This document shows, in pieces, positions 1 to 64,000 of a stretch of 64,000 nucleotides of DNA. Source of the stretch: Pseudomonas fluorescens (GTDB taxonomy: Bacteria > Pseudomonadota > Gammaproteobacteria > Pseudomonadales > Pseudomonadaceae); assembly GCF_000730425.1 (NCBI RefSeq), contig NZ_CP008896.1:930001-994000 (forward strand), written 5' to 3'. Made by a program: the position numbers and the translations under genes. Numbering within the stretch: the stretch's first letter is position 1; each line of letters opens with the position of its first letter. The notes beneath the pieces were generated by a model. It made no database searches, was not told the DNA's origin, and worked only from the letters and a program-made list of their open reading frames with translations.

Positions 1-1215
1 AGCCCGGCGGCTGATTGCCAGGCCCAGGCCAAAGCCGCCAGTGGCCCGGTCACGGCTGCGGTCCAGGCGGTAGAACGGCTCGAAGATCCGCGCGCGCTGC
101 TCTTCGGGGATACCAATGCCATCGTCATCCACCCAGATTTCACAGCCCTTGGCACACACCTTGACGCCAATCTGGATCCGCCGCTCGCAGTAGCGCATGG
201 CATTGCGCAGCAGGTTTTGCAGGGCGCGGGCGGTAAGGCGTGGGTCGAGGGTAAAACGCTCCACGGCGCAGTCCAGCACCACATCAATCACGATCTCGGG
301 GTTTTCCAGCTCTTCGTCGATGCTGCCCAGGATGCTGTCGATAAACTCATCCAACACCACGTCCACTCGCTCGGGCAGTTGCGCCGGATTTTGCAGACGG
401 CTGTAGGACAGCAACTCCAGCACCAGCTCATCCAGCTCGCGGATGTGCGCCACCAGGCCTTGCAGGCGTTCGCGACTGGCAGCCGGCTGGTCTTCGGACA
501 ACGCCAGGGCCAGGCCGAAGTCCAGGCGGGTCAACGGGGTGCGCAGCTCATGGGAGACGGCGTTGAGCAAGTCGCGTTGCTGGTTGAGCAGGTGTTCGAT
601 GTCGTTGGCCATGGTGTCGAACACCGCCGCCAGGCTGCCGATGTTGGAGCTGGGGGGAATGTGCGTGCGCTCTTCCAGGTGCCCACGGCCCAGTTGCGCG
701 GCTGTCGCCTTGAGGCGTTCCAGGTCCCGCCAGTGGGGGCGCAGCCATATCACCAGGCCGCCGAGCAACGCCGCGCCGATCAGCACATTCATGGTCCAGT
801 ACAGCAGGTTCATGTCCAGCGGGTCGGGCGGGATGGTCAACTTGACGGCCAATTGTCCATTGAGCGGCGAGCTGATTTCTTCCATCCAGCCCCACTCTCC
901 CAGGCGGATCACAGGCTTGCCCTGCTCCAGCAAGCGCTCCTCGGCCGGTGTGTAGCGGGCGTCCTGACGGTGCAGCAATTGCACCTTCAACGGCGCAAAG
1001 TCCCGGGCCAACTGCTCGGTGACCTCGGACCAGCGCTCCACCGGCCGGCTGTGGTACTGGCGCACGATCAGGCTCTGCAAGCCACGGGATTGCTCGATGC
1101 TGTAGTTCATATAGCGGCTGTGGAAGACCTCGATGATGCCCATGGGGATCAGATAGATCGCCGCGCTATAGGTCACGATGGTCAGCAGGTAAAGACGGAT
1201 CAGGACGCGGAACAT
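1..1215 (-). CDS. RstB-type sensor histidine kinase (C-terminus cut by window edge)
   Basis: Inner-membrane sensor kinase that would phosphorylate the response regulator encoded just upstream. Translating the minus strand gives an N-terminal membrane helix (MFRVLIRLYLLTIVTYSAA), a short periplasmic region, a second membrane helix followed by a HAMP-like segment (WLRPHWRDLERLK), the phospho-acceptor H-box SHELRTPLTRL, the N-box (NLLRNAMRY) and the start of the ATP lid (DDGIGIP, then GGFGLGLAISRR at the edge). The order and wording of these blocks resemble E. coli RstB. The ATG at 1215 lies 4 nt after the regulator stop, so the two genes are one transcription unit. The real 3' end lies outside the window. 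Confidence 0.9.
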   Translation of the reverse strand, partial: MFRVLIRLYLLTIVTYSAAIYLIPMGIIEVFHSRYMNYSIEQSRGLQSLIVRQYHSRPVERWSEVTEQLARDFAPLKVQLLHRQDARYTPAEERLLEQGKPVIRLGEWGWMEEISSPLNGQLAVKLTIPPDPLDMNLLYWTMNVLIGAALLGGLVIWLRPHWRDLERLKATAAQLGRGHLEERTHIPPSSNIGSLAAVFDTMANDIEHLLNQQRDLLNAVSHELRTPLTRLDFGLALALSEDQPAASRERLQGLVAHIRELDELVLELLSYSRLQNPAQLPERVDVVLDEFIDSILGSIDEELENPEIVIDVVLDCAVERFTLDPRLTARALQNLLRNAMRYCERRIQIGVKVCAKGCEIWVDDDGIGIPEEQRARIFEPFYRLDRSRDRATGGFGLGLAISRRA

Positions 1216-1219
1216 GGTG

Positions 1220-1921
1220 TCAGCATTCCCACTCGGAGCGGCTGAACAAGTAACCCTTGCCCCAGACCGTCTTGATCTTGCGAGCCTCGCCGGCATGATC
1301 GTCGAACTTGCGGCGCAGCTTGGAGATAGCCACATCCACCGAGCGGTCGGTGCCGTTGAACTCGATGCCACGCAGGCGTTGCAGGATCTGGTCGCGGCTG
1401 AGCACTTCGCCAGCATGCCGGGCCAGCACCACCAGCAGGTTGTATTCGCCGCTGGACAATTCCACCGCCTGGCCGCGCCAGGTCACAGAACGTTCCGACA
1501 GGTCGATGCACAGGTTGCCCATCAGGATCTGATCATTGGCCGCCTGTGGTTCGCTGAGGCTGCTGCGGCGTAACAAGGTGCGCACCCGGGCCAGCAGTAC
1601 CCGTGGCTCGCAGGGTTTGGTCACGTAGTCGTCGGCCCCCATTTCCAGGCCCAGCACCTGGTCATGGCTGTCATCCCGAGCGGTAAGCATCAGGATCGGC
1701 AGGCCGGCCGAGTCGGCGCGCAGCAGGCGGCAGACTTGCAGGCCATCGAGGCCGGGCAGCATCAGGTCGAGGATCACCAGGTCCGGCGGGTTGAGCCTGG
1801 CCCGCTCGCGCACATGGTCGCCGCGACTGAGCACATTGACGTGATAGCCGTTGCGCTCAAGGTAACTGGCAATCAGCTCGGACAGCGCAGCGTCGTCTTC
1901 GACCAGGAGGATATTGGGCAT
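1220..1921 (-). CDS. RstA-type OmpR-family response regulator
   Basis: DNA-binding response regulator of 233 residues. The N-terminal receiver begins MPNILLVEDDAALSELI with the acidic pair and the phospho-acceptor in LVILDLMLPG. The C-terminal winged helix contains GTDRSVDVAISKLRRKF and ends KTVWGKGYLFSRSEWEC, strikingly like RstA of enterics. I chose the ATG at 1921, preceded by GGAAACACC, over an ATG 36 nt further upstream. It is divergent from the RND efflux genes; two direct repeats resembling the RstA box lie in front of the efflux operon, so it probably controls that operon. Efflux control is inference. Confidence 0.9.
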   Translation of the reverse strand: MPNILLVEDDAALSELIASYLERNGYHVNVLSRGDHVRERARLNPPDLVILDLMLPGLDGLQVCRLLRADSAGLPILMLTARDDSHDQVLGLEMGADDYVTKPCEPRVLLARVRTLLRRSSLSEPQAANDQILMGNLCIDLSERSVTWRGQAVELSSGEYNLLVVLARHAGEVLSRDQILQRLRGIEFNGTDRSVDVAISKLRRKFDDHAGEARKIKTVWGKGYLFSRSEWEC

Positions 1922-1963
1922 GGTGTTTCCAGTTAATGCGGTTTTTTTGTCGTACACAAATCC

Positions 1964-1995
1964 AATGTGGGAGCGGGCTTGCTCGCTCCCACATT
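1964..1995. repeat. REP-like palindrome
   Basis: Perfect 12-bp inverted repeat AATGTGGGAGCG / CGCTCCCACATT around a GGCTTGCT-type centre. It is a variant of the REP palindrome that recurs in most intergenic gaps of this window, here between the divergent regulator and efflux genes. Confidence 0.75.
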
Positions 1996-2076
1996 AAATC
2001 GTCATTTATCAGAAGAGCTTGTTAGGATCCACGGCCGTGAAGGATATACGCCCGCGCCTCGGCGTGCGCCGCACCT

Positions 2077-2111
2077 TACATTTTTTCACACACCGCCTAC
2101 ACAGCTTCACA
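2077..2111 (+). promoter_or_regulatory. Tandem RstA-like boxes upstream of the RND operon
   Basis: Two 14-mers, TACATTTTTTCACA (2077-2090) and TACACAGCTTCACA (2098-2111), share TACA-N4-TTCACA. Their starts are 21 bp apart, about two helical turns. The first matches 10 of the 12 fixed positions of the RstA box known from enterics (TACATNTNGTTACA). This head-to-tail arrangement is typical of OmpR-family sites. The pair ends 53 bp before the start codon of the efflux lipoprotein. Confidence 0.55.
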
Positions 2112-2164
2112 GCACCAGGCCGGGGGCGCCCGTAGGATGCGCCAGTCAATATTGGGATAAGAGC

Positions 2165-3322
2165 ATGTCAAAGAATCTGTTTGCGCCGTTTTGCCTGCTG
2201 GCACTGACGTTGGCCCTGAGTGCGTGTGGCAACTCTGCAGGCGACACCCCGCAAATGCCGCTGGCCAAAGTGCGGGTTGAAACCCTCGAAGCCAGGCCCC
2301 TGTCCATCAGCAGCGAGCTGAGCGGGCGGATTGCCGCGCCACGCATTGCCGAAGTACGCGCGCGGGTCGCGGGCGTGGTGTTGCAACGGGTGTTCAAAGA
2401 AGGCCACGACGTCAAACAGGGCGACGTGCTGTTCCGGATCGATCCGGCGCCGTTCAAGGCCGACCTCGACAGCGCCCAGGCCAGCCTGCGCAAGGCCCAG
2501 GCCAATGCCTTCCAGGCGCGCCTGCAAGAGCAGCGCTACAGCCAGTTGGTCGAAGGCAATGCCATCAGCGCCCAGGACTACGACAACGCCCGCGCCACCG
2601 CCCGGCACACTGCCGCCGATGTCGCCGCCAACCAGGCCGCGGTGCAGCGTGCCCAGCTCAACCTCGGCTATGCCACGGTGACGGCACCGATCTCCGGGCG
2701 TATTGGCCGGGCGCTGGTGACCGAAGGTGCCCTGGTGGGCCAGAACGAAGCCACTCCCATGGCGCTGATCCAGCAACTGGACCCGATTCACGCCGACCTC
2801 ACCCAGTCGACCCGCGAGCTGAATGACCTGCGCCGCGCGTTCCGCGCCGGGCACTTGAAGCAAGTGGGCCAGGACCAGGCCAAGGCGACGTTGATCCAGG
2901 ATGACGGCAGCCTGTATCCGCTGCCGGGCAAGTTGCTGTTTGCGGAAATCTCCGTCGACCCCGGTACCGGGCAGATCATCCTGCGCAGCGAATTCCCCAA
3001 CCCGGACCTCGACCTGCTGCCCGGCAGCTTTATCCGCGTGCGCCTGGAACAGGCGGTCGACCAGCAAGGCCTGAGCGTGCCGCAGCGTGCAATCACCCGC
3101 GACAGTGCCGGTATCCCCATGGTGTTGCGGGTGGACGCCGAACAGAACGTCAGCCAGCAAGCGGTGGAATTGGGCGCCGCGATCAATGATCGCTGGGTGG
3201 TCAACAGCGGCCTGAAGGCCGGTGATCGCATCATCGTCGAAGGCCTGCAACACGCACGCCCAGGTGAAAAAGTCGACGTGGATGCAAGCGCCGAACCTGT
3301 CGCCCAGGCCGCTGGCCAGTAA
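2165..3322 (+). CDS. RND efflux periplasmic adaptor lipoprotein (membrane fusion protein)
   Basis: Periplasmic adaptor that links the inner-membrane RND pump to an outer-membrane channel; 385 residues. The start at 2165 gives a lipoprotein signal with lipobox LSAC and lipidated Cys21. The rest follows the MexA/AcrA layout: biotinyl-lipoyl-like half (VRARVAGVVLQRVFKEGHDVKQGDVLFRID), coiled-coil hairpin of Gln/Ala-rich helices (about 95-165), second lipoyl half (TVTAPISGRIGRALVTEGALV), then beta-barrel and membrane-proximal domains (GLQHARPGEKV). An in-frame extension upstream to 1967 would place 66 residues before the signal and is rejected. The pump gene begins 18 bp downstream; no outer-membrane factor gene follows. 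Confidence 0.93.
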   Translation: MSKNLFAPFCLLALTLALSACGNSAGDTPQMPLAKVRVETLEARPLSISSELSGRIAAPRIAEVRARVAGVVLQRVFKEGHDVKQGDVLFRIDPAPFKADLDSAQASLRKAQANAFQARLQEQRYSQLVEGNAISAQDYDNARATARHTAADVAANQAAVQRAQLNLGYATVTAPISGRIGRALVTEGALVGQNEATPMALIQQLDPIHADLTQSTRELNDLRRAFRAGHLKQVGQDQAKATLIQDDGSLYPLPGKLLFAEISVDPGTGQIILRSEFPNPDLDLLPGSFIRVRLEQAVDQQGLSVPQRAITRDSAGIPMVLRVDAEQNVSQQAVELGAAINDRWVVNSGLKAGDRIIVEGLQHARPGEKVDVDASAEPVAQAAGQ

Positions 3323-3340
3323 TCAAAGGGATCAGAGACA

Positions 3341-6300
3341 ATGCCGCAGTTCTTTATTGACCGCCCGATCTTCGCCTGGGTGGTCGCCCTGTTTATTCTG
3401 CTGGCCGGCGCCCTCGCCATCCCGCAATTGCCCGTGGCGCAGTACCCCAACGTCGCGCCGCCGAAAGTGGAAATCTACGCGGTGTACCCGGGCGCGTCGG
3501 CGCAGACCCTGGACGAAAGCGTGGTCAGCCTGATCGAGCAGGAGCTCAATGGCGCCGACCACCTGCTGTATTTCGAATCCCAGAGCAGCCTCGGCTCAGC
3601 CACCATCACCGCGACCTTCCAGCCGGGCACCGACCCGGAAATGGCCCAGGTCGATGTGCAGAACCGCCTCAAGGCCGTGGAGCCGCGCCTGCCCCAAGCC
3701 GTGACCCAGCAGGGCCTGCAGGTGGAAAAAGTGTCCGCCGGCTTCCTGCTGTTGGTGACCCTGACCTCCAGTGACGGCAAGCTCGACGACGTGGCGCTCA
3801 GCGATTACCTGGCGCGCAACGTGATGAACGAGCTCAAGCGCCTGGACGGTGTCGGCAAGGCCCAGTTGTATGGCGCCGAGCGGGCGATGCGGATCTGGAT
3901 CGACCCGCAGAAGCTGATCGGCTTTAACCTGACCCCGGCCGACGTGAATGCCGCGATTGCCGCGCAGAACGCCCAGGTCTCGGCGGGCAGCATTGGTGAT
4001 TTGCCGGGCCCCCATACCCAGGAAATCACCGCCTCGATCCTGGTCAAGGGCCAGCTCTCGACACCGGCCGAGTTCGCCGACATTGTGCTCAAGGCCAACC
4101 CGGACGGCTCCACCGTGCGCATTGGCGATGTGGCGCGGGTCGAGATCGGCAGCCAGGAGTACCAGTTTTCCACCCGGCTGAACGGCAAGCCCTCCACCGC
4201 CGTCAGCGTGCAGCTGTCGCCGGGCGCCAACGCCTTGAGCACGGCGACCCTGGTGCGGGCGAAGATGGACGAGCTGTCGCGCTACTTCCCAGCCAACGTC
4301 GAGTACAAGATCCCCTACGACACCTCGCCGTTCGTCAAGGTGTCGATCACCAAGGTGATCTACACCCTGCTGGAGGCAATGGCGCTGGTGTTTGCAGTGA
4401 TGTTCCTGTTCCTGCAGAACATCCGCTACACCCTGATCCCGACGCTGGTCGTACCGATTGCGCTGATGGGCACCTTCGCCACCATGCTGTTGCTGGGGTT
4501 CTCGATCAACGTGCTGACCATGTTTGGCATGGTGCTGGCCATCGGCATCCTGGTGGACGATGCCATTGTGGTGGTGGAGAACGTCGAGCGAATCATGGTC
4601 ACCGAGGGCCTGTCGCCCAAGGACGCCACGCGCAAGGCCATGGGCCAGATTACCGGGGCGATCATCGGGATTACCCTGGTGCTGGTGGCGGTGTTTCTGC
4701 CGATGGCCTTCATGGCGGGCTCGGTGGGGGTGATCTATCAGCAGTTCTCGCTGTCGATGGCCACCTCTATCCTGTTTTCGGCGTTTCTCGCCCTGTCCTT
4801 GACCCCGGCCCTGTGCGCCACGTTGCTCAAGCCGATTGCCAAGGGCGAGCATCATGCCAAGGGCGGGTTCTTCGGCTGGTTCAACCGGCGCTTCGAGCAA
4901 CTGACTGACCGTTATGAAGGCTGGGTCGCCTATGCCCTCAAGCGCAGCGGCCGCTATCTGCTGATTTACCTGGTATTGCTGGCAGGCCTGGGCTTTTTGT
5001 TCAGCCGCCTGCCCGCCTCGTTCCTGCCGGTGGAAGACCAGGGTTACACCATCACCGATATCCAACTGCCACCTGGTGCGAGCAAGAACCGCACGGTGCT
5101 GGTGGCCGAGCAGATCGAAGCCCATAACGCTACCGAACCGGGGGTGGGCGATACGACGATGATCATGGGCTTCAGTTTCTCCGGCTCCGGGCAGAATGCG
5201 GCACTGGCATTTACCACGCTCAAGGATTGGTCCGAGCGCAGCAGCGACGATTCGGCAGCCTCGATTGCCGATCGCGCCAATATGGCGTTTACCGAACTCA
5301 AGGATGCGATGGCCTATGCCGTGCTGCCGCCGCCGGTGGATGGCCTGGGCACGTCCAGCGGCTTTGAGTTCCGCCTGCAGGACCGGGGCGGCGTAGGGCA
5401 TGCCGCGTTGATGGAGGCGCGTACCGAGCTGCTGCAAGCGGCGGAAAAGAGCCCGATCCTGGCCAACGTGCGCGAAAGCGCCCTGGCCGAATCACCGCAA
5501 GTGCAGCTTGAGGTGGACCGCAAGCGCGCCAATGCCTTGGGCGTGTCGTTTGCCGATGTGGGCAATATCCTGTCCTCGGCTATTGGTTCGGCCTATATCA
5601 ACGACTTCCCCAACCAGGGCCGCATGCAGCGGGTGGTGGTGCAGGCCGAAGGCGACCAGCGCAGCCAGGTCGAAGACCTGATGAAGATCCATGTGCGCAA
5701 CAACGCCGGGAAGATGGTGCCGCTGTCGGCCTTCGTCGAAGCGCGCTGGGTCCAGGGCCCGGCGCAATTGACCCGTTACAACGGCTATCCGGCCATCGCC
5801 ATTTCCGGTGAAGCCTCACCGGGCCACAGCACCGGCGAGGCGATGGAGGAAATCCAGCGCCTGGTGTCGCAACTGCCGGCCGGCCTGGGTCAGGAATGGA
5901 CCGGTTTGTCATTGCAGGAGCGCTTATCGGGTTCCCAGGCGCCGCTGCTGTTGATGCTATCGCTGCTGGTAGTGTTCCTGTGCCTGGCGGCGCTGTATGA
6001 AAGCTGGTCGATCCCCACCTCGGTGCTGCTGGTGGTGCCGCTCGGTGTGTTGGGCGCGGTCATGGCGGTGTCGCTGCGCGGTATGCCCAACGACGTGTTT
6101 TTCAAGGTCGGCTTGATCACGATCATCGGGCTGTCGGCGAAAAACGCGATCCTGATCATCGAGTTTGCCAAGGACCTGTACGACCAGGGCGAAGACCTGA
6201 TCGACGCCACGCTGAAAGCCGCACGCCTGCGCCTGCGACCGATCATCATGACGTCCCTGGCGTTTATCCTCGGCGTGGTGCCGCTGGCGATTGCCACCGG

Positions 6301-6433
6301 TGCCAGTTCGGCGAGCCAGCAGGCGATTGGTACGGGCGTCATCGGCGGGATGATCACCGCGACACTGGCGGTGGTGTTTGTGCCGGTGTTCTTTGTCGTT
6401 GTCATGAAACTGGTGCGCAAACGCAAGGACTGA
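3341..6433 (+). CDS. RND multidrug efflux transporter, HAE1 family
   Basis: Proton-driven drug exporter of the AcrB/MexB class, 1030 residues, the usual length. It begins with the standard MPQFFIDRPIFAWVVAL first transmembrane segment. It has two large periplasmic loops and twelve predicted membrane helices. The proton-relay Asp pair is present in GILVDDAIVVVENVER (D406-D407), as is the relay lysine in SAKNAILIIEFAKD (K934). Family membership is certain; the substrate cannot be read from sequence and I do not assign it to a named Mex system. It is co-transcribed with the adaptor. A REP palindrome follows the stop codon, and no OprM-like gene is present, so it must borrow an outer-membrane channel from another locus. 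Confidence 0.95.
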   Translation: MPQFFIDRPIFAWVVALFILLAGALAIPQLPVAQYPNVAPPKVEIYAVYPGASAQTLDESVVSLIEQELNGADHLLYFESQSSLGSATITATFQPGTDPEMAQVDVQNRLKAVEPRLPQAVTQQGLQVEKVSAGFLLLVTLTSSDGKLDDVALSDYLARNVMNELKRLDGVGKAQLYGAERAMRIWIDPQKLIGFNLTPADVNAAIAAQNAQVSAGSIGDLPGPHTQEITASILVKGQLSTPAEFADIVLKANPDGSTVRIGDVARVEIGSQEYQFSTRLNGKPSTAVSVQLSPGANALSTATLVRAKMDELSRYFPANVEYKIPYDTSPFVKVSITKVIYTLLEAMALVFAVMFLFLQNIRYTLIPTLVVPIALMGTFATMLLLGFSINVLTMFGMVLAIGILVDDAIVVVENVERIMVTEGLSPKDATRKAMGQITGAIIGITLVLVAVFLPMAFMAGSVGVIYQQFSLSMATSILFSAFLALSLTPALCATLLKPIAKGEHHAKGGFFGWFNRRFEQLTDRYEGWVAYALKRSGRYLLIYLVLLAGLGFLFSRLPASFLPVEDQGYTITDIQLPPGASKNRTVLVAEQIEAHNATEPGVGDTTMIMGFSFSGSGQNAALAFTTLKDWSERSSDDSAASIADRANMAFTELKDAMAYAVLPPPVDGLGTSSGFEFRLQDRGGVGHAALMEARTELLQAAEKSPILANVRESALAESPQVQLEVDRKRANALGVSFADVGNILSSAIGSAYINDFPNQGRMQRVVVQAEGDQRSQVEDLMKIHVRNNAGKMVPLSAFVEARWVQGPAQLTRYNGYPAIAISGEASPGHSTGEAMEEIQRLVSQLPAGLGQEWTGLSLQERLSGSQAPLLLMLSLLVVFLCLAALYESWSIPTSVLLVVPLGVLGAVMAVSLRGMPNDVFFKVGLITIIGLSAKNAILIIEFAKDLYDQGEDLIDATLKAARLRLRPIIMTSLAFILGVVPLAIATGASSASQQAIGTGVIGGMITATLAVVFVPVFFVVVMKLVRKRKD

Positions 6434-6440
6434 AAATGCC

Positions 6441-6472
6441 CCTGTAGGCGCCGGCAAGCCGGCGCCTACAGG
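6441..6472. repeat. REP-like palindrome after the RND gene
   Basis: Perfect 15-bp inverted repeat (CCTGTAGGCGCCGGC / GCCGGCGCCTACAGG) with a 2-nt spacer, starting 8 bp after the pump stop codon. It belongs to the same GTAGG...CCGGC family as the other REPs and could protect or end the efflux mRNA, although no U-run follows. Confidence 0.75.
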
Positions 6473-6514
6473 AATAGGCTATGGTTGCTCACTCAACCTG
6501 CATTTGTGAGCGCC

Positions 6515-7156
6515 ATGCCCTTCCTCGCCCGTACCCACCCTCGCCTCTCCGCTGCTGCCGTCCTGGGACTGATAGTCGGTATTCTGGCGCCCCTCGATTC
6601 AATCCTTACCAAAGTGCTGATCGGTTGGAACGCCGGGGTCTGGACCTACCTGATACTGATGCTGTGGCTGACCCGTCGCGCCAAAGCCGAGGATGTAAAG
6701 CGCCTCGTCGAAATCGAAGACGAGAACGCCGGGCTGGTGCTGTTCATGGTGTGCATCGCCGCCATCGCCAGCCTGGCGACCATCACCTTCGAGTTGGTCG
6801 GGAGCAAGGACCTCACCGCCGCCGAACGCCTGCTGCATTACGGCTTTACCGGGGTGACGGTGATTGGCTCGTGGTTGCTGATCGGGGTGATTTTCAGCGT
6901 GCACTACGCCCGCCTCTATTACACCTGGGAAGGCAAGGAACCGGCGCTGCGCTTTGCCGAGGGGCTACTGACCCCCAACTATTGGGACTTTTTGTATTTC
7001 TCCTTCACCATCGGCGTCGCAGTGCAGACCTCGGACGTGGGCGTGGCCACCCGTGCCATGCGCAAGGTGGTGCTGGGGCAATCGTTGATCGGGTTTCTGT
7101 TCAATACGGCGATCCTGGGTTTCTCGATCAATATTGCCGCAGGGCTGTTCGGTTAG
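6515..7156 (+). CDS. DUF1345 family inner-membrane protein
   Basis: Predicted polytopic membrane protein of 213 residues from the ATG at 6515 ([19 protein letters not shown]). A TTG at 6485 would add ten residues but has no better ribosome site. Hydrophobic stretches appear near residues 14-32, 39-54, 79-97, 113-133, 162-176 and 190-210. The segment [21 protein letters not shown] is characteristic of the DUF1345 family. Function is unknown; members occur widely next to unrelated genes. It is on the same strand as the RND genes but separated from them by a REP palindrome. Confidence 0.8.
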
Positions 7157-7173
7157 CCCCCAGGAGCGCCCAC

Positions 7174-7202
7174 AAAAAAAGGAAACCGTAGCTTCCTTTT
7201 TT
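7174..7202. terminator. Bidirectional intrinsic terminator
   Basis: AAAAAAAGGAA and TTCCTTTTTT flank an 8-nt loop between the converging DUF1345 and autotransporter genes. A-tract and T-tract allow it to work in both directions. Confidence 0.75.
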
Positions 7203-7216
7203 GTTGAGTGGGAGCC

Positions 7217-9472
7217 TTAGAAGTCGTAACGAATACCGAAATTAACACCCCAGGGCTGGTCGATTTTCTTGCCTTTGCTGGTTTCAAAGTCCGCATGCAC
7301 CTTGACGTTCTGCGAAACCGACATGGCGACACCGGCGGCCAGTTCGATACGTGAGCCCGACAGGTCGTTGTTGAAGCTCTGGCTGTTGACGAACACCTTG
7401 TTGCTCTGGTCAAACTCATGGGCCAGCGCAGTGCGCAGGTACGGTTGCAACACGCCACCGCTTTCCAGCTGGATGTTCTTGCCCACCGTCACACCGGCTT
7501 TACCCACCACCGAGCTGGAGCGATCGCCCTTGGCGTGCAGGCCGTTGGACAGCTGGTAGCTTTGCGCCTGGGTAATGGTCGCCGCCAACTGGCCGTATGG
7601 CTCGACAAAATAGTCGTTGTCCAGCTTGATGTGGCGGCCGACTTCAGCCGAAACACCCACGGCGTTCTGCGTGTAATTACCCTTGGCTTTTTTGCCGTCG
7701 CTCATGGTGACATCAACATTGTTGTGCAAGCGGTTCAACTTGGCCACGCCATCGAAGTACAGGCCGCTTTCGGCGTCCAACCAGGTGGCATAACCGCCCA
7801 CGTAGTAGCTCTTGACCTCACCTTTACTGCCACGGTTCAGACTCAGGTCCGACGTGCTATGACCGGCCATCACACCCGCCAACCACTGACCGTCACCACT
7901 GGACAACGGTGCATCGGCACCAATGGTGAAACCCTTCTGGGTTTGCGTGTAGCCCGCACCGTTCTTGTTGGCGGCTACTTCATGTTTGTTGCCGTAGCTG
8001 CGCATCCACATGCCATTGTTGTTGCCTGCGCTAAAGCGCAGTTCACCCATGCGGGTACGCAGGATGGACGACTCGCCGTACAGCACGGTCGGCGCACTGT
8101 TGAACAACGCCAGTACCGAGTGGGCGCTGGTGCTGGTGCCACGACGTGTCGGGTCGAGCAGCCAGTCGGTGCCGTCCTTCTGCAAGCCATAGGCATAGGC
8201 ACCGATATCCACGCTGTCTCCCACCAGGGAAAAGTGTGCGTCGCCACCTTCGGTGTGCACGACCTTGATCGGTTGGCCGCTGGCCAGTTCCGAGCCGGTA
8301 GCCTCCAGCAGCAGGCTGTGGTTGCCTTCGGCCTTGCCTTCCACGTTGAGGAAGTCAGTCTCGTGGGTGGAAAAATCGGTGTGCATGATGAACGTGCCCT
8401 CACCTTCCAGGCTCTTGACGTTCAATTGGTAGAACTCATCCGCCCCACCGAAGTGCACGGCGCCGCCGCCCATCTTCAAGGCTTCGACTTGGCTGTCGCC
8501 CACCAGGACCCAGTGGGAGGCATCGTTCACGCTCAACTCGGCAACGTTTTTCAACTGGCCGGTCAGCCAGGAACCGTTGTTGAGTTGCACCTTGGCGGTG
8601 CTGCCATCCTCGACAACCACATCGCCCACCAGGGCACTGCGGTCAACGTTCATGTTGGCGGTGGAGCCACCGGTGACTTCCAGGATGTTGCCGTTGCCGC
8701 CAGTCAGGGACGAACCGTTCAGTACCTGAATATCCGCGCTGGTACCCGCTCTTGTCAGGATTGCAGCACCGTTCGTGCCTGCTACGCTGGAACCGTCCAG
8801 CAGCAACGTACTGTCTGTGATACCGGATGATCCGTCGACGCCCATTTGTACGCCGTTGGCGCCACCTACAATTCGGCTATCGGTCGCAAACGCTGTCCCA
8901 CTCATCAGCGACAGGCCCACGCCATTGTCGTTCGTCGCCTCGATATGGGAACCGCTGAAGTCCAGCACACTGTAGGCACTGGCGCTGACCCCACGGTTAG
9001 TGCCGGTAATCGTGCTGTTGATGACCTTGACGCTGGATCCATCAGTGCCGCCCAGTGAACGGCCGGCAATCAGGCCGGTTCCATTGTTGTGGATGAGATT
9101 ACTGTTGCTGACCAGCACATTGCTGCCTGTCGCGCGAATAGCGGCATCTGCGGTGCTACGAGCAATGACATCAGAACCGTCTATACGGATCTGGGAATCA
9201 AAAGCGACGATATCCTTGGTCGAACTGCCAGGCGTGACCAGCAGAGTTGCAGATTGGGCACGGATTTCCAGGGTTTGGGCGCCTTGGACAGTCAGCCCAG
9301 ACCCCGTGCGCAGTTCAAAACGATCCGGCGCCGGACCTGGGCGCACGTACTCGTCGGGCCCCGTGACGACACGGGCTTCGGCTGCATGGCCGATAAACAT
9401 AAGCAAAGTGACAGTGTTGGCCTTCAACGCGAGGCTCAAGGGTGACGGTTTGAAATTGAATACGGGTGGCAT
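7217..9472 (-). CDS. Autotransporter with pertactin-like passenger and outer-membrane beta-barrel
   Basis: Type Va secreted surface protein, 751 residues. The signal sequence is unusually long, ending near AEA at about residue 34 (LALKANTVTLLMFIGHAAEA). The passenger (about 35-470) is made of short beta-helix-type repeats rich in Ser, Gly, Asn and Thr (for example VKVINSTITGTNRGVSA), with a pertactin-like NGSWLTGQL stretch before the autochaperone region. The last 270 or so residues are an autotransporter barrel (RMGELRFSAGNNNGMWMRSYG...) ending in aromatic Phe (NFGIRYDF), as expected for BamA recognition. A GAGGT ribosome site precedes the ATG. No protease triad is evident in the passenger, so adhesion or a structural surface role is more likely than proteolysis. 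Confidence 0.88.
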   Translation of the reverse strand: MPPVFNFKPSPLSLALKANTVTLLMFIGHAAEARVVTGPDEYVRPGPAPDRFELRTGSGLTVQGAQTLEIRAQSATLLVTPGSSTKDIVAFDSQIRIDGSDVIARSTADAAIRATGSNVLVSNSNLIHNNGTGLIAGRSLGGTDGSSVKVINSTITGTNRGVSASAYSVLDFSGSHIEATNDNGVGLSLMSGTAFATDSRIVGGANGVQMGVDGSSGITDSTLLLDGSSVAGTNGAAILTRAGTSADIQVLNGSSLTGGNGNILEVTGGSTANMNVDRSALVGDVVVEDGSTAKVQLNNGSWLTGQLKNVAELSVNDASHWVLVGDSQVEALKMGGGAVHFGGADEFYQLNVKSLEGEGTFIMHTDFSTHETDFLNVEGKAEGNHSLLLEATGSELASGQPIKVVHTEGGDAHFSLVGDSVDIGAYAYGLQKDGTDWLLDPTRRGTSTSAHSVLALFNSAPTVLYGESSILRTRMGELRFSAGNNNGMWMRSYGNKHEVAANKNGAGYTQTQKGFTIGADAPLSSGDGQWLAGVMAGHSTSDLSLNRGSKGEVKSYYVGGYATWLDAESGLYFDGVAKLNRLHNNVDVTMSDGKKAKGNYTQNAVGVSAEVGRHIKLDNDYFVEPYGQLAATITQAQSYQLSNGLHAKGDRSSSVVGKAGVTVGKNIQLESGGVLQPYLRTALAHEFDQSNKVFVNSQSFNNDLSGSRIELAAGVAMSVSQNVKVHADFETSKGKKIDQPWGVNFGIRYDF

Positions 9473-9677
9473 TTAGCGGACCTCTGGGTTGGCGTTCCAA
9501 TTAGCAAGAAACTGGCCGATTCCAAGCTTTGTGGGATCCTGCCAATCGAGCGGTGCTAAAGGTATCCAGAGTACTTACCGTGTTATGTAGGACTATCCTT
9601 AAGTGTGTGTAGTCATGGCTCAAGGCCTTTAATCGTAGACAGCAGACGCCAGGCGTCCGGTCATCCACTTCAAATGC

Positions 9678-9702
9678 CAAAGGGGAGCAATGCTCCCCTT
9701 TG
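9678..9702. terminator. Terminator-like hairpin after the 681-residue gene
   Basis: Almost perfect palindrome (CAAAGGGGAGCA / TGCTCCCCTTTG) beginning 16 bp beyond the stop codon of the minus-strand gene at 9719. It lacks a long T-run, so termination efficiency is uncertain. Confidence 0.5.
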
Positions 9703-9718
9703 TCAACAATGCAAAACA

Positions 9719-11764
9719 TCAGGGGGCCGGCACGGCCATCCCATCACAAAAAACCGGACCTGTACCACCGATCTGCTGCCCACGCACTCGTGGTGTAGCG
9801 TCAGAGGAGTTAACCGGGCCCGAGGGCAGAACAATGCTGTAGTGAACTCTGGCTGAACCGGCAAGCCGGTCATCCGTGGTCGGCTGAATCGGTTTGAAGC
9901 GGGTGAAGTAGTCCTCCAATTCAATCTCGAATCCAAGGTTGATCATCGACTGCGTCAGTGGCGCCGAAGCTTTGCTGCCTGCGACGGCAGGAACTTCAAT
10001 GGTGCCCGCATCATCCCGGTAACCCCGCCAATGCACGGTAACGATCATCCCCAGCAAGAAATGCTCCGAGGGTGGAACAAACACTATGATGTTACCGGGC
10101 GGCGGCCCGACGGGCCTGAAGCTGGTGCAATTGATAATCCCCGCGCCGCTGCCTATAAGGTTTCGCACGAGCGGAGGCGCCAGGAATATGATATTGGCTG
10201 TGACTTCTACCAGTGTGGTGGGGGAAACTTGTCGATTCGAGCTGCCGGCAGCACCGATCGTGTAATGCACCCGCTTCGTACCATTGTTATGGTCAGAAAC
10301 GGCGCTCCAGGGGATCTGCAACCGGACGACCTGGTCGGCGATACCGCTTGGGACAAACAGTGAATCCACCTGTACGCCTTCATAAAAAAGATAGATCGTA
10401 AACGGCCCGGCATCCGGAGTCGGAGGTTCGTCCCAGAGCGTGATGTAGGCATTGGCGGGCCGGTTTGCGTGTTCGGGCAGCAACTCATTGGGCGGCCCCT
10501 CGGCGCCTGTCGCATCCTCACCCCTGACCACTACCGGGTTCAGATTTGGGTTGACCAGATCCGGCTCGTTCGGGTTTGCTGGCCCAACCACGAAAAGATC
10601 AAGGTCGGTTGTTGCTGTCTGCGCCGAAGGGTAGCTGACCGAACGACGCTTCACCGCGTAGGACACCGTCATCGACAATAACCCTTCGGTGGCACCATAT
10701 AGGAGAGCCAGCGTAGGGAATCCGACATGTACCTGCACCGGGAAGGTGTTACTGCCCAACGGCACGTCGGGCAGGGTCACCGTACCCAGGGAGGTGGTCA
10801 GGGTCACACTGATCATGTCCCCCTCGTCACCTCGCAGAAAATCAGCATAGGCAGGGATGCGGATGATTGCGCCGTTGAGCTGCGCCGCATCACTGCGATC
10901 TATCAGCAGGTCACCGGGAACCGCCAGATCAATGGTTGGCGCCCTGAAGTTACTGGGAGCAGGAAACAGCCCCACGTCAAAGACAAACTGGGATGACAGC
11001 CTCGCAGGATTGCCGGCGGCGTCGTACAACTCATAACGCACACTACGTAACCCATCGGGGCTTCCCTCGACGACCGACAAGGGCAAGGGGAAATTCAAAT
11101 TTTCAGGCAACACCCATTTCGGATCAGTACTGCCTGCAGTCGGCAGATAAGGCGTGTCCGAATTGTTGTAATACGCTAATAGATAGTCTCCAGGTGCACG
11201 CCCGTTCGCCATGTAGTCAGGAACGCGAAACATAGCCGCTTGATTGGGTAAGCCCTGGAAATAATCCAATGTAGCGGGGGTAGGCAGGTCTGCTGGCGGT
11301 AAGGGGGCGGGAATAGGCCCCACGTGGCTGTAATAGGGAGGCGCGAGGTCCACAATCAGCAGTTGCGGTTCTGACTGAGTGGAGTTACCGATGTTGTCGA
11401 CAAACACTTCATACCTGATCAGGTGAGCGCCAGGTGGACGCCGAGCCAACGCAATGTTGACCGGCACTCCGCCCGTCCCTGGCGACGATACGGTAAATGT
11501 CGTAAATGGTTCGGATGGCTGGGGGTCATCCAATGGCCACATCCAGACTCTGACGGTGTCTGGAAAACCTGGATCGGTGCTGAAGTCATCCCAACGGGGA
11601 ATTAAAAACTCCATTGTCTCTTTAAGTGCCGTATTGCGATCAATCAACCCTGGGAATCCCGGCACCTGGCCTTCATAGGTCCCGGCGGGCAAGCTAATAA
11701 GTGTATTAACTGCCACGCAACGGCTTTGAAATCTTTGGATAGTCTCTAACGTTTTCCTGTCCAT
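9719..11764 (-). CDS. Unknown multi-domain beta-rich protein, paralogue of the upstream gene
   Basis: I do not recognise this 681-residue protein. No signal peptide or membrane helix is seen. It appears to consist of five domains of roughly 120-140 residues, each with alternating beta-strand patterns and a closing segment such as VRYELYDAAGN (about 242-252), VSYAVKRRS (368-376), VHYTIGAAGSS (499-509) and VHYSIVLPSG near the C-terminus. This resembles Ig- or fibronectin-like sandwiches. The third domain opens DLLIDRSDA (285-293), matching DLLINREDA in the neighbour, and PDLVNPNL (401-408) matches ALFNPDLP. It lies 153 bp downstream of its paralogue, probably in one transcript. A GGAGAAG ribosome site precedes the ATG. 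Confidence 0.85.
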   Translation of the reverse strand: MDRKTLETIQRFQSRCVAVNTLISLPAGTYEGQVPGFPGLIDRNTALKETMEFLIPRWDDFSTDPGFPDTVRVWMWPLDDPQPSEPFTTFTVSSPGTGGVPVNIALARRPPGAHLIRYEVFVDNIGNSTQSEPQLLIVDLAPPYYSHVGPIPAPLPPADLPTPATLDYFQGLPNQAAMFRVPDYMANGRAPGDYLLAYYNNSDTPYLPTAGSTDPKWVLPENLNFPLPLSVVEGSPDGLRSVRYELYDAAGNPARLSSQFVFDVGLFPAPSNFRAPTIDLAVPGDLLIDRSDAAQLNGAIIRIPAYADFLRGDEGDMISVTLTTSLGTVTLPDVPLGSNTFPVQVHVGFPTLALLYGATEGLLSMTVSYAVKRRSVSYPSAQTATTDLDLFVVGPANPNEPDLVNPNLNPVVVRGEDATGAEGPPNELLPEHANRPANAYITLWDEPPTPDAGPFTIYLFYEGVQVDSLFVPSGIADQVVRLQIPWSAVSDHNNGTKRVHYTIGAAGSSNRQVSPTTLVEVTANIIFLAPPLVRNLIGSGAGIINCTSFRPVGPPPGNIIVFVPPSEHFLLGMIVTVHWRGYRDDAGTIEVPAVAGSKASAPLTQSMINLGFEIELEDYFTRFKPIQPTTDDRLAGSARVHYSIVLPSGPVNSSDATPRVRGQQIGGTGPVFCDGMAVPAP

Positions 11765-11917
11765 TTTCTTCTCCAGCGTTGATTGAGTACTACAGCTTAT
11801 TCAGGGTGCGCAGCAGCACCCAATGCAACATTGCAAACAGGCTTGCCCAGCGGGCTGCAGGATTGACCACGCACTTTAAAAACAACTACAACATTACGAA
11901 CAAACCAGTATTAAACC

Positions 11918-13897
11918 CTAGCTATGTTTGTGTCCGATAATGGTTGCCACACCGTCGCCTGAACACTGAATGATATCGCCTAACTTACAATACTGGCCTG
12001 ACCCTGCGGACAGTAAATCAACACGAATCCGTCTAGGCAGCGACTCACCTATAAGGCTCCCGCCACGCCTCACCTGATACCAGGCCCGAGCCGAGCCGAA
12101 GTCACGCATCGGCACGACTTTTTCCTCATAGGGTGCGACACTGAAGTGCAATCCATTCATTAAATCCGCGGTAGTACTGAACGTTTTGGTGTCGTCATAC
12201 CGCGACTCTTCAATAACCGGCGGCTCCCAGTTATTAGCCAGGAAGCCCTCCCAAAAAAACGTTACAACATCATTAAGTTCAAAACGATCATCTGGCGCCA
12301 AGAACCACTCTATACCCAAGAATATTTCGGGTTTTGAACAGCAGCCCAAGTAACCAGCAGGACCAACTAACGTATGATTTATAAGCGGGGCCTGGAATGC
12401 AATCAATGCGCCCGTATTCACATCTACCAGCGCATTATCCGATTGTTGATCGTTCACTCCGTTACTGGTGGTGTAGTACACCGGCAAAGCTGAATTAATA
12501 ACGCCCGCCATGACCGCCCAGGGAATAACCGTAGAAAACACCAGCTGCCCTTCTACATCCCCAAACTGCACAGTGTAAGTGGCAACCGGCCCGATACCAT
12601 TCCAGTAAAACCGCAGAATTTCCCCCGGCACGGGGTTCTCATAAAGCAGTACGCGGGCACGGGCGCCGGCGGGGTTGTCAGCATGGTTGACTACGTTCTG
12701 GGTGTTGGAAACAAGCCCCCAGACTTGCGGTACGGGCAAATCCGGATTGAACAGTGCCGGTGCATTTGCGTGGTCCTGTCCAGCGACCGTGAAGTTCACA
12801 TTCACCAGAATATTGAACGAAGTAAATGGCGGCAGGCCACCGCGAATAATCTCATAGCGTACCGGTACCGCTTCGGGCACCAGCGGATCAGTCAGCGGAC
12901 CGCGCATTACGTTCCACGGCACCTCGACATCGGTGGGGAAACCGTTGACTGGGTGCCTGGCAGTAGGGCGGCCTTTCCAATACACGACGACCTCATCTCC
13001 CGCAGCCCAGTCGGTATAGAACCCTATCCGAACAAATACGCCGGCCCTGGCGTCTTCGCGATTGATCAGCAAATCGTCGTAGCGTGGCGGCACGATTTGC
13101 GGGCGGGGCAGCGGCCCCGGCAACGCGGTCAGCGCCAGCTGAAACAACAGGCCGGCACTGCGGTCGCTGAAGTTGCCCGCCTTATCAAAAATCCTGAAAA
13201 AAATGTAAGCGTCACCATTGCTTAGCCTGCGAAACGCCGCCGCATCCAGGTTGGCAATCAACGGATCAGTGCTGGACACCAGCTCATAAATACCGTCTTC
13301 ACCCGTAACCGGTGGGTTGGCTAAATTGGACAGGTAGAAATAAATCCGGTCACCATCATTGCGGCCTATGTAGGGCGGAACGTGAAACGGCACTTGCGGA
13401 TTACTGGTCAAGTACGCCTCGTCAACTGCCGGTGCAGGGGGCACGACAAACGCCAACTGGTCGTCGGGGTTTAGTAACCGCGGCGCATCCATGTCGACCG
13501 TCAGTGTTCTTTGGGGGTCGAGTATGCTGATCCCGCCAAATGAATCCGTGACGGTGTAATACAGCTCGACAGGGCCGGACTGTGCCCGCAGCACAAGCAA
13601 TGGGATGAACAAGGTGTGCATGGCCGGCAGCGGTGGTGGCGGCGAGTGAATAGTCATCGAGTCGCTGTAAACCACAACGCCTGCGCGCGCCCAGAAAAGC
13701 GTAAGAATATGGGGGGTATCCAACGGCTCGGGCGGCGGTGCCCACATGGGAATTTGCACTTCCAACGGCGCGAGCATCAATGCTGCGGGAATCAGCCCAT
13801 TCGGATCCAAAGGGTCCACACCTGGAATGATGACCGGAAAAAGAGACAGCACACCTTGCTCTGCTCGGGTGACTACAGCTTGAGTGGTGCCGGACAT
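11918..13897 (-). CDS. Unknown multi-domain beta-rich protein (first of tandem pair)
   Basis: Product of 659 residues with no recognised family and no visible signal peptide. The ATG at 13897 has a good GAGGT site; an extension to 14041 is possible but would enter the ptxS promoter. Five beta-rich domains are visible: about 1-155, 156-274, 275-390, 391-505 and 506-659. Landmarks are IFFRIFDKAGNFSDRS (232-247), DLLINREDA (275-283), VYWKGR (305-310), FYWNGIGP and a Cys-containing segment GCCSKP in the last domain. The recurring FxW-G, VPWxVM and xVYYT motifs indicate repeated folds rather than an enzyme. It is shifted from the ptxS promoter by a 255-bp divergent gap. A binding, surface or host-interaction role is possible but unproven. 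Confidence 0.85.
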   Translation of the reverse strand: MSGTTQAVVTRAEQGVLSLFPVIIPGVDPLDPNGLIPAALMLAPLEVQIPMWAPPPEPLDTPHILTLFWARAGVVVYSDSMTIHSPPPPLPAMHTLFIPLLVLRAQSGPVELYYTVTDSFGGISILDPQRTLTVDMDAPRLLNPDDQLAFVVPPAPAVDEAYLTSNPQVPFHVPPYIGRNDGDRIYFYLSNLANPPVTGEDGIYELVSSTDPLIANLDAAAFRRLSNGDAYIFFRIFDKAGNFSDRSAGLLFQLALTALPGPLPRPQIVPPRYDDLLINREDARAGVFVRIGFYTDWAAGDEVVVYWKGRPTARHPVNGFPTDVEVPWNVMRGPLTDPLVPEAVPVRYEIIRGGLPPFTSFNILVNVNFTVAGQDHANAPALFNPDLPVPQVWGLVSNTQNVVNHADNPAGARARVLLYENPVPGEILRFYWNGIGPVATYTVQFGDVEGQLVFSTVIPWAVMAGVINSALPVYYTTSNGVNDQQSDNALVDVNTGALIAFQAPLINHTLVGPAGYLGCCSKPEIFLGIEWFLAPDDRFELNDVVTFFWEGFLANNWEPPVIEESRYDDTKTFSTTADLMNGLHFSVAPYEEKVVPMRDFGSARAWYQVRRGGSLIGESLPRRIRVDLLSAGSGQYCKLGDIIQCSGDGVATIIGHKHS

Positions 13898-14093
13898 GGC
13901 GATTACCTCAAGGATGAAACAAGAATGTGCCAGTACCTGATGGGTTGGCTGTGTTGAAAATTTAACTCCTGATTTCCATTGTCCGTAACTGTCAAAACTA
14001 ACAGTTGTCGTATTCCACTCGTCGGATTCTATCGTTCTCAATCCTATGGCCCTTCAGAAAAACTCTTGACGACACGTCGAACATGGCGTCCAC

Positions 14094-14107
14094 TGAAACC
14101 GGTTTCA
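14094..14107. promoter_or_regulatory. PtxS operator upstream of ptxS
   Basis: Perfect 14-bp palindrome TGAAACCGGTTTCA, identical to the published Pseudomonas PtxS recognition sequence. It lies 45 bp before the chosen ptxS start, consistent with autorepression, and could also influence the divergent gene at 13897. Confidence 0.92.
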
Positions 14108-14134
14108 AAGCAATTCATTAATTGTCTACTCCAA

Positions 14135-14142
14135 AATAAGAA
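14135..14142 (+). promoter_or_regulatory. Candidate Crc/Hfq catabolite-activity motif
   Basis: AATAAGAA fits the AANAANAA motif recognised by Hfq with Crc in Pseudomonas mRNAs. It sits directly before the AAGG ribosome site of ptxS, where bound Hfq would block initiation. Motif match only. Confidence 0.4.
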
Positions 14143-14152
14143 AGGCCCTGCC

Positions 14153-15172
14153 GTGACTTCATTCTCCGCCGCCCAACGCAGCCGCGTGACCATGCTTGAT
14201 GTGGCCGAGCGCGCTGGCGTATCCAAGGCCAGCGTGTCGCGCTTTATCGGCGATGACCGCGCCCTGCTTTCCGATGCCATCGCCCTGCGTATCGAACAGG
14301 CCATCGATGCATTGGGCTATCGCCCCAACCAGATGGCCCGAGGCCTGAAGCGCGGGCGCACCCGCCTGATCGGCATGCTGGTGGCCGATATCCGCAACCC
14401 GTATTCGATTGCCGTGATGCATGGCGTGGAAACCGCCTGCCGCCAACACGGCTACAACCTGGTGGTCTGCAACACCGACCGCGATGATGAGCAGGAACGC
14501 CAGCATCTGGCAGCGCTACGCGCCTACAACATCGAAGGCCTGATCGTGAACACCCTGGGCCATCACCTCGAACAACTGTTGGAGCTGCAGCGGGAAATGC
14601 CCCTGGTGCTGGTAGACCGCAAAGTCGACGCGCTGCACAGCGACCTGGTGGGCCTGGATAATCCACTGGCCGTGCGCATGGCGTTGGAGCACCTGGAGCA
14701 ACAGGGCTACCGGGACATCCTGCTGGTCAGCGAAGTGGCCGATGGCACCAGCTCCCGGGTTGAGCGTCTGCACAGTTTCCAGTCCCAGGTCAGCCTCCGT
14801 AAGGATCTGCGTGGCGCCATACAGGAAACGGGCCCCGACCTGCACACCCGCTTGCAGGCTTTTCTTGCCCAAGACGGCGCGGGGCCAAAAGCCTTGTTTT
14901 GCGCCAACGGCATCGCCGCACTGGCGTGTACCAAGGCCCTGCGTGAGTTGGGTTGCCGGCTGTTCGAGGACATCGGGCTGATTGCCCTGGATGACCTGGA
15001 CTGGTACCCGTTGGTAGGCAGTGGCATCACCGCCCTGGCCCAACCCACACAAGCGATAGGCACGAGTGCCTTTGATTGCCTGCTCAAGCGTTTGCGCGGC
15101 GATACCTCGCCGACCCGCTCTCTGGATTTTGCCCCGCAACTGCTCATCCGAGGCTCGACCCAACCGCTGTAG
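14153..15172 (+). CDS. ptxS: PtxS, LacI-family repressor of 2-ketogluconate catabolism
   Basis: Transcription factor that represses the kgu operon and itself and is released by 2-ketogluconate. I take a GTG start at 14153 (339 residues) because it follows AAGG and lies just before the helix-turn-helix (RVTMLDVAERAGVSKASVSRFIGDD). The hinge helix YRPNQMARGLKRGRT and a periplasmic-binding-protein-like effector domain (IGMLVADIRNPYSIAVMHGVE...) follow. Two exact PtxS palindromes flank the gene, and kguEKTD lies immediately downstream in the same orientation. An upstream extension to 13979 would overlap the operator and is unlikely. The stop codon overlaps a REP element. Confidence 0.93.
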   Translation: MTSFSAAQRSRVTMLDVAERAGVSKASVSRFIGDDRALLSDAIALRIEQAIDALGYRPNQMARGLKRGRTRLIGMLVADIRNPYSIAVMHGVETACRQHGYNLVVCNTDRDDEQERQHLAALRAYNIEGLIVNTLGHHLEQLLELQREMPLVLVDRKVDALHSDLVGLDNPLAVRMALEHLEQQGYRDILLVSEVADGTSSRVERLHSFQSQVSLRKDLRGAIQETGPDLHTRLQAFLAQDGAGPKALFCANGIAALACTKALRELGCRLFEDIGLIALDDLDWYPLVGSGITALAQPTQAIGTSAFDCLLKRLRGDTSPTRSLDFAPQLLIRGSTQPL

Positions 15173-15197
15173 GAGCCGGCTTGCCGGCGATGAGGCC
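15169..15197. repeat. REP element overlapping the ptxS stop codon
   Basis: TGTAGGAGCCGGCTTGCCGG followed by CGATGAGG, the canonical form of the REP family in this window. The TAG stop codon of ptxS is the TAG inside the repeat. Confidence 0.8.
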
Positions 15198-15253
15198 CTC
15201 GTGCCTTGCGCCGCCCGGGTGGCCGCTCCCGCAGGCTATTTTATACCTACAAA

Positions 15254-15267
15254 TGAAACCGGTTTCA
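15254..15267. promoter_or_regulatory. PtxS operator upstream of kguE
   Basis: Second perfect TGAAACCGGTTTCA palindrome, 13 bp before the kguE start codon. Its position very near the start means bound PtxS would block transcription initiation or early elongation of the kgu operon. Confidence 0.93.
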
Positions 15268-15280
15268 GAGACCCCTAACA

Positions 15281-16063
15281 ATGCACAACTACCCTGTCTC
15301 CATCAGCCTTTCCAGCTACGGTGCCGACCTGGTTCGCCAGCGTGGCCAATTGAGTTTCGTCGAGCTGCTGGCCGCTGCCGGCGCTACACGCATTGAATGG
15401 CGTGAAGAACTGCTTACCACCGAGTCGCCCACTGAACTGGCCCAGGCAGCCGCAAACCAGGGCCTTGAATGTGTGTTTTCTTCGCCCCTGGAGTTGTGGG
15501 TCGCCGGGCGTGCGCAAGCCAACTGCGAACTGGCCGCCACCCTCGACCGGGCCCAGGCGTTCGGTGCGCGCTGGCTGAAGGTCTCCCTCGGTTACTTCAC
15601 CGACACCAACGACCTGCACAGCCTGGGCGCCTTGCTCAGCCGCCATCCGGTGCGCCTGCTGGTGGAAAACGACCAGACGCTGCACGGTGGACGCATCGAG
15701 CCAATGCAGCGTTTCTTCAATGAGGTCGAACGCCTGGCGGTGCCGGTGAAAATGACCTTCGATATCGGCAACTGGCACTGGCAGGACCAATCCGCCCACA
15801 CCGCTGCACGCCTGCTGGGCCGGCATGTCGATTACCTGCATTGCAAGGCCGTGGCCCGGCGCCCCGACGGCAAGCTGGTGGCCCTGCCGCCCGGCGCCGC
15901 CGACCTGCACCAGTGGGAGCAATTGCTGGGCCTGATGCCCCTAGGGATCAACCGCGCGGTGGAGTTCCCACTGCAAGGCGCAGACCTGCTGGAGGTGACC
16001 GCCACGCAGGTCGCCGCCCTCGCCCGCCTGGGCCAACCGCGTGTGGAGAATGCCCATGTCTGA
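15281..16063 (+). CDS. kguE: KguE, sugar epimerase/isomerase-family protein of ketogluconate operon
   Basis: First gene of kguEKTD, 260 residues, cytoplasmic. The fold is the xylose-isomerase-like TIM barrel: strands ending in [29 protein letters not shown] and [11 protein letters not shown], with DYLHCKA near residue 185. Acidic and His residues at these strand ends are typical metal ligands. In Pseudomonas it is named as an epimerase, but its exact reaction in 2-ketogluconate use is not well defined; the kinase and reductase suffice for the pathway. It overlaps kguK by 8 bp, implying translational coupling. Confidence 0.9.
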
Positions 16064-17000
16064 GATCGATATCCTCTCGTTTGGCGAAACCATGGCGATG
16101 TTCGTCGCCGAACAAACCGGCGACCTGGCCCAGGTCGGTCAGTTTCAAAAACGCATCGCCGGCGCCGACAGCAACGTGGCAATTGGCCTGTCGCGCCTGG
16201 GCTTCAACGTGGCCTGGTTGAGCCGGGTCGGCAATGATTCACTGGGGCGCTTTGTGGTCGACACCCTGGAGCGCGAAGGCCTGGATTGCCGGCATGTGGC
16301 GGTGGACCCCGCGCACTCCACCGGCTTTCAGCTCAAGTCCCGGGAAGACACCGGCGACGATCCGAAGGTCGAGTACTTCCGCCGTGGTTCTGCAGCCAGC
16401 CATTTGTCCAGCGCGGTGATCACGCCTGAGCTGCTGCGAGCACGCCACTTGCACGCCACCGGCATTCCACCGGCGCTGTCACCGGCAACCGCCGAGTTGT
16501 CGCGCCAGTTGATGAGCGATATGCGCGCGGCAGGCCGCAGCGTGTCGTTCGACCCGAACCTGCGCCCGTCGCTCTGGAGCAGCGAGCAAACGATGATCCG
16601 CGATATCAACGCCTTGGCCTGCCTGGCGCATTGGGTGTTGCCGGGTTTGAGCGAAGGGCGCCTGCTGACCGGCTTCGACGACCCGGCAGATATCGCCGCG
16701 TTCTACCTGGACCAGGGGGTGGAAGCGGTGGCCATCAAGCTCGGCCCCCACGGTGCCTATTACCGCAGCCATCTGGACCAGGGCTTTGTCGCCGCCGTAC
16801 CGGTGGCCAAGGTGGTGGATACAGTCGGCGCCGGCGATGGGTTTGCCGTAGGCCTGATCAGCGCCCTGCTGGAAAACCTCAGCCTGACCCAGGCGGTGCA
16901 GCGCGCCAACTGGATCGGCAGCCGCGCCGTACAGAGCCGCGGCGATATGGAAGGCCTGCCGCTGCGCGCCGACCTGCCCGCCTGGCAAAAAGCCGGCTGA
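16056..17000 (+). CDS. kguK: 2-ketogluconate kinase (PfkB family)
   Basis: Phosphorylates 2-ketogluconate with ATP to 2-keto-6-phosphogluconate in the cytoplasm. The 314-residue protein is a ribokinase/PfkB-type sugar kinase: N-terminal [10 protein letters not shown], the [14 protein letters not shown] substrate-binding signature, [11 protein letters not shown], and the C-terminal PfkB motif [15 protein letters not shown] with the catalytic Asp. The ATG at 16056 has GGAG 8 nt upstream; GTG 16041 and ATG 16050 are less well placed. The neighbours kguE, kguT and kguD settle the substrate. Confidence 0.93.
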
Positions 17001-17056
17001 TCCAAGACCAACCCGTTACCTGTTGCCACAACTACAACAAGCTCAGGAGCAACCCC

Positions 17057-18355
17057 ATGAACAACCTGAAACTCGCCACCCGCCGTTGGTGGTACATCAT
17101 GCCCATTGTGTTTATCACCTACAGCCTGGCCTATCTGGACCGTGCCAACTACGGCTTCGCCGCTGCCTCCGGGATGGCCGAAGACCTGATGATTACCCCG
17201 GGCATGTCTTCGCTGCTTGGCGCGCTGTTCTTCCTTGGCTACTTTTTCTTCCAGGTGCCGGGGGCGATCTACGCCCAAAGGCGTAGCGTGAAGAAGCTGA
17301 TTTTTGTCAGCCTGATCCTCTGGGGCGGCCTGGCCACGTTGACCGGCGTGGTGTCCAACGCCTACATGCTGATTGCCATCCGCTTCATGCTCGGGGTGGT
17401 CGAGGCCGCCGTGATGCCGGCGATGCTGGTGTACTTGTGCCACTGGTTCACCCGTGCCGAACGCTCGCGGGCCAATACCTTCCTGATCCTCGGTAACCCG
17501 GTGACCATGCTGTGGATGTCGGTGGTGTCCGGCTACCTGGTGCAGCATTACAGCTGGCGCTGGATGTTTATCATCGAGGGCCTGCCCGCCGTGTTCTGGG
17601 CCTTTATCTGGTGGCGCCTGGCCGATGAACGGCCAGCCGATGCCAAGTGGTTGAGTGCCGGCGAGAAACACGACCTGGAAACCGCCCTGGCTGCCGAACA
17701 GGTTGGGCTCAAGGCGGTGAAAAACTATGCCGAGGCCTTTCGCTCGCCCAAGGTGATCATCCTCGCGCTGCAGTTTTTTTGCTGGAGCATTGGCGTGTAC
17801 GGCTTCGTTTTGTGGCTACCGTCGATCCTCAAGGCCGGCCTGCAGATGGACATGGTCGAAGCCGGCTGGCTGTCGGCACTGCCTTACCTGGCGGCGGTGC
17901 TCGGCATGCTCGTCGTGTCCTGGGGCTCGGACAAGCTGCAAAAACGCAAACGTTTTGTGTGGCCACCGCTGCTGATCGCCTCCGTGGCCTTTTACGGCTC
18001 CTATTTGCTGGGCGCCGAACATTTCTGGTGGTCGTACACCCTGCTGGTGATTGCCGGGGCGTGCATGTATGCGCCCTATGGGCCGTTTTTTGCCATCGTC
18101 CCGGAAATCCTCCCGGCCAATGTCGCCGGCGGTGCCATGGCGATGATCAACAGCATGGGTGCCCTGGGCTCGTTTGGCGGCTCGTATCTGGTGGGTTATC
18201 TCAACAGCAGCACCGGTTCGCCCGGCGCGTCCTACCTGCTGATGAGTGGCGCGTTGCTGCTATCGGTGGTGCTGACGATTTTTCTCAAGACCGCTGCCCG
18301 TGAGCCATCCCCAACCGCACCGTTGCAGTCCCTGGATTTGAAGGTAAGAGCCTGA
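17057..18355 (+). CDS. kguT: 2-ketogluconate transporter (MFS, anion:cation symporter family)
   Basis: Inner-membrane symporter that imports 2-ketogluconate from the periplasm, where it is made by glucose/gluconate oxidation. The 432-residue protein has twelve predicted helices and the ACS-family signature ITYSLAYLDRANYGFA in helix 1. FLGYFFFQVPG in helix 2 and RFMLGVVEAAVMPAMLVYL in helix 4 are also typical. AGGAG precedes the ATG at 17057. The reading frame stays open well upstream through kguK, but that part is out of frame with kguK and not coding. Its stop overlaps the kguD start (TGATG). Confidence 0.94.
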   Translation: MNNLKLATRRWWYIMPIVFITYSLAYLDRANYGFAAASGMAEDLMITPGMSSLLGALFFLGYFFFQVPGAIYAQRRSVKKLIFVSLILWGGLATLTGVVSNAYMLIAIRFMLGVVEAAVMPAMLVYLCHWFTRAERSRANTFLILGNPVTMLWMSVVSGYLVQHYSWRWMFIIEGLPAVFWAFIWWRLADERPADAKWLSAGEKHDLETALAAEQVGLKAVKNYAEAFRSPKVIILALQFFCWSIGVYGFVLWLPSILKAGLQMDMVEAGWLSALPYLAAVLGMLVVSWGSDKLQKRKRFVWPPLLIASVAFYGSYLLGAEHFWWSYTLLVIAGACMYAPYGPFFAIVPEILPANVAGGAMAMINSMGALGSFGGSYLVGYLNSSTGSPGASYLLMSGALLLSVVLTIFLKTAAREPSPTAPLQSLDLKVRA

Positions 18356-19332
18356 TGAAAAAGCATGTCGTCCTGTACAAAAAACTTTCCGCACCGCTGA
18401 TGGCCCGCCTGCATGAGGCGGCCGAGGTGACATTGATTGAAACCCTCGACCCAGCCGGCCTGGCGCAGTTGCGTGAGGCCTTGCCCAGGGCCCACGGTTT
18501 GCTGGGAGCCAGCCTGCGCCTGGATGCGCAACTGCTGGACTTGGCCCCTCGCCTGGAAGCAGTCGCCAGCGTTTCGGTGGGCGTCGATAACTACGACATC
18601 GACTACCTGACCCAGCGCGGGATTTTGCTCAGCAACACCCCCGATGTGCTCACCGAAACCACCGCCGACACCGGCTTCGCCCTGATCCTGGCCACCGCCC
18701 GGCGGGTGGTGGAGCTGGCAAATATGGTGCGCGCCGGCAACTGGAACCAGAACATCGGCCCATTGCATTTTGGCAGCGATGTGCATGGCAAGACCCTGGG
18801 CATCATCGGCATGGGGCGCATTGGTGAGGCACTGGCGCAGCGGGGGCATTTTGGCTTCGGCATGCCGGTGATCTACCACAGCCATAAGCCCAAGCCCGCG
18901 GTGGAACAACGTTTCGGCGCGCAATATCGCAGCTTGCCGCAGCTGTTGCAGCAAGCCGATTTTGTCTGCCTCACGTTACCGTTGACCGCCGAGACCCAGG
19001 GGTTGATCGGCACCCAAGAGTTCGCACAGATGGGCCCGGAGACGATTTTCATCAATATCTCCCGGGGCAAGGTGGTGGACGAACCGGCCCTGATCGAGGC
19101 CCTGCAACAGCGCACGATCCGCGCCGCAGGGCTGGATGTGTTCGAGCGTGAGCCGTTGAACCATGATTCGCCGTTGCTGCGTTTGAACAATGTGGTGGCG
19201 ACGCCGCATATCGGCTCGGCCACCCATGAGACCCGTGAAGCGATGGCGCGGTGCGCGGTGGATAATCTGCTGGCGGCGTTGGCGGGTGAGCGGCCGAAAA
19301 ACCTGGTCAACCCCACTGCCCGTCGTGATTGA
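18355..19332 (+). CDS. kguD: 2-keto-6-phosphogluconate reductase
   Basis: Reduces 2-keto-6-phosphogluconate to 6-phosphogluconate with NAD(P)H, feeding the Entner-Doudoroff route. It is a 325-residue D-isomer-specific 2-hydroxyacid dehydrogenase. The Rossmann motif is LGIIGMGRIGEALAQRG, the substrate Arg lies in FINISRGKVVDEPAL, and the catalytic His is in ATPHIGSATHETR. It is translationally coupled to kguT by a one-base stop/start overlap. It is the last operon gene; a large inverted repeat begins at its stop codon. Confidence 0.94.
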   Translation: MKKHVVLYKKLSAPLMARLHEAAEVTLIETLDPAGLAQLREALPRAHGLLGASLRLDAQLLDLAPRLEAVASVSVGVDNYDIDYLTQRGILLSNTPDVLTETTADTGFALILATARRVVELANMVRAGNWNQNIGPLHFGSDVHGKTLGIIGMGRIGEALAQRGHFGFGMPVIYHSHKPKPAVEQRFGAQYRSLPQLLQQADFVCLTLPLTAETQGLIGTQEFAQMGPETIFINISRGKVVDEPALIEALQQRTIRAAGLDVFEREPLNHDSPLLRLNNVVATPHIGSATHETREAMARCAVDNLLAALAGERPKNLVNPTARRD

Positions 19333-19443
19333 ACCACCGCCATCGCAGGCAAGCCCACTCCCACAGAGGATTTCACCGGGCACAAAATCCTGACCCCTCC
19401 ATCGAATGTAGGAGCTGGCTTGCCTGCGATGGCGGTGGTTCAA
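19329..19443. repeat. REP doublet with perfect 27-bp inverted arms
   Basis: Arms 19329-19355 and 19417-19443 are exact reverse complements over 27 bp and each contains a REP core variant (ATCGCAGGCAAGCC / GGCTTGCCTGCGAT). A 61-nt spacer separates them. The left arm starts inside the kguD stop codon. In RNA this would form a long hairpin after the kgu mRNA. Confidence 0.85.
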
Positions 19444-19588
19444 CCACAGAAGGCAGGTGCATGGGCCGATAAACGACATCCGTCGGGTTGAGTTTTTTTG
19501 CGGGAGTTGGAGAAATATATCTTCACACTTTTGACAGCGGGTGCTTTCTGGCATCCTGCGCCTCCATTTTCTGACCCGAGCACGTATC

Positions 19589-21016
19589 TTGTCTGACGCT
19601 CAAGCCCCTCGCCCCCGTTATAAATCGGACCTGATCTATGGTCTGGAAGACCGTCCGCACTTCACGGCTGCGATTTTTGCTGCCCTGCAGCATGTGCTCG
19701 CCAGCTTTGTCGGGATCATTACCCCGACCCTGATCGTCGGTGGCGTGCTGGGGCTGGAGAGCGAAGTGCCCTACCTGGTCAGCATGGCGCTGTTCGTTTC
19801 CGGCCTGGGTACCTTTGTCCAGGCGCGGCGCTTCGGCCCGGTGGGCTCGGGCTTGCTGTGCCTGCAAGGCACCAGTTTTTCGTTTATCAGCGTGATCCTC
19901 AGTGCCGGCTTCATGGTCAAGGCCCGGGGCGGCGGTACCGATGAAATTCTCTCGACGATCTTTGGGATCTGCTTTTTTGCCGCGTTTATCGAAGTGGTGC
20001 TCAGCCAGTTCATCGGCAAATTGCGCAAGCTGATTACCCCGGTGGTGACCGGCACCATCATCACCTTGATGGGGCTGTCGCTGATCAAGGTCGCCGTCAC
20101 CGACATGGCCGGCGGCTACGGCGCAGCCGACTTGGGCGCAGCCAGCAATATGGGCCTGGCAGCCCTGGTACTGCTGACCATCGTGGTCCTCAACCGCTTC
20201 AATAATCCGTTCCTGCGGTTGGGCTCGATTGTCATCGGCCTGACCTTGGGTTTTGTCGTGGCTTGGTGGCTGGGCCGTGTCGACCTGGCGGCATTGCCCC
20301 AAGTGCCACTGGTCAGCGTACCGGTGCCGTTCAAGTACGGTTTTTCGTTTGATTGGGTGGCGTTTATCCCGGTGGCGGTGATCTTCCTGATTTCCCCCTT
20401 GGAAGCGGCCGGTGATCTGACCGCCAACTCGATGATTTCCCAACAGCCTGTCAAGGGCCCACTCTACATCAAGCGCATCAAGTCCGGCCTGCTGGCTGAC
20501 GGCCTGAACTCGGTGATGGCGGCCACCTTCAACAGCCTGCCGATGGTGACGTTCGCCCAGAACAACGGGGTGATCCAGTTGACCGGCGTGGCCAGCCGCT
20601 ATGTGGCGTATTTCATCGCCGGCCTGTTGGTGTTGCTTGGCCTGTTCCCGATGATTGGCGCGGTGCTGCAACTGATGCCCAAGCCAGTGTTGGGTGGCGC
20701 GACCCTGATCATGTTCGGCACGGTGGCGGTAGCCGGGATCAAGATCCTCGCCGAGGCCGGGCTGCATCGGCGCAATGTGCTGATCGTGGCCATTTCCCTT
20801 GGCATGGGCCTGGGCGTGGCGGCAGTGCCAGAGGTGCTGCGCGAACTGCCCAAGGCCTTGCACAACATCTTTGAATCACCGATTACTGTCGGTGCGTTCT
20901 GTGCGATTGTGCTGAACATTTTCCTGCCTGAAGAGTTCATAGAACTGCACGAAGATGAATTTGATCCGGAAGCCTCTACCCTCAAAGTGATGCAGGACCC
21001 GGAACCCAATAAATAG
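19589..21016 (+). CDS. NCS2 nucleobase:cation symporter, xanthine/uric acid permease type
   Basis: Membrane permease, about 475 residues, close in sequence to E. coli XanP and relatives. It has the NCS2 hallmarks LIYGLEDRPHFTAAIFAALQHVLA in helix 1, GPVGSGLLCLQGTSFSFIS, the helix-8 acidic segment SPLEAAGDLTANS and the NAT motif region FAQNNGVIQLTGVASRYV. Purine substrate (xanthine or urate) is probable from this motif set but not proven. The start is uncertain: a TTG at 19589 fits the family N-terminus, while a GTG at 19541 would add 16 unusual residues. TTGACA at 19531 could be a -35 element. A lipoprotein gene follows after 8 bp. Confidence 0.85.
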   Translation: MSDAQAPRPRYKSDLIYGLEDRPHFTAAIFAALQHVLASFVGIITPTLIVGGVLGLESEVPYLVSMALFVSGLGTFVQARRFGPVGSGLLCLQGTSFSFISVILSAGFMVKARGGGTDEILSTIFGICFFAAFIEVVLSQFIGKLRKLITPVVTGTIITLMGLSLIKVAVTDMAGGYGAADLGAASNMGLAALVLLTIVVLNRFNNPFLRLGSIVIGLTLGFVVAWWLGRVDLAALPQVPLVSVPVPFKYGFSFDWVAFIPVAVIFLISPLEAAGDLTANSMISQQPVKGPLYIKRIKSGLLADGLNSVMAATFNSLPMVTFAQNNGVIQLTGVASRYVAYFIAGLLVLLGLFPMIGAVLQLMPKPVLGGATLIMFGTVAVAGIKILAEAGLHRRNVLIVAISLGMGLGVAAVPEVLRELPKALHNIFESPITVGAFCAIVLNIFLPEEFIELHEDEFDPEASTLKVMQDPEPNK

Positions 21017-21024
21017 GAGCCCTT

Positions 21025-21483
21025 ATGCGCAGACTGATCGGCCTGACCCTGTCGTTGATATTGCTCAGCCTGAGCGCCTGCGCCCTGTTCCCCAACCGCG
21101 ACCCGCTGCATATCAATGTGGTGGGGATCGAACCGTTGCAAAGCCAGGACCTGGAAGTGCGCTTTGCAGTCAAGCTGCGGGTGCAGAACCCCAACGAAAC
21201 GGCGATCGACTACAACGGCGTGGCCCTGGACCTGGAGGTCAATGGCCGGCCGCTGGCTGCCGGGGTCAGTGATCAGCAGGGCTCCATACCGCGCTTTTCC
21301 GAGACCGTTCTGACCGTCCCGGTTAGTGTTTCAGCGTTTTCGGTGTTGCGTCAGACTCTCGGCCTGAGCCAGACCCAGAGCTTGAACAACCTGCCCTATG
21401 TACTGCGCGGCAAGTTGGCCGGCGGGTTGTTTGGCACCATGCGCTTTGTCGATCGCGGGACACTGGACCTGCCAACACCGTGA
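21025..21483 (+). CDS. LEA14-like (type 2 LEA/WHy domain) lipoprotein
   Basis: Small envelope lipoprotein, 152 residues. The signal ends in lipobox LSAC at about residue 18. The remainder matches the WHy/LEA-2 beta-sandwich: GIEPLQSQDLEVRFAVKLRVQNPNETAIDYNGVALDLEVNGRPLAAG. This domain occurs in stress-related proteins and in Pseudomonas lipoproteins of unknown role. AGGAG precedes the ATG. It is probably co-transcribed with the permease, although no functional link is obvious. Confidence 0.82.
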   Translation: MRRLIGLTLSLILLSLSACALFPNRDPLHINVVGIEPLQSQDLEVRFAVKLRVQNPNETAIDYNGVALDLEVNGRPLAAGVSDQQGSIPRFSETVLTVPVSVSAFSVLRQTLGLSQTQSLNNLPYVLRGKLAGGLFGTMRFVDRGTLDLPTP

Positions 21484-21530
21484 CCTGGTAGATGGCATGG
21501 ACCTACCCGCGAAGAGTGGCTGAAACACTA

Positions 21531-21614
21531 CCTGTAGGAGCCGGCTTGCCAGCGATGACGATCATCGTTTCGCAACAAGGGGACTGACACACCGCCATCG
21601 CCGGTGGCTCCTAC
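21531..21614. repeat. REP pair in inverted orientation
   Basis: CTGTAGGAGCCGGCTTGCCA near 21532 and its inverted partner ATCGCCGGTGGCTCCTAC (21597-21614) form a doublet. The right copy overlaps the stop codon of the small minus-strand gene ending at 21611. Confidence 0.75.
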
Positions 21615-21862
21615 TTGGCGGCCATCAGGCGGTTGACTTCACTGCGTACCATGTTGGCAAACTCCGGCGGCGACATGCCGTCCAGCTCGGAGCGGACCCA
21701 TTCGGCCCATTTGCCCTTGCGCTTTGCGCGCTCGCCAAACAGCCGTGCGCCCTCGCCCTTGGCCTTGCCCAGGTTGCTTTGCCACAAGTCATACAGGCGG
21801 GACTTTTCATCTTCAAGCGCCGCGCGCTCGGCAAGGGGCTTGTTGGCCAGATTGAAGCTCAT
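21611..21862 (-). CDS. Small conserved-looking protein of unknown function
   Basis: Predicted 83-residue cytoplasmic protein, highly charged (many Lys, Arg, Glu), with no membrane helix or signal. The sequence MSFNLANKPLAERAALEDEKSRLY continues in a helical pattern and ends RSEVNRLMAAK. The Trp-containing core WAEWVRSELDGMSP looks folded rather than random. I do not recognise a named family. It stands alone between two plus-strand units; its stop codon lies in a REP repeat. Confidence 0.7.
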   Translation of the reverse strand: MSFNLANKPLAERAALEDEKSRLYDLWQSNLGKAKGEGARLFGERAKRKGKWAEWVRSELDGMSPPEFANMVRSEVNRLMAAK

Positions 21863-22028
21863 GTGGAATTACCTGCTGTACAAATAGGTGACATCTTACA
21901 CTGTAGGTTGAAAGGTCCGAATTCGGATTTTTCGTTGAGCCAATGGCATGGGGAAAAAAAACTGCAACTTTTGCCGCGTTTGAAGACTCCATTGTTCACT
22001 GTCCACTTACCCCGCAAGGAGCTACTCA

Positions 22029-22349
22029 ATGGCCCGTAAAACCGCCGCCCAAGCTGTCGAAGAGCAAATCAAGGACCAGGCGTTCAGCGAACTCCAGGCC
22101 CTGATCGAAGAGTCGGACAAGCTGCTCAAAAGCAGCGCGTCACTGGTGGGAGAAGAAGGTGAAACCCTGCGCGAGCAGGTCGCTATCAAGCTCAAGCAAG
22201 CCCTGGATTCGGTGTCCAGCGTGCGTGAGCGCAGCAAGCCGGTGGTGGATGCCACCGAAACCTACATCGGTGGCCACCCTTGGCAGACCGTTGCCATTTC
22301 AGCCGGCTTTGGCCTGGTGGTTGGCCTGCTGCTGGGCCGTCGCCACTGA
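22029..22349 (+). CDS. DUF883/ElaB-YqjD-type protein
   Basis: 106-residue protein with a long amphipathic helical N-terminal part (residues 1-85, rich in Glu, Lys, Ala) and a C-terminal membrane helix TVAISAGFGLVVGLLLGRRH. This matches the DUF883 family (ElaB, YqjD), which anchors to the inner membrane by its C-terminus and, in E. coli, associates with ribosomes in stationary phase. The motif YIGGHPWQTVAISAGFGLVVG is diagnostic. AAGGAG lies just upstream of the start. The ribosome role is known for E. coli relatives only. Confidence 0.88.
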   Translation: MARKTAAQAVEEQIKDQAFSELQALIEESDKLLKSSASLVGEEGETLREQVAIKLKQALDSVSSVRERSKPVVDATETYIGGHPWQTVAISAGFGLVVGLLLGRRH

Positions 22350-22388
22350 TCGATGCTGCGGCCGGTGCGTGTCGCTGCGCGTCGGCCG

Positions 22389-23420
22389 TCAACCCTGCGC
22401 CAAGCTGCGCAACCGGGCCAGTTCATCACCTTCGATCATGATCCCTTCAAGCTGTGCCTTGGCCCGCGTGCGATGGCGCCGATCACCCGGCAAGCGTCGC
22501 AACCCTACCGCATGCATCTGACGCACCAGTTCCTGGCTACGCAGGGCAAAGTCTTGCCCGGCGGTTTTGCTGGGGTCGATCACGATCAGTAACTGGCCTG
22601 TCCAGGGAGTCTTGGCACCCGGGTGGTTTGACCAGTCGAATTCAAACGAGAAATTCCCTCCGGTCAGTGCGCCAGCCAGCAACTCGACCATCATCGACAA
22701 TGCCGAGCCCTTGTGCCCGCCAAATGGCAACAATGCGCCCCCTTCGAGGATCGCCTTTGGGTCCTGGGTCGGCTGGCCCAGACTGTCGACGCCTGTACCC
22801 GGCGGAACACGCTCCCCCTTGCGGGCCGCAATCTGCACGTCGCCATGGGCGATGGCGCTGGTCGCCAGGTCAAACACGATCGGAGGCCCGTCTGCACGTG
22901 GCGCAGCAAACGCGATGGGGTTGGTGCCGAACAGGGGGCGATCAGCGCCGTGAGGCACCACGCAGGTCATGCTATTGACCATGCTCAAGGCCACCAAGCC
23001 CTCTTCGGCAAACGGTTCGACATCCGGCCACAAGGCGGCAAAGTGATGAGAATTGCGGATAGCCAGTACGGCGATGCCAGCACTGCGGGCCTTTTCCACC
23101 AATAACGGGCGAGCGGCGGCCAGGGCCGGCTGGGCGAAGCCATTGGCGGCGTCCACGCGCACAAAACCCGAGGCCACATCCTCGACGACCGGTACCGCCT
23201 GGCCATTGACCCAGCCGCTACCCAGGGTCGAGACATAGCCGGGTATGCGAAATACCCCGTGGCTGTGTGCCCCGTCCTGCTCGGCACGGGCACAGTTGTC
23301 GGCCAGTACGCTGGCCACATCAGGCGAGGCGCCGTGACGAATGAAAATGGCCTTGAGCAGCGCTACAAGTTGCGCGAAGGCCATTGAAGTGCTCACAGCG
23401 GTAATGGGCGTGGCTGACAT
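22389..23420 (-). CDS. dpkA: Delta-1-piperideine-2-carboxylate / pyrroline-2-carboxylate reductase
   Basis: NADPH-dependent reductase of the Ldh2/malate dehydrogenase-like family, 343 residues. It reduces cyclic imines to L-pipecolate or L-proline in D-lysine and D-proline catabolism. The text closely resembles Pseudomonas DpkA: ARAEQDGAHSHGVFRIPGYV, AVLAIRNSHHFAALWPDVE (catalytic His region), MTCVVPHGADRPLFGTNPIAFAAP and LPFGGHKGSALSMMVELLAGALTGG. The ATG at 23420 has GGAGCCTCAG upstream; a longer frame to 23531 is not favoured. It converges on the DUF883 gene with a 39-bp gap. Confidence 0.9.
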   Translation of the reverse strand: MSATPITAVSTSMAFAQLVALLKAIFIRHGASPDVASVLADNCARAEQDGAHSHGVFRIPGYVSTLGSGWVNGQAVPVVEDVASGFVRVDAANGFAQPALAAARPLLVEKARSAGIAVLAIRNSHHFAALWPDVEPFAEEGLVALSMVNSMTCVVPHGADRPLFGTNPIAFAAPRADGPPIVFDLATSAIAHGDVQIAARKGERVPPGTGVDSLGQPTQDPKAILEGGALLPFGGHKGSALSMMVELLAGALTGGNFSFEFDWSNHPGAKTPWTGQLLIVIDPSKTAGQDFALRSQELVRQMHAVGLRRLPGDRRHRTRAKAQLEGIMIEGDELARLRSLAQG

Positions 23421-23603
23421 CTGAGGCTCCAGAATTGTTATTGGATGGGGCAACAGCCTGCTGGACTCGGCCCGCTGATTAACAACGTGCAACAAGTGAG
23501 CTGTCAACCACAGACCAGGCTTTAACCTCATTTATTTAATGCCTGCCGGGTGCCGGCAGCTCCTAGGCTCGGTGCTTCTTACAACCGGCACCGAGTCTTT
23601 GCG

Positions 23604-26600
23604 ATGGACGACCTGCAACTTCCCTATTTTTTCCCCGAGGCCTTGAGAATGGCCAAGCAGTTGAGTGATCGAGAGCGTCAACGCGATATGACCGAACATG
23701 ATCGAGACTTCTTTCGCAACCTGTTCTTTGCCAACGCCGCAGGACGCAAGGCACAGTGGCCGCCGATGATCGCCGAACGCCTATTGATCAACCGTCCGGG
23801 TAAAGCGTCGATTGAGCTGGCCGGAGCATTTGTGATGGGTTCCGAGGGAAGCTACACCTCGGTTTTTTTCTACGGACCGGAAACCGGGCTGGAGAAATTC
23901 AGTGATTACCCACAGATGATGGAAGAGCTGGAAAACCGACTGCGGGCCCCCCAGAAACGTATTGATCTACTGCATTTCCTGTCCATTGACCAACGAACCG
24001 ATTTTGCTTTTCCGACGGGGTCATCCCTGACTCGACAATTGATCGAGGGCAATGTGTTCGACGAACAAGAAGCCTGCATTGAGCGTTACCAACAGTTGAA
24101 TGTGCAGGCCATGCTCGATGAGCTGGGCAAACTGCCGTTGATAGAAACACTGTTGGAACAACTGTTGGCCAGCACCTTGCGCAAGGCCTTCCCGAATGTG
24201 GATCAACGTACGACCCATGTATTTTTCTACGCGCTGGCTACCTCCCCTGCGGATCAGGACAGATGGGTGGATGCGCTTAACCTGCGTGATGCACTGCTGT
24301 TGTTCTACCGTCAACAGTCCTGGCCGGTCGGCCAGCGCCGGGAGTTTATGCACCCTCAAGTGGTAGCCACTCAAGACGCCAATACCCAATGGGAAGATGG
24401 CCTGAAACAAGCGGCGCGCCAGTTGCATCTGTTCCTGCACAACGCACTGGAGACCTACTGGAATTCCGACGTGCCTGCCGGGATGTCGAGGCGTGCGTAC
24501 TTTGCCCAGGCGATGAGCGATAAATCCAGGGTCGATTTGCTGTTCAAGCGCCAGCAAGATGTGATCTCGGCCCAAGAGCGTCAACAATTGGGTGCTCTTT
24601 ACCTGCCTGCCGACCAGCGAGCCGCGACGCACATCGAAAAGGTCCGCCTATGGGAGTACTACGCCCATTACATAGAGCTGGCCGGTACGCTGGTCATTAC
24701 CAATACCCATGCCTATCTGTATACCCAATCCAAGGGGTTATACGTCCTCAAGGACTACGAAGACTTACAGGCAACGCTCAAGGCCATGGCCAGGACGAGC
24801 AGCCATGAAGATGACTTCTTCGGCTTCCTGGCACTGGAAGAACGTGCTCGGTTTATCGGCTTTGAAGATCCACAGTTCAGTTCGGCCCCTATTGATGGGC
24901 TGGTCTTCAGCACCTTGTTTGAAGACATCATCGGCAAGCAGCGGCAAAACCTCGATTTCTGCCTGGATATTTACCGGCGCAATCTGGGAACCATCGATGC
25001 CTATGCCATGCTTGACCATGGCCTGGATATCCGCACCCTGTTCGACCATCGGTTGTTGGCGCTAAATCCCGAGGGGCGCTGGAGTACTCATCCAGCGCCA
25101 CCGTCGGTGCCCGCTGAGAAGGCGCGCCAGGCAATCCGCCAACTTTACAGCGTGGCGAAGGCAATGGATGCTTTGCTGACGCGAGTTCCCACCCTCAATA
25201 CAGTCATCGCCGACCAATTGCGAGTGACGTTCAACCTCTCGGACCAGCAGGCGCTCGATCCCGCCGACCTCTATGTCAATCACTACACTGGCAATGCCGA
25301 CACTCAAGAGCGGCGTGCGCCCCTGTCTAGCCTGAGCCTGCTGAGCCACTGCGTTGCCCGAATGATTGGAGAGGCACAAACCATCCCTGATACGCGCGAG
25401 CACGGTGTGTACGGGCCACGAGTCAGCGGCCTGGCGACCAAAAGAGCGGACATTCCCATTGCCCGGCTCAATGAAATGGTGACGCATCTGTTGCTTGGCC
25501 TGAGCCGCAAGACAATTGCACAGCTGCCCCGCGATGGCCTGGAGGCATTGTTGTCCACACTGGCGCACAGGCTGTCCGTCGGTGTTCTAGCGGAGGCTCG
25601 CCTCAGAGTGCTAGACAAAACCCTCGACGGTCGTGACTTCGAAATTCTGCAAGCCGTCTTGAACACGGACAACACCGCCCATGAACAGCCTAATACCTTG
25701 AAGGGATTCACGCCGGATGCGTTCAGCCTGTCGGTGTTTGTGCCAGGCGAAAACACACTGTTGCGTTTGGCCAACTGTTTTGTGCTCACCGAACGTGGCG
25801 GCCTTGATCAGTATCACTCCGGGCACGCGGTGTTGTGGACGCCAGCGGGAGGTGTGGAAGCCTTCGAGTCGATCAAGTACCTGCGCGAAGCATTGGCCCA
25901 TCGGCTACGTGACCACTCCCGGCGCCAGGGCCTGCTGGAAAACCTGGGGGCTGCCGAGCGTCTGCCCCATCGACGCTATGATCTGGGGCCGCTCCAGCTA
26001 ATGAGGGGGGCCGTCCTGTTTAAGTGCCAGCAGTCGTGGATCGATCATTACATTGCTCAACGCCAACATACCCTGGAGTTCAAGGCCAATGCACAGTCAT
26101 TGGTCCAGGCACTCGGACAGGAACGCAGCCAGATACCGACCAATAACCTACAGCGCGCTATCGATATCGCGCGGTTGACTGAACTCAGGCACTCGCTATC
26201 CGACCCGCTGGGCGCCGCGCCTGCCAGGGAGCAGCGACGCCAGGCCGAAATGCTTGAGCAATATCGTATCAACACCTTGCATGGCCGGGATTACCTGCAT
26301 GAACTTCGGCCTTTGCGCCAGCATGTGGAGGATGTTCTCAACGACATGCTCGCCGATTACTCGTTGTTTGCCACTGAGGTGACGATTGTGCCGAGGCTGG
26401 CCTTGGCCGGGCAACGCCAGAGCCTGCTGGATTTCGCCATGGCCCCCTCCAGCCTGCAAAGCGCTGGGTTTGATGTGTTCTCTGCGGCATCCCGCCTGAC
26501 GGAAACGGTGGTGCGTCAGATGTTGACCCAGTCGAAGATCCGCGATGACTATCACGCTTATCTGACTGAGCACCTGTCTGCCGGCAAGCCCGGTGTCGAA

Positions 26601-28682
26601 CAGCGCCGCAAAGACTTCAGCCAGCAATTGCCCTGGCAACTGCTACAACACGCTCACACATTCAAGCTTCAAGAACGCCTGTCGGACCGTGGCTTCGACA
26701 TGATCCAACAGGTTTTCGACATGCCGGACGCGATTGCCCGCGCCTGCGTTGCTGGAGCAACCGCCCAAATCCGGCCCCTTGAACTGATTGCCACGGCAGG
26801 TGCGACGGTTGCTCCAGCCCTCGGGCTCTACCTCATCAGCGCAGGACGCGAGGGGCCCCAGGTGTTGTATGCCCCGTATCACTCGGCATTAAGCTTTACC
26901 GAGTTCGAAAACGAAGCGCAGTTCCTGGAGGCTCTTAACCAGCCGGGGTCCCTGCAGGACTGCGTGCTCAAGCGGTTGAACGCGCCTCAGGATGCGACTT
27001 ACCGCAACCTGCTGGCCAGCACCGTGGGCAAATCGTCAGAAATCAGCCTGGGGTTCACTCCGATCCGGGGCAACCTGTACAGCCAGCTGTTTGACGATAA
27101 TCTGGCGCTGCTGCTCAAGTGGCTTGGTGCTCAAGTGGTCCGTGGGGCAGAGGCTGAATGGGAAACCGTCAAGCAGGTGTTCAGCGGCGCCGTCAGCCGC
27201 GTGCTGGGGTTTCTGCCTGGCAAACTGGCATTGCCCTGGATGATCTGGCAAAGCATTTCACTGTTCACAGAGTCCGCACAAGCGTTGCACGACCACCATT
27301 GGCAAACGGCATTGCTGACATTTATCGAAGGGGTTGCTCAAATGGCCGCAATGGGCCGGGTATTGCAACAAGCCGAGTCTTTAGCCGTCGCCCCCGCACA
27401 GCAAACACAGCCGCAACCTTCCTCACACTGGACGAATCTGGACATCACCGCACCGCAGCGCACCCTGATCTCGTCCAGCGAAGTGAGCCATGTAGCGCTG
27501 GTGGACATGAGCAAAAATGAATTCAATGGTACTTACCAGCATAAGGGGGCGTCCTACATTCCGCTGGCCGGCAAGGTGTACAAGGCCCAACCTCTCGGGG
27601 AGTTCTGGCGCATTTCGACGGAGCAGCACAACGGCCCATTCATCCATCGCAACGCCTTGGGACAATGGGAAATCGACACACGAGAACACATCTCACGCTT
27701 CGGCCAAGCCTATGGCCGCCTGCAAGATCGCTCGCAAAGCAGGGCTTCAGCCCGCACATCAATGAACATCGAGGCAATAGGGATGAGGGCGATTCGCGCG
27801 CTGTATCCCGAGCGTGCCAGGATGATCGTGGAGGCGATGGACCTGGCGACATTTTATGTGCAGAACTGCAAGGTAAACCTCGCCTTGCTGGAGCCCGGAA
27901 TAGCACCGGTGACGCGCATCCATCGTTTCATCAATGAGTTCTTTGGCATTGACATCGACCCGTTTCGTGGCCCTCAAGAGCTAGACCCGCTCCTGGTGCA
28001 GAAACTGCATCGCATTGTCGACCTGGTCCTTGGGGGGTTGTTGGACCCCACGCTGTACTCGCTGGATTCGCAACGTTTCGTCGCAGGCATCCATAGGACA
28101 GACCCACAAAACAACTGGGCTTTCACCATTGATAGGGACCCGGATCGACGGATCTACCTGACAGATAACTTTTTCATGCCGCCATTGAGCGACTATGACA
28201 ACCTTCTGCCGGACTACTTTGATCGGGCTGCCCATGCACGGGCGACACTCCTGATTCACGAGATGAGCCATTTGGTTGCGTTGACAGCCGATGTAGCCTA
28301 CCTGGACTCCGTGATGCCGTTTTCCGATTTGATCGAGACCCTGACCCAGGACGGGCGCGATTTATTGAACTACCAACAAAACCGCCAGGCCACGGGTTAC
28401 TCACGTAGAACCCCCATCGGCCAATTGTTCAAGCTCCCGAACGTGGGGGGCACCCAGTGGTCCGACTATGGAGCAACCTCGGAAACCGAGTACATCAGGG
28501 ATCAGATACTTCACACCACCGGGGGCGTGGACTTGAGCAATGCAAGGGGGATTTTCATGACCAACCTGGCCAGGCGAGTCGACACCATGCTCGATAATGC
28601 CGACTCGGTGGCGTTGCTGATCACCAACCTGGGGCGTCAGTTGGACGCGGTGCCCTCCAGTCGAAGGGAATCCTTGAACTGA
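23604..28682 (+). CDS. Giant toxin-like repeat protein with C-terminal aspzincin-like zinc peptidase domain
   Basis: 1692-residue protein resembling the large Pseudomonas proteins annotated as dermonecrotic-toxin-domain (DUF6543) proteins; that name is from memory. No N-terminal signal is seen. Four copies of one module are visible at about 72-134, 360-418, 720-786 and 1072-1137: a beta hairpin, an aromatic pair (VFFYG, YLYTQ, VLWTP, VLYAP), a DY/FE step and a helical tail. A hydrophobic stretch follows (about 1200-1225), then a GPFIHRNALGQWEID segment (1344-1358). The C-terminal domain contains HEMSH (1552-1556) followed by TADVAY (1561-1566), the HExxH plus TxDxxY pattern of aspzincin (M35-type) metallopeptidases. 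The ATG at 23604 has only a weak ribosome site. Secretion route is unknown. Confidence 0.8.
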   Translation: MDDLQLPYFFPEALRMAKQLSDRERQRDMTEHDRDFFRNLFFANAAGRKAQWPPMIAERLLINRPGKASIELAGAFVMGSEGSYTSVFFYGPETGLEKFSDYPQMMEELENRLRAPQKRIDLLHFLSIDQRTDFAFPTGSSLTRQLIEGNVFDEQEACIERYQQLNVQAMLDELGKLPLIETLLEQLLASTLRKAFPNVDQRTTHVFFYALATSPADQDRWVDALNLRDALLLFYRQQSWPVGQRREFMHPQVVATQDANTQWEDGLKQAARQLHLFLHNALETYWNSDVPAGMSRRAYFAQAMSDKSRVDLLFKRQQDVISAQERQQLGALYLPADQRAATHIEKVRLWEYYAHYIELAGTLVITNTHAYLYTQSKGLYVLKDYEDLQATLKAMARTSSHEDDFFGFLALEERARFIGFEDPQFSSAPIDGLVFSTLFEDIIGKQRQNLDFCLDIYRRNLGTIDAYAMLDHGLDIRTLFDHRLLALNPEGRWSTHPAPPSVPAEKARQAIRQLYSVAKAMDALLTRVPTLNTVIADQLRVTFNLSDQQALDPADLYVNHYTGNADTQERRAPLSSLSLLSHCVARMIGEAQTIPDTREHGVYGPRVSGLATKRADIPIARLNEMVTHLLLGLSRKTIAQLPRDGLEALLSTLAHRLSVGVLAEARLRVLDKTLDGRDFEILQAVLNTDNTAHEQPNTLKGFTPDAFSLSVFVPGENTLLRLANCFVLTERGGLDQYHSGHAVLWTPAGGVEAFESIKYLREALAHRLRDHSRRQGLLENLGAAERLPHRRYDLGPLQLMRGAVLFKCQQSWIDHYIAQRQHTLEFKANAQSLVQALGQERSQIPTNNLQRAIDIARLTELRHSLSDPLGAAPAREQRRQAEMLEQYRINTLHGRDYLHELRPLRQHVEDVLNDMLADYSLFATEVTIVPRLALAGQRQSLLDFAMAPSSLQSAGFDVFSAASRLTETVVRQMLTQSKIRDDYHAYLTEHLSAGKPGVEQRRKDFSQQLPWQLLQHAHTFKLQERLSDRGFDMIQQVFDMPDAIARACVAGATAQIRPLELIATAGATVAPALGLYLISAGREGPQVLYAPYHSALSFTEFENEAQFLEALNQPGSLQDCVLKRLNAPQDATYRNLLASTVGKSSEISLGFTPIRGNLYSQLFDDNLALLLKWLGAQVVRGAEAEWETVKQVFSGAVSRVLGFLPGKLALPWMIWQSISLFTESAQALHDHHWQTALLTFIEGVAQMAAMGRVLQQAESLAVAPAQQTQPQPSSHWTNLDITAPQRTLISSSEVSHVALVDMSKNEFNGTYQHKGASYIPLAGKVYKAQPLGEFWRISTEQHNGPFIHRNALGQWEIDTREHISRFGQAYGRLQDRSQSRASARTSMNIEAIGMRAIRALYPERARMIVEAMDLATFYVQNCKVNLALLEPGIAPVTRIHRFINEFFGIDIDPFRGPQELDPLLVQKLHRIVDLVLGGLLDPTLYSLDSQRFVAGIHRTDPQNNWAFTIDRDPDRRIYLTDNFFMPPLSDYDNLLPDYFDRAAHARATLLIHEMSHLVALTADVAYLDSVMPFSDLIETLTQDGRDLLNYQQNRQATGYSRRTPIGQLFKLPNVGGTQWSDYGATSETEYIRDQILHTTGGVDLSNARGIFMTNLARRVDTMLDNADSVALLITNLGRQLDAVPSSRRESLN

Positions 28683-28693
28683 TCCTGTAGGGA

Positions 28694-28963
28694 TCAGTCC
28701 TTCTGGTCCCGCAGCACATTGCCCGAGGCGCCATCGATGCGCACTTCATAGACACTGCCGTCAGCCTTGCGACCTTTGACTTCCCAATAACCATTGTCGT
28801 CAGCTTCGGCCTGGTAGACCTCAATGTAACCGGCTTTGGTCTTGGCAGTTTCGATGGCTTTCTCGATGGTAATCCAGCCGGCTCCTGGTTTGTCGGCCAA
28901 GGCGGCTCCAGCGCCGAGCAAGGTGGCAGTGGCAAGCATGGCGGTGAGGGTTTTCTTCAGCAT
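28694..28963 (-). CDS. Exported PepSY-domain protein
   Basis: 89-residue protein with a Sec signal (MLKKTLTAMLATATLLGAGAALA, cleavage near residue 23) and one PepSY domain: ITIEKAIETAKTKAGYIEVYQAEADDNGYWEVKGRKADGSVYEVRIDGASGNVL. PepSY domains often inhibit peptidases or act in periplasmic signalling. It converges on the giant toxin-like gene with an 11-bp gap; whether the two are functionally linked is unknown. Confidence 0.85.
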   Translation of the reverse strand: MLKKTLTAMLATATLLGAGAALADKPGAGWITIEKAIETAKTKAGYIEVYQAEADDNGYWEVKGRKADGSVYEVRIDGASGNVLRDQKD

Positions 28964-29114
28964 TTTCTTACTCCGTTAGAGAGAATGACTTACAGATCCA
29001 GATTTTTAGGGTGTTTGCAGGCCGAATTAGTTCCACATTGATGCTCATTCGCCATGATGGCTGTTCTCGGCACCCTGTCGGGAAGGTTAGAATGTAGGAA
29101 ATCAGGAAGCACCA

Positions 29115-30113
29115 ATGACCGAAAAGCCCCTTTCAGAAGCCGAATATGACGCAGTCACCGATGCCGCCGCGCATTGGTGCATGCGCCTGCACGCTTTTGA
29201 TTGCACAGAGGCCGAGCGCCAGGCTTTCGAACAGTGGCACGATGCACACCCCCTGCATGCTTTCGAATATGCCGCCATGCTGGAAATCTGGGAAGTTGCC
29301 GACCATTTGCCGCGCAACAGCAACACGGCTCCACCGGTCGTGCCGGCCATGCCTCAGCGTCGGTGGCGTACCTATGCCGTGGCTGCCGCCATTTCGCTGG
29401 TGGCTTTGCCACTGGCCGCCTTTACCGGCTGGGAGGCCGGTTGGCTGCCCAGTTCCTATGAGCACTACAACGCAACCAACGGCCTGCGCCACGTGACACT
29501 GGCCGATGGTAGCGAAGTGGAACTGAACCTGGGCACCGAACTGGTCTACAGCAACTACAAGGATGAGCGCCGGGCCACCCTGAAAAAAGGTGAAGCGTTC
29601 TTCAAGATCAGCCATGACCGCGCACACCCGTTTGTGGTGCGTGCCGGTACAGGCCAGGTTCGGGTGACGGGCACTCAGTTCAACGTCTGGAAATACGACG
29701 ATCAGGTGCGGGTCATGCTGCTGGAAGGCTCGGTGAAGATCACCAGCGATGTCAGCCACAGTGGGCTGAGCCTGACACCCGGGATGCAGGCCAGTTACAC
29801 CCGGGGGGACGCACAACCGCAGCTCAAGGCGTTCTCCCCCCATGATCCGGCACTGGCATGGCGCACGGGCAAGTTGATCCTCGACAACCTGGCGCTGGTG
29901 GATGCCTTGCCCTTGATCAACCGCTATCTCGGCAAACCCGTGATGCTGGCGGATACCGGCACCGGCAATATTCGCATTGGCGGGATCTACGATATCCATG
30001 AAGTCCCCCATCTGGTGTCTTCCCTGCCCAAGGTGCTGCCGGTCTACCTGACCCAGAACCAGGAAGGCAACACTGTACTCAATTCGATCCCGCGCAAAAC
30101 TCCCAAGACCTGA
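29115..30113 (+). CDS. FecR-family transmembrane anti-sigma-type regulator, no adjacent sigma gene
   Basis: 332 residues. The N-terminal cytoplasmic DUF4880-type region (AAHWCMRLHAFDCTEAERQAFEQWHDAHPLHAFEYAAM) precedes one membrane helix (about 86-104) and a periplasmic FecR domain (LRHVTLADGSEVELNLGTELVYS... VRVTGTQFNVWKYDDQVRVMLLEGSVKI). A C-terminal secretin/STN-like segment follows (LPLINRYLGKPVMLAD). FecR proteins normally control an ECF sigma factor together with a TonB receptor, but neither lies next to it. It is followed after 333 bp by the fap operon on the same strand. Confidence 0.88.
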   Translation: MTEKPLSEAEYDAVTDAAAHWCMRLHAFDCTEAERQAFEQWHDAHPLHAFEYAAMLEIWEVADHLPRNSNTAPPVVPAMPQRRWRTYAVAAAISLVALPLAAFTGWEAGWLPSSYEHYNATNGLRHVTLADGSEVELNLGTELVYSNYKDERRATLKKGEAFFKISHDRAHPFVVRAGTGQVRVTGTQFNVWKYDDQVRVMLLEGSVKITSDVSHSGLSLTPGMQASYTRGDAQPQLKAFSPHDPALAWRTGKLILDNLALVDALPLINRYLGKPVMLADTGTGNIRIGGIYDIHEVPHLVSSLPKVLPVYLTQNQEGNTVLNSIPRKTPKT

Positions 30114-30446
30114 ACAAGACTCGGCATCACCGCGCACAGCGATTGTTCGCGTCAGCCTGTCCATTTTTGAAACACTCGTCACAGCGCAACGGCCCCGTGG
30201 ATGCGGGTTCATCGTTTCGTCATCCAGGGTGTCTCAACCCTGAAACACCCCTTCCCCGCTACCTGCGCCAGCCCGGCGCAGGTCATTGGCCGCTGCCCTG
30301 TTTCATGGGTGATACACCGCGCGCCCAGTAACTTCACCAATAACTCCAAGTTATTGAATAACCAGAAAATATAAAAATCGGCACAGCTTCTGCTCTATTC
30401 CTCACAACGCTGTTTAGGGTCAGCGTTAAAAACAAGGAATGCTGCC
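30114..30446. other. Intergenic region between fecR-like gene and fapA
   Basis: 333 bp without a convincing gene. It becomes AT-rich towards the fap operon. It holds an inverted repeat AATAAC-N5-GTTATT (30339-30355) and, 23 bp further on, a sigma-54-type promoter (30378-30394). The first part (about 30114-30330) shows nothing recognisable. Confidence 0.6.
30378..30394 (+). promoter_or_regulatory. Sigma-54 (RpoN) promoter of the fap operon
   Basis: TCGGCACAGCTTCTGCT carries the invariant GG (30380-30381) and GC (30392-30393) dinucleotides exactly 10 nt apart and closely fits the TGGCAC-N5-TTGC consensus. It lies about 53 bp before the fapA start. A sigma-54 activator gene at the other end of the operon supports it. 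Confidence 0.7.
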
Positions 30447-30905
30447 GTGGCGACTCTCAACCAAGGCTCACTGAGCCTACTGCTGATCAGCTGTGTACTG
30501 GGCGCCAGTGTGAGCGTGCCCGCCTCTGCCGAGGACGGCATCATCGTGACAGGGCGCAATGTGCAAGGCTTCATGGTCGGCCGGCCTTCCTTTGGCAAAG
30601 ACCCGTACCCGTCCACCGCCAACGCCAACCCCAGCCAGCAGATCCTGCGTGCCACCGGCGGCGAACTCAGCGATAACGATTTCGCGGGTGTCAGCAGCGG
30701 TTCGACCATCACCCGCGCCATCCTGCCTAACGGCGACCTCCCCGGCTTGAGCAACACCCTGGGCAACAACTCGGCTGGCCTGGGCGCCGGTGCGGCGGCC
30801 GGACATGCCAGCGGCAACAGCCTGGGCGGGCAGATCAGTGGGTCGATCGAGCGCGGCCTGGCACCGTTGAATAACATCGGCGCGATGATGGGGGTCCAGC
30901 CATGA
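30447..30905 (+). CDS. fapA: FapA, functional amyloid accessory protein
   Basis: First gene of fapABCDEF, 152 residues, periplasmic after a Sec signal ending near SVSVPASA. FapA is a chaperone-like factor that affects the FapB/FapC ratio in fibrils. The mature chain is Gly/Asn/Ser-rich with low complexity ([29 protein letters not shown]). A GTG start at 30447 follows AAGGAATGCTGCC. The gene overlaps fapB by four bases (ATGA), so translation is coupled. Confidence 0.9.
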
Positions 30906-31450
30906 CTCATTCATGGTTACTCCTCACCGTTCTTGGCTGCTCAGCCGCCATGGCCGACAGCAACAATCAGGCCCTGATCGACAACGCCGGCAAGCAATAC
31001 ACGGGCGTGCTGTCAGTCAACCAGGCCGCCGGCAATCAACACCAACAGATCAACAGCCGTGCGATCAGCCTCGGTGGCCAGGCCAGCGACGCGCTCATCC
31101 AGAAACTCGACGGCAAGGTTGATCCTTCCCTGAATGCCAGTGCGGCAATCCAGGGCAGCGCTTTCAGCAATGGCAACGGCATCCTGGGCGTCAACCAGTC
31201 GGCCGGGGCCAATAACCAGATGATCAATGCGGTGCGGATCAGCACAGGCCCGCAAAGCGTCGATGACAACGTCCTGTCGCAACAGAACATGACGCTGTTA
31301 CCAGACTCGCGATCCCCCTCTACCACTGGCAGCCGCCAAGTCGTTACCAGCGACCAGGCCTTCACCGGCAGCCGTGGAGTGGTACAGGTGAATCAGAGTG
31401 CAGGGGTGGGGAACCGCATGGCTAACACCCTCGGTGTAACTATCAAGTAA
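30902..31450 (+). CDS. fapB: FapB, minor/nucleator amyloid subunit
   Basis: 182-residue exported protein, signal ending near CSAAMA. It contains three imperfect amyloid repeats, [16 protein letters not shown] (about 36-51), [16 protein letters not shown] (94-109) and [16 protein letters not shown] (160-175), separated by linkers. The VNQxAG core is like that of FapC and curli repeats. FapB is thought to nucleate FapC polymerisation outside the cell. The start overlaps fapA; fapC follows 68 bp later with a much stronger ribosome site. Confidence 0.92.
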
Positions 31451-31518
31451 CCGCTTGATAGGTGTTTGTTAGACCGTACCAACACTTAACCAACTAATTA
31501 GAAGCAAGGAGATACACC

Positions 31519-32271
31519 ATGAAACCTACAATGGCTCTCAAACCACTGGTTTTTGCTCTGGCTGCGCTCATGGCTGTTGCTGCACAGGCAGGTCCTGCCG
31601 AAAAATGGAAACCCACTCCAGCGCCAACCGGCACCGTGGCTGCCGCCGTGACCGATACCCAAGTGAGCAAGGACAACAAGTTCGACGACACCAAGACCCT
31701 CAACAACGCAGGAGCCAACGGTTCGCTGAGCAACAGCAAAGGCAACCTGGGCGCTAACATTGCCGCGGGCTCGGGCAACCAGCAAGACAACGCGGCTGCC
31801 ATCACCAGCAGTGCCGGTGATGCTGCTACCGTCTTCGCTGTGGCCGATATCTATCAAGAAAGCAAAGACAACAAGTTCACCAACAAGGGCACGCAAAACA
31901 ACGCTCTGCTGAACAATTCGGCCAACAACAGCTCCGGCAACGTGGGCGTCAACGTGGCAGCCGGTCAGGGTAACCAACAGAAAAACAACCTGGCAATCGT
32001 GACGGCTGACGGCAAAAACGTCGCGGCTGCCTCGAACACCGAACAAGTGTCCCTGGATAACCACTTCCTCAACGAAGCCTCATCCAAACACAGCTACAAG
32101 CCGCAATACGTGGTCAACAACGCTGGCCTGCTCAACTCGGCCAACAACGCCTCCGGCAACATCGGCGTGAACGTTGCCGCAGGTGCTGGCAACCAGCAAA
32201 GCAACACCCTCACCCTGGGCAGCGGCTGCACCGTCTGCGCAGCGGGCACTGGCAGCAAACTGGCGTTCTGA
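31519..32271 (+). CDS. fapC: FapC, major functional amyloid subunit
   Basis: Main fibre protein of Pseudomonas biofilm amyloid, 250 residues. The signal peptide ends at about residue 24 (AVAAQA). Three long repeats lie at about 49-95, 113-160 and 176-233, each with DNKF or DNHF near its start and a core such as GNVGVNVAAGQGNQQKNN. Linkers are short (about 17 and 15 residues). The C-terminus has the conserved CTVC pair (237-240), which in FapC helps control export or folding. AAGGAG is ideally placed before the ATG. A strong hairpin with T-run follows the stop codon and would raise fapC mRNA relative to fapDEF. Confidence 0.95.
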   Translation: MKPTMALKPLVFALAALMAVAAQAGPAEKWKPTPAPTGTVAAAVTDTQVSKDNKFDDTKTLNNAGANGSLSNSKGNLGANIAAGSGNQQDNAAAITSSAGDAATVFAVADIYQESKDNKFTNKGTQNNALLNNSANNSSGNVGVNVAAGQGNQQKNNLAIVTADGKNVAAASNTEQVSLDNHFLNEASSKHSYKPQYVVNNAGLLNSANNASGNIGVNVAAGAGNQQSNTLTLGSGCTVCAAGTGSKLAF

Positions 32272-32278
32272 TGCAACG

Positions 32279-32307
32279 GGGCCTTGGCAACAAGGCCCTT
32301 TTTATTT
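32279..32307 (+). terminator. Intrinsic terminator/attenuator between fapC and fapD
   Basis: GGGCCTTG and CAAGGCCC form an 8-bp GC-rich stem closed by a GCAA tetraloop and followed by TTTTTATTT. It starts 8 bp after the fapC stop and precedes the fapD start. Partial read-through would give much more fapABC than fapDEF transcript. Confidence 0.8.
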
Positions 32308-32330
32308 CCAGTGTCCATCAGGTCATGATC

Positions 32331-33011
32331 ATGCGCCGCGCGACCCTCTGCCTCCTGTTACTGCTCGCCGGCCCCTCGTGGGCAGGGCAAATGGCGATTT
32401 CCGCCATGCCCGGCGGTGCGGTGATCTTCAAGAAGGTCGAGAGCATCCGCGAACGCCGGTTCGCCAACCTGGTGGAACAGAAAACCGATTTCAGCTGTGG
32501 TGCTGCTGCCCTCGCAACCATCCTGCGCCAGGCCTATTGGCTGGACGTCGATGAAGAACACGTCATCAAGGGCATGCTGGTCAACGCTGACCAGGACCTG
32601 GTACGCACCCAGGGCTTTTCCATGCTGGACATGAAGCGTTACCTGGAAAGCATCGGCATGCGGGCCCGGGGTTACAAGATCGGCCCCGATACCCTGCTGA
32701 CGGTAAAGATCCCGGTGGTGGTGCTGGTGGAGATCCGTGGCTACAAGCATTTTGTGGTGATGCAGCGGGCCGAGAAAGACTGGGTCTATATCGGCGATCC
32801 GGTCCTGGGCAACAAGCGCCTTTCGCGGGACGACTTCCTCGCAGGCTGGAATGGCATCGTCTTCGCCGTGCTCGGCGAGGGCTATGACAAGGCCAATGCC
32901 CTGCTCGATCCCCCCACGCCGTTGACCGCCAAGACCAAAATGAACGAGTTCCGGCCCGTGGGCGACGCCGAGCTGATGGACTTCGGTTTCATCCAGAGCG
33001 ACTTCTTCTAG
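32331..33011 (+). CDS. fapD: FapD, C39-family cysteine peptidase of the amyloid system
   Basis: Periplasmic peptidase needed for Fap fibre export, 226 residues from ATG 32331. That start has CAGG 8 nt upstream and gives a proper signal peptide (MRRATLCLLLLLAGPSWA). The ATG at 32271, overlapping the fapC stop, would place the terminator hairpin inside the gene. C39 catalytic residues are visible: Cys56 in QKTDFSCGAAALATIL, His140 in RGYKHFVVMQ and Asp156 in WVYIGDPVLGN. The target of cleavage is not established here. Confidence 0.9.
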   Translation: MRRATLCLLLLLAGPSWAGQMAISAMPGGAVIFKKVESIRERRFANLVEQKTDFSCGAAALATILRQAYWLDVDEEHVIKGMLVNADQDLVRTQGFSMLDMKRYLESIGMRARGYKIGPDTLLTVKIPVVVLVEIRGYKHFVVMQRAEKDWVYIGDPVLGNKRLSRDDFLAGWNGIVFAVLGEGYDKANALLDPPTPLTAKTKMNEFRPVGDAELMDFGFIQSDFF

Positions 33012-33048
33012 AAGCGCCATAAGGGGCAGGATGCCCCAGGAGCAGATG

Positions 33049-33795
33049 ATGAACACTTCCCGTTGGCTCACGGCCCTGTGCCTGGCAGCCTCGATGCCTG
33101 CTTATGCCGCCTCGGCGTTCAAGCCCATTGAAATGAGCGACGCGGAACTGGCCGAACTGCGCGGCCGCTTTGTGATGCCGGGGCGGATTATCAGTTTCGG
33201 CATTGTCATGAGTACCACCTGGACCAATGCGGCGGGCGACACCAGTACGGTGAGCGCCAACATGCATATCGACTCCTCCACCATCACCCCGCAGTTCTAT
33301 GTGCAGTCCACCGGATCGGTCGGTAACGGCACCAATCGCGATCCTGGTACGGGCACTGTCGTCGGTGGCGCCGGCCTGGGCAGCGGCCAGGGTGTGACCC
33401 AGACCGTGCGTGCCGCCGGCGACGGTAATACGGCGTACAACAATGTCGGGATCAATGTCAGTGAAAACGGCCTGTCGCCGGCCAATGTGGCGCAATCCGG
33501 GCATGCCTTGATGGCAGGCGGCTCCTTCACCACAGAGAGCGCTGCCGGTCGGGTCAGCGTTTCCGCCAACAATGGCGGCGTGCAAATGGCCATCGCTGCC
33601 CATAACAACCAGGGTAATGCGCTGCAGCAAATCGGCGGCGGCAATGTGCTGCAAGGTACGGTTCTGCAAGGCAACAGCAACTTCGTCAATAACATGACCC
33701 AGCTCAATGTCGCACTTGGCAATAATGGCCTGAACGCGGGGGCCTTGAACTGCAATCTGGATCAACTCAAAGGCCTACGCACGCTCGGTTATTGA
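33049..33795 (+). CDS. fapE: FapE, secreted amyloid accessory protein
   Basis: 248 residues from ATG 33049; AGGAG 6 nt upstream favours it over ATG 33046 or 33031. Signal peptide MNTSRWLTALCLAASMPAYA. The early mature part contains MSDAELAELRGRFVMPGRIISFGIVM, typical of FapE. The later part has Gln/Asn-rich stretches (HNNQGNALQQIGGGNVLQGTVLQGNSNFVNN) with amyloid-like character. FapE is reported as a minor fibre component carried out with FapB/FapC. Confidence 0.9.
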   Translation: MNTSRWLTALCLAASMPAYAASAFKPIEMSDAELAELRGRFVMPGRIISFGIVMSTTWTNAAGDTSTVSANMHIDSSTITPQFYVQSTGSVGNGTNRDPGTGTVVGGAGLGSGQGVTQTVRAAGDGNTAYNNVGINVSENGLSPANVAQSGHALMAGGSFTTESAAGRVSVSANNGGVQMAIAAHNNQGNALQQIGGGNVLQGTVLQGNSNFVNNMTQLNVALGNNGLNAGALNCNLDQLKGLRTLGY

Positions 33796-33826
33796 ACTAC
33801 GCTGACCCTCGACACTTACGCATTAG

Positions 33827-35137
<1,311 letters not shown>

Positions 35138-35153
35138 AACCGCTGCGCCTCCT

Positions 35154-35223
35154 TGTAGGAGCCCGGCTTGCCGGCGATGTGGGTCTCAAGGCCGCTATCG
35201 CCGGCAAGCCGGCCCCCTACAAG
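35154..35223. repeat. REP pair in inverted orientation after fapF
   Basis: TTGTAGGAGCCCGGCTTGCC and, inverted, CGCCGGCAAGCCGGCCCCCT surround a short spacer. The pair lies between the fapF stop and the bidirectional terminator. Confidence 0.8.
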
Positions 35224-35250
35224 CAATGTCGCTCCCTGGCGGATAAAAGG

Positions 35251-35291
35251 AAAAGCCCCATCGCGATAAGGGTCGCGACGGGGCTTTTTTT
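35251..35291. terminator. Bidirectional terminator between fapF and the sigma-54 regulator
   Basis: AAAAGCCCC-A-TCGCGA and TCGCGA-C-GGGGCTTTTTTT form a long stem with one mismatch and a 6-nt loop. A- and T-tracts at both ends serve both converging genes. Confidence 0.85.
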
Positions 35292-35298
35292 ACCCGCC

Positions 35299-36624
35299 CT
35301 AGCGGATCTGGTGTTTGTGCAGCAACCGGTAGAACGTGGGCCGCGAAACTCCCAGCACACGTGCCGCGACACTCAGGTTGTCACTGTGCCGGTTCAGCAC
35401 ATCGCATAGCGCCTGGCGTTCGGCGCGGTGCTTGTAGTCTTCCAGTGTCGCCATGGGCAGCACGATTGCCTGCTGGCTTTGCAAGCCCAGGTCGGCCGCT
35501 TCGATTTGCCGCCCCTCTGCCAGTACCAGGCCTCGTCGCACTCGGTTGGCCAACTCACGCACATTGCCTGGCCAGCCATGCTTGCCCATGGCGACCAACG
35601 CGTCCTCGCTGAAACTGCGCGGACGGCGCCCGGTTTCCTGGCTGTAGAACCTGGAAAAATGATTGGCCAGCATGCCGACATCGCCATGCCGCTCACGCAG
35701 GGGCGCGGTAACCACCTGCAGGACATTGAGCCGGTAGTACAAGTCCTCACGGAAGGCGCCCTTCTCGATGGCGGCCTCCAGGTCGACGTGAGTCGCGGCC
35801 AACACCCGCACATCCACCGCAATCGGCTGGCTGCCACCGACACGTTCGATCTGTTTTTCCTGGAGAAAACGCAGCAGGTTGGCTTGCAACTCCATCGGCA
35901 GGTCGCCGATTTCATCGAGGAACAAGGTACCGCCATTGGCCGCTTCGATACGGCCGATCTTGCGCTGGTGGGCGCCGGTGAATGCGCCCTTTTCATGGCC
36001 AAACAGCTCGGACTGGATCAAGTGCTCGGGAATCGCGCCGCAATTGATCGCCACAAAGGGCTTGGCGTGGCGCAGGGATTGGCGGTGCAAGGTCCTGGCC
36101 ACCAGCTCCTTGCCAGTGCCGCTGTCGCCACGGATCAGAATCGGTGACTCGGTGGGGGCCAGTTTCGCCAGCAGTTTGCGCAGCTCGCGGATTGGCCGGC
36201 TGTCACCCAGCAGTTCATGCTCCGGCTCGTTCACATGAGCCACGCCTTTGCCCCGCAGCCGCGCCATGCCAAAGGCGCGGCCCAGGGTCACCTGGGCCCG
36301 TGACACATCGAACGGCAAGGTGTGGAAGTCAAAAAACCATTCGCAGACAAAGTCGCCGACATTCTGCAGGCGCAGCATCTCGGGGCTGAGCACGGCAATC
36401 CATTCGGTGCCGCTACGGCTGATCAGTTCCTTGACCGCCTCGGGGCGTTCCAAGTGCATGGGTTGGAGCCGCAACAACCCCACATCACAGGTACGGTCCC
36501 CCAACGCATCCAGGGCGCAGCTGTCCACATCCCAGCCAGCCGCCCGCAAACCAGGCAATAGCTGGTGGCAGTCGTCACAGGGGTCGACCACAAGCAAGCG
36601 ACGCAGGGCTGGTGTAACAACCAT
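35299..36624 (-). CDS. Sigma-54-dependent transcriptional activator (VpsR-like N-terminus)
   Basis: 441-residue bacterial enhancer-binding protein. Residues 1-130 resemble a receiver fold (RRLLVVDPCDD...) but lack the usual acidic pocket and phospho-Asp pattern, as in VpsR/FleQ-type regulators. The AAA+ domain has Walker A GDSGTGKE, the sigma-54 contact loop GAFTGA, Walker B GGTLFLDEIGDLP and arginine-finger region FREDLYYRLNVL. The C-terminal Fis-type helix-turn-helix is LSVAARVLGVSRPTFYRLLHKHQI. AAGGAATAGTC precedes the ATG. Its position next to fapF and the sigma-54 promoter before fapA make it the obvious candidate activator of fap, which is inference. The FleQ c-di-GMP motif LFRS is not present. 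Confidence 0.92.
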   Translation of the reverse strand: MVVTPALRRLLVVDPCDDCHQLLPGLRAAGWDVDSCALDALGDRTCDVGLLRLQPMHLERPEAVKELISRSGTEWIAVLSPEMLRLQNVGDFVCEWFFDFHTLPFDVSRAQVTLGRAFGMARLRGKGVAHVNEPEHELLGDSRPIRELRKLLAKLAPTESPILIRGDSGTGKELVARTLHRQSLRHAKPFVAINCGAIPEHLIQSELFGHEKGAFTGAHQRKIGRIEAANGGTLFLDEIGDLPMELQANLLRFLQEKQIERVGGSQPIAVDVRVLAATHVDLEAAIEKGAFREDLYYRLNVLQVVTAPLRERHGDVGMLANHFSRFYSQETGRRPRSFSEDALVAMGKHGWPGNVRELANRVRRGLVLAEGRQIEAADLGLQSQQAIVLPMATLEDYKHRAERQALCDVLNRHSDNLSVAARVLGVSRPTFYRLLHKHQIR

Positions 36625-36965
36625 GACTATTCCTTGGCGTCAAAATCATTAAAGTTATTTAGAAACAACAGTTTGAGTGGACTGCTCATAACCCTAGCAA
36701 GATCTTGACACCACCCTTGTATCGTTTCGCGATAACACCATCCCCCATACAGCATTTCGCGATCAGCCCCCTCAAAAAACCCTACTTCACTCTTTCATTC
36801 ACCTTTCAAAATCGCGCCTTACATGACGTTAATCACGAAAAGTTGAATTTTCTTGTTCTAACATGTGACCCGTACCCCGTCATCGTGCATCAGTACAGGT
36901 ACTAGCCGAACGGTAAGCCCAACCGACGGCACATCTTTTGATTGGGCACTTAGAGAGAAGACCCC
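36625..36965. other. Intergenic region upstream of the sigma-54 regulator
   Basis: 341 bp, clearly more AT-rich than its surroundings, with no convincing gene. It serves as promoter region for the regulator (minus) and the 88-residue gene (plus). Direct repeats TTTCGCGAT occur at 36725-36733 and 36755-36763. TTGACA at 36705-36710 could be a -35 element on the plus strand. Confidence 0.55.
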
Positions 36966-37232
36966 ATGAACGCCCCGCTCCGTATCAACGAAGCTCTTTT
37001 GATCGCAGACCGTGCTTTCCAACCCTTTCACTGCGTGGCCTGGGCCCCACAAGACGGTACTGGCGAATTGAGCCTGACCGTGATTGACCGCACTGAAAAC
37101 CGTATCGGGCGCAAACAGATTCCTTGCAGTACTTATTCCGATCCAAAACAATTGGAAACCCTGCTACTGCAAGTCCGCGCCGAACTCAATGGCGAAGGCT
37201 ATCAACTACAGTCCTGGGCAATGCCTAAGTAA
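36966..37232 (+). CDS. Small protein of unknown function
   Basis: 88-residue cytoplasmic protein without signal or membrane helix. It begins MNAPLRINEALLIADRAFQPFHCVAWAPQDGTGELSLTVIDRT and appears to alternate helix and strand. AGAGAGAAG before the ATG gives a reasonable ribosome site. I do not know its family. It stands alone between the regulator's promoter region and a REP-flanked gap before nhaB. Confidence 0.75.
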   Translation: MNAPLRINEALLIADRAFQPFHCVAWAPQDGTGELSLTVIDRTENRIGRKQIPCSTYSDPKQLETLLLQVRAELNGEGYQLQSWAMPK

Positions 37233-37294
37233 AGTTGCACGACTACTGCAACTTTGTAAGTGCCGTTTGGTTATTCACTGACTGACGCATTTAC

Positions 37295-37397
37295 TGTAGG
37301 AGCGAGCTTGCTCGCGAAAAACCCGAGGGCACCGCATTTATCCTGGTGCCCTGCGGTATCGTTAACGTTTTTCGCGAGCAAGCTCGCTCCTGCAATG
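37295..37397. repeat. Inverted REP-like pair upstream of nhaB
   Basis: TGTAGGAGCGAGCTTGCTCG (37295-37314) and the inverted CGAGCAAGCTCGCTCCTGCA (37376 onward) bracket about 60 bp. Both arms are the GAGCTTGCTCG variant, as at 1964, rather than the GGCTTGCC variant. Confidence 0.8.
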
Positions 37398-37444
37398 GGT
37401 GAGCATCGGGCACCTTGCGCGCTTCTCGCCCCCAGGAGCACCCC

Positions 37445-38947
37445 ATGTCCGGTTCAATGGCCCAGGCCTTTGCCCATAACTTCCTTGGGCACTCGCCTCG
37501 TTGGTACAAGGCCAGCATCCTCGCCTTCCTAATCCTCAACCCCCTGGTGCTCTGGGCTTTTGGCCCGGTCGCGGCAGGCTGGCTGCTGGTGGCGCAATTC
37601 ATTTTCACCCTGGCCATGGCGCTGCACTGCTACCCGTTGATGCCCGGCGGGCTGTTGATGGTCGAGGCGCTGTTGCTGCGCATGACCACGCCTCAGGCGC
37701 TGTACGACGAGCTGCTGCATAATTTTCCGGTCATCCTGCTGCTGATGTTCATGGTCGCCGGCATCTACTTTATGAAGGACTTGCTGCTCTTTCTGTTTTC
37801 GCGCCTGCTGCTGGGCGTGCGTTCCAAGGCGCTGCTGGGGCTGATGTTCTGTTTTTTGTCGGCCTTTCTTTCAGCCTTTCTCGATGCCTTGACCGTCACG
37901 GCGGTGATTATCAGTGCCGCGGCGGGTTTCTATTCGGTGTATCACCGGGTGGCTTGCGGCAATGATCCACGCCAGGACAGCGAGTACAGCGACGACCGCC
38001 AGCTGCCCACCTTGCACCACGCCGACCTTGAGCAATTTCGCGCCTTCCTGCGCAGCCTGTTGATGCACGGCGCCGTCGGCACCGCCCTGGGTGGCGTGTG
38101 TACGTTGGTAGGAGAGCCTCAGAACCTGTTGATCGGCCATGAGATGGGCTGGAATTTCAGCGAATTCTTCCAACAGATTGCCCCGGTATCGCTGCCAGTG
38201 CTGGCCGCCGGCCTGATCACCTGTGTGCTGCTGGAAAAGCTGCGCTGGTTTGGCTATGGCACGCTATTGCCGGACAACGTGCGCCGGGTGCTGGCCAACT
38301 ACGCCCGCGAAGACAGCGCCGAACGTACTCCACGCCAGCAGGCGGCGCTGGTTGTCCAGGGCCTGGCAGCACTGATCCTGATCACGGGCCTGGCCTTTCA
38401 TATCGCCGAGGTTGGCTTGATCGGCCTGCTGGTGATCGTGCTGATCACTGCCTTTACCGGAATTACCGAAGAACACCGCATCGGCAATGCCTTCAAGGAC
38501 GCCCTGCCCTTTACGGCGTTGCTGGTGGTGTTCTTCGCGGTGGTCGCGGTGATTCATGATCAACAGCTGTTCACCCCACTGATCCAATGGGTGCTGGCAC
38601 TGCCCGCCGAACAACAACCGGGCATGCTGTTTATTGCCAACGGCCTGTTGTCCGCCATCAGCGACAACGTGTTTGTGGCGACGATCTACATCACTGAGGT
38701 CAAGCAGGCATTCGTGTCCGGCCATATGAGCCGCGAGCACTTCGAGACCCTGGCCATTGCGATCAATACCGGGACCAACCTGCCCAGCGTGGCGACGCCC
38801 AACGGCCAGGCGGCATTCCTGTTTTTGCTGACATCGGCGATTGCGCCGCTGATCCGCCTGTCCTACGGGCGCATGGTGTGGATGGCGCTGCCGTATACGG
38901 TGGTGATGGGCCTGCTGGGCTGGTACGCGGTCAGTTACTGGCTGTGA
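37445..38947 (+). CDS. nhaB: Na+/H+ antiporter NhaB
   Basis: Inner-membrane sodium/proton antiporter, 500 residues, many membrane helices. The sequence is NhaB-like throughout: [27 protein letters not shown] at the start, [64 protein letters not shown] and [57 protein letters not shown] precedes the ATG. Its 3' end overlaps the converging HAD phosphatase gene by 13 bp. Confidence 0.96.
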
Positions 38948-39759
38948 AGGATAAACCGCTCAATGGCTTGGGCCGCTCCGTCCTCGACATTGCTGGCGGT
39001 GACCACATCGGCCTGGCGCTTGACCGCTTCTTCGGCCTGCCCCATGGCAATCGACAACCCGGCCACCTGAAACATCGCCGGGTCATTGCCGCCATCGCCG
39101 ATGGCCGCCGTCTGCTCCAGCGCCACCCCCAGATGAGCGGCCAGGGTTTTCAGGGCATCGCCCTTGTTGGCCTGCATCGCGGTGATATCGAGATAGACCG
39201 GCTGCGAACGCGATACCTGAGCCAAACCTGCGACCTTGGGCTGCAACTGGGCTTCCAGTTCGACCAGCAACTGGGTATTGGCGCTGGCGGCGACGATTTT
39301 GTCGATCCGCCCCAGAAAGGGCTCGAAACTCTCCACCACCACCGGGGCATAACCCAGGCCATGCTGCTCCCGAGGCACCATGGGGCCCTTGGGGTCACGC
39401 AGCAGCCAATCGCCATCGGCAAACACCCAGACTTCCACCTCCGGTTGTTCGCACAGCAGCGCCAAAGCGATCAGCGCCGCCTCTGCCGGCAAGTGGTGTG
39501 CGACCAGGATGCTGCCATCCGGGTTGACCAGGGTGCCGCCATTGAACCCCGCCGTGGGCACGTCGACGCCCAGGGCTTCGATCTGCTGCAACATGGCCCT
39601 GGGCGGTCGCCCGGTGGCCAGGCTGAAAAACACCCCGGCCTCACGCAGCGCCCGCACGGCATCAATGGTGCGTTGGCTCAGACTGTGATCGGGCAACAAC
39701 AAGGTGCCGTCCATATCACTCAACAAAAAACGGATGGGTTGAATCGCTTCTTCACTCAT
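38935..39759 (-). CDS. Cof-type HAD-IIB phosphatase
   Basis: Sugar- or cofactor-phosphate phosphatase, 274 residues. The HAD nucleophile motif is [11 protein letters not shown] (D15, D17), motif II is SLATGR, and the C-terminal motifs are [14 protein letters not shown] and [16 protein letters not shown]. The large cap domain between them is the IIB type. It is last in the gnd-zwf-HAD operon, overlapping zwf by four bases (ATGA), which suggests a sugar-phosphate substrate linked to the pentose phosphate steps. Substrate is not readable from sequence. Confidence 0.88.
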
Positions 39760-41275
39760 CCGAGGCGATGCCAGGCGCGACCATCACGGGCCAGCAACTC
39801 GTCTGCCGCTGCCGGGCCGTCTTCGCCGGCCTTGTAGGCCTGGATCCCGTCGTCTTCCTTCCAGACATCGAGGAACGGCTGCACCGCACGCCAGCCATTT
39901 TCGATGTTGTCGGCACGCTGGAACAGCGTCTGGTCACCCGTCAGGCAGTCGTAGATCAGGGTTTCGTAGCCGGTGGACGGCTGCATCTCGAAGAAGTCCT
40001 TGTAGGCAAAGCCCAGCTGGATGTTAGCCATGTCCAGGGTCGGCCCGGGCTTTTTCGCCAGCAGGTCGAACCACATGCCTTCATTGGGCTGGATCTGGAT
40101 CTTCAGGTACGTCGGCTTGAGCTCGTCGACGTCGGTGTCGCGAAACTGCGCATAGGGCGCCGGCTTGAAGCAGATAACGATCTCGGTGTCGCGCACACTC
40201 ATGCGCTTGCCGGTACGCAGGTAGAACGGCACGCCGACCCAGCGCCAGTTATCGATCATCACCTTGAGCGCCACGAAGGTCTCGGTGCTGCTGTCCGGTG
40301 CCACGTTGGCCTCTTGCCGATACCCAGGCAGCGCCTTGCCGCCGATCTCGCCGGTGGTGTACTGGCCACGCACCGAGTTGGCCCGTGCGTCCTCCAGGGA
40401 CCAGGGGCGCACGGCACCAATCACCTTGGCTTTCTCGCCACGCACCGCGTCGGCGCCAAAGGCGGCCGGCGGCTCCATGGCAATCATCGCCAGTAACTGG
40501 AACAGGTGATTGGGCACCATGTCCCGCAGGGTACCGGTGTTCTCGAAGAAGCTGCCGCGGGTTTCCACACCGACGGTTTCCGCGGCGGTGATCTGCACGT
40601 GGTCAATGTAGTGGTTGTTCCAGAACGCTTCGAACAACACATTGGAGAAACGGCTGATCAGGATGTTCTGTACCGTTTCCTTGCCCAGGTAATGGTCAAT
40701 GCGGTAGATCTGCTTCTCGCTCATGACTTTGAGCAGGCACGCGTTCAGCGCCTCGGCGGTCGCCAGGTCGGAACCGAACGGCTTTTCGATCACCACGCGG
40801 CGGAACGCCTCAGGGCTTTCCTCCAGCAGGTTGGCCCGGCCCAGGCGCTGCACCACTTCACTGAAGAAGCGTGGCGCGGTAGCCAGGTAGAACACTGCGT
40901 TGCCGGTGCCGCTGTCAGCGATTTTGCTGGCGATGTCGGCATAAGTGCCCTCATCGAGAAAATCGCCCTGCACGTAGCTGATGCCCTTGGCCAACTGGGC
41001 CCACAACTGTGGGTCCAGTGCATGTTCGGCATTACCCTTGACCTTGCTCGCAGCTTCGGTGCGGATGAAGTCTTCGAGTTTCTTGGCGAAGTCAGCATCG
41101 CTGATAGCGTTGTGATCCACTCCGACAATCCGCAGCCCCTCACCCAGCAGGCCATCGCGACTGAGGTTGTACAGCGCCGGCATCAGCAGACGCTTGACCA
41201 GGTCGCCATGGGCGCCGAACAGGAACAAGGTAGTGGGTGGCGCAGGTTCGGCCTTGGGTTTCTTGCCGTTAGCCG

Positions 41276-41279
<4 letters not shown>
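39756..41279 (-). CDS. zwf: Glucose-6-phosphate 1-dehydrogenase
   Basis: Oxidises glucose 6-phosphate to 6-phosphogluconolactone with NAD(P)+; 507 residues. The nucleotide-binding motif is [13 protein letters not shown], with Ala where many have Ser. [12 protein letters not shown] (161-172) and the active-site [13 protein letters not shown] (193-205) are intact. The gene overlaps both upstream gnd and the downstream phosphatase by four bases. Unlike the common Pseudomonas hexR-zwf-pgl-eda layout, this copy is linked to gnd, so the organism may hold more than one zwf. Confidence 0.96.
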
Positions 41280-42256
<977 letters not shown>

Positions 42257-42519
42257 GTATTGATGCTCCCAACTACAAATAAAAAATGTGTGACACAGTT
42301 TATAGCGCAATGACGAATTAGTCCGGCGCCAATCGCACTAGTTTCATCAGAAAAAGAGGCCATCGTTTCACCATCATTGGCTGAAAAGTCACAACGACCA
42401 TAAAAAATAAAAAAGTTCCCTTGAGCAAAAAAAGAAATCAGAATCGCCCCCGACTCCTGCCAGGGCTTCGATTCAAACACTCTGGCACCGCGATACACCG
42501 GCTATTTGCGAGGTAAGCA

Positions 42520-42684
42520 ATGCGCACTGCCCAGATGACACGCCCGCCACAGACCCTTTACGTCACCATCCGCCGCGACGAGTTGCGCCAATTGAAAGAC
42601 GAACGTGAGCAGTTGCAACAGGAAGTCATCCGCTTGCGTGCGCAATTGCAGGCCCAGCTAACAAACCAAGCCATTACCTGCTGA
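42520..42684 (+). CDS. Small coiled-coil protein, 54 residues
   Basis: Short gene with a good GAGGTAAGCA site before ATG 42520. The product starts MRTAQMTRPPQTLYVTIRRD and continues with a highly regular charged helix, LRQLKDEREQLQQEVIRLRAQ, that fits heptads of a coiled coil, ending NQAITC. The Tyr-Val-Thr-Ile stretch before the helix looks like a short strand. No family is recognised. It is divergent from gnd across 263 bp, and a REP pair follows its stop directly. Confidence 0.65.
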   Translation: MRTAQMTRPPQTLYVTIRRDELRQLKDEREQLQQEVIRLRAQLQAQLTNQAITC

Positions 42685-42688
42685 TCCG

Positions 42689-42776
42689 TTGCAGGAGCCG
42701 GCTAGCCGGCGATGAAGGCCGTGGGATCGACGCCGGACTTGTAGGCCTTATCGCCGGCAAGCCGGCTCCTACAGAT
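42689..42776. repeat. REP pair in inverted orientation
   Basis: TTGCAGGAGCCGGCTAGCCG and inverted CGCCGGCAAGCCGGCTCCTA flank about 40 bp between the small coiled-coil gene and cptA. Confidence 0.8.
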
Positions 42777-42872
42777 CCAACTCACAAACTTTTCACCAGC
42801 CCTTCCTGATAATCCCCCGCCAGAACGCCGCCCCAGGCATGGGCGGTGGCAATTATTGGGTTGGAGCGCTGC

Positions 42873-44618
42873 ATGGCGATGTTCAAACGCGGCACGAAGT
42901 CTGCAAAAGGGTTTGATTGGGCCGGCCTTGGCTGGATGTTCCTGTTTTTCTGGTACTTCTCAGGAATTACCCAACTGCTGATCCAACTGACCGGCACCTC
43001 CGGCTTCAGTGGTTTCCGCCAGGCGTTCTTCATGAGCGCACTGTGGTTGGCGCCCATGCTGCTGTTCCCGCGGCGAGTCCGGCTGCTGGCTGCGTTGATC
43101 GGCGTGGTGTTATGGGCCTGTTCCATGGCCAGCCTGGGCTATTTCTTTATTTACCAGCAGGAATTTTCCCAGAGCGTCATCTTCATCATGTTCGAGTCGA
43201 ACATCTCTGAAGCCGGCGAATACGCCACCCAATATTTTGCCTGGTGGATCGTGCTGGCCTTTATCGCCCACACCGCCCTGGCGATTTTCCTCTGGACCCG
43301 CGTGCGCCCAGTCTATCTGCCCAAGGGCCGGGCAATCGTCGCGGCGACGGCGATTGTGCTGGCGATTGTCGGTTATCCGCTGGTCAAGCAGATTGCTACC
43401 AATGACACCCTGGAGCAGGCCATCGATGGTTTCGAAACCCGCGTCGAACCTGCAGTGCCCTGGCAGATGATCGTCGCCTATCGGCGCTACACCCAGCAGT
43501 TGAACAACATGCAGGGCATGCTCGATAACGCCAGCAAAATCCCGCCCCTGAGCAACTTCAAAGACAGCATGGCCGGCCAACCGTCGACCCTGGTGCTGGT
43601 GATCGGCGAGTCCACCAACCGCCAGCGCATGAGCCTCTACGGCTACCCACGCAAGACCACCCCGGAGCTGGACAAGCTGCGCGACCAATTGGACGTGTTT
43701 GATAACGTCATCACCCCACGCCCCTACACCATCGAGGCGCTGCAACAAGTGCTGACCTTCGCCGACGAAGAGCACCCGGACCTGTACCTCAAGACCCCGT
43801 CCATCGTCAGCATGATGAAACAGGCCGGCTACAAGACCTTCTGGATCACCAACCAGCAGACCATGACCAAGCGCAACACCATGCTCACCACGTTCTCCGA
43901 ACAGGCTGACGAGCAGGTGTACCTCAATAACAACCGCAACCAAAACGCCCGCCAATACGATGGCGACGTGCTGGAGCCGTTCTCCAAGGCCCTTGCCGAC
44001 AAGGCCGAGCGCAAGCTGATCGTGGTACACCTGCTGGGTACCCACATGAGCTATCAGTACCGCTACCCACCGAGTTTCGACACCTTCACCGATCGCCAGG
44101 GCGTCCCGGCCGGCGTGCGTGACGACCAACTGCCGACCTACAACAGCTATGACAATGCGGTGCGTTACAACGACTTCGTGGTGTCGAGCCTGATCAAGGA
44201 CTACGCCAAGACCGACCCCAATGGTTTCCTGCTGTACCTCTCCGACCACGGCGAGGACGTGTTCGACTCGGCGGGCCACGAAACCCTGGGCCGTAACGAA
44301 GGCAAGCCGACGGCGCCGATGTACACGATTCCCTTCATGACCTGGGCCTCGCCGAAGTGGCGCGCTACCCACGACTGGAATATGCAAGGCGACTTGCAAC
44401 GCCCCTACAGCAGCTCGCAGTTGATTCACACCTGGGCTGACCTTGCCGGCTTGAGCTTCGACGAACTGGACCGCAGCCGCAGCCTGGTCAGTGACAGCTT
44501 CAAGCCGCGGCCCTTGCTGATCGGCGACCCCTACCAGCGCCCGCAGAAGGCCTTGATTGACTTCAGTTTGATCAAGCCCAAGGCCAACCCCACCCCGGCC
44601 GGCGTGGTATCGAAGTAA
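42873..44618 (+). CDS. cptA: Phosphoethanolamine transferase CptA-like
   Basis: Inner-membrane enzyme that transfers phosphoethanolamine to lipopolysaccharide core (heptose) in relatives; 581 residues. The N-terminal part has five predicted membrane helices (GLGWMFLFFWYFSGITQLLIQL...). The periplasmic sulfatase-fold domain has VLVIGESTNRQRMSLYGYPRKTTP with the phospho-acceptor Thr in GEST, plus HLLGTHMSYQYRYP, YDNAVRYNDFVVS and the metal-binding YLSDHGEDV. GGAG lies 6 nt before ATG 42873; a GTG at 42846 is a weaker alternative. Such modification can lower binding of cationic peptides. The CptA subfamily assignment rests on overall resemblance. Confidence 0.87.
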   Translation: MAMFKRGTKSAKGFDWAGLGWMFLFFWYFSGITQLLIQLTGTSGFSGFRQAFFMSALWLAPMLLFPRRVRLLAALIGVVLWACSMASLGYFFIYQQEFSQSVIFIMFESNISEAGEYATQYFAWWIVLAFIAHTALAIFLWTRVRPVYLPKGRAIVAATAIVLAIVGYPLVKQIATNDTLEQAIDGFETRVEPAVPWQMIVAYRRYTQQLNNMQGMLDNASKIPPLSNFKDSMAGQPSTLVLVIGESTNRQRMSLYGYPRKTTPELDKLRDQLDVFDNVITPRPYTIEALQQVLTFADEEHPDLYLKTPSIVSMMKQAGYKTFWITNQQTMTKRNTMLTTFSEQADEQVYLNNNRNQNARQYDGDVLEPFSKALADKAERKLIVVHLLGTHMSYQYRYPPSFDTFTDRQGVPAGVRDDQLPTYNSYDNAVRYNDFVVSSLIKDYAKTDPNGFLLYLSDHGEDVFDSAGHETLGRNEGKPTAPMYTIPFMTWASPKWRATHDWNMQGDLQRPYSSSQLIHTWADLAGLSFDELDRSRSLVSDSFKPRPLLIGDPYQRPQKALIDFSLIKPKANPTPAGVVSK

Positions 44619-44747
44619 CGGTTGAAGGCTCGGGCTCCAGGTGTGCAATGCACGGCAGTCCGAGCCTCTAATCCTTAATGAACACAAGGGGCATGCCCAC
44701 CGATTTCTCCCGCATAACCGGACCCTACCACCACCTTCTCGCGGTCT

Positions 44748-45668
44748 TCATTCGGCACTGCGTGCCCACGGCTCTTGGGTAAACCGCTTCGCCAGGTATT
44801 CGATAAGGGCTTGTACACGCGCTGGCCGACTGCGCCCTGGAGGCGTCACGATGTGCAGTGCAATGGGCTCCACTTCCCATCCCTCCATGACAGTCTCCAG
44901 GGCTCCCGACTGCAGGTCCGACCAGACCAGGAACTCGGGCTGTAGCGCCACGCCCAGCCCAGCCAATAATGATGGCGTCAATGCCTCGGCATTGTTCACA
45001 GATAGGTTGGACAGCATGGTCTGCGTGTACGCGCCATGCCGCTTATGGTGGAAGTGCCACGTCATCCCGCTGCGTGAATACGCATATTGCATCGCCTTGT
45101 GCCTGGCGAGATCGCTCGGGTGCCGCGGTCGGCCATGCCGCTCAAAATAGGCCGGCGAACCTACCAGCAGGATCCGCACGCGGCACAGACGGCGTGCCAA
45201 TAGGCTGGAATCGACAAGGTTGGCGATTCGCAGCGCCAGGTCAAACCGATCCGCCACCAGGTCCACCTGCTTGTCGTTGAATTGCACGTCCAACTCCACA
45301 TCGGGATTCGTCTGCATGAAATCCGGCAGGATCGGCGCAAGTCGAGAGATCCCAAACGACATCGGCGCCGAAACCCGGATCAAGCCCCGCAGGCTATTGG
45401 ACTGCTCTGTGACTTCGGCCTCGACCGCTTCTCCTTCTTCAAGAATACGAGAAGCACGCTCCAGTGCCGCATATCCACTTTGCGTCAACGTCATGTTACG
45501 AGACGTGCGATGAAACAACATGGCCTTCATGCGTGTTTCCAAGCGTTTGATAGCCTTGGAAACTGTCGCCTGGGACAAAGAAAGCTCGTCGGCCGCCCGG
45601 GCAAAAGAGCCCGCTTGCGCCACTTTGGCGAATATTGCCCAAGCTTCCAGATCAGGTAATTTTTTCAT
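44748..45668 (-). CDS. LysR-family transcriptional regulator
   Basis: 306-residue regulator divergent from the porin gene and probably controlling the porin-hydrolase-XapX-amidohydrolase module. The N-terminal helix-turn-helix is WAIFAKVAQAGSFARAADELSLSQATVSKAIKRLE. The effector domain (about 90-300, LIRVSAPMSFGISRLAPILPDFMQ...) has the periplasmic-binding fold. ATG 45668 is preceded by GGAAGTTGCG; an upstream frame to 45773 would run through the operator-like palindrome. Confidence 0.92.
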   Translation of the reverse strand: MKKLPDLEAWAIFAKVAQAGSFARAADELSLSQATVSKAIKRLETRMKAMLFHRTSRNMTLTQSGYAALERASRILEEGEAVEAEVTEQSNSLRGLIRVSAPMSFGISRLAPILPDFMQTNPDVELDVQFNDKQVDLVADRFDLALRIANLVDSSLLARRLCRVRILLVGSPAYFERHGRPRHPSDLARHKAMQYAYSRSGMTWHFHHKRHGAYTQTMLSNLSVNNAEALTPSLLAGLGVALQPEFLVWSDLQSGALETVMEGWEVEPIALHIVTPPGRSRPARVQALIEYLAKRFTQEPWARSAE

Positions 45669-45748
45669 CGCAACTTCCGAAATGATTAACCTCGATAAGT
45701 GAATAACTTTACTAGTTCCGCCGCTCAAAGCGTGCCCCATAAGGCACC

Positions 45749-45773
45749 AAAAATGGAAAAGGTGGAATTCCAC
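45749..45773. promoter_or_regulatory. Candidate LysR-regulator site in the porin promoter
   Basis: AAAAATGGAAAAGG is followed by the perfect palindrome GTGGAATTCCAC (45762-45773) in the divergent gap between the regulator and the porin. A closely similar element lies upstream of the hydrolase gene. Confidence 0.5.
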
Positions 45774-45847
45774 TTGTTCTATATCGACAGCCCCAAGGCC
45801 TCTGTAGCCTCCCCCGACGCCAAACTTTTTTCGCCTTGGGAAGATGT

Positions 45848-47341
45848 ATGCGGCCTACTCCAGACAACTCCGAGACCGCCGACGAGTCCCTGCGTGCGCA
45901 ATCACGATGGCCCCTGGCCTACGGCCAGACGCGCAAATGTCATAACACGTCCCTACGGCATTCCGGCCTGATCCCGCTGCTGCTGGCATCGTTCGTCACA
46001 CAGGCTCAGGATGCACGCCCCGCATTCGCAAAAACCCGCTATAGCGAAGACTGGTCGTTCCTGCGTGATCCTGGGCAAAGAACCGATGCTCTGGATAGTT
46101 TGAAATTCATCGCGCTGAACGCCGATGGCAGCCATTGGCTTTCGCTGGGCGGCGAAGTGCGCTGGCACTATGACTACACCCGTAACCCGGCGTGGGGCGA
46201 CGACCCACAGGACCCGCGAGGAGTACTGCTTCAGCGTTACCTGTTACATGGTGATTTGTATCTGGGCAAACGTCTGCGTCTGTTCGGACAACTCTATAGC
46301 GCCCAGGAAAGCGGCAGGGCCGGTGGCACGAACCCTATAGACGAGAACCGCCTGGATCTGCAACAGGCCTTCGCCGACATCGCGCTCAGCGATGGCAGCG
46401 ATTACAAGCCGGTACTACGGGTCGGCCGCCAGGAAATGGCCTACGGTTCGTCTCGGCTTATTGACGTGCGCGAAGGCCCCAATGTGCGCCGTACCTTCGA
46501 GGGCGCTCGCCTGCTGATCCAGGCCGGAACCTGGCGCATGGATGCTATCGCCACGCGGCCGGTGCGCGCCCAGGTCGGCAATTTCGACGACCGCATCGAC
46601 CGCGATCAGGCACTGTGGGGACTGTATGCCTCGCACCCGGCATCGACGCAGTTTCCATTGGGCAGTGCGTTGGACGTTTACTACCTCGGCTATCGCCGCC
46701 AGTCGGCACGCTTCGACCAAGGCATAGCCGATGAGCAGCGGCATACCCTCGGCGCACGCCTATGGGGGGCGCGTCTTGGCTGGGACTGGAATGGAGAACT
46801 CATCGCCCAGGGCGGGCGATTTGGCAAGGGCCGCATCGCCGCCTGGAGTCTATCGGCCGATACCGGCTACACCTGGTCGAACGTCAGCAGTCAGCCGCGT
46901 CTCGGGCTGTCGGTCAACGCCGCCAGCGGCGACAAGAACCCGGACGATAAGGACCTGCAATCGTTCAATGCGCTGTTTCCACGCGGCAACTACTTCTCCG
47001 AACTGGCGCTGCTGGGGCCGCGCAATTTCGTCAATCTGCATCCGAGCATCAGCTTCCAGCCGACCGCCTCAGTCACGATGACCGCAGATGTCGATTTTTT
47101 CTGGCGCTTGCAGACCCGGGATGGGGTGTATACGCCCGGTAGTGCCCTGCTGCGCAGCGCTCAGGGCAGCGACGCGCGCTTCGTCGGCACAGAACTGTCG
47201 CTCAATACCCGATGGGATATCAGTAACCGGCTGTCTTTGACAGGGATCTATTCGCACTTTTTCTCCGGACGTTTCATCCGCGAAACCGGGCCTGCAAGCG
47301 ATATCGACTATGTTGAATTCACCCTGCAAGCCAAGTTCTGA
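45848..47341 (+). CDS. Alginate-export-family outer-membrane porin
   Basis: Outer-membrane beta-barrel of the alginate export (AlgE-like) domain family, 497 residues. The signal has a long N-region; the hydrophobic core is SGLIPLLLASFVTQAQA-like with cleavage near residue 55. The barrel begins WSFLRDPGQRTDALDSLKFIALN, followed by LSLGGEVRWHYDYTRNPAWG, VLRVGRQEMAYGSSRLIDVREGPNVRRTFEGARL, and ends YVEFTLQAKF with Phe. Members of this family commonly transport small aromatic or sugar-acid compounds in catabolic clusters. ATG 45848 has GGAAG 5 nt upstream. It is divergent from the LysR gene. Confidence 0.85.
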   Translation: MRPTPDNSETADESLRAQSRWPLAYGQTRKCHNTSLRHSGLIPLLLASFVTQAQDARPAFAKTRYSEDWSFLRDPGQRTDALDSLKFIALNADGSHWLSLGGEVRWHYDYTRNPAWGDDPQDPRGVLLQRYLLHGDLYLGKRLRLFGQLYSAQESGRAGGTNPIDENRLDLQQAFADIALSDGSDYKPVLRVGRQEMAYGSSRLIDVREGPNVRRTFEGARLLIQAGTWRMDAIATRPVRAQVGNFDDRIDRDQALWGLYASHPASTQFPLGSALDVYYLGYRRQSARFDQGIADEQRHTLGARLWGARLGWDWNGELIAQGGRFGKGRIAAWSLSADTGYTWSNVSSQPRLGLSVNAASGDKNPDDKDLQSFNALFPRGNYFSELALLGPRNFVNLHPSISFQPTASVTMTADVDFFWRLQTRDGVYTPGSALLRSAQGSDARFVGTELSLNTRWDISNRLSLTGIYSHFFSGRFIRETGPASDIDYVEFTLQAKF

Positions 47342-47404
47342 GCGTCGATGACTATCGCACAGGTCCCAGCTTGTTTATGAAAGAGTGATTAAAACTACCC
47401 TGTC

Positions 47405-47430
47405 AAAAATGGAAAGCGTGCAATTCGATC
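47405..47430 (+). promoter_or_regulatory. Second copy of the LysR-module promoter element
   Basis: AAAAATGGAAAGCGTGCAAT followed by TCGAT aligns with the element at 45749 at 19 of 25 positions, including AAAAATGGAAA and the AATTC core. It lies about 65 bp before the hydrolase start codon. Confidence 0.45.
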
Positions 47431-47493
47431 TGCCTGATTCCGGATGAAAAACCCAAGGCCTAGACTCGGGCAATCAACGGGAGGAAAAACATC

Positions 47494-48177
47494 ATGTCCA
47501 ACAAGTACCTCGAATTGCTGACCCCACAGAACAGCCAGATCATTTTTATCGACCAGCAGCCGCAAATGGCCTTTGGCGTGCAGTCGATTGACCGTCAGGC
47601 CCTGAAGAACAATGTCGTCGCGCTGGCCAAGGGTGCCAAGGTGTTCAAGATCCCGACCACCATCACCACGGTGGAAACCGAAGGTTTTTCCGGCAATACC
47701 TACCCGGAACTGCTGGCGGTGTTCCCACAGAACAAGATCCTGGAGCGCACCTCGATGAACTCCTGGGACGATCAGAACGTGCGCGACGCGCTAGCCGCCA
47801 ATGGTCGCAAAAAGGTCATCGTCTCGGGCTTGTGGACCGAAGTGTGCAATACCACGTTTGCCCTTGAGGCCATCCGAGACGGCGACTATGAAATCTACTT
47901 GGTGGCCGACGCTTGCGGTGGCACCTCCACAGAGGCTCACAAGTACGGCATCGACCGCATGGTGCAGGCTGGTGCAGTGCCTGTGACCTGGCAGCAAGTG
48001 GTATTGGAATGGCAGCGCGACTGGGCTCGCAAGGAAACCTATGACGACGTGATGGCCTTGGTCAAAGAGCATTCTGGCGCCTACGGCATGGGCGTAGACT
48101 ACGCCTACACCATGGTTCACAAGGCTCCCGAGCGCGTCCAGCACGGCGAGCGTATCGGCCCCAACCCGGTCAAATAG
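47494..48177 (+). CDS. YcaC-like isochorismatase-family cysteine hydrolase
   Basis: 227-residue cytoplasmic hydrolase of the isochorismatase-like superfamily. It has the catalytic Asp in IIFIDQQPQMAFG (D20), the nucleophile Cys in VSGLWTEVCNTTFALEAI (C118) and the cis-peptide region typical of YcaC. These enzymes hydrolyse amides or related C-N bonds, but YcaC's own substrate is not defined. It is followed by a XapX protein and a large amidohydrolase, suggesting stepwise breakdown of an imported amide-type compound. Confidence 0.87.
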   Translation: MSNKYLELLTPQNSQIIFIDQQPQMAFGVQSIDRQALKNNVVALAKGAKVFKIPTTITTVETEGFSGNTYPELLAVFPQNKILERTSMNSWDDQNVRDALAANGRKKVIVSGLWTEVCNTTFALEAIRDGDYEIYLVADACGGTSTEAHKYGIDRMVQAGAVPVTWQQVVLEWQRDWARKETYDDVMALVKEHSGAYGMGVDYAYTMVHKAPERVQHGERIGPNPVK

Positions 48178-48264
48178 GGCGCGGGGTTAAGACCGCCGCC
48201 CGATGTTTGATACTTGCATAGCCTCAGGTTTGCTGTGCATCTCACTCTCTGGTCGGAAGTGAAT

Positions 48265-48513
48265 ATGAAGCTCTATGCATTGTCTCTGGGTGCCGGTTTG
48301 CTCGTTGGCATCATTTACAGCCTGTTGAGTGTCCGCTCTCCTGCACCGCCGCTGGTGGCACTGGTTGGCCTGCTCGGTATCCTGATTGGCGAGCAGGTCA
48401 TTCCGGTCGGCAAGCAGCTGTTGGGCAGAACGACGCTCAGTACAACCAATGAAAAGCCCCAAACCGCCGCCCCCACATTAACCCAGTTGCCCGATCGCCA
48501 TGGGAAGGACTAA
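48265..48513 (+). CDS. XapX-domain (DUF1427) small membrane protein
   Basis: 82 residues from ATG 48265, which has CGGAAGTGAAT upstream. The first 50 residues form the XapX domain with two hydrophobic helices (LYALSLGAGLLVGIIYSLL and PPLVALVGLLGILIGEQVIP). The C-terminal tail is polar and probably disordered. The domain's function is unknown; it recurs beside YcaC-type hydrolases and YtcJ-type amidohydrolases, as here. Confidence 0.85.
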   Translation: MKLYALSLGAGLLVGIIYSLLSVRSPAPPLVALVGLLGILIGEQVIPVGKQLLGRTTLSTTNEKPQTAAPTLTQLPDRHGKD

Positions 48514-48581
48514 GCAGGCGAACACAGACAGGCCTGATCGACTTCGCCATTTCGCAGTGCCCAATCCAAGGAGCATCCACC

Positions 48582-50477
48582 GTGTCCAACGCCTATCCTG
48601 ACGCTGTCTTTTTCAACGGCCAGATCACCACACTGGACCGCAGCAAGCCAATTGCCAGTGCCGTGGCCGTCCAGGCAGGCCGATTTTTGGCCGTCGGCGA
48701 CGACCAGGAAATCCTGGCGCTGGCCGGTGATCGTACCCGGCACATCAACCTCCAACGCAAGCCTGTGCTCCCCGGCCTGTTCGACAACCATACTCACATG
48801 GTGCGCGGCGGTCTGAACTACAACCTGGAACTGCGCTGGGACGGTGTGCGCTCGCTGGCCGATGCGCTGGAGATGCTCAAACGCCAGGTTGCCATCACTC
48901 CGGCCCCACAATGGGTCCGCGTAGTGGGGGGATTCACCGAGCAGCAGTTCGTCGAAAAACGCCTGCCGACGCTCGCCGAGATCAACGCCATCGCTCCGGA
49001 TACCCCGGTTTTCCTCCTGCATCTGTACGACCGCGCCCTGCTCAATGGCGCCGCACTACGCGCCACGGGCTATACCAAAGACACCCCAGCGCCCATAGGT
49101 GGCGAAATCGTCCGCGATAGCAACGGCAATCCCACCGGCCTGCTGCTGGCAAAACCGAACGCAACCATCCTTTACTCCACGCTGGCCAAGGGGCCAAAGC
49201 TGCCGCTGGAATACCAGATCAACTCAACCCGTCACTTCATGCGCGAACTCAACCGCCTGGGCGTGACCGGCGTAATCGACGCCGGCGGCGGTTCCCAGAA
49301 TTACCCCGAGGACTACGAAGTCATCCAGAAGCTGGCCGATAACGACCAGATTACCGTGCGCCTGGCCTACAACCTGTTCACCCAGAAACCCAAAGAGGAG
49401 AAAGAAGACTTTCTCAACTGGACTAAGTCTGTCACCTACAAACAGGGTGACGACTATTTCCGGCATAACGGCGCAGGCGAAATGTTGGTGTACTCGGCTG
49501 CCGACTTCGAGGATTTTCGCGTCGAGCGCCCGGACATGCCTCCACAAATGGAAGGCGAGTTGGAAGAAGTCGTACGCATTCTGGCGCAGAACAAGTGGCC
49601 CTGGCGCCTGCACGCTACTTATGACGAGACCATCTCTCGGGCGCTCGACGTGTTCGAGAAGGTGAACCAGGACATCCCCTTGCAAGGTATCAACTGGTTT
49701 TTCGACCATGCCGAGACCATCTCCGAGGATTCCATCGACCGCATTGCGGCCCTGGGCGGCGGCATCGCTGTACAGCACCGCATGGCCTATCAGGGTGAAT
49801 ACTTCGTTGAGCGCTACGGTTCTCGGGCCGCCGAGGCGACCCCACCGATCAAGCGCATCCTGGAAAAGGGCGTCAAGGTCTCGGCCGGTACCGACGCCAC
49901 CCGCGTGGCCTCGTACAACCCGTGGGTGTCGCTGTCATGGATGATCACCGGTAAGACGGTCGGTGGCCTTGGTCTTTATCCTCGGGCCAACCTGCTCGAC
50001 CGCGAGACCGCGCTACGCATGTGGACCGAGAACGTCGCCTGGTTCTCCAATGAAGAAGGAAAACGCGGTCGCATTTCGGTGGGCCAGTTCGCCGATTTTA
50101 TCGTGCCTAGCAAGGACTTCTTCGGTGTACCCGAGGATGAAATCTCGTTTCTGACCTCACACTTGACCGTTGTCGGCGGCCGTGTGGTCTATGCCGAGGG
50201 TGAGTTTGCCGAGCATGACGACAACCGGCTGCCGCCGGCAATGCCTGACTGGTCGCCAACCCGTACGTTCAAGGGCTATGGCGCCTGGGGCGAGCCGGAC
50301 GGCGCCGGCAGGAACTCGCTGGCGCCGTTGCACGCACAGGCGGTTGCCTCCTGCAGTTGCGCCAGCGCCTGCGGCCTGCACGGGCACGACCATGCACGTG
50401 CGTGGGGCTCGAAGACGCCAGTGTCCGATCTCAAGGGGTTTTTCGGCGCCCTGGGTTGCTCCTGCTGGGCAGTATGA
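48582..50477 (+). CDS. YtcJ-like metal-dependent amidohydrolase with Cys/His-rich C-terminal tail
   Basis: 631 residues, cytoplasmic, amidohydrolase superfamily. HTH metal ligands in LFDNHTHMVRGG (70-72), a further His in RLHATYDE, the WFFDHAETIS segment, and catalytic Asp in VSAGTDATRVASYNPW; the C-terminal composite beta-sandwich closes with ISVGQFADFIV. After the domain comes an unusual tail (about 584-631) with CSCASAC (591-597) and HGHDH (600-604), plus CSC near the end, resembling a metal-binding site. A GTG start at 48582 follows AAGGAG. Substrate is unknown; the context suggests the last step of the LysR-controlled pathway. Confidence 0.87.
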   Translation: MSNAYPDAVFFNGQITTLDRSKPIASAVAVQAGRFLAVGDDQEILALAGDRTRHINLQRKPVLPGLFDNHTHMVRGGLNYNLELRWDGVRSLADALEMLKRQVAITPAPQWVRVVGGFTEQQFVEKRLPTLAEINAIAPDTPVFLLHLYDRALLNGAALRATGYTKDTPAPIGGEIVRDSNGNPTGLLLAKPNATILYSTLAKGPKLPLEYQINSTRHFMRELNRLGVTGVIDAGGGSQNYPEDYEVIQKLADNDQITVRLAYNLFTQKPKEEKEDFLNWTKSVTYKQGDDYFRHNGAGEMLVYSAADFEDFRVERPDMPPQMEGELEEVVRILAQNKWPWRLHATYDETISRALDVFEKVNQDIPLQGINWFFDHAETISEDSIDRIAALGGGIAVQHRMAYQGEYFVERYGSRAAEATPPIKRILEKGVKVSAGTDATRVASYNPWVSLSWMITGKTVGGLGLYPRANLLDRETALRMWTENVAWFSNEEGKRGRISVGQFADFIVPSKDFFGVPEDEISFLTSHLTVVGGRVVYAEGEFAEHDDNRLPPAMPDWSPTRTFKGYGAWGEPDGAGRNSLAPLHAQAVASCSCASACGLHGHDHARAWGSKTPVSDLKGFFGALGCSCWAV

Positions 50478-50495
50478 GAATGGTGTGACCAATAG

Positions 50496-50526
50496 CAAAC
50501 TGGCTGACCCGTGCAGCCAGTTTGCC
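50496..50526 (+). terminator. Hairpin after the amidohydrolase gene
   Basis: Perfect 12-bp stem GCAAACTGGCTG / CAGCCAGTTTGC with a 7-nt loop, 19 bp after the stop. There is no T-run, so this may be mRNA-stabilising rather than a full terminator. Confidence 0.5.
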
Positions 50527-50642
50527 GCCTATTTGCTGGAGGATCACGTTAACTCCCACTTAATAAGCCTCCTACAGACTATTCCCATAAATCTGATCAG
50601 GGACAGTGCAGATACCGATCACTTTTAATGGGAATACATGCG

Positions 50643-50864
50643 ATGAAACTTTCAACCTTGATGCTTGCCGGCCTATTGGGCCTGACCTCGACTGCGGCCC
50701 TCGCCGAAGGCGGCGCGGAGCGCGTGAAGGAATACTTTGACAGCTTCAGCTTCACCCTGAAGCCAATCAACAGCGACGCCGAACAGACTGCGGCGGTCGA
50801 TGCCAAGGACAAGGAATCAGACTGCGCCGAACACGCGCGGGAAGCCAGGCAACCCAAGAGCTGA
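50643..50864 (+). CDS. Small exported protein with AEGG mature N-terminus
   Basis: 73 residues from ATG 50643; another ATG at 50628 is in frame. Signal peptide MKLSTLMLAGLLGLTSTAALA, giving a mature chain that starts EGGAERVKEYFDSFSFTLKP and is strongly charged towards the C-terminus with one Cys. The AEGG-ER start recalls small Pseudomonas exported proteins annotated with a PtrA N-terminal domain, but this link is weak. It is followed by a strong terminator. Confidence 0.7.
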   Translation: MKLSTLMLAGLLGLTSTAALAEGGAERVKEYFDSFSFTLKPINSDAEQTAAVDAKDKESDCAEHAREARQPKS

Positions 50865-50916
50865 TGCGCTAAGCAATACCCGGCACCATTGTGCTCCGAT
50901 GGTGAAGGTCAATTTG

Positions 50917-50942
50917 GCGCCCGGTATCGGGCGCTTTTTTTT
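50917..50942. terminator. Intrinsic terminator
   Basis: GCGCCCG and CGGGCGC form a 7-bp stem with a GTAT loop followed by eight T residues. It ends the small exported protein transcript and lies 20 bp from the converging acetyltransferase gene. Confidence 0.88.
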
Positions 50943-50962
50943 GCGAGCAGTACTGCATTAGC

Positions 50963-51454
50963 CTAGAGCGCCTTGCTCCAGAACAGCATGCGGCCATGGG
51001 CCGGGTCGAAGATTGAGTCATCGAAACCAAACTTGCGGTACGACGCCTGCGCCACCGGGTTTCCTTCCAGCACTTCCAGGGTGATCTTGCAGCAACCGCG
51101 CTGGCGGGCAATTTCCTCGACCTTTTGCAGCATTTTCTGGCTCAGGCCCAGGCCACGGAACTGTTCCATGACCACCACATCATGCACGTTGACCAGCGGT
51201 CGGCAGGCAAAGGTGGAGAAACCTTCAAAGCAGTTCACCAGGCCCGCCGGCTCCCCGCCGACAAAGGCCAGCACGCTAAATGCATGGGGACGCTTGGCCA
51301 GTTCGGCCGGCAGTTGTTCCAGCAGGTCGGCGGACAAGGCGCTGCCCCCGCCCACGGGGTCTTGTGCATAGTGATTGAGCAACAGGCCAATGGCCTCGGC
51401 CTGTACAGGGTTGCTGTAGCTGGCTTGCAATATCAGTATTTCTGCGGCTTCCAT
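50963..51454 (-). CDS. GNAT-family N-acetyltransferase
   Basis: 163-residue acetyl-CoA-dependent transferase. The acetyl-CoA binding motif A is VVVMEQFRGLGLSQKMLQKVEEIARQRG, with R/QxxGxG/A-type pattern; motif B is EVLEGNPVAQASYRKFGF. N-terminal residues 7-70 hold the variable acceptor-binding part. GAGGAAGGAA precedes the ATG. Acceptor is unknown. It stands apart, about 150 bp downstream of zapE. Confidence 0.88.
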   Translation of the reverse strand: MEAAEILILQASYSNPVQAEAIGLLLNHYAQDPVGGGSALSADLLEQLPAELAKRPHAFSVLAFVGGEPAGLVNCFEGFSTFACRPLVNVHDVVVMEQFRGLGLSQKMLQKVEEIARQRGCCKITLEVLEGNPVAQASYRKFGFDDSIFDPAHGRMLFWSKAL

Positions 51455-51605
51455 TTCCTTCCTCGATAGCAGCTAGGCAGGGATCACGTCCCCGCAAAAA
51501 CTCGATTGTAAGCGGGCTGTAGGTCATAGATGAAGGAGATTAACTACATGATGGTGCATGAAAGTGCGATCAGGTTTTGGGGCGACAAAAGATGGCTCAA
51601 GGCCA

Positions 51606-52712
51606 TTATTTACCAAAGCGCTGTAGCTGCATTTCTTGCAGGCGACTGAGGGTCCGTCGGAATGCAAACTCCAGGTAACCCTCGGTATAAAGCAAGACCA
51701 AGGGCACCTTGGCTTCGATGTACAACGGTACTTTGCGGTCGTAACACTCATCGACCAGCGCAATAAAACGTCGCACGCTGTCGTCGTGCACCGACAATTG
51801 CGGCAACTCACGATCCCCCGCATCCACGCGCTGGGCACCGTCTTCGGTGCCGCGGGCAATACGACCGGGACGCTGCTGAGCACTCAAGCCAGGGACTTCG
51901 CCGAGCAATATGGCGCTATAGCGATCACATAACTGCATGAAATCCATGGCCGCCAGCGGCTGCTCACACAAATCGGCATAGCGGCACCACAGCACCGTTT
52001 CGCAGGATTGCACCGTGGCAATACTGCGCGACCCCACGACAACCGGCACCGTGCTACAGGCTTGCCCCGCGCTTAAACGCTCAAATACCTGCGCCAGTGC
52101 CTGTGGCTCATCTACCCAGTAGCGCTGCTCAACGGTCCCCGGATGCAAGCGGTGATCTTCGCTCCCTGCTACCGCCACCACCTGCATATGGGCCTTGATC
52201 GCCTCGATGGCCGGCATGAAACGTTCGCGGTTGAAACCGTCGGCATACAACTGCTCCGGCGGCTGGTTGGACGTGCAGACCATCACCACCCCTTCGTCGA
52301 ACATCACCTGGAACAGGCGTCCGAGGATGATCGCGTCACCGATGTCATTGACGAACAGTTCGTCGAAACACAACACCCGCACGTCCCCGGCCATTTCACG
52401 GGCCAGGGCCTGCAAAGGGTCGGGGGTGCCGGTCAACTGGAACAAGCGCTGGTGTACCCAGCCCATGAAGTGATGAAAGTGCTGGCGCCGCGCAGGCACC
52501 CGCACGCTCTGGTAGAACTGATCCATCAGCCAGGTCTTGCCTCGCCCCACCGGCCCCCAGAGATAAACCCCGATGACCGGCGCCGAGCCGGCTTGGTGCA
52601 ACGCCTGATGGCATGCCTGCAATGCATCGACCGCCTGGCGTTGTGCCTCGTCTGCCACAAAACCATTGGCCAGGGCCTGCTGGTAGGCGGCCAGTGGGGA
52701 GTCAGCCGTCAT
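51606..52712 (-). CDS. zapE: ZapE/AFG1-family ATPase
   Basis: 368-residue AFG1-like P-loop ATPase; in E. coli ZapE associates with the divisome and destabilises FtsZ polymers. Walker A is GPVGRGKT (53-60), preceded by the typical VYLWGPVG. HFHHFMGWVHQRLF and Walker B VLCFDELFVNDIGDAIILGRLF follow, then the sensor region VMVCTSNQPPEQLYADGFNRERFMPAI. It is the last gene of the nadK operon, overlapping pepN by four bases. Pseudomonas genomes may carry a second AFG1 paralogue, so the symbol marks family rather than proven orthology. Confidence 0.85.
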   Translation of the reverse strand: MTADSPLAAYQQALANGFVADEAQRQAVDALQACHQALHQAGSAPVIGVYLWGPVGRGKTWLMDQFYQSVRVPARRQHFHHFMGWVHQRLFQLTGTPDPLQALAREMAGDVRVLCFDELFVNDIGDAIILGRLFQVMFDEGVVMVCTSNQPPEQLYADGFNRERFMPAIEAIKAHMQVVAVAGSEDHRLHPGTVEQRYWVDEPQALAQVFERLSAGQACSTVPVVVGSRSIATVQSCETVLWCRYADLCEQPLAAMDFMQLCDRYSAILLGEVPGLSAQQRPGRIARGTEDGAQRVDAGDRELPQLSVHDDSVRRFIALVDECYDRKVPLYIEAKVPLVLLYTEGYLEFAFRRTLSRLQEMQLQRFGK

Positions 52713-55366
52713 GCGAGGCTTTTGCTGACCACCTCGAACACATCACTGGACAGCTCGCCCGAACCCCGGATGCGCTCCAGCTCAGCCTTCATCAGCGCCT
52801 GGCGGGCGCTGTCGTATTTGCGCCAGCGGGTCAGCGGCGCCAGCTGCCGCGAGGCGATCTGCGGATTGAAGGCATTGAGCTCGATGACCAAATCAGCCAG
52901 GAAGCGATAGCCCGAGCCATCGGCGGCGTGGAAGTTGATCAGGTTCTGCCCGGCGAAGGCGCCGACCAGTGCCCGCACCTTGTTCGGGTTCTTGATAGTG
53001 AACGCCGGGTGCCGCATCAGTGCCTTGACCCGTGCCAGCCCGCCCGGCAATACGCTAGCGGCCTGGACGCTGAACCATTGGTCCATGACCAGTGGGTTGT
53101 CCTTGAAGTTCTCGGCAAACACTTGCAGGGCCTTGGCCTTCTCGGCGTCGAACGGCGAGTTGACCAGTACCGCCAATGCCGTCAGACGCTCGGTCATGTT
53201 GTCGCACGCATCGAACTGCTCCAGCGTCGCAGCCAGCACCTCAGGCTTGCCGCTGAGCATCAGGTACGACAGCGCGATGTTCTGCAGGGCGCGGCGGGCA
53301 AAGTGCTCGGCCGACGCCACGTAAGGCGTGTTGCGCGACAAGTCGCGATTGGCCTGATAACGCAACCACAGGCCCTCGAACAGGTTGTCGGCCAACTGCT
53401 TGCGGGCAAACTCGCGGGCGGCGTGGATCGCGTCGACGTCAGCCACTTCGCTGATTTCGGTAAGGTAGGCCTCGCCCGGCAACGACAACATTTCGGCGAC
53501 CATGGCCTGGTCCAGGCTTTCGTCGCTCAACACGCTGCGCAATGCGTTGACCAACCGCTGATCCAACACCAGGGCCTGGCCCTGCTGGTGCTGGCCGATC
53601 AGGTCCTGCAACACCTGCACCGCCAACTGCTGGCCCGCCTCCCAGCGATTGAAACCGTCGCTGTCGTGCTGCATCAGGAACATCAACTGATCACGGCTGT
53701 AGGGAAAGCTGAGCTTCACCGGCGCGGAGAAACCACGCAGCAGCGACGGCAAGGGCTGTTCGGCGATATCGACGAAGGTGAATGTCTGCTCGGCTTCAGT
53801 CACCGACAACACCCGCGAGGTACCCGACGCGGCGGCTTCACCGGCCAGGCGCAGCGGCAGGTCGGCGCCGTTGCCATCCAGCAGGCCCAGGGCCACAGGA
53901 ATCACGAACGGCAGTTTTTCCACGTTGTCCGGGGTTTGCGGGCAGCTCTGGCGCAAGGTCAGGCTGTAGGTTTTGGCTGCGGCGTCGTAGGACTCGCTCA
54001 CCGCAAGGCGTGGCGTACCGGCCTGGCTGTACCAGCGCTTGAACTGGGTCAGGTCGGCGCCGTTGGCATCTTCCATGGCCTTGATAAAGTCGTCGCAGGT
54101 CACGGCCTGGCCGTCGTGGCGCTCAAAGTACAGGTCACTGCCTTTACGGAAGCCATCAGCGCCAAGCAAGGTATGGATCATGCCGACCACTTCCGAGCCT
54201 TTTTCGTACACGGTCAGGGTGTAGAAGTTGGAAATCTCGATAAAGCTGTCCGGGCGCACGGCATGGGCCATGGGGCCCGCATCTTCGGCGAACTGGTGGG
54301 TGCGCAGGTAAGCCACGTCCTGGATACGCTTGACGGTGGCCGAGTTCATGTCGGCGGAGAAGTGCGAATCGCGAAATACCGTGAAGCCTTCCTTGAGCGA
54401 CAGCTGGAACCAGTCGCGGCAGGTCACGCGGTTGCCCGACCAGTTGTGGAAGTATTCATGGGCAACGATGGCTTCGACCCGCTGGTGCGCGGCGTCGGTC
54501 GCGGTCTCGGCGCGGGCCAGCACGGCACTGGAGTTGAAGATATTCAGGCCCTTGTTTTCCATGGCCCCCATATTGAAGTCGTTGACGGCAACGATCATGA
54601 AGATATCCAGGTCGTATTCGCGACCGTAGACCTCTTCATCCCAGCGCATGGACTTCTTCAGGCTGTTCATGGCGTGCTGGCACTTGTCGATGTTTTCCGG
54701 CTCGACATAGATCCGCAGCGCGACGGTGCGCTGGCTCATGGTGGTAAAGGTGTCTTCGACACACCACAGGTCACCGGCCACCAGGGCGAACAGGTAGGCT
54801 GGCTTCTTGAACGGGTCTTCCCAGGTCGCCCAGTGCCGGCCGTCTTCGCCGGGGCCGCTGGCAATCGGGTTGCCGTTGGACAACAGCACTGGATAGCTGT
54901 GCTGCTCGGCGATCACCGTGGTGGTGAACACGCTCATCACGTCCGGGCGATCCAGGTAGTAGGTGATCTTGCGAAACCCTTCGGCCTCGCACTGGGTGCA
55001 GAACATGCCGCTGGACTTGTACAGGCCTTCCAGGGCGGTGTTGGTTTCCGGGTGGATGCGCACCGTGGTGTCGACGGTGAAGCTGTCACGGGTCGGCTGC
55101 ACCGTCAGGTGGCTGTCGCTCAACTGGTAATCGCTGGCGCTCAGCTCCTGGTCGCCCAGGGCCACGCTCAGCAATTCCAGTTGCTGGCCGTCCAGCACCA
55201 GCGGCGGAAGGCCGGCACCGCACTCGGGGTTGCGGCGCATCACCAGCTGCGCGTGGACCAGGCTATGGTCCTCGAACAACTCGAAGGTCAGGTGGGTCTC
55301 GTCGATCAGGTACTCGGGCGCCTGATAATCCTTCAGGTAAATCATCTTCGGTTGTTCGGTGCGCAT
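52709..55366 (-). CDS. pepN: Aminopeptidase N
   Basis: Cytoplasmic zinc aminopeptidase of family M1, 885 residues, full length. The substrate-binding GAMEN motif is at 267-271, the zinc site HEYFHNW at 303-309 with the third ligand Glu326 in KEGFTVF, and the catalytic Tyr region in ISNFYTLTVYEKGSEVVGM. The N-terminal beta domain contains FCTQCEAEGFRKITYYLDRPDVMS, as in E. coli PepN, and the C-terminal half is helical. It lies 13 bp after the DUF2797 gene and overlaps zapE. A 919-residue open frame on the opposite strand is a GC-driven artefact. Confidence 0.97.
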   Translation of the reverse strand: MRTEQPKMIYLKDYQAPEYLIDETHLTFELFEDHSLVHAQLVMRRNPECGAGLPPLVLDGQQLELLSVALGDQELSASDYQLSDSHLTVQPTRDSFTVDTTVRIHPETNTALEGLYKSSGMFCTQCEAEGFRKITYYLDRPDVMSVFTTTVIAEQHSYPVLLSNGNPIASGPGEDGRHWATWEDPFKKPAYLFALVAGDLWCVEDTFTTMSQRTVALRIYVEPENIDKCQHAMNSLKKSMRWDEEVYGREYDLDIFMIVAVNDFNMGAMENKGLNIFNSSAVLARAETATDAAHQRVEAIVAHEYFHNWSGNRVTCRDWFQLSLKEGFTVFRDSHFSADMNSATVKRIQDVAYLRTHQFAEDAGPMAHAVRPDSFIEISNFYTLTVYEKGSEVVGMIHTLLGADGFRKGSDLYFERHDGQAVTCDDFIKAMEDANGADLTQFKRWYSQAGTPRLAVSESYDAAAKTYSLTLRQSCPQTPDNVEKLPFVIPVALGLLDGNGADLPLRLAGEAAASGTSRVLSVTEAEQTFTFVDIAEQPLPSLLRGFSAPVKLSFPYSRDQLMFLMQHDSDGFNRWEAGQQLAVQVLQDLIGQHQQGQALVLDQRLVNALRSVLSDESLDQAMVAEMLSLPGEAYLTEISEVADVDAIHAAREFARKQLADNLFEGLWLRYQANRDLSRNTPYVASAEHFARRALQNIALSYLMLSGKPEVLAATLEQFDACDNMTERLTALAVLVNSPFDAEKAKALQVFAENFKDNPLVMDQWFSVQAASVLPGGLARVKALMRHPAFTIKNPNKVRALVGAFAGQNLINFHAADGSGYRFLADLVIELNAFNPQIASRQLAPLTRWRKYDSARQALMKAELERIRGSGELSSDVFEVVSKSLA

Positions 55367-55379
55367 GCGTGAAATCCTT

Positions 55380-56210
55380 CTACTGATGCACGGCGAGCTG
55401 GTAGGCCGTGTATTTACGAATATTGATGACGCCGGTATCGAAGATCAGGTATTGGCCCTTGACCCCCAGCAGCGTGCCTTCGGCAATCGGGTTCTTGTCC
55501 AGGTTGAAGCTGACGATCTTGGCCGGATATTGCGCCACCGGGTAACGGATTTCGAGGGGTTCGATATCCGTTACCGGTTGGATGGCCTGTAGGCCAAAGC
55601 GTTCCTGCAATTGCAGCAGACCGTCGGCGCAGGAGACGAACAGCTCGTCACGCACCTGCTTGAGGTCCACCGCCGCCGCATCCCCCTTGAGCAAAGCGCG
55701 CCAGTTGGTCTTGTCAGCCACCTGGCTGCGCAACACATCCTCGACGAAGCCTGATTGCTGGCGCGTGGCCACACGCATGATCGGCAAGGCCTGGCTAGCG
55801 CCCTGGTCCAGCCAGCGCGTGGGCAACTGGGTCGCGCGGGTGATGCCGACCTTGATCCCCGACGAGTTCGCCAGGTACACCACATGGTCGGTCATGCAGA
55901 ATTTTTCGCCCCAGGCCGGTTCGCGGCAGGTGCCGGCATCGAAATGGCAGCGTTCGGGGCTCATGATGCACAGGTCGCACTGGGCCAGCTTGGTCATGCA
56001 CGGGTAGCAATAGCCCTGGCTGAAGCTGGTCTTGGTCTTGCGTCCGCAGTGGGTGCAGTGGATCGCACCGAGGTATTCCAGGCGCACATGAGTGCCAATC
56101 AACGGGTTGACCGGCACCTCGGTATCGCCCAGGCGAAAAGCGTATTGAACGGTCGGCGAACCCAGTTGCGCCGACATCTTGCTGACTGCACCACGGCCAA
56201 TCTCAATCAA
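55380..56210 (-). CDS. DUF2797 protein with Cys-rich zinc-binding-like segment
   Basis: 276-residue protein. A TTG at 56210 is the most likely start: it overlaps the yeaC stop as TTGA, has GGATG upstream and gives the family N-terminus (IEIGRGAVSKMSAQLG). An ATG at 56177 would shorten it by eleven residues; a longer frame to 56267 would run deep into yeaC. A Cys cluster (IHCTHCGRKTKTSFSQGYCYPCMTKLAQCDLC) looks like one or two zinc knuckles. VYLANSSGIKVGITRATQLPTRWLDQGA resembles a GIY-YIG-like strand pattern. Function unknown. Confidence 0.82.
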   Translation of the reverse strand: MIEIGRGAVSKMSAQLGSPTVQYAFRLGDTEVPVNPLIGTHVRLEYLGAIHCTHCGRKTKTSFSQGYCYPCMTKLAQCDLCIMSPERCHFDAGTCREPAWGEKFCMTDHVVYLANSSGIKVGITRATQLPTRWLDQGASQALPIMRVATRQQSGFVEDVLRSQVADKTNWRALLKGDAAAVDLKQVRDELFVSCADGLLQLQERFGLQAIQPVTDIEPLEIRYPVAQYPAKIVSFNLDKNPIAEGTLLGVKGQYLIFDTGVINIRKYTAYQLAVHQ

Positions 56211-56467
56211 TGGATGGCATCCGACTTGAACAGGATATTTTCCACCGGGGTCGACTTCGATTGGCACTCCTGCGGGCCCATATAGCCAGTGCGCTGGTCT
56301 TCCGGCAGGTTTTGCAGCTCCCAGGCGATCATCGCCTGCAACGACAGTTCACGCTGTTCGGCAGTGAGCTTGCGGCCATCGGACCATTTGCCGATTTCCA
56401 CGGCGAGCTTGAGGCTTTGATAGATATCCGGGGTGATGTTTTCGATCATTTCAGCAAAAGAGGACAT
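56207..56467 (-). CDS. yeaC: YeaC-family (DUF1315) small protein
   Basis: 86-residue cytoplasmic protein, MSSFAEMIENITPDIYQSLKLAVEIGKWSDGRKLTAEQRELSLQAMIAWE, ending in a Cys/Lys-containing tail. This matches the DUF1315 family (E. coli YeaC), whose function is unknown. It is 30 bp after glpG and overlaps the DUF2797 start, in the middle of the nadK-zapE operon. Confidence 0.87.
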   Translation of the reverse strand: MSSFAEMIENITPDIYQSLKLAVEIGKWSDGRKLTAEQRELSLQAMIAWELQNLPEDQRTGYMGPQECQSKSTPVENILFKSDAIH

Positions 56468-56497
56468 AAGACTCTTCCTTCAATAATGGGCAGAGAT

Positions 56498-57367
56498 TCA
56501 AGCGTTACGTTTATGGCGGCTGTACAACCCGCCGAGCAACCCGGTGATGCAACCGGCCACCAGGCCGCCAACATGGGCCGCATTGGCGATTTCGCCGAAG
56601 CCGATCATCGAGACCAGGCCCGACAGGCACAACACCAGCCACACCAGCATCATCACCAACACGCCGCGCGGCAGGCGATAGGCCGGGTTCGGCGCGAGCA
56701 TCTGGTAGATCCAGCAATGACCCAGCAGGCCGTACAGCACGCCGGACAAACCGCCAAACAGGCCCGGCCCGCCAAAGGTGTATTGCGCGAAGTTGGAAGC
56801 CAGGCTGAACAGTAACGTCAGGCCCAGCAGGTTGATGCTGCCCTGGCGCGCCTCGATACGCCGCCCCAGCTCCCAGTACCACATGCCATTCATCGCCAGG
56901 TGGAGGATGCCGAAGTGGATCAGCATCGGCGTCACCAGGCGCCACCACTGCCCCGCCGCCAGGCTATCGGCCAGAGGGGTGAAGTACAGGTATTCACCGG
57001 CCACCCGGAAGTTCAGGAACGTCAGCCAGCTCATCGCTTGCAGGTTGTCGCCCAGCATCGTGACGGCGCCGACGATCAGGCTCAGCAGCAACACACCGGC
57101 AGTCAATGGGCTGTGGCGCAATTGCTGGAGGAAACCGGGACGCGCAGTCACCTGCTCGCGGGGAATATCCAGTTGCTGGTCCGGGTCGCCGGCGGGGAAT
57201 CGCTGATACAGGCTGCGCACGTCCTCGCTGATCGCGTCCGGCACCCAGAGCACCTGTTCGCCGGCCTCTTCACTGACGCGATGAGGCACCTGCATGCGTT
57301 GCAACAGCTTGACGAAGCCGCCCAGGTCCACACTCAGGGGCAAACGCAATACCGCAACGGTACTCAT
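56498..57367 (-). CDS. glpG: Rhomboid-family intramembrane serine protease
   Basis: 289 residues with an N-terminal cytoplasmic domain (about 1-80) and six or seven membrane helices, as in GlpG. The rhomboid active site is complete: HFGILHLAMN (His151, Asn160) in the second helix, nucleophile Ser208 in GGLSGVLYG, and catalytic His265 in ANAAHVGGLVAG. It cleaves single-pass membrane substrates, which are not identifiable here. It overlaps the upstream phosphatase gene by four bases. Confidence 0.9.
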   Translation of the reverse strand: MSTVAVLRLPLSVDLGGFVKLLQRMQVPHRVSEEAGEQVLWVPDAISEDVRSLYQRFPAGDPDQQLDIPREQVTARPGFLQQLRHSPLTAGVLLLSLIVGAVTMLGDNLQAMSWLTFLNFRVAGEYLYFTPLADSLAAGQWWRLVTPMLIHFGILHLAMNGMWYWELGRRIEARQGSINLLGLTLLFSLASNFAQYTFGGPGLFGGLSGVLYGLLGHCWIYQMLAPNPAYRLPRGVLVMMLVWLVLCLSGLVSMIGFGEIANAAHVGGLVAGCITGLLGGLYSRHKRNA

Positions 57368-58335
57368 GAAATCACCTCGGGGCGCTCGACATCGACCCAG
57401 ACGAACTTGTTCGGATCAAGGCGCGTTTCCTGGTCCAGGCGGTACGCCACCAACTTGCCGTACAGCACAGCACTGTAGTCCAGGCAGGCCAGGTTCGAGC
57501 GGATCGGCGCCGGTTTGCCGCTGCGCCAGTAATGGCCGACGAACAGCAACGGCTCGTCGACGCCATAACGCAGCAGGGAGTTCTTCTCGCTTGACGACAA
57601 AGGCGTGCGCGCCACCGGGTCGGGCAAGGCATCGGGCTGGAACACGATATCGCCGTAGGTTTTCGGGTCATCTTCCCAGAATTTGGTGCGAAAGAACGAG
57701 CGGGTCAGGCCATCGCCACCGGTCAGCGTCAACCCGTCCGGCAGGCGCATGTCGGTGCCGCGCAGCAGGCGGTCGAAGGCATTGCAGGCGAAACTGCCCG
57801 GCACCGCAGCCGCCTGCAGGAAGTGCTCGTCGATACAGCCGTCCGGGAATTGCCGGCGCAGAGGCTCGATCAGCCCACCGTCCCAGCAGGCGTGCACCAC
57901 CCGGAAACGCCCGGCGTCGACAAACAACGGCATGTCATAGAACCAACCGAGGAAGTCGTGCCAGTCGCCCGGGTGATGCTCGAATTGGGTCAGGGTCTCG
58001 TGGATCAGCCGTGCGTGGCGTGGCGAATGCTCACGCACGTACTGCTTGCCGCTGCCCGGCGGCGCGAGGGTGCTCCAGCCCAGGGCGTTGAACTCATGGT
58101 TGCCCATGATGCACAGGGCCTGGCCGGCTTCGGCCATGTCATGGACGATATGCAGCGCCTCGCGAATACGTGGCCCACGGTCGATGATATCGCCCAGGAA
58201 CACCGCCATGCGTGAAGGATGGCGCCAGGTGCCGCCCTGCTTGTGGTAACCCATCTGGTCGAGCAGGTGCTCAAGGGTGTGAGCGCAACCGTGCACGTCA
58301 CCGATCAGGTCGTAGCTACGCGCGGGATCGAGCAT
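57364..58335 (-). CDS. Calcineurin-like metallophosphoesterase
   Basis: 323-residue phosphatase of the serine/threonine protein phosphatase or diadenosine tetraphosphatase type. All metal motifs are present: GDVHG (12-16), GDIIDRG (48-54), GNHE (78-81), and later HACWDGG and FVGHYW His residues. ATG 58335 overlaps the nadK stop (TGATG); a frame to 58386 would start inside nadK. Its place between nadK and glpG is suggestive of nucleotide metabolism but the substrate is unknown. Confidence 0.88.
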   Translation of the reverse strand: MLDPARSYDLIGDVHGCAHTLEHLLDQMGYHKQGGTWRHPSRMAVFLGDIIDRGPRIREALHIVHDMAEAGQALCIMGNHEFNALGWSTLAPPGSGKQYVREHSPRHARLIHETLTQFEHHPGDWHDFLGWFYDMPLFVDAGRFRVVHACWDGGLIEPLRRQFPDGCIDEHFLQAAAVPGSFACNAFDRLLRGTDMRLPDGLTLTGGDGLTRSFFRTKFWEDDPKTYGDIVFQPDALPDPVARTPLSSSEKNSLLRYGVDEPLLFVGHYWRSGKPAPIRSNLACLDYSAVLYGKLVAYRLDQETRLDPNKFVWVDVERPEVIS

Positions 58336-59225
58336 CAGTCGCCTCCACCCCCCAAGCGGCTGCCCCAGCCCAGCTTGGTGCGGCACACTTCGTAGTAGTT
58401 GTGGTCCAGCGGGTGGATCAACCGCAGCTTTTGCGCCTTTTTGCTCACGGTGATGGTGTCACCGGGGGCGCAGGTAAAGTGGTTCTGCCCGTCACAGGAG
58501 ACTTGCGGGTAGATCTGCATGTCTTTGGAGACCACGATTTTCAGCTCACTGTTGCCATCGACCACAATCGGCCGGCTCGACAACATATGGGGGTACATCG
58601 GCACGATCACAATGGCGTCGAGCTTGGGATGCATGATCGGCCCGCCGGCAGACAGTGCGTAGGCCGTGGACCCGGTGGGCGTGGCGACGATCAGGCCGTC
58701 GGCCTTCTGGCTGCAGACGAACTGACCGTCGATATACAGCTCGAACTCGATCATCCGCGTCGACTTGCCAGGGTGCAGCACCACGTCGTTGAGGGCATCG
58801 CCCTGGCCGATGGCTTCGCCATGGCGGCGCACTTCGGCTTGCAGCAGGAAGCGGTTTTCCACCAGGTAATGGCCGTCCAGCACCTTGGCCACTTCGACTT
58901 CCAGGTCATCAGGACGGATATCGGTGAGGAACCCCAGGCTGCCCCGGTTGATCCCCAGCACCGGCACGTTATGCCGCGCCAGGGCACGGGCCGCGCCGAG
59001 CAGGCTGCCGTCGCCACCGACCACGATCACCATGTCACACACTTCACCGAGCATTTTGCGCGACGAGGTCTGCAGGCCGTGGCCCGGCAGAATCTCCGCG
59101 ATGGTGTCTTCGAGGATCACATGCAGGTGGCGCTCAAGCAGAAACTTTTTCAGCCGGCGGACCGTGTCCAGAACCTGGGTACTGCCCAGGCGACCGATGA
59201 TGCCGATATTGCGAAATTGCTCCAT
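58335..59225 (-). CDS. nadK: NAD kinase
   Basis: Phosphorylates NAD+ to NADP+; 296 residues. Diagnostic motifs: IVVGGDGSLLGAAR with GGDGS (70-74), GINRGSLGFLTDI, NDVVLHPG, TPTGSTAYALSAGGPIMHP and a C-terminal Asp/Gly segment PQVSCDGQNHF. It is first in a seven-gene operon whose members overlap or are very close. It is divergent from the DUF1853 gene. Confidence 0.97.
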   Translation of the reverse strand: MEQFRNIGIIGRLGSTQVLDTVRRLKKFLLERHLHVILEDTIAEILPGHGLQTSSRKMLGEVCDMVIVVGGDGSLLGAARALARHNVPVLGINRGSLGFLTDIRPDDLEVEVAKVLDGHYLVENRFLLQAEVRRHGEAIGQGDALNDVVLHPGKSTRMIEFELYIDGQFVCSQKADGLIVATPTGSTAYALSAGGPIMHPKLDAIVIVPMYPHMLSSRPIVVDGNSELKIVVSKDMQIYPQVSCDGQNHFTCAPGDTITVSKKAQKLRLIHPLDHNYYEVCRTKLGWGSRLGGGGD

Positions 59226-59379
59226 GGGGCTCCTGCGGGGTTTGGGTCTGGCAAAAAGAACGATTATGGGCGAAAGGCCGCTTTAGACAAAATCCTTTGT
59301 CGCCGCAAGGCCCAGACGACAACGGTTCTCAACGCCCGACACCGTCACGCGGCGAGTAGGAAACAGCTATGCTCGGAGC

Positions 59380-60327
59380 ATGAATCCGTTTCCCGACCTG
59401 CACCACTTGCCCCGTCAGCTGCGCCATCCCGAGGTGCGGGATCTGGCGTGGGTGATCCTCGCCCCGCCGATGCTGCAACAAACACCCTGGCCGCAACGTC
59501 ACCCCCTGGCCGGCAGCGAGTGGGTGCAGCAGCCTGCCGCACTGGCAAAGTGGCTCCGGCAGCTGGATCAGGACAGCACTGCCCTGCAGCATTGGCTGAG
59601 CCTGGCGCGCACCCGGCGCCTGGGCCTGTATTACGAACGCCTGTGGCAATTTGCCGTGCAACACGCTCCCGGCGTGGAGCTGCTGGCGGCCAACCTGCCG
59701 ATCCGCCAGGCCGGGCACACCCTGGGCGAGTTGGACATGCTGCTGCGCGACCGTGACGGCGTGCACCACCTGGAGCTGGCGATCAAGCTTTACCTGGGCC
59801 CGCAAGATGGCAACGGCCGTGATACCGCGCAATGGCTGGGCCCAGGTTGCCACGACCGCCTGGATCGCAAGTTGGCCCATCTGGCTGACCATCAACTGCC
59901 CATCTCGGCCAGAGAGCAAAGCCGGGAGGTGCTGGCGGCGTTGGATATCCAACAGTTCGACGCCCATCTGTGGCTGGGCGGTTACTTGCTGTACCCCTGG
60001 CCCGCAGAGGCTGATCCGCCCCTTGGCGCCCATCCCCAGCATTTGCGCGGGCGCTGGTTGCATCAGCGTGACTGGCCGGACTTTATCCGCAACAGTCCCG
60101 CCGGCCGCTGGCAACCCCTGCCCCGGCATGCCTGGCTCGCGCCCGCGCACTACCCGGCAGAAGACGTGTGGAGTGAAGAACAGATGCAGCGCTGGCTCGC
60201 CGACCTTGACCCGATGGCGCCGGCGCAATTATTGGTGCGCATGATTCAGAACGGCGCAGAGTGGGAGGAAGCCGAGCGGCTGTTTCTGGTGGCGGATCTT
60301 TGGCCGAATGTGCCAGGGGCAGGTTGA
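59380..60327 (+). CDS. DUF1853 family protein
   Basis: 315-residue soluble protein, rich in Trp, Leu and Pro. [19 protein letters not shown] near the start and the later [33 protein letters not shown] and GELDMLLRD...[12 protein letters not shown] look like a PD-(D/E)xK nuclease core: E, D and ExxxK arranged across strands. The DUF1853 name is recalled from the N-terminal signature. Whether it cuts nucleic acid is unknown. Divergent from nadK. Confidence 0.75.
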
Positions 60328-60349
60328 TATATCTGGGGGCGGTTGAGGG

Positions 60350-60430
60350 CCTCATCGCCGGCATGCCGGCTCCTACAGTTGACCGAGCACATCCATTACT
60401 GTGGGAGCTGGCTTGCCAGCGATAGCGCCA
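60350..60430. repeat. REP pair in inverted orientation
   Basis: Inverted CGCCGGCATGCCGGCTCCTA and direct TGTGGGAGCTGGCTTGCCAG bracket about 20 bp between the converging DUF1853 and VWA genes. Confidence 0.78.
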
Positions 60431-60439
60431 GGCACAGCA

Positions 60440-61102
60440 CTACAAACTATCAATATGCCAATAATCCACCCGCAACCCGACAGCCAGCTCCCGCGCCCGA
60501 CCCAAGCGGATCGGCCCACGCTCAATATCCACCAGCAAGCCCTGGCACTCCAACAATGGCAGTGCGCCGATGTCTTTCAACCGGCCATCGGTAATCACCA
60601 ATAACCGCTGCTGTTCAGCCGGATACCGCTTGCGCCGTGCCACCAGCCAATCCCCAGCCGCGATCAAGGCCGCCAGCAACGGTGTTCCTCCGCCCGCGCC
60701 CAGCCCATCCAACCAACGCCCCAGGTCTTTCACCGCTTTCAAGCCTTGGACCTGCCAGCTCGGCACCTGCCCGCTGGCCGTCAGCAGCGCCATGCGCGCG
60801 CGCTGTCGATAGGCGTCGTCGAACACCTGTGCCAGCAAGCCCTTGGCATCGCTCAACGCCTGATGCCGCCGCGTGGAGGCTGACGCATCGACAATCACCA
60901 GCCACAACTCATGGGCCGAACGGCTGCGCAGGTGGAAGCGCAAGTCTTCACGGGATTGCGGCCTCCCCCCCAACAAGGTACCCGGCCAGTTGACCGAGCC
61001 CTGCTGCGCGCTGCGCGACTGGCCCTGGCGGCCTCTGTCCAGTCGCCCCGCCTTGGGACGGGCATCCGCCCCCTTATCAGTTCGGGGGCGGATGCCTAGG
61101 GC
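60440..61102 (-). CDS. chlD: VWA-domain (ChlD-like) portion, reached by -1 frameshift from chlI
   Basis: Codes for 220 residues in the -1 frame relative to the end of chlI. It starts with a basic linker (ALGIRPRTDKGADARPKAGR) and continues to a von Willebrand A domain whose MIDAS motif DASAS lies in ELWLVIVDASASTRRH, with VITDGRLKD further on. It ends YWHIDSL. The region from 61102 to 60979 has no ATG, GTG or TTG codon in frame; the first is a TTG at 60976, which would cut the linker. Together with chlI this gives a 551-residue AAA+/VWA protein like the middle subunit of chelatases. The alternative is independent initiation at TTG 60976 or a CTG at 61114. Confidence 0.8.
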   Translation of the reverse strand, partial: ALGIRPRTDKGADARPKAGRLDRGRQGQSRSAQQGSVNWPGTLLGGRPQSREDLRFHLRSRSAHELWLVIVDASASTRRHQALSDAKGLLAQVFDDAYRQRARMALLTASGQVPSWQVQGLKAVKDLGRWLDGLGAGGGTPLLAALIAAGDWLVARRKRYPAEQQRLLVITDGRLKDIGALPLLECQGLLVDIERGPIRLGRARELAVGLRVDYWHIDSL

Positions 61103-61127
61103 TTTTTTGGCCAGGCAGGCACTTCCC
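61062..61127 (-). promoter_or_regulatory. Programmed -1 ribosomal frameshift signal in chlI/chlD
   Basis: Reading the minus strand: SD-like GGGAAG (61127-61122), 13-nt spacer, slippery heptamer A-AAA-AAG (61108-61102) in the chlI frame, CCC TAG stop, then a perfect 12-bp stem GCATCCGCCCCC / GGGGGCGGATGC (61095-61062) with a 10-nt loop, starting 6 nt after the heptamer. All three stimulatory parts of a classical -1 site are in place. Confidence 0.85.
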
Positions 61128-62094
61128 GGCGAGCGCCCATGGGCAATGCAGGTGCGGGCATTTCACCCCACTGACCTTGGCCTGACGAGTTGCCTGAAGG
61201 CTGGGGCGCCTGGCCCTGATCGGGCGTGCTCGCAGGCGAGGATTGCGCCTGGCGACGATGGCGCAGGGCAAACTCGGCCACGGCCTCTATATCTTCCTCA
61301 GCGATGGCCGCAGCCCCCCGCCACGCCGCATGGGCCCGCGCCCCGCGCAACCACACCAGGTCGGCGCGCAGGCCATCGACGCCAGCGGCAAAGCAGCGCT
61401 CGGTAATCTGCGCCAAGGCCTGGTCATCCAGGGCGATGCTGTCCAGGCGTGTGCGGGCCTGGGTGCAACGCTCGCGCAACGCCGCCTGCTGGTCGGCCCA
61501 CTGTGCACAAAAGGCGGCAGGGTCGCTGTCGAAATCCAGGCGCCGGCGAATGATCTGCCCACGCTCGGCCGGCACCGTCTGCCCGCTCAGCGCCACATTG
61601 AAACCGAAGCGATCCAGCAACTGCGGGCGCAACTCGCCTTCTTCCGGGTTCATCGTACCGATCAGCACAAAACGCGCCGAGTGCCGGTGGGAAATACCAT
61701 CGCGCTCGATCAGGTTAGTGCCGCTGGCGGCCACGTCGAGCAACAGGTCCACCAGGTGATCGGGCAGCAGGTTGACTTCATCCACGTACAACACACCGCC
61801 GTCAGCCTTGGCCAGCACGCCCGGGGAGAACTGCGCGCGACCTTCGGCCAGGGCGGCGTCCAGGTCCAGGGTGCCTACCAGGCGCTCTTCGGTGGCGCCC
61901 AGGGGCAAGGTGACAAACTGCCCGCTGACCAACAGGTCCGCCAAGCCACGGGCCAGGGTGGACTTGGCCATGCCACGGGGGCCTTCGATCAGCACGCCGC
62001 CGATTTTCGGGTCGATGGCGGTCAGGCACAGCGCCAGCTTCAGGTCGTCGGCGCCGACCACAGCCGACAAGGGAAAATGGGAGGTGTCAGTCAT
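61096..62094 (-). CDS. ChlI-type AAA+ ATPase of the cobaltochelatase cluster (zero-frame product)
   Basis: MoxR/ChlI-type ATPase that would power metal insertion by CobN; 332 residues if translation stops at TAG. Walker A GPRGMAKST (38-46), Walker B GGVLYVDEVNLL (99-110), sensor FVLIGTMNPEEGELRPQLLDRFGF with the arginine finger, and a Gln/Pro/Ser-rich tail (about 295-320). ATG 62094 overlaps the cobN stop by one base (TGATG). The last codons CCA AAA AAG CCC TAG form part of a frameshift signal, so a fraction of ribosomes should continue into the VWA domain. Confidence 0.9.
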   Translation of the reverse strand: MTDTSHFPLSAVVGADDLKLALCLTAIDPKIGGVLIEGPRGMAKSTLARGLADLLVSGQFVTLPLGATEERLVGTLDLDAALAEGRAQFSPGVLAKADGGVLYVDEVNLLPDHLVDLLLDVAASGTNLIERDGISHRHSARFVLIGTMNPEEGELRPQLLDRFGFNVALSGQTVPAERGQIIRRRLDFDSDPAAFCAQWADQQAALRERCTQARTRLDSIALDDQALAQITERCFAAGVDGLRADLVWLRGARAHAAWRGAAAIAEEDIEAVAEFALRHRRQAQSSPASTPDQGQAPQPSGNSSGQGQWGEMPAPALPMGARREVPAWPKKP

Positions 62095-64000
62095 CAGCTG
62101 TCTTCTTCTATGTCCAACAACAGGTTTTCCAATGCCTCGCGATACGCCCCCGGTTCCTGCCACATGCCCCGCTGCTGGGCTTCCAGCAGGCGTTCGGTCA
62201 TGTCGCGCAGGGCACCAGGGTTGTGCTGTTGCACAAACGCCCGGGTATCGGGGTCGAGCAGGTAGGCATCGGCCAGCAAGGCGTATTGATGATCGTCGAT
62301 CAGCGCGGTAGTGGCGTCAAAGGCAAACAGATTGTCCACCGTTGCCGCCATCTCGAATGCGCCTTTATAGCCGTGGCGCTTGACCCCCTCGATCCACTTG
62401 GGATTGGCCGCTCGGGAACGGATTACCCGGCTGAGTTCCTCCTTCAGCGTGCGGATTTTCGGCAGGTCCGGCTGGCTGTGATCGCCATGATAACTGGCCG
62501 CCTTGGCGCCACTGAGGGTTTCCACGGCGGCAAGCATACCGCCCTGGAATTGATAGTAGTCATTGGAGTCGAGCAGGTCGTGCTCGCGATTGTCCTGGTT
62601 CTGCAGCACGGCCTGCACCTGGCCCAGGCGCTGGGCGAACTGTTCACGGGCGGCGGTGCCTTCGTCAGCACCGCCATAGGCGTAGCCGCCCCAATTGAGG
62701 TAGACCTCGGCCAGGTCCTCGCGGTTTTGCCAGAGGCGCCCGTCAATGGCGCCCTGCACGCCCGCACCATAGGCACCTGGCTTGGCGCCGAAAATGCGCC
62801 AGCCGGCTTGCCTGGCCGCGGTCTCTTCATCCAGGCCAGACTCAAGCAGCGCGTCGCGCTCGCTGCGCACCTTGGCCGCCAGTGGGTTCATGTCGTCCGG
62901 TTCTTCCAGTGCCGCCACCGCCTGCACTGCAGCATCAAACAGGCGGATCAGGTTGGCGAAGGCATCGCGAAAGAACCCGGACACCCGCAGCGTCACGTCA
63001 ACTCGCGGGCGGTCCAGCACGCTGATGGGCAGGATTTCAAAGTCATCCACGCGCTGGCTGCCCGTGGCCCACACCGGCCGCACGCCCATCAGCGCCATGG
63101 CCTGGGCGATATCGTCACCGCCGGTGCGCATGGTTGCGGTGCCCCACACCGAAAGCCCGAGTTGACGCAGATGGTCGCCATGGTCCTGCAGGTGCCGCTC
63201 AAGCATCAGGTTCGCGGACTGAAAGCCAATACGCCACGCAGTTGTGGTGGGCAGGTTGCGCACGTCGACGGTGAAGAAATTACGCCCGGTCGGCAGCACA
63301 TCGAGGCGCCCGCGGCTCGGCGCACCACTGGGCCCCGCCGGCACGAAACGACCGCCCAGGGCATCCAGCAAGCCGCGCATTTCCGCCGGCCCGCAGGCGT
63401 CCAGGCGTGGCGCGACAACGATGCGCAGGCTTTCGATCACGGACTTCACCTCTTCCCAGCCGGGCTCCTCAAGCTGTTCGAGCGGCCCTTCCAGCGCCTG
63501 CTCGATCAACCGCGCCGCATACAGCTCCAGGCGCTCACGGGTATCGCCAGCGGTGCGCCACAACTGCCCGTCGATCTTCTGCAGCATCTCAGGGCGGCGC
63601 CCGGTCCAGGGCTCGGCCAGGGCACAGTCCAGCGGGTCAAAGCCCAGCTCGAAGGCCTTGGCCAACACCCGCAACAGACTCGATTGCGGGCCTCGCCCGT
63701 CGCCACGCGGAATGCGCAGCAGGGCCAACAAGGTGTCGATACGCAGACGGCCTTCGGGCGACTCGCCAAACACATGCAGGCCGTCGCGGATCTGCGACTC
63801 CTTCAAGTCGCACAGGTAAGTGTCCAGCCGCGGCAACCAGACGGCTGCGTCGGCGTCGTTATCCAGTTCGAGCTCTTGATCGATGCGGGTTTCGCGCACC
63901 AGCTTGAGGATGTCCTTTTGCAGCTCCAGGGCGCGTCGCGGGTCGAGCAACTGCGCCTCGTAGTATTCGTCTGCCAACAACTCCAGGTTGCGCAGCGGGC
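62094..64000 (-). CDS. cobN: Cobaltochelatase subunit CobN (5' part beyond window edge)
   Basis: C-terminal 635 residues of the large chelatase subunit, which inserts cobalt into hydrogenobyrinate a,c-diamide in aerobic cobalamin synthesis. Visible landmarks are LPTGRNFFTVDVRNLPTTTAWRIG, LSVWGTATMRTGGDDIAQAMALMGVRPVW, RPRVDVTLRVSGFFRDAFANLIRLFD and the typical C-terminus (AATVDNLFAFDATTALIDDHQYALLADAYL). The frame is open to the end of the window, so an apparent start at 63980 is internal. It is followed without a gap by chlI and the VWA region. Confidence 0.95.
   Translation of the reverse strand, partial: PLRNLELLADEYYEAQLLDPRRALELQKDILKLVRETRIDQELELDNDADAAVWLPRLDTYLCDLKESQIRDGLHVFGESPEGRLRIDTLLALLRIPRGDGRGPQSSLLRVLAKAFELGFDPLDCALAEPWTGRRPEMLQKIDGQLWRTAGDTRERLELYAARLIEQALEGPLEQLEEPGWEEVKSVIESLRIVVAPRLDACGPAEMRGLLDALGGRFVPAGPSGAPSRGRLDVLPTGRNFFTVDVRNLPTTTAWRIGFQSANLMLERHLQDHGDHLRQLGLSVWGTATMRTGGDDIAQAMALMGVRPVWATGSQRVDDFEILPISVLDRPRVDVTLRVSGFFRDAFANLIRLFDAAVQAVAALEEPDDMNPLAAKVRSERDALLESGLDEETAARQAGWRIFGAKPGAYGAGVQGAIDGRLWQNREDLAEVYLNWGGYAYGGADEGTAAREQFAQRLGQVQAVLQNQDNREHDLLDSNDYYQFQGGMLAAVETLSGAKAASYHGDHSQPDLPKIRTLKEELSRVIRSRAANPKWIEGVKRHGYKGAFEMAATVDNLFAFDATTALIDDHQYALLADAYLLDPDTRAFVQQHNPGALRDMTERLLEAQQRGMWQEPGAYREALENLLLDIEEDS

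Follow-up and report, generated by a model that had tools for sequence, protein, structure and literature searches.

Results

ChlI-like and VWA-domain halves meet in two reading frames

On the minus strand of the window, by which we mean the whole 64,000-nucleotide stretch of Pseudomonas fluorescens DNA analysed here, the 3' part of cobN is followed by an open reading frame (ORF) for a ChlI-like AAA+ protein and, in the -1 frame relative to that ORF, by a coding region for a basic linker and a VWA domain (Table 1). The TGA of cobN and the ATG of the chlI ORF share one base (TGATG). The 0-frame ORF matches the Pfam families AAA_lid_2, AAA_5 and Mg_chelatase as well as solved ChlI structures, and the VWA half matches VWA_2 above the Pfam cut-off and the BchD structure 2x31_A. 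Among the NCBIfam models, the ChlI half matches TIGR02442 and BchI-ChlI, both under the whole-protein cut-off. TIGR02442 (putative cobaltochelatase) is common to the two halves: the ChlI side covers its positions 88-327 (best stretch) and the VWA side positions 459-583. Neither half by itself reaches the whole-protein cut-off of that model. The 551-aa joined product aligns over residues 5-546 with a fused ChlD of a different genus in the same order (L254), at 45% identity over 573 columns.

Table 1. Features at the cobN-chlI-VWA locus, in window coordinates.
Feature	Position	Strand	Remarks
cobN, 3' part	62094..63980	-	TIGR02257 cobalto_cobN, 896.6 bits against a cut-off of 822
0-frame ORF, ChlI-like AAA+ protein	61096..62094	-	332 aa, ends WPKKP-TAG; short product, putative small subunit
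SD-like element GGGAAGTG	61120..61127	-	5' of the slippery site
Slippery heptamer A_AAA_AAG	61108-61102	-	In chlI phase, CCA AAA AAG CCC TAG
0-frame TAG	61098-61096	-	One codon 3' of the heptamer
13-bp stem, 5' arm	61084..61096	-	Folding and pair statistics
13-bp stem, 3' arm	61061..61073	-	Folding and pair statistics
-1 frame, basic linker and VWA domain	60440..61102	-	220 codons and stop; C-terminal part of the putative medium subunit

An earlier reading of the sequence without database searches (the sequence-only reading) had proposed that a programmed -1 frameshift makes two chelatase subunits from this one gene. Most of its account of the junction was reproduced: GGGAAG lies 13 nt upstream, at 61127-61122, the coding sequence for the VWA domain goes on in -1, joining the two frames gives a protein of 551 residues and the heptamer is in chlI phase, but the heptamer stands one codon before the TAG and not two as had been stated. 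The frames at the heptamer are open for 402 codons upstream in frame 0 and for 220 codons in -1. Of the 12 copies of AAAAAAG in the window, only the one at the junction combines a long 0-frame ORF, a stop 3 nt on and a long -1 frame; it is also the only one at which the end of a long ORF and a long -1 continuation are accompanied by a strong hairpin. The motif itself is commoner in the window than expected (12 vs 4.75, with none of 100 shuffles having as many), and two close pairs of copies lie at 42409-42434 and 7175-7202.

The CobS and CobT subunits of a canonical CobNST enzyme were not found: neither CobT (PF06213) nor CobS (TIGR01650) had a match in the host genome at E-values up to 0.001. 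Searches of the same genome recovered neither a second close ChlI (next best, 31% identity) nor a second VWA half. What we did find is the arrangement of a frameshifted chlD (fs-chlD) gene, with a ChlI-like AAA+ domain in frame 0 and a VWA domain in -1, adjacent and in that order, an in-phase A-rich heptamer in their overlap and a predicted structure downstream, in a cobN-bearing genome where no separate small-subunit gene was found. Should the chelatase require a small subunit, our searches turned up no candidate for it other than the short product. The host has two Lys tRNA genes, both with anticodon UUU, and no CUU anticodon was present among the 68 of 69 Rfam tRNA hits that ARAGORN typed, the weakest hit being untyped. 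In E. coli, tRNA-Lys(UUU) is slip-prone at A_AAA_AAG.

The slippery heptamer is fixed across Pseudomonas

The Pseudomonas-wide alignment proposed with the sequence-only reading was carried out on 249 genomes of the genus. The VWA half was present in 234 of these and the junction was inspected in 233, one genome (G075) being left out as its contig starts within the VWA part. In the analysis as a whole, locus L433, with its ChlI side missing, was also set aside. The remaining 15 genomes, those without a VWA half, also had no ChlI match at E-values up to 1e-10; 12 of them had no CobN match at E-values up to 1e-30, and 3 had only a distant CobN of 32-33% identity. A CobT match above the Pfam cut-off was seen in 6 of these 15 (G040, G041, G059, G184, G221 and G241), where it possibly marks a different type of chelatase or a VWA protein with no relation to one, and also in 6 genus genomes that have a VWA half. 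Among the 80 named loci described below, the VWA halves nearest to that of the host, at 90-91% identity, are those of Pseudomonas sp. WS 5079, P. gessardii and P. proteolytica.

The -1 layout was found in 225 of the 233 genomes, and A_AAA_AAG stands in phase at every one of these 225 junctions. These counts rest on junctions actually read and not on ORF length; some long open frames could be taken for fusions, but the one of 564 aa in G028 (L085) proved at the junction to be an ordinary -1 case. The heptamer was present in four of the other eight genomes (L069, L118, L185 and L088), where additional breaks of frame, bases left undetermined or the end of a contig disturb the layout; for L088, available only from shortly before the heptamer, it was read by eye. 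It was absent from the last four (G079, G051, G033 and G215), the first three of which have broken frames nearby: ChlI is split over two frames in G079, VWA and cobN are each in two pieces in G051, and ChlI and cobN are each in three pieces in G033. G215 (L168) is heptamer-less with an altered junction, at which VWA is +1 relative to chlI; its ChlI, VWA and cobN otherwise look intact, both cobN matches lying within one open frame.

We compared the heptamer with the rest of the coding region by aligning the 225 junctions codon by codon and taking the 259 columns whose residue is at least 95% conserved, Met and Trp excluded. The commonest third base has a median frequency of 0.68 over these columns, and the only third bases that are fully fixed (1.00) are those of the two heptamer Lys codons; at the four other Lys columns the commonest third base reaches 0.52-0.75. 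The base 5' of the two Lys codons is A in 225 of 225 rows despite a varying codon (CCA, GCA, ACA and others), and a non-A base precedes the run of six A in 221 of 225. A second collection of 80 named loci, all titled Pseudomonas, overlaps the genus sample and is not independent of it; 78 of the 80 show AAAAAAG followed by three bases and a stop triplet, a count of the pattern irrespective of phase. In the other two, the stop directly follows the heptamer (L341, Pseudomonas sp. efr-133-TYG-5) or the A run is shorter and a second frame break lies in ChlI (L317, Pseudomonas sp. TH31).

Paired base changes retain the 0-frame stop

The distance from heptamer to stop is nearly constant. At the 225 junctions with the -1 layout, the 0-frame stop comes one codon after the heptamer in 222, immediately after it in 1 and 21 nt on in 2. 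Two of the stop-forming bases vary (A/G and G/A), and they do so in pairs that retain a stop: TAG is formed from Leu CTA or TTA (or Val GTA) with Gly GGC, and TGA from Leu CTG or TTG with Ser AGC. The combination T-G-G, which would abolish the stop, occurs in none of the 225 rows, with 44.3 expected under base independence. The tree requires stop identity to change only 8 times, and with no more than 4 independent pairs available to the sign test on supported branches (median p 0.25) the number of independent stop events is modest.

A stem-loop and an SD-like element flank the heptamer

Downstream of the heptamer, after a 5-nt spacer, positions 61096-61084 pair with 61073-61061 in a 13-bp stem around a 10-nt loop, with a folding energy of -31.4 kcal/mol (z -5.7; none of 200 shuffles equally stable). 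The stem described earlier as 12 bp long and beginning after 6 nt is the same one; the length and spacer given here follow once the G of the TAG is counted. In the genus-wide alignment a stem is predicted downstream in most loci, with variable length. We examined its pairs in the 223 of 225 rows long enough for the tree, of which 197 are in the stem register, defined by at least 9 of 13 pairs, a filter that favours paired rows. At the pair formed by bases 10 and 35, the 197 in-register rows have C-G in 86, T-A in 78, T-G in 33 and C-A in 0; the change at base 35 swaps Asp for Asn and the change at base 10 is silent. Because the register filter was applied, the C-A zero is partly a selection effect: unfiltered, the pair is standard in 210 of 225 rows and non-standard in 15, of which 8 are C-A, and out-of-register rows may have stems of other length. 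The unfiltered count makes the case from the stem slightly weaker and does not alter those from the heptamer and the stop. On the tree, this pair gives 4 independent pairs on supported branches (median p 0.25), too few for significance. Taken over all stem pairs, 0.867 are paired against 0.841 with shuffled partners, a small covariation because most pairs are nearly invariant.

Upstream of the heptamer, the 8-mer GGGAAGTG pairs with the anti-Shine-Dalgarno (anti-SD) sequence at -6.4 kcal/mol in the host. Across the genus, the mean at the SD-like spacing is -3.76 kcal/mol, below 98% of background positions, with 5 of 94 background blocks equally low. The element stands out from the background only moderately, and we take it as a putative, if probable, stimulator of the shift.

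The same junction occurs outside the genus

In other genera of the family, 77 genomes matched and 33 loci were inspected, one of which lacks the ChlI side. All 32 readable loci, which are spread over 11 other genera, have the -1 layout; the slippery site is A_AAA_AAG in 31 and A_AAA_AAA in 1, and the stop stands one codon further on. At the level of the class, a search of 369 genomes yielded 15 matches in addition to the host itself, and all 15 loci were inspected: 8 are fused in a single frame, 5 are split and 2 have no close ChlI partner. The 5 split loci carry A_AAA_AAG in 4 cases and a run of ten A in 1 (L251), with the stop again one codon later; the slippery sites of L252 and L261 were read by eye, and the -1 phase of L261 was derived from coordinates.

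Four of the other-genus loci of the family carry, upstream of chlI on the opposite strand, the Rfam small RNA P15 (RF00627) above its gathering cut-off (L411:136-256, L412:137-257, L413:3318-3437 and L414:3350-3469), and L085 has a piece of P15 below the cut-off that is clipped by the end of the stretch examined. P15 was not found at 56000-64000 of the window, where cobN overlaps chlI directly.

A model for the junction and its alternatives

Judged on sequence, the frameshift interpretation of the earlier reading is supported, and the locus is very probably an fs-chlD gene of a CobN-type cobalt chelatase that would give a short and a long product by a -1 shift. The junction anatomy and its conservation are established directly, and searches found no other small-subunit gene. 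In the model we propose, ribosomes would translate the AAA+ half first, and at A_AAA_AAG a fraction of them would slip back by one base with tRNA-Lys in both sites, aided by the downstream 13-bp stem and probably also by the SD-like element. Ribosomes that do not slip would stop one codon on and release a 332-aa small subunit (ChlI-like), and those that slip would continue to a 551-aa medium subunit (ChlD-like, with AAA+ domain, basic linker and VWA domain). That the shift occurs, with what efficiency, and that its products assemble with CobN into a cobaltochelatase, we infer.

The VWA protein could instead be the product of a second gene, begun at a codon of its own by translational coupling or reinitiation past the chlI stop. 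The earliest ATG, GTG or TTG in the host VWA frame, a TTG at 60976, opens a 178-aa ORF, and among the 203 of 225 rows that have the reference motif, 106 relatives carry at least one such codon in the linker (ATG in 12); the claim that the linker has no start codon is thus true of the host and fails as a general rule. However, the TTG at 60976 sits within a conserved W..TL stretch with no candidate before it, 97 of the 203 relatives have no start codon at all from the junction to the motif, and conservation in the -1 frame begins right at the junction, mostly as ALGIRP or ALSIRP. Coupling, moreover, would not require two Lys codons to keep their third bases fixed or to be preceded by an A. An ordinary VWA start together with loss of the conserved heptamer, which had been named beforehand as the observation that would speak against a frameshift, was not seen among the relatives checked, and we regard two separate genes as very unlikely. 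The run of A could also act at another level, transcriptional slippage at the six A giving a mixed mRNA population. Ten A are present in one class-level relative (L251), and the cassettes tested in print carried 7 to 11 A (PMC3711429). In nearly all genus rows, though, six A precede the G, whereas the cited text ties such slippage to runs of at least 8 (PMC3711429), and transcriptional slippage needs neither the A_AAA_AAG phase nor a downstream stem; we consider it extremely unlikely as the source of the long product.

If the two frames were instead a sequencing error or one broken gene, a pseudogene, extra frame breaks of the kind seen in a few relatives (L069, L075, L118, L119 and L171) would be in keeping, as would the pieces of cobN in G051 (= L119) and G033 (= L171), the cobN check having covered L075, L119 and L171 among these relatives. 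Against this, the identical break with its heptamer recurs in 225 of 233 genus genomes and the break in 32 of 32 other-genus loci (one with A_AAA_AAA), both sides of the junction are strongly conserved as protein, and the host genome is a single contig listed as 100% complete, so that we give this explanation practically no weight. The hairpin, for its part, might be a terminator or a small RNA and not a frameshift stimulator. It overlaps sub-threshold Rfam hits to P35 (21.1 vs 70 bits, plus strand) and P17 (15.2 vs 45 bits, minus strand), and six T in a row lie a few bases past the stem on the plus strand; termination of an antisense transcript is therefore possible. On the coding strand no T run follows the stem, and at 56000-64000 of the window no Rfam family reaches its gathering score. 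A terminator scan, restricted to loops of 3-8 and hence blind to the 10-nt loop, found none. When 28 related loci were searched for P35 and P17 as catalogued small RNAs at this position, no match appeared at E-values up to 1; matches as weak as those of the host could be lost at that search size, so that only a strong match is excluded; a literature search for either as a junction element found nothing. The chance that the hairpin serves such a role in place of stimulation appears minute.

Discussion

A frameshift of this kind is already published, in a genus already named for it, and the statement of the sequence-only reading that the mechanism is known was right even for Pseudomonas itself (PMC3711429, PMC5009743, PMC9227772). 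Antonov et al. (2013) group 23 fs-genes with a -1 shift into a magnesium chelatase cluster, Pseudomonas included, and report frameshifting of 63, 40 and 10% for related cassettes with 11, 9 and 7 A (PMC3711429). Atkins et al. (2016) print a Pseudomonas protegens stem almost identical to that of the host, describe the A_AAA_AAR shift site as under strong purifying selection and speculate about cation binding and a role in regulation (PMC5009743). Kuznetsov et al. (2022) use the name fs-chlD, propose that small and medium subunits for CobN come from one gene, and place P. aeruginosa in stage 8 of their table (PMC9227772).

The host junction resembles fs-chlD in that a -1 shift within an A-rich site would link the AAA+ and VWA halves, and nothing essential differs from the passages on fs-chlD in these papers. 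The cassettes described there as tested in 2013 had 7, 9 or 11 A, whereas the host site is A6G with a 13-bp stem (PMC3711429). The P. protegens element shares the stem start CTAGGCATCCGCCCCC with the host and differs in the loop and a few stem bases (PMC5009743). The junction is also like E. coli dnaX, which has A_AAA_AAG, an upstream SD-like element and a downstream hairpin (PMC3711429); an SD-like stimulator is a dnaX-type feature, for which the fs-chlD passages state no requirement. The shift yields the shorter of the two products in dnaX, whereas in the host fs-chlD it would yield the longer. The two-subunit idea was reportedly introduced by Antonov in 2020 (Mol Biol Evol). In the passages that we consulted, no measured efficiency for a Pseudomonas A6G junction was found, and we do not claim that none exists.

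That the fixed stop spacing is part of the mechanism is our own suggestion. Together with the G+C-rich stem, the rigid spacing might set a tuned ratio of short to long product and make the frameshift a control point of cobalt insertion, an idea that we put forward as unlikely; such a ratio could possibly respond to metal or polyamines. If this were true, the frameshift would do more than yield two subunits.

To the published picture our analysis adds genus-wide counts, a view of how strong and how widespread conservation is, and the paired changes by which the 0-frame stop is retained. It supports a single functional B12-pathway gene at a place where gene-finding software would call two; the small and medium subunits would then have the same AAA+ domain in common. 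With a heptamer in phase at 225 of 225 junctions and a stop retained through paired changes, the Pseudomonas locus offers a clean, testable case for frameshifting of the A6G type.
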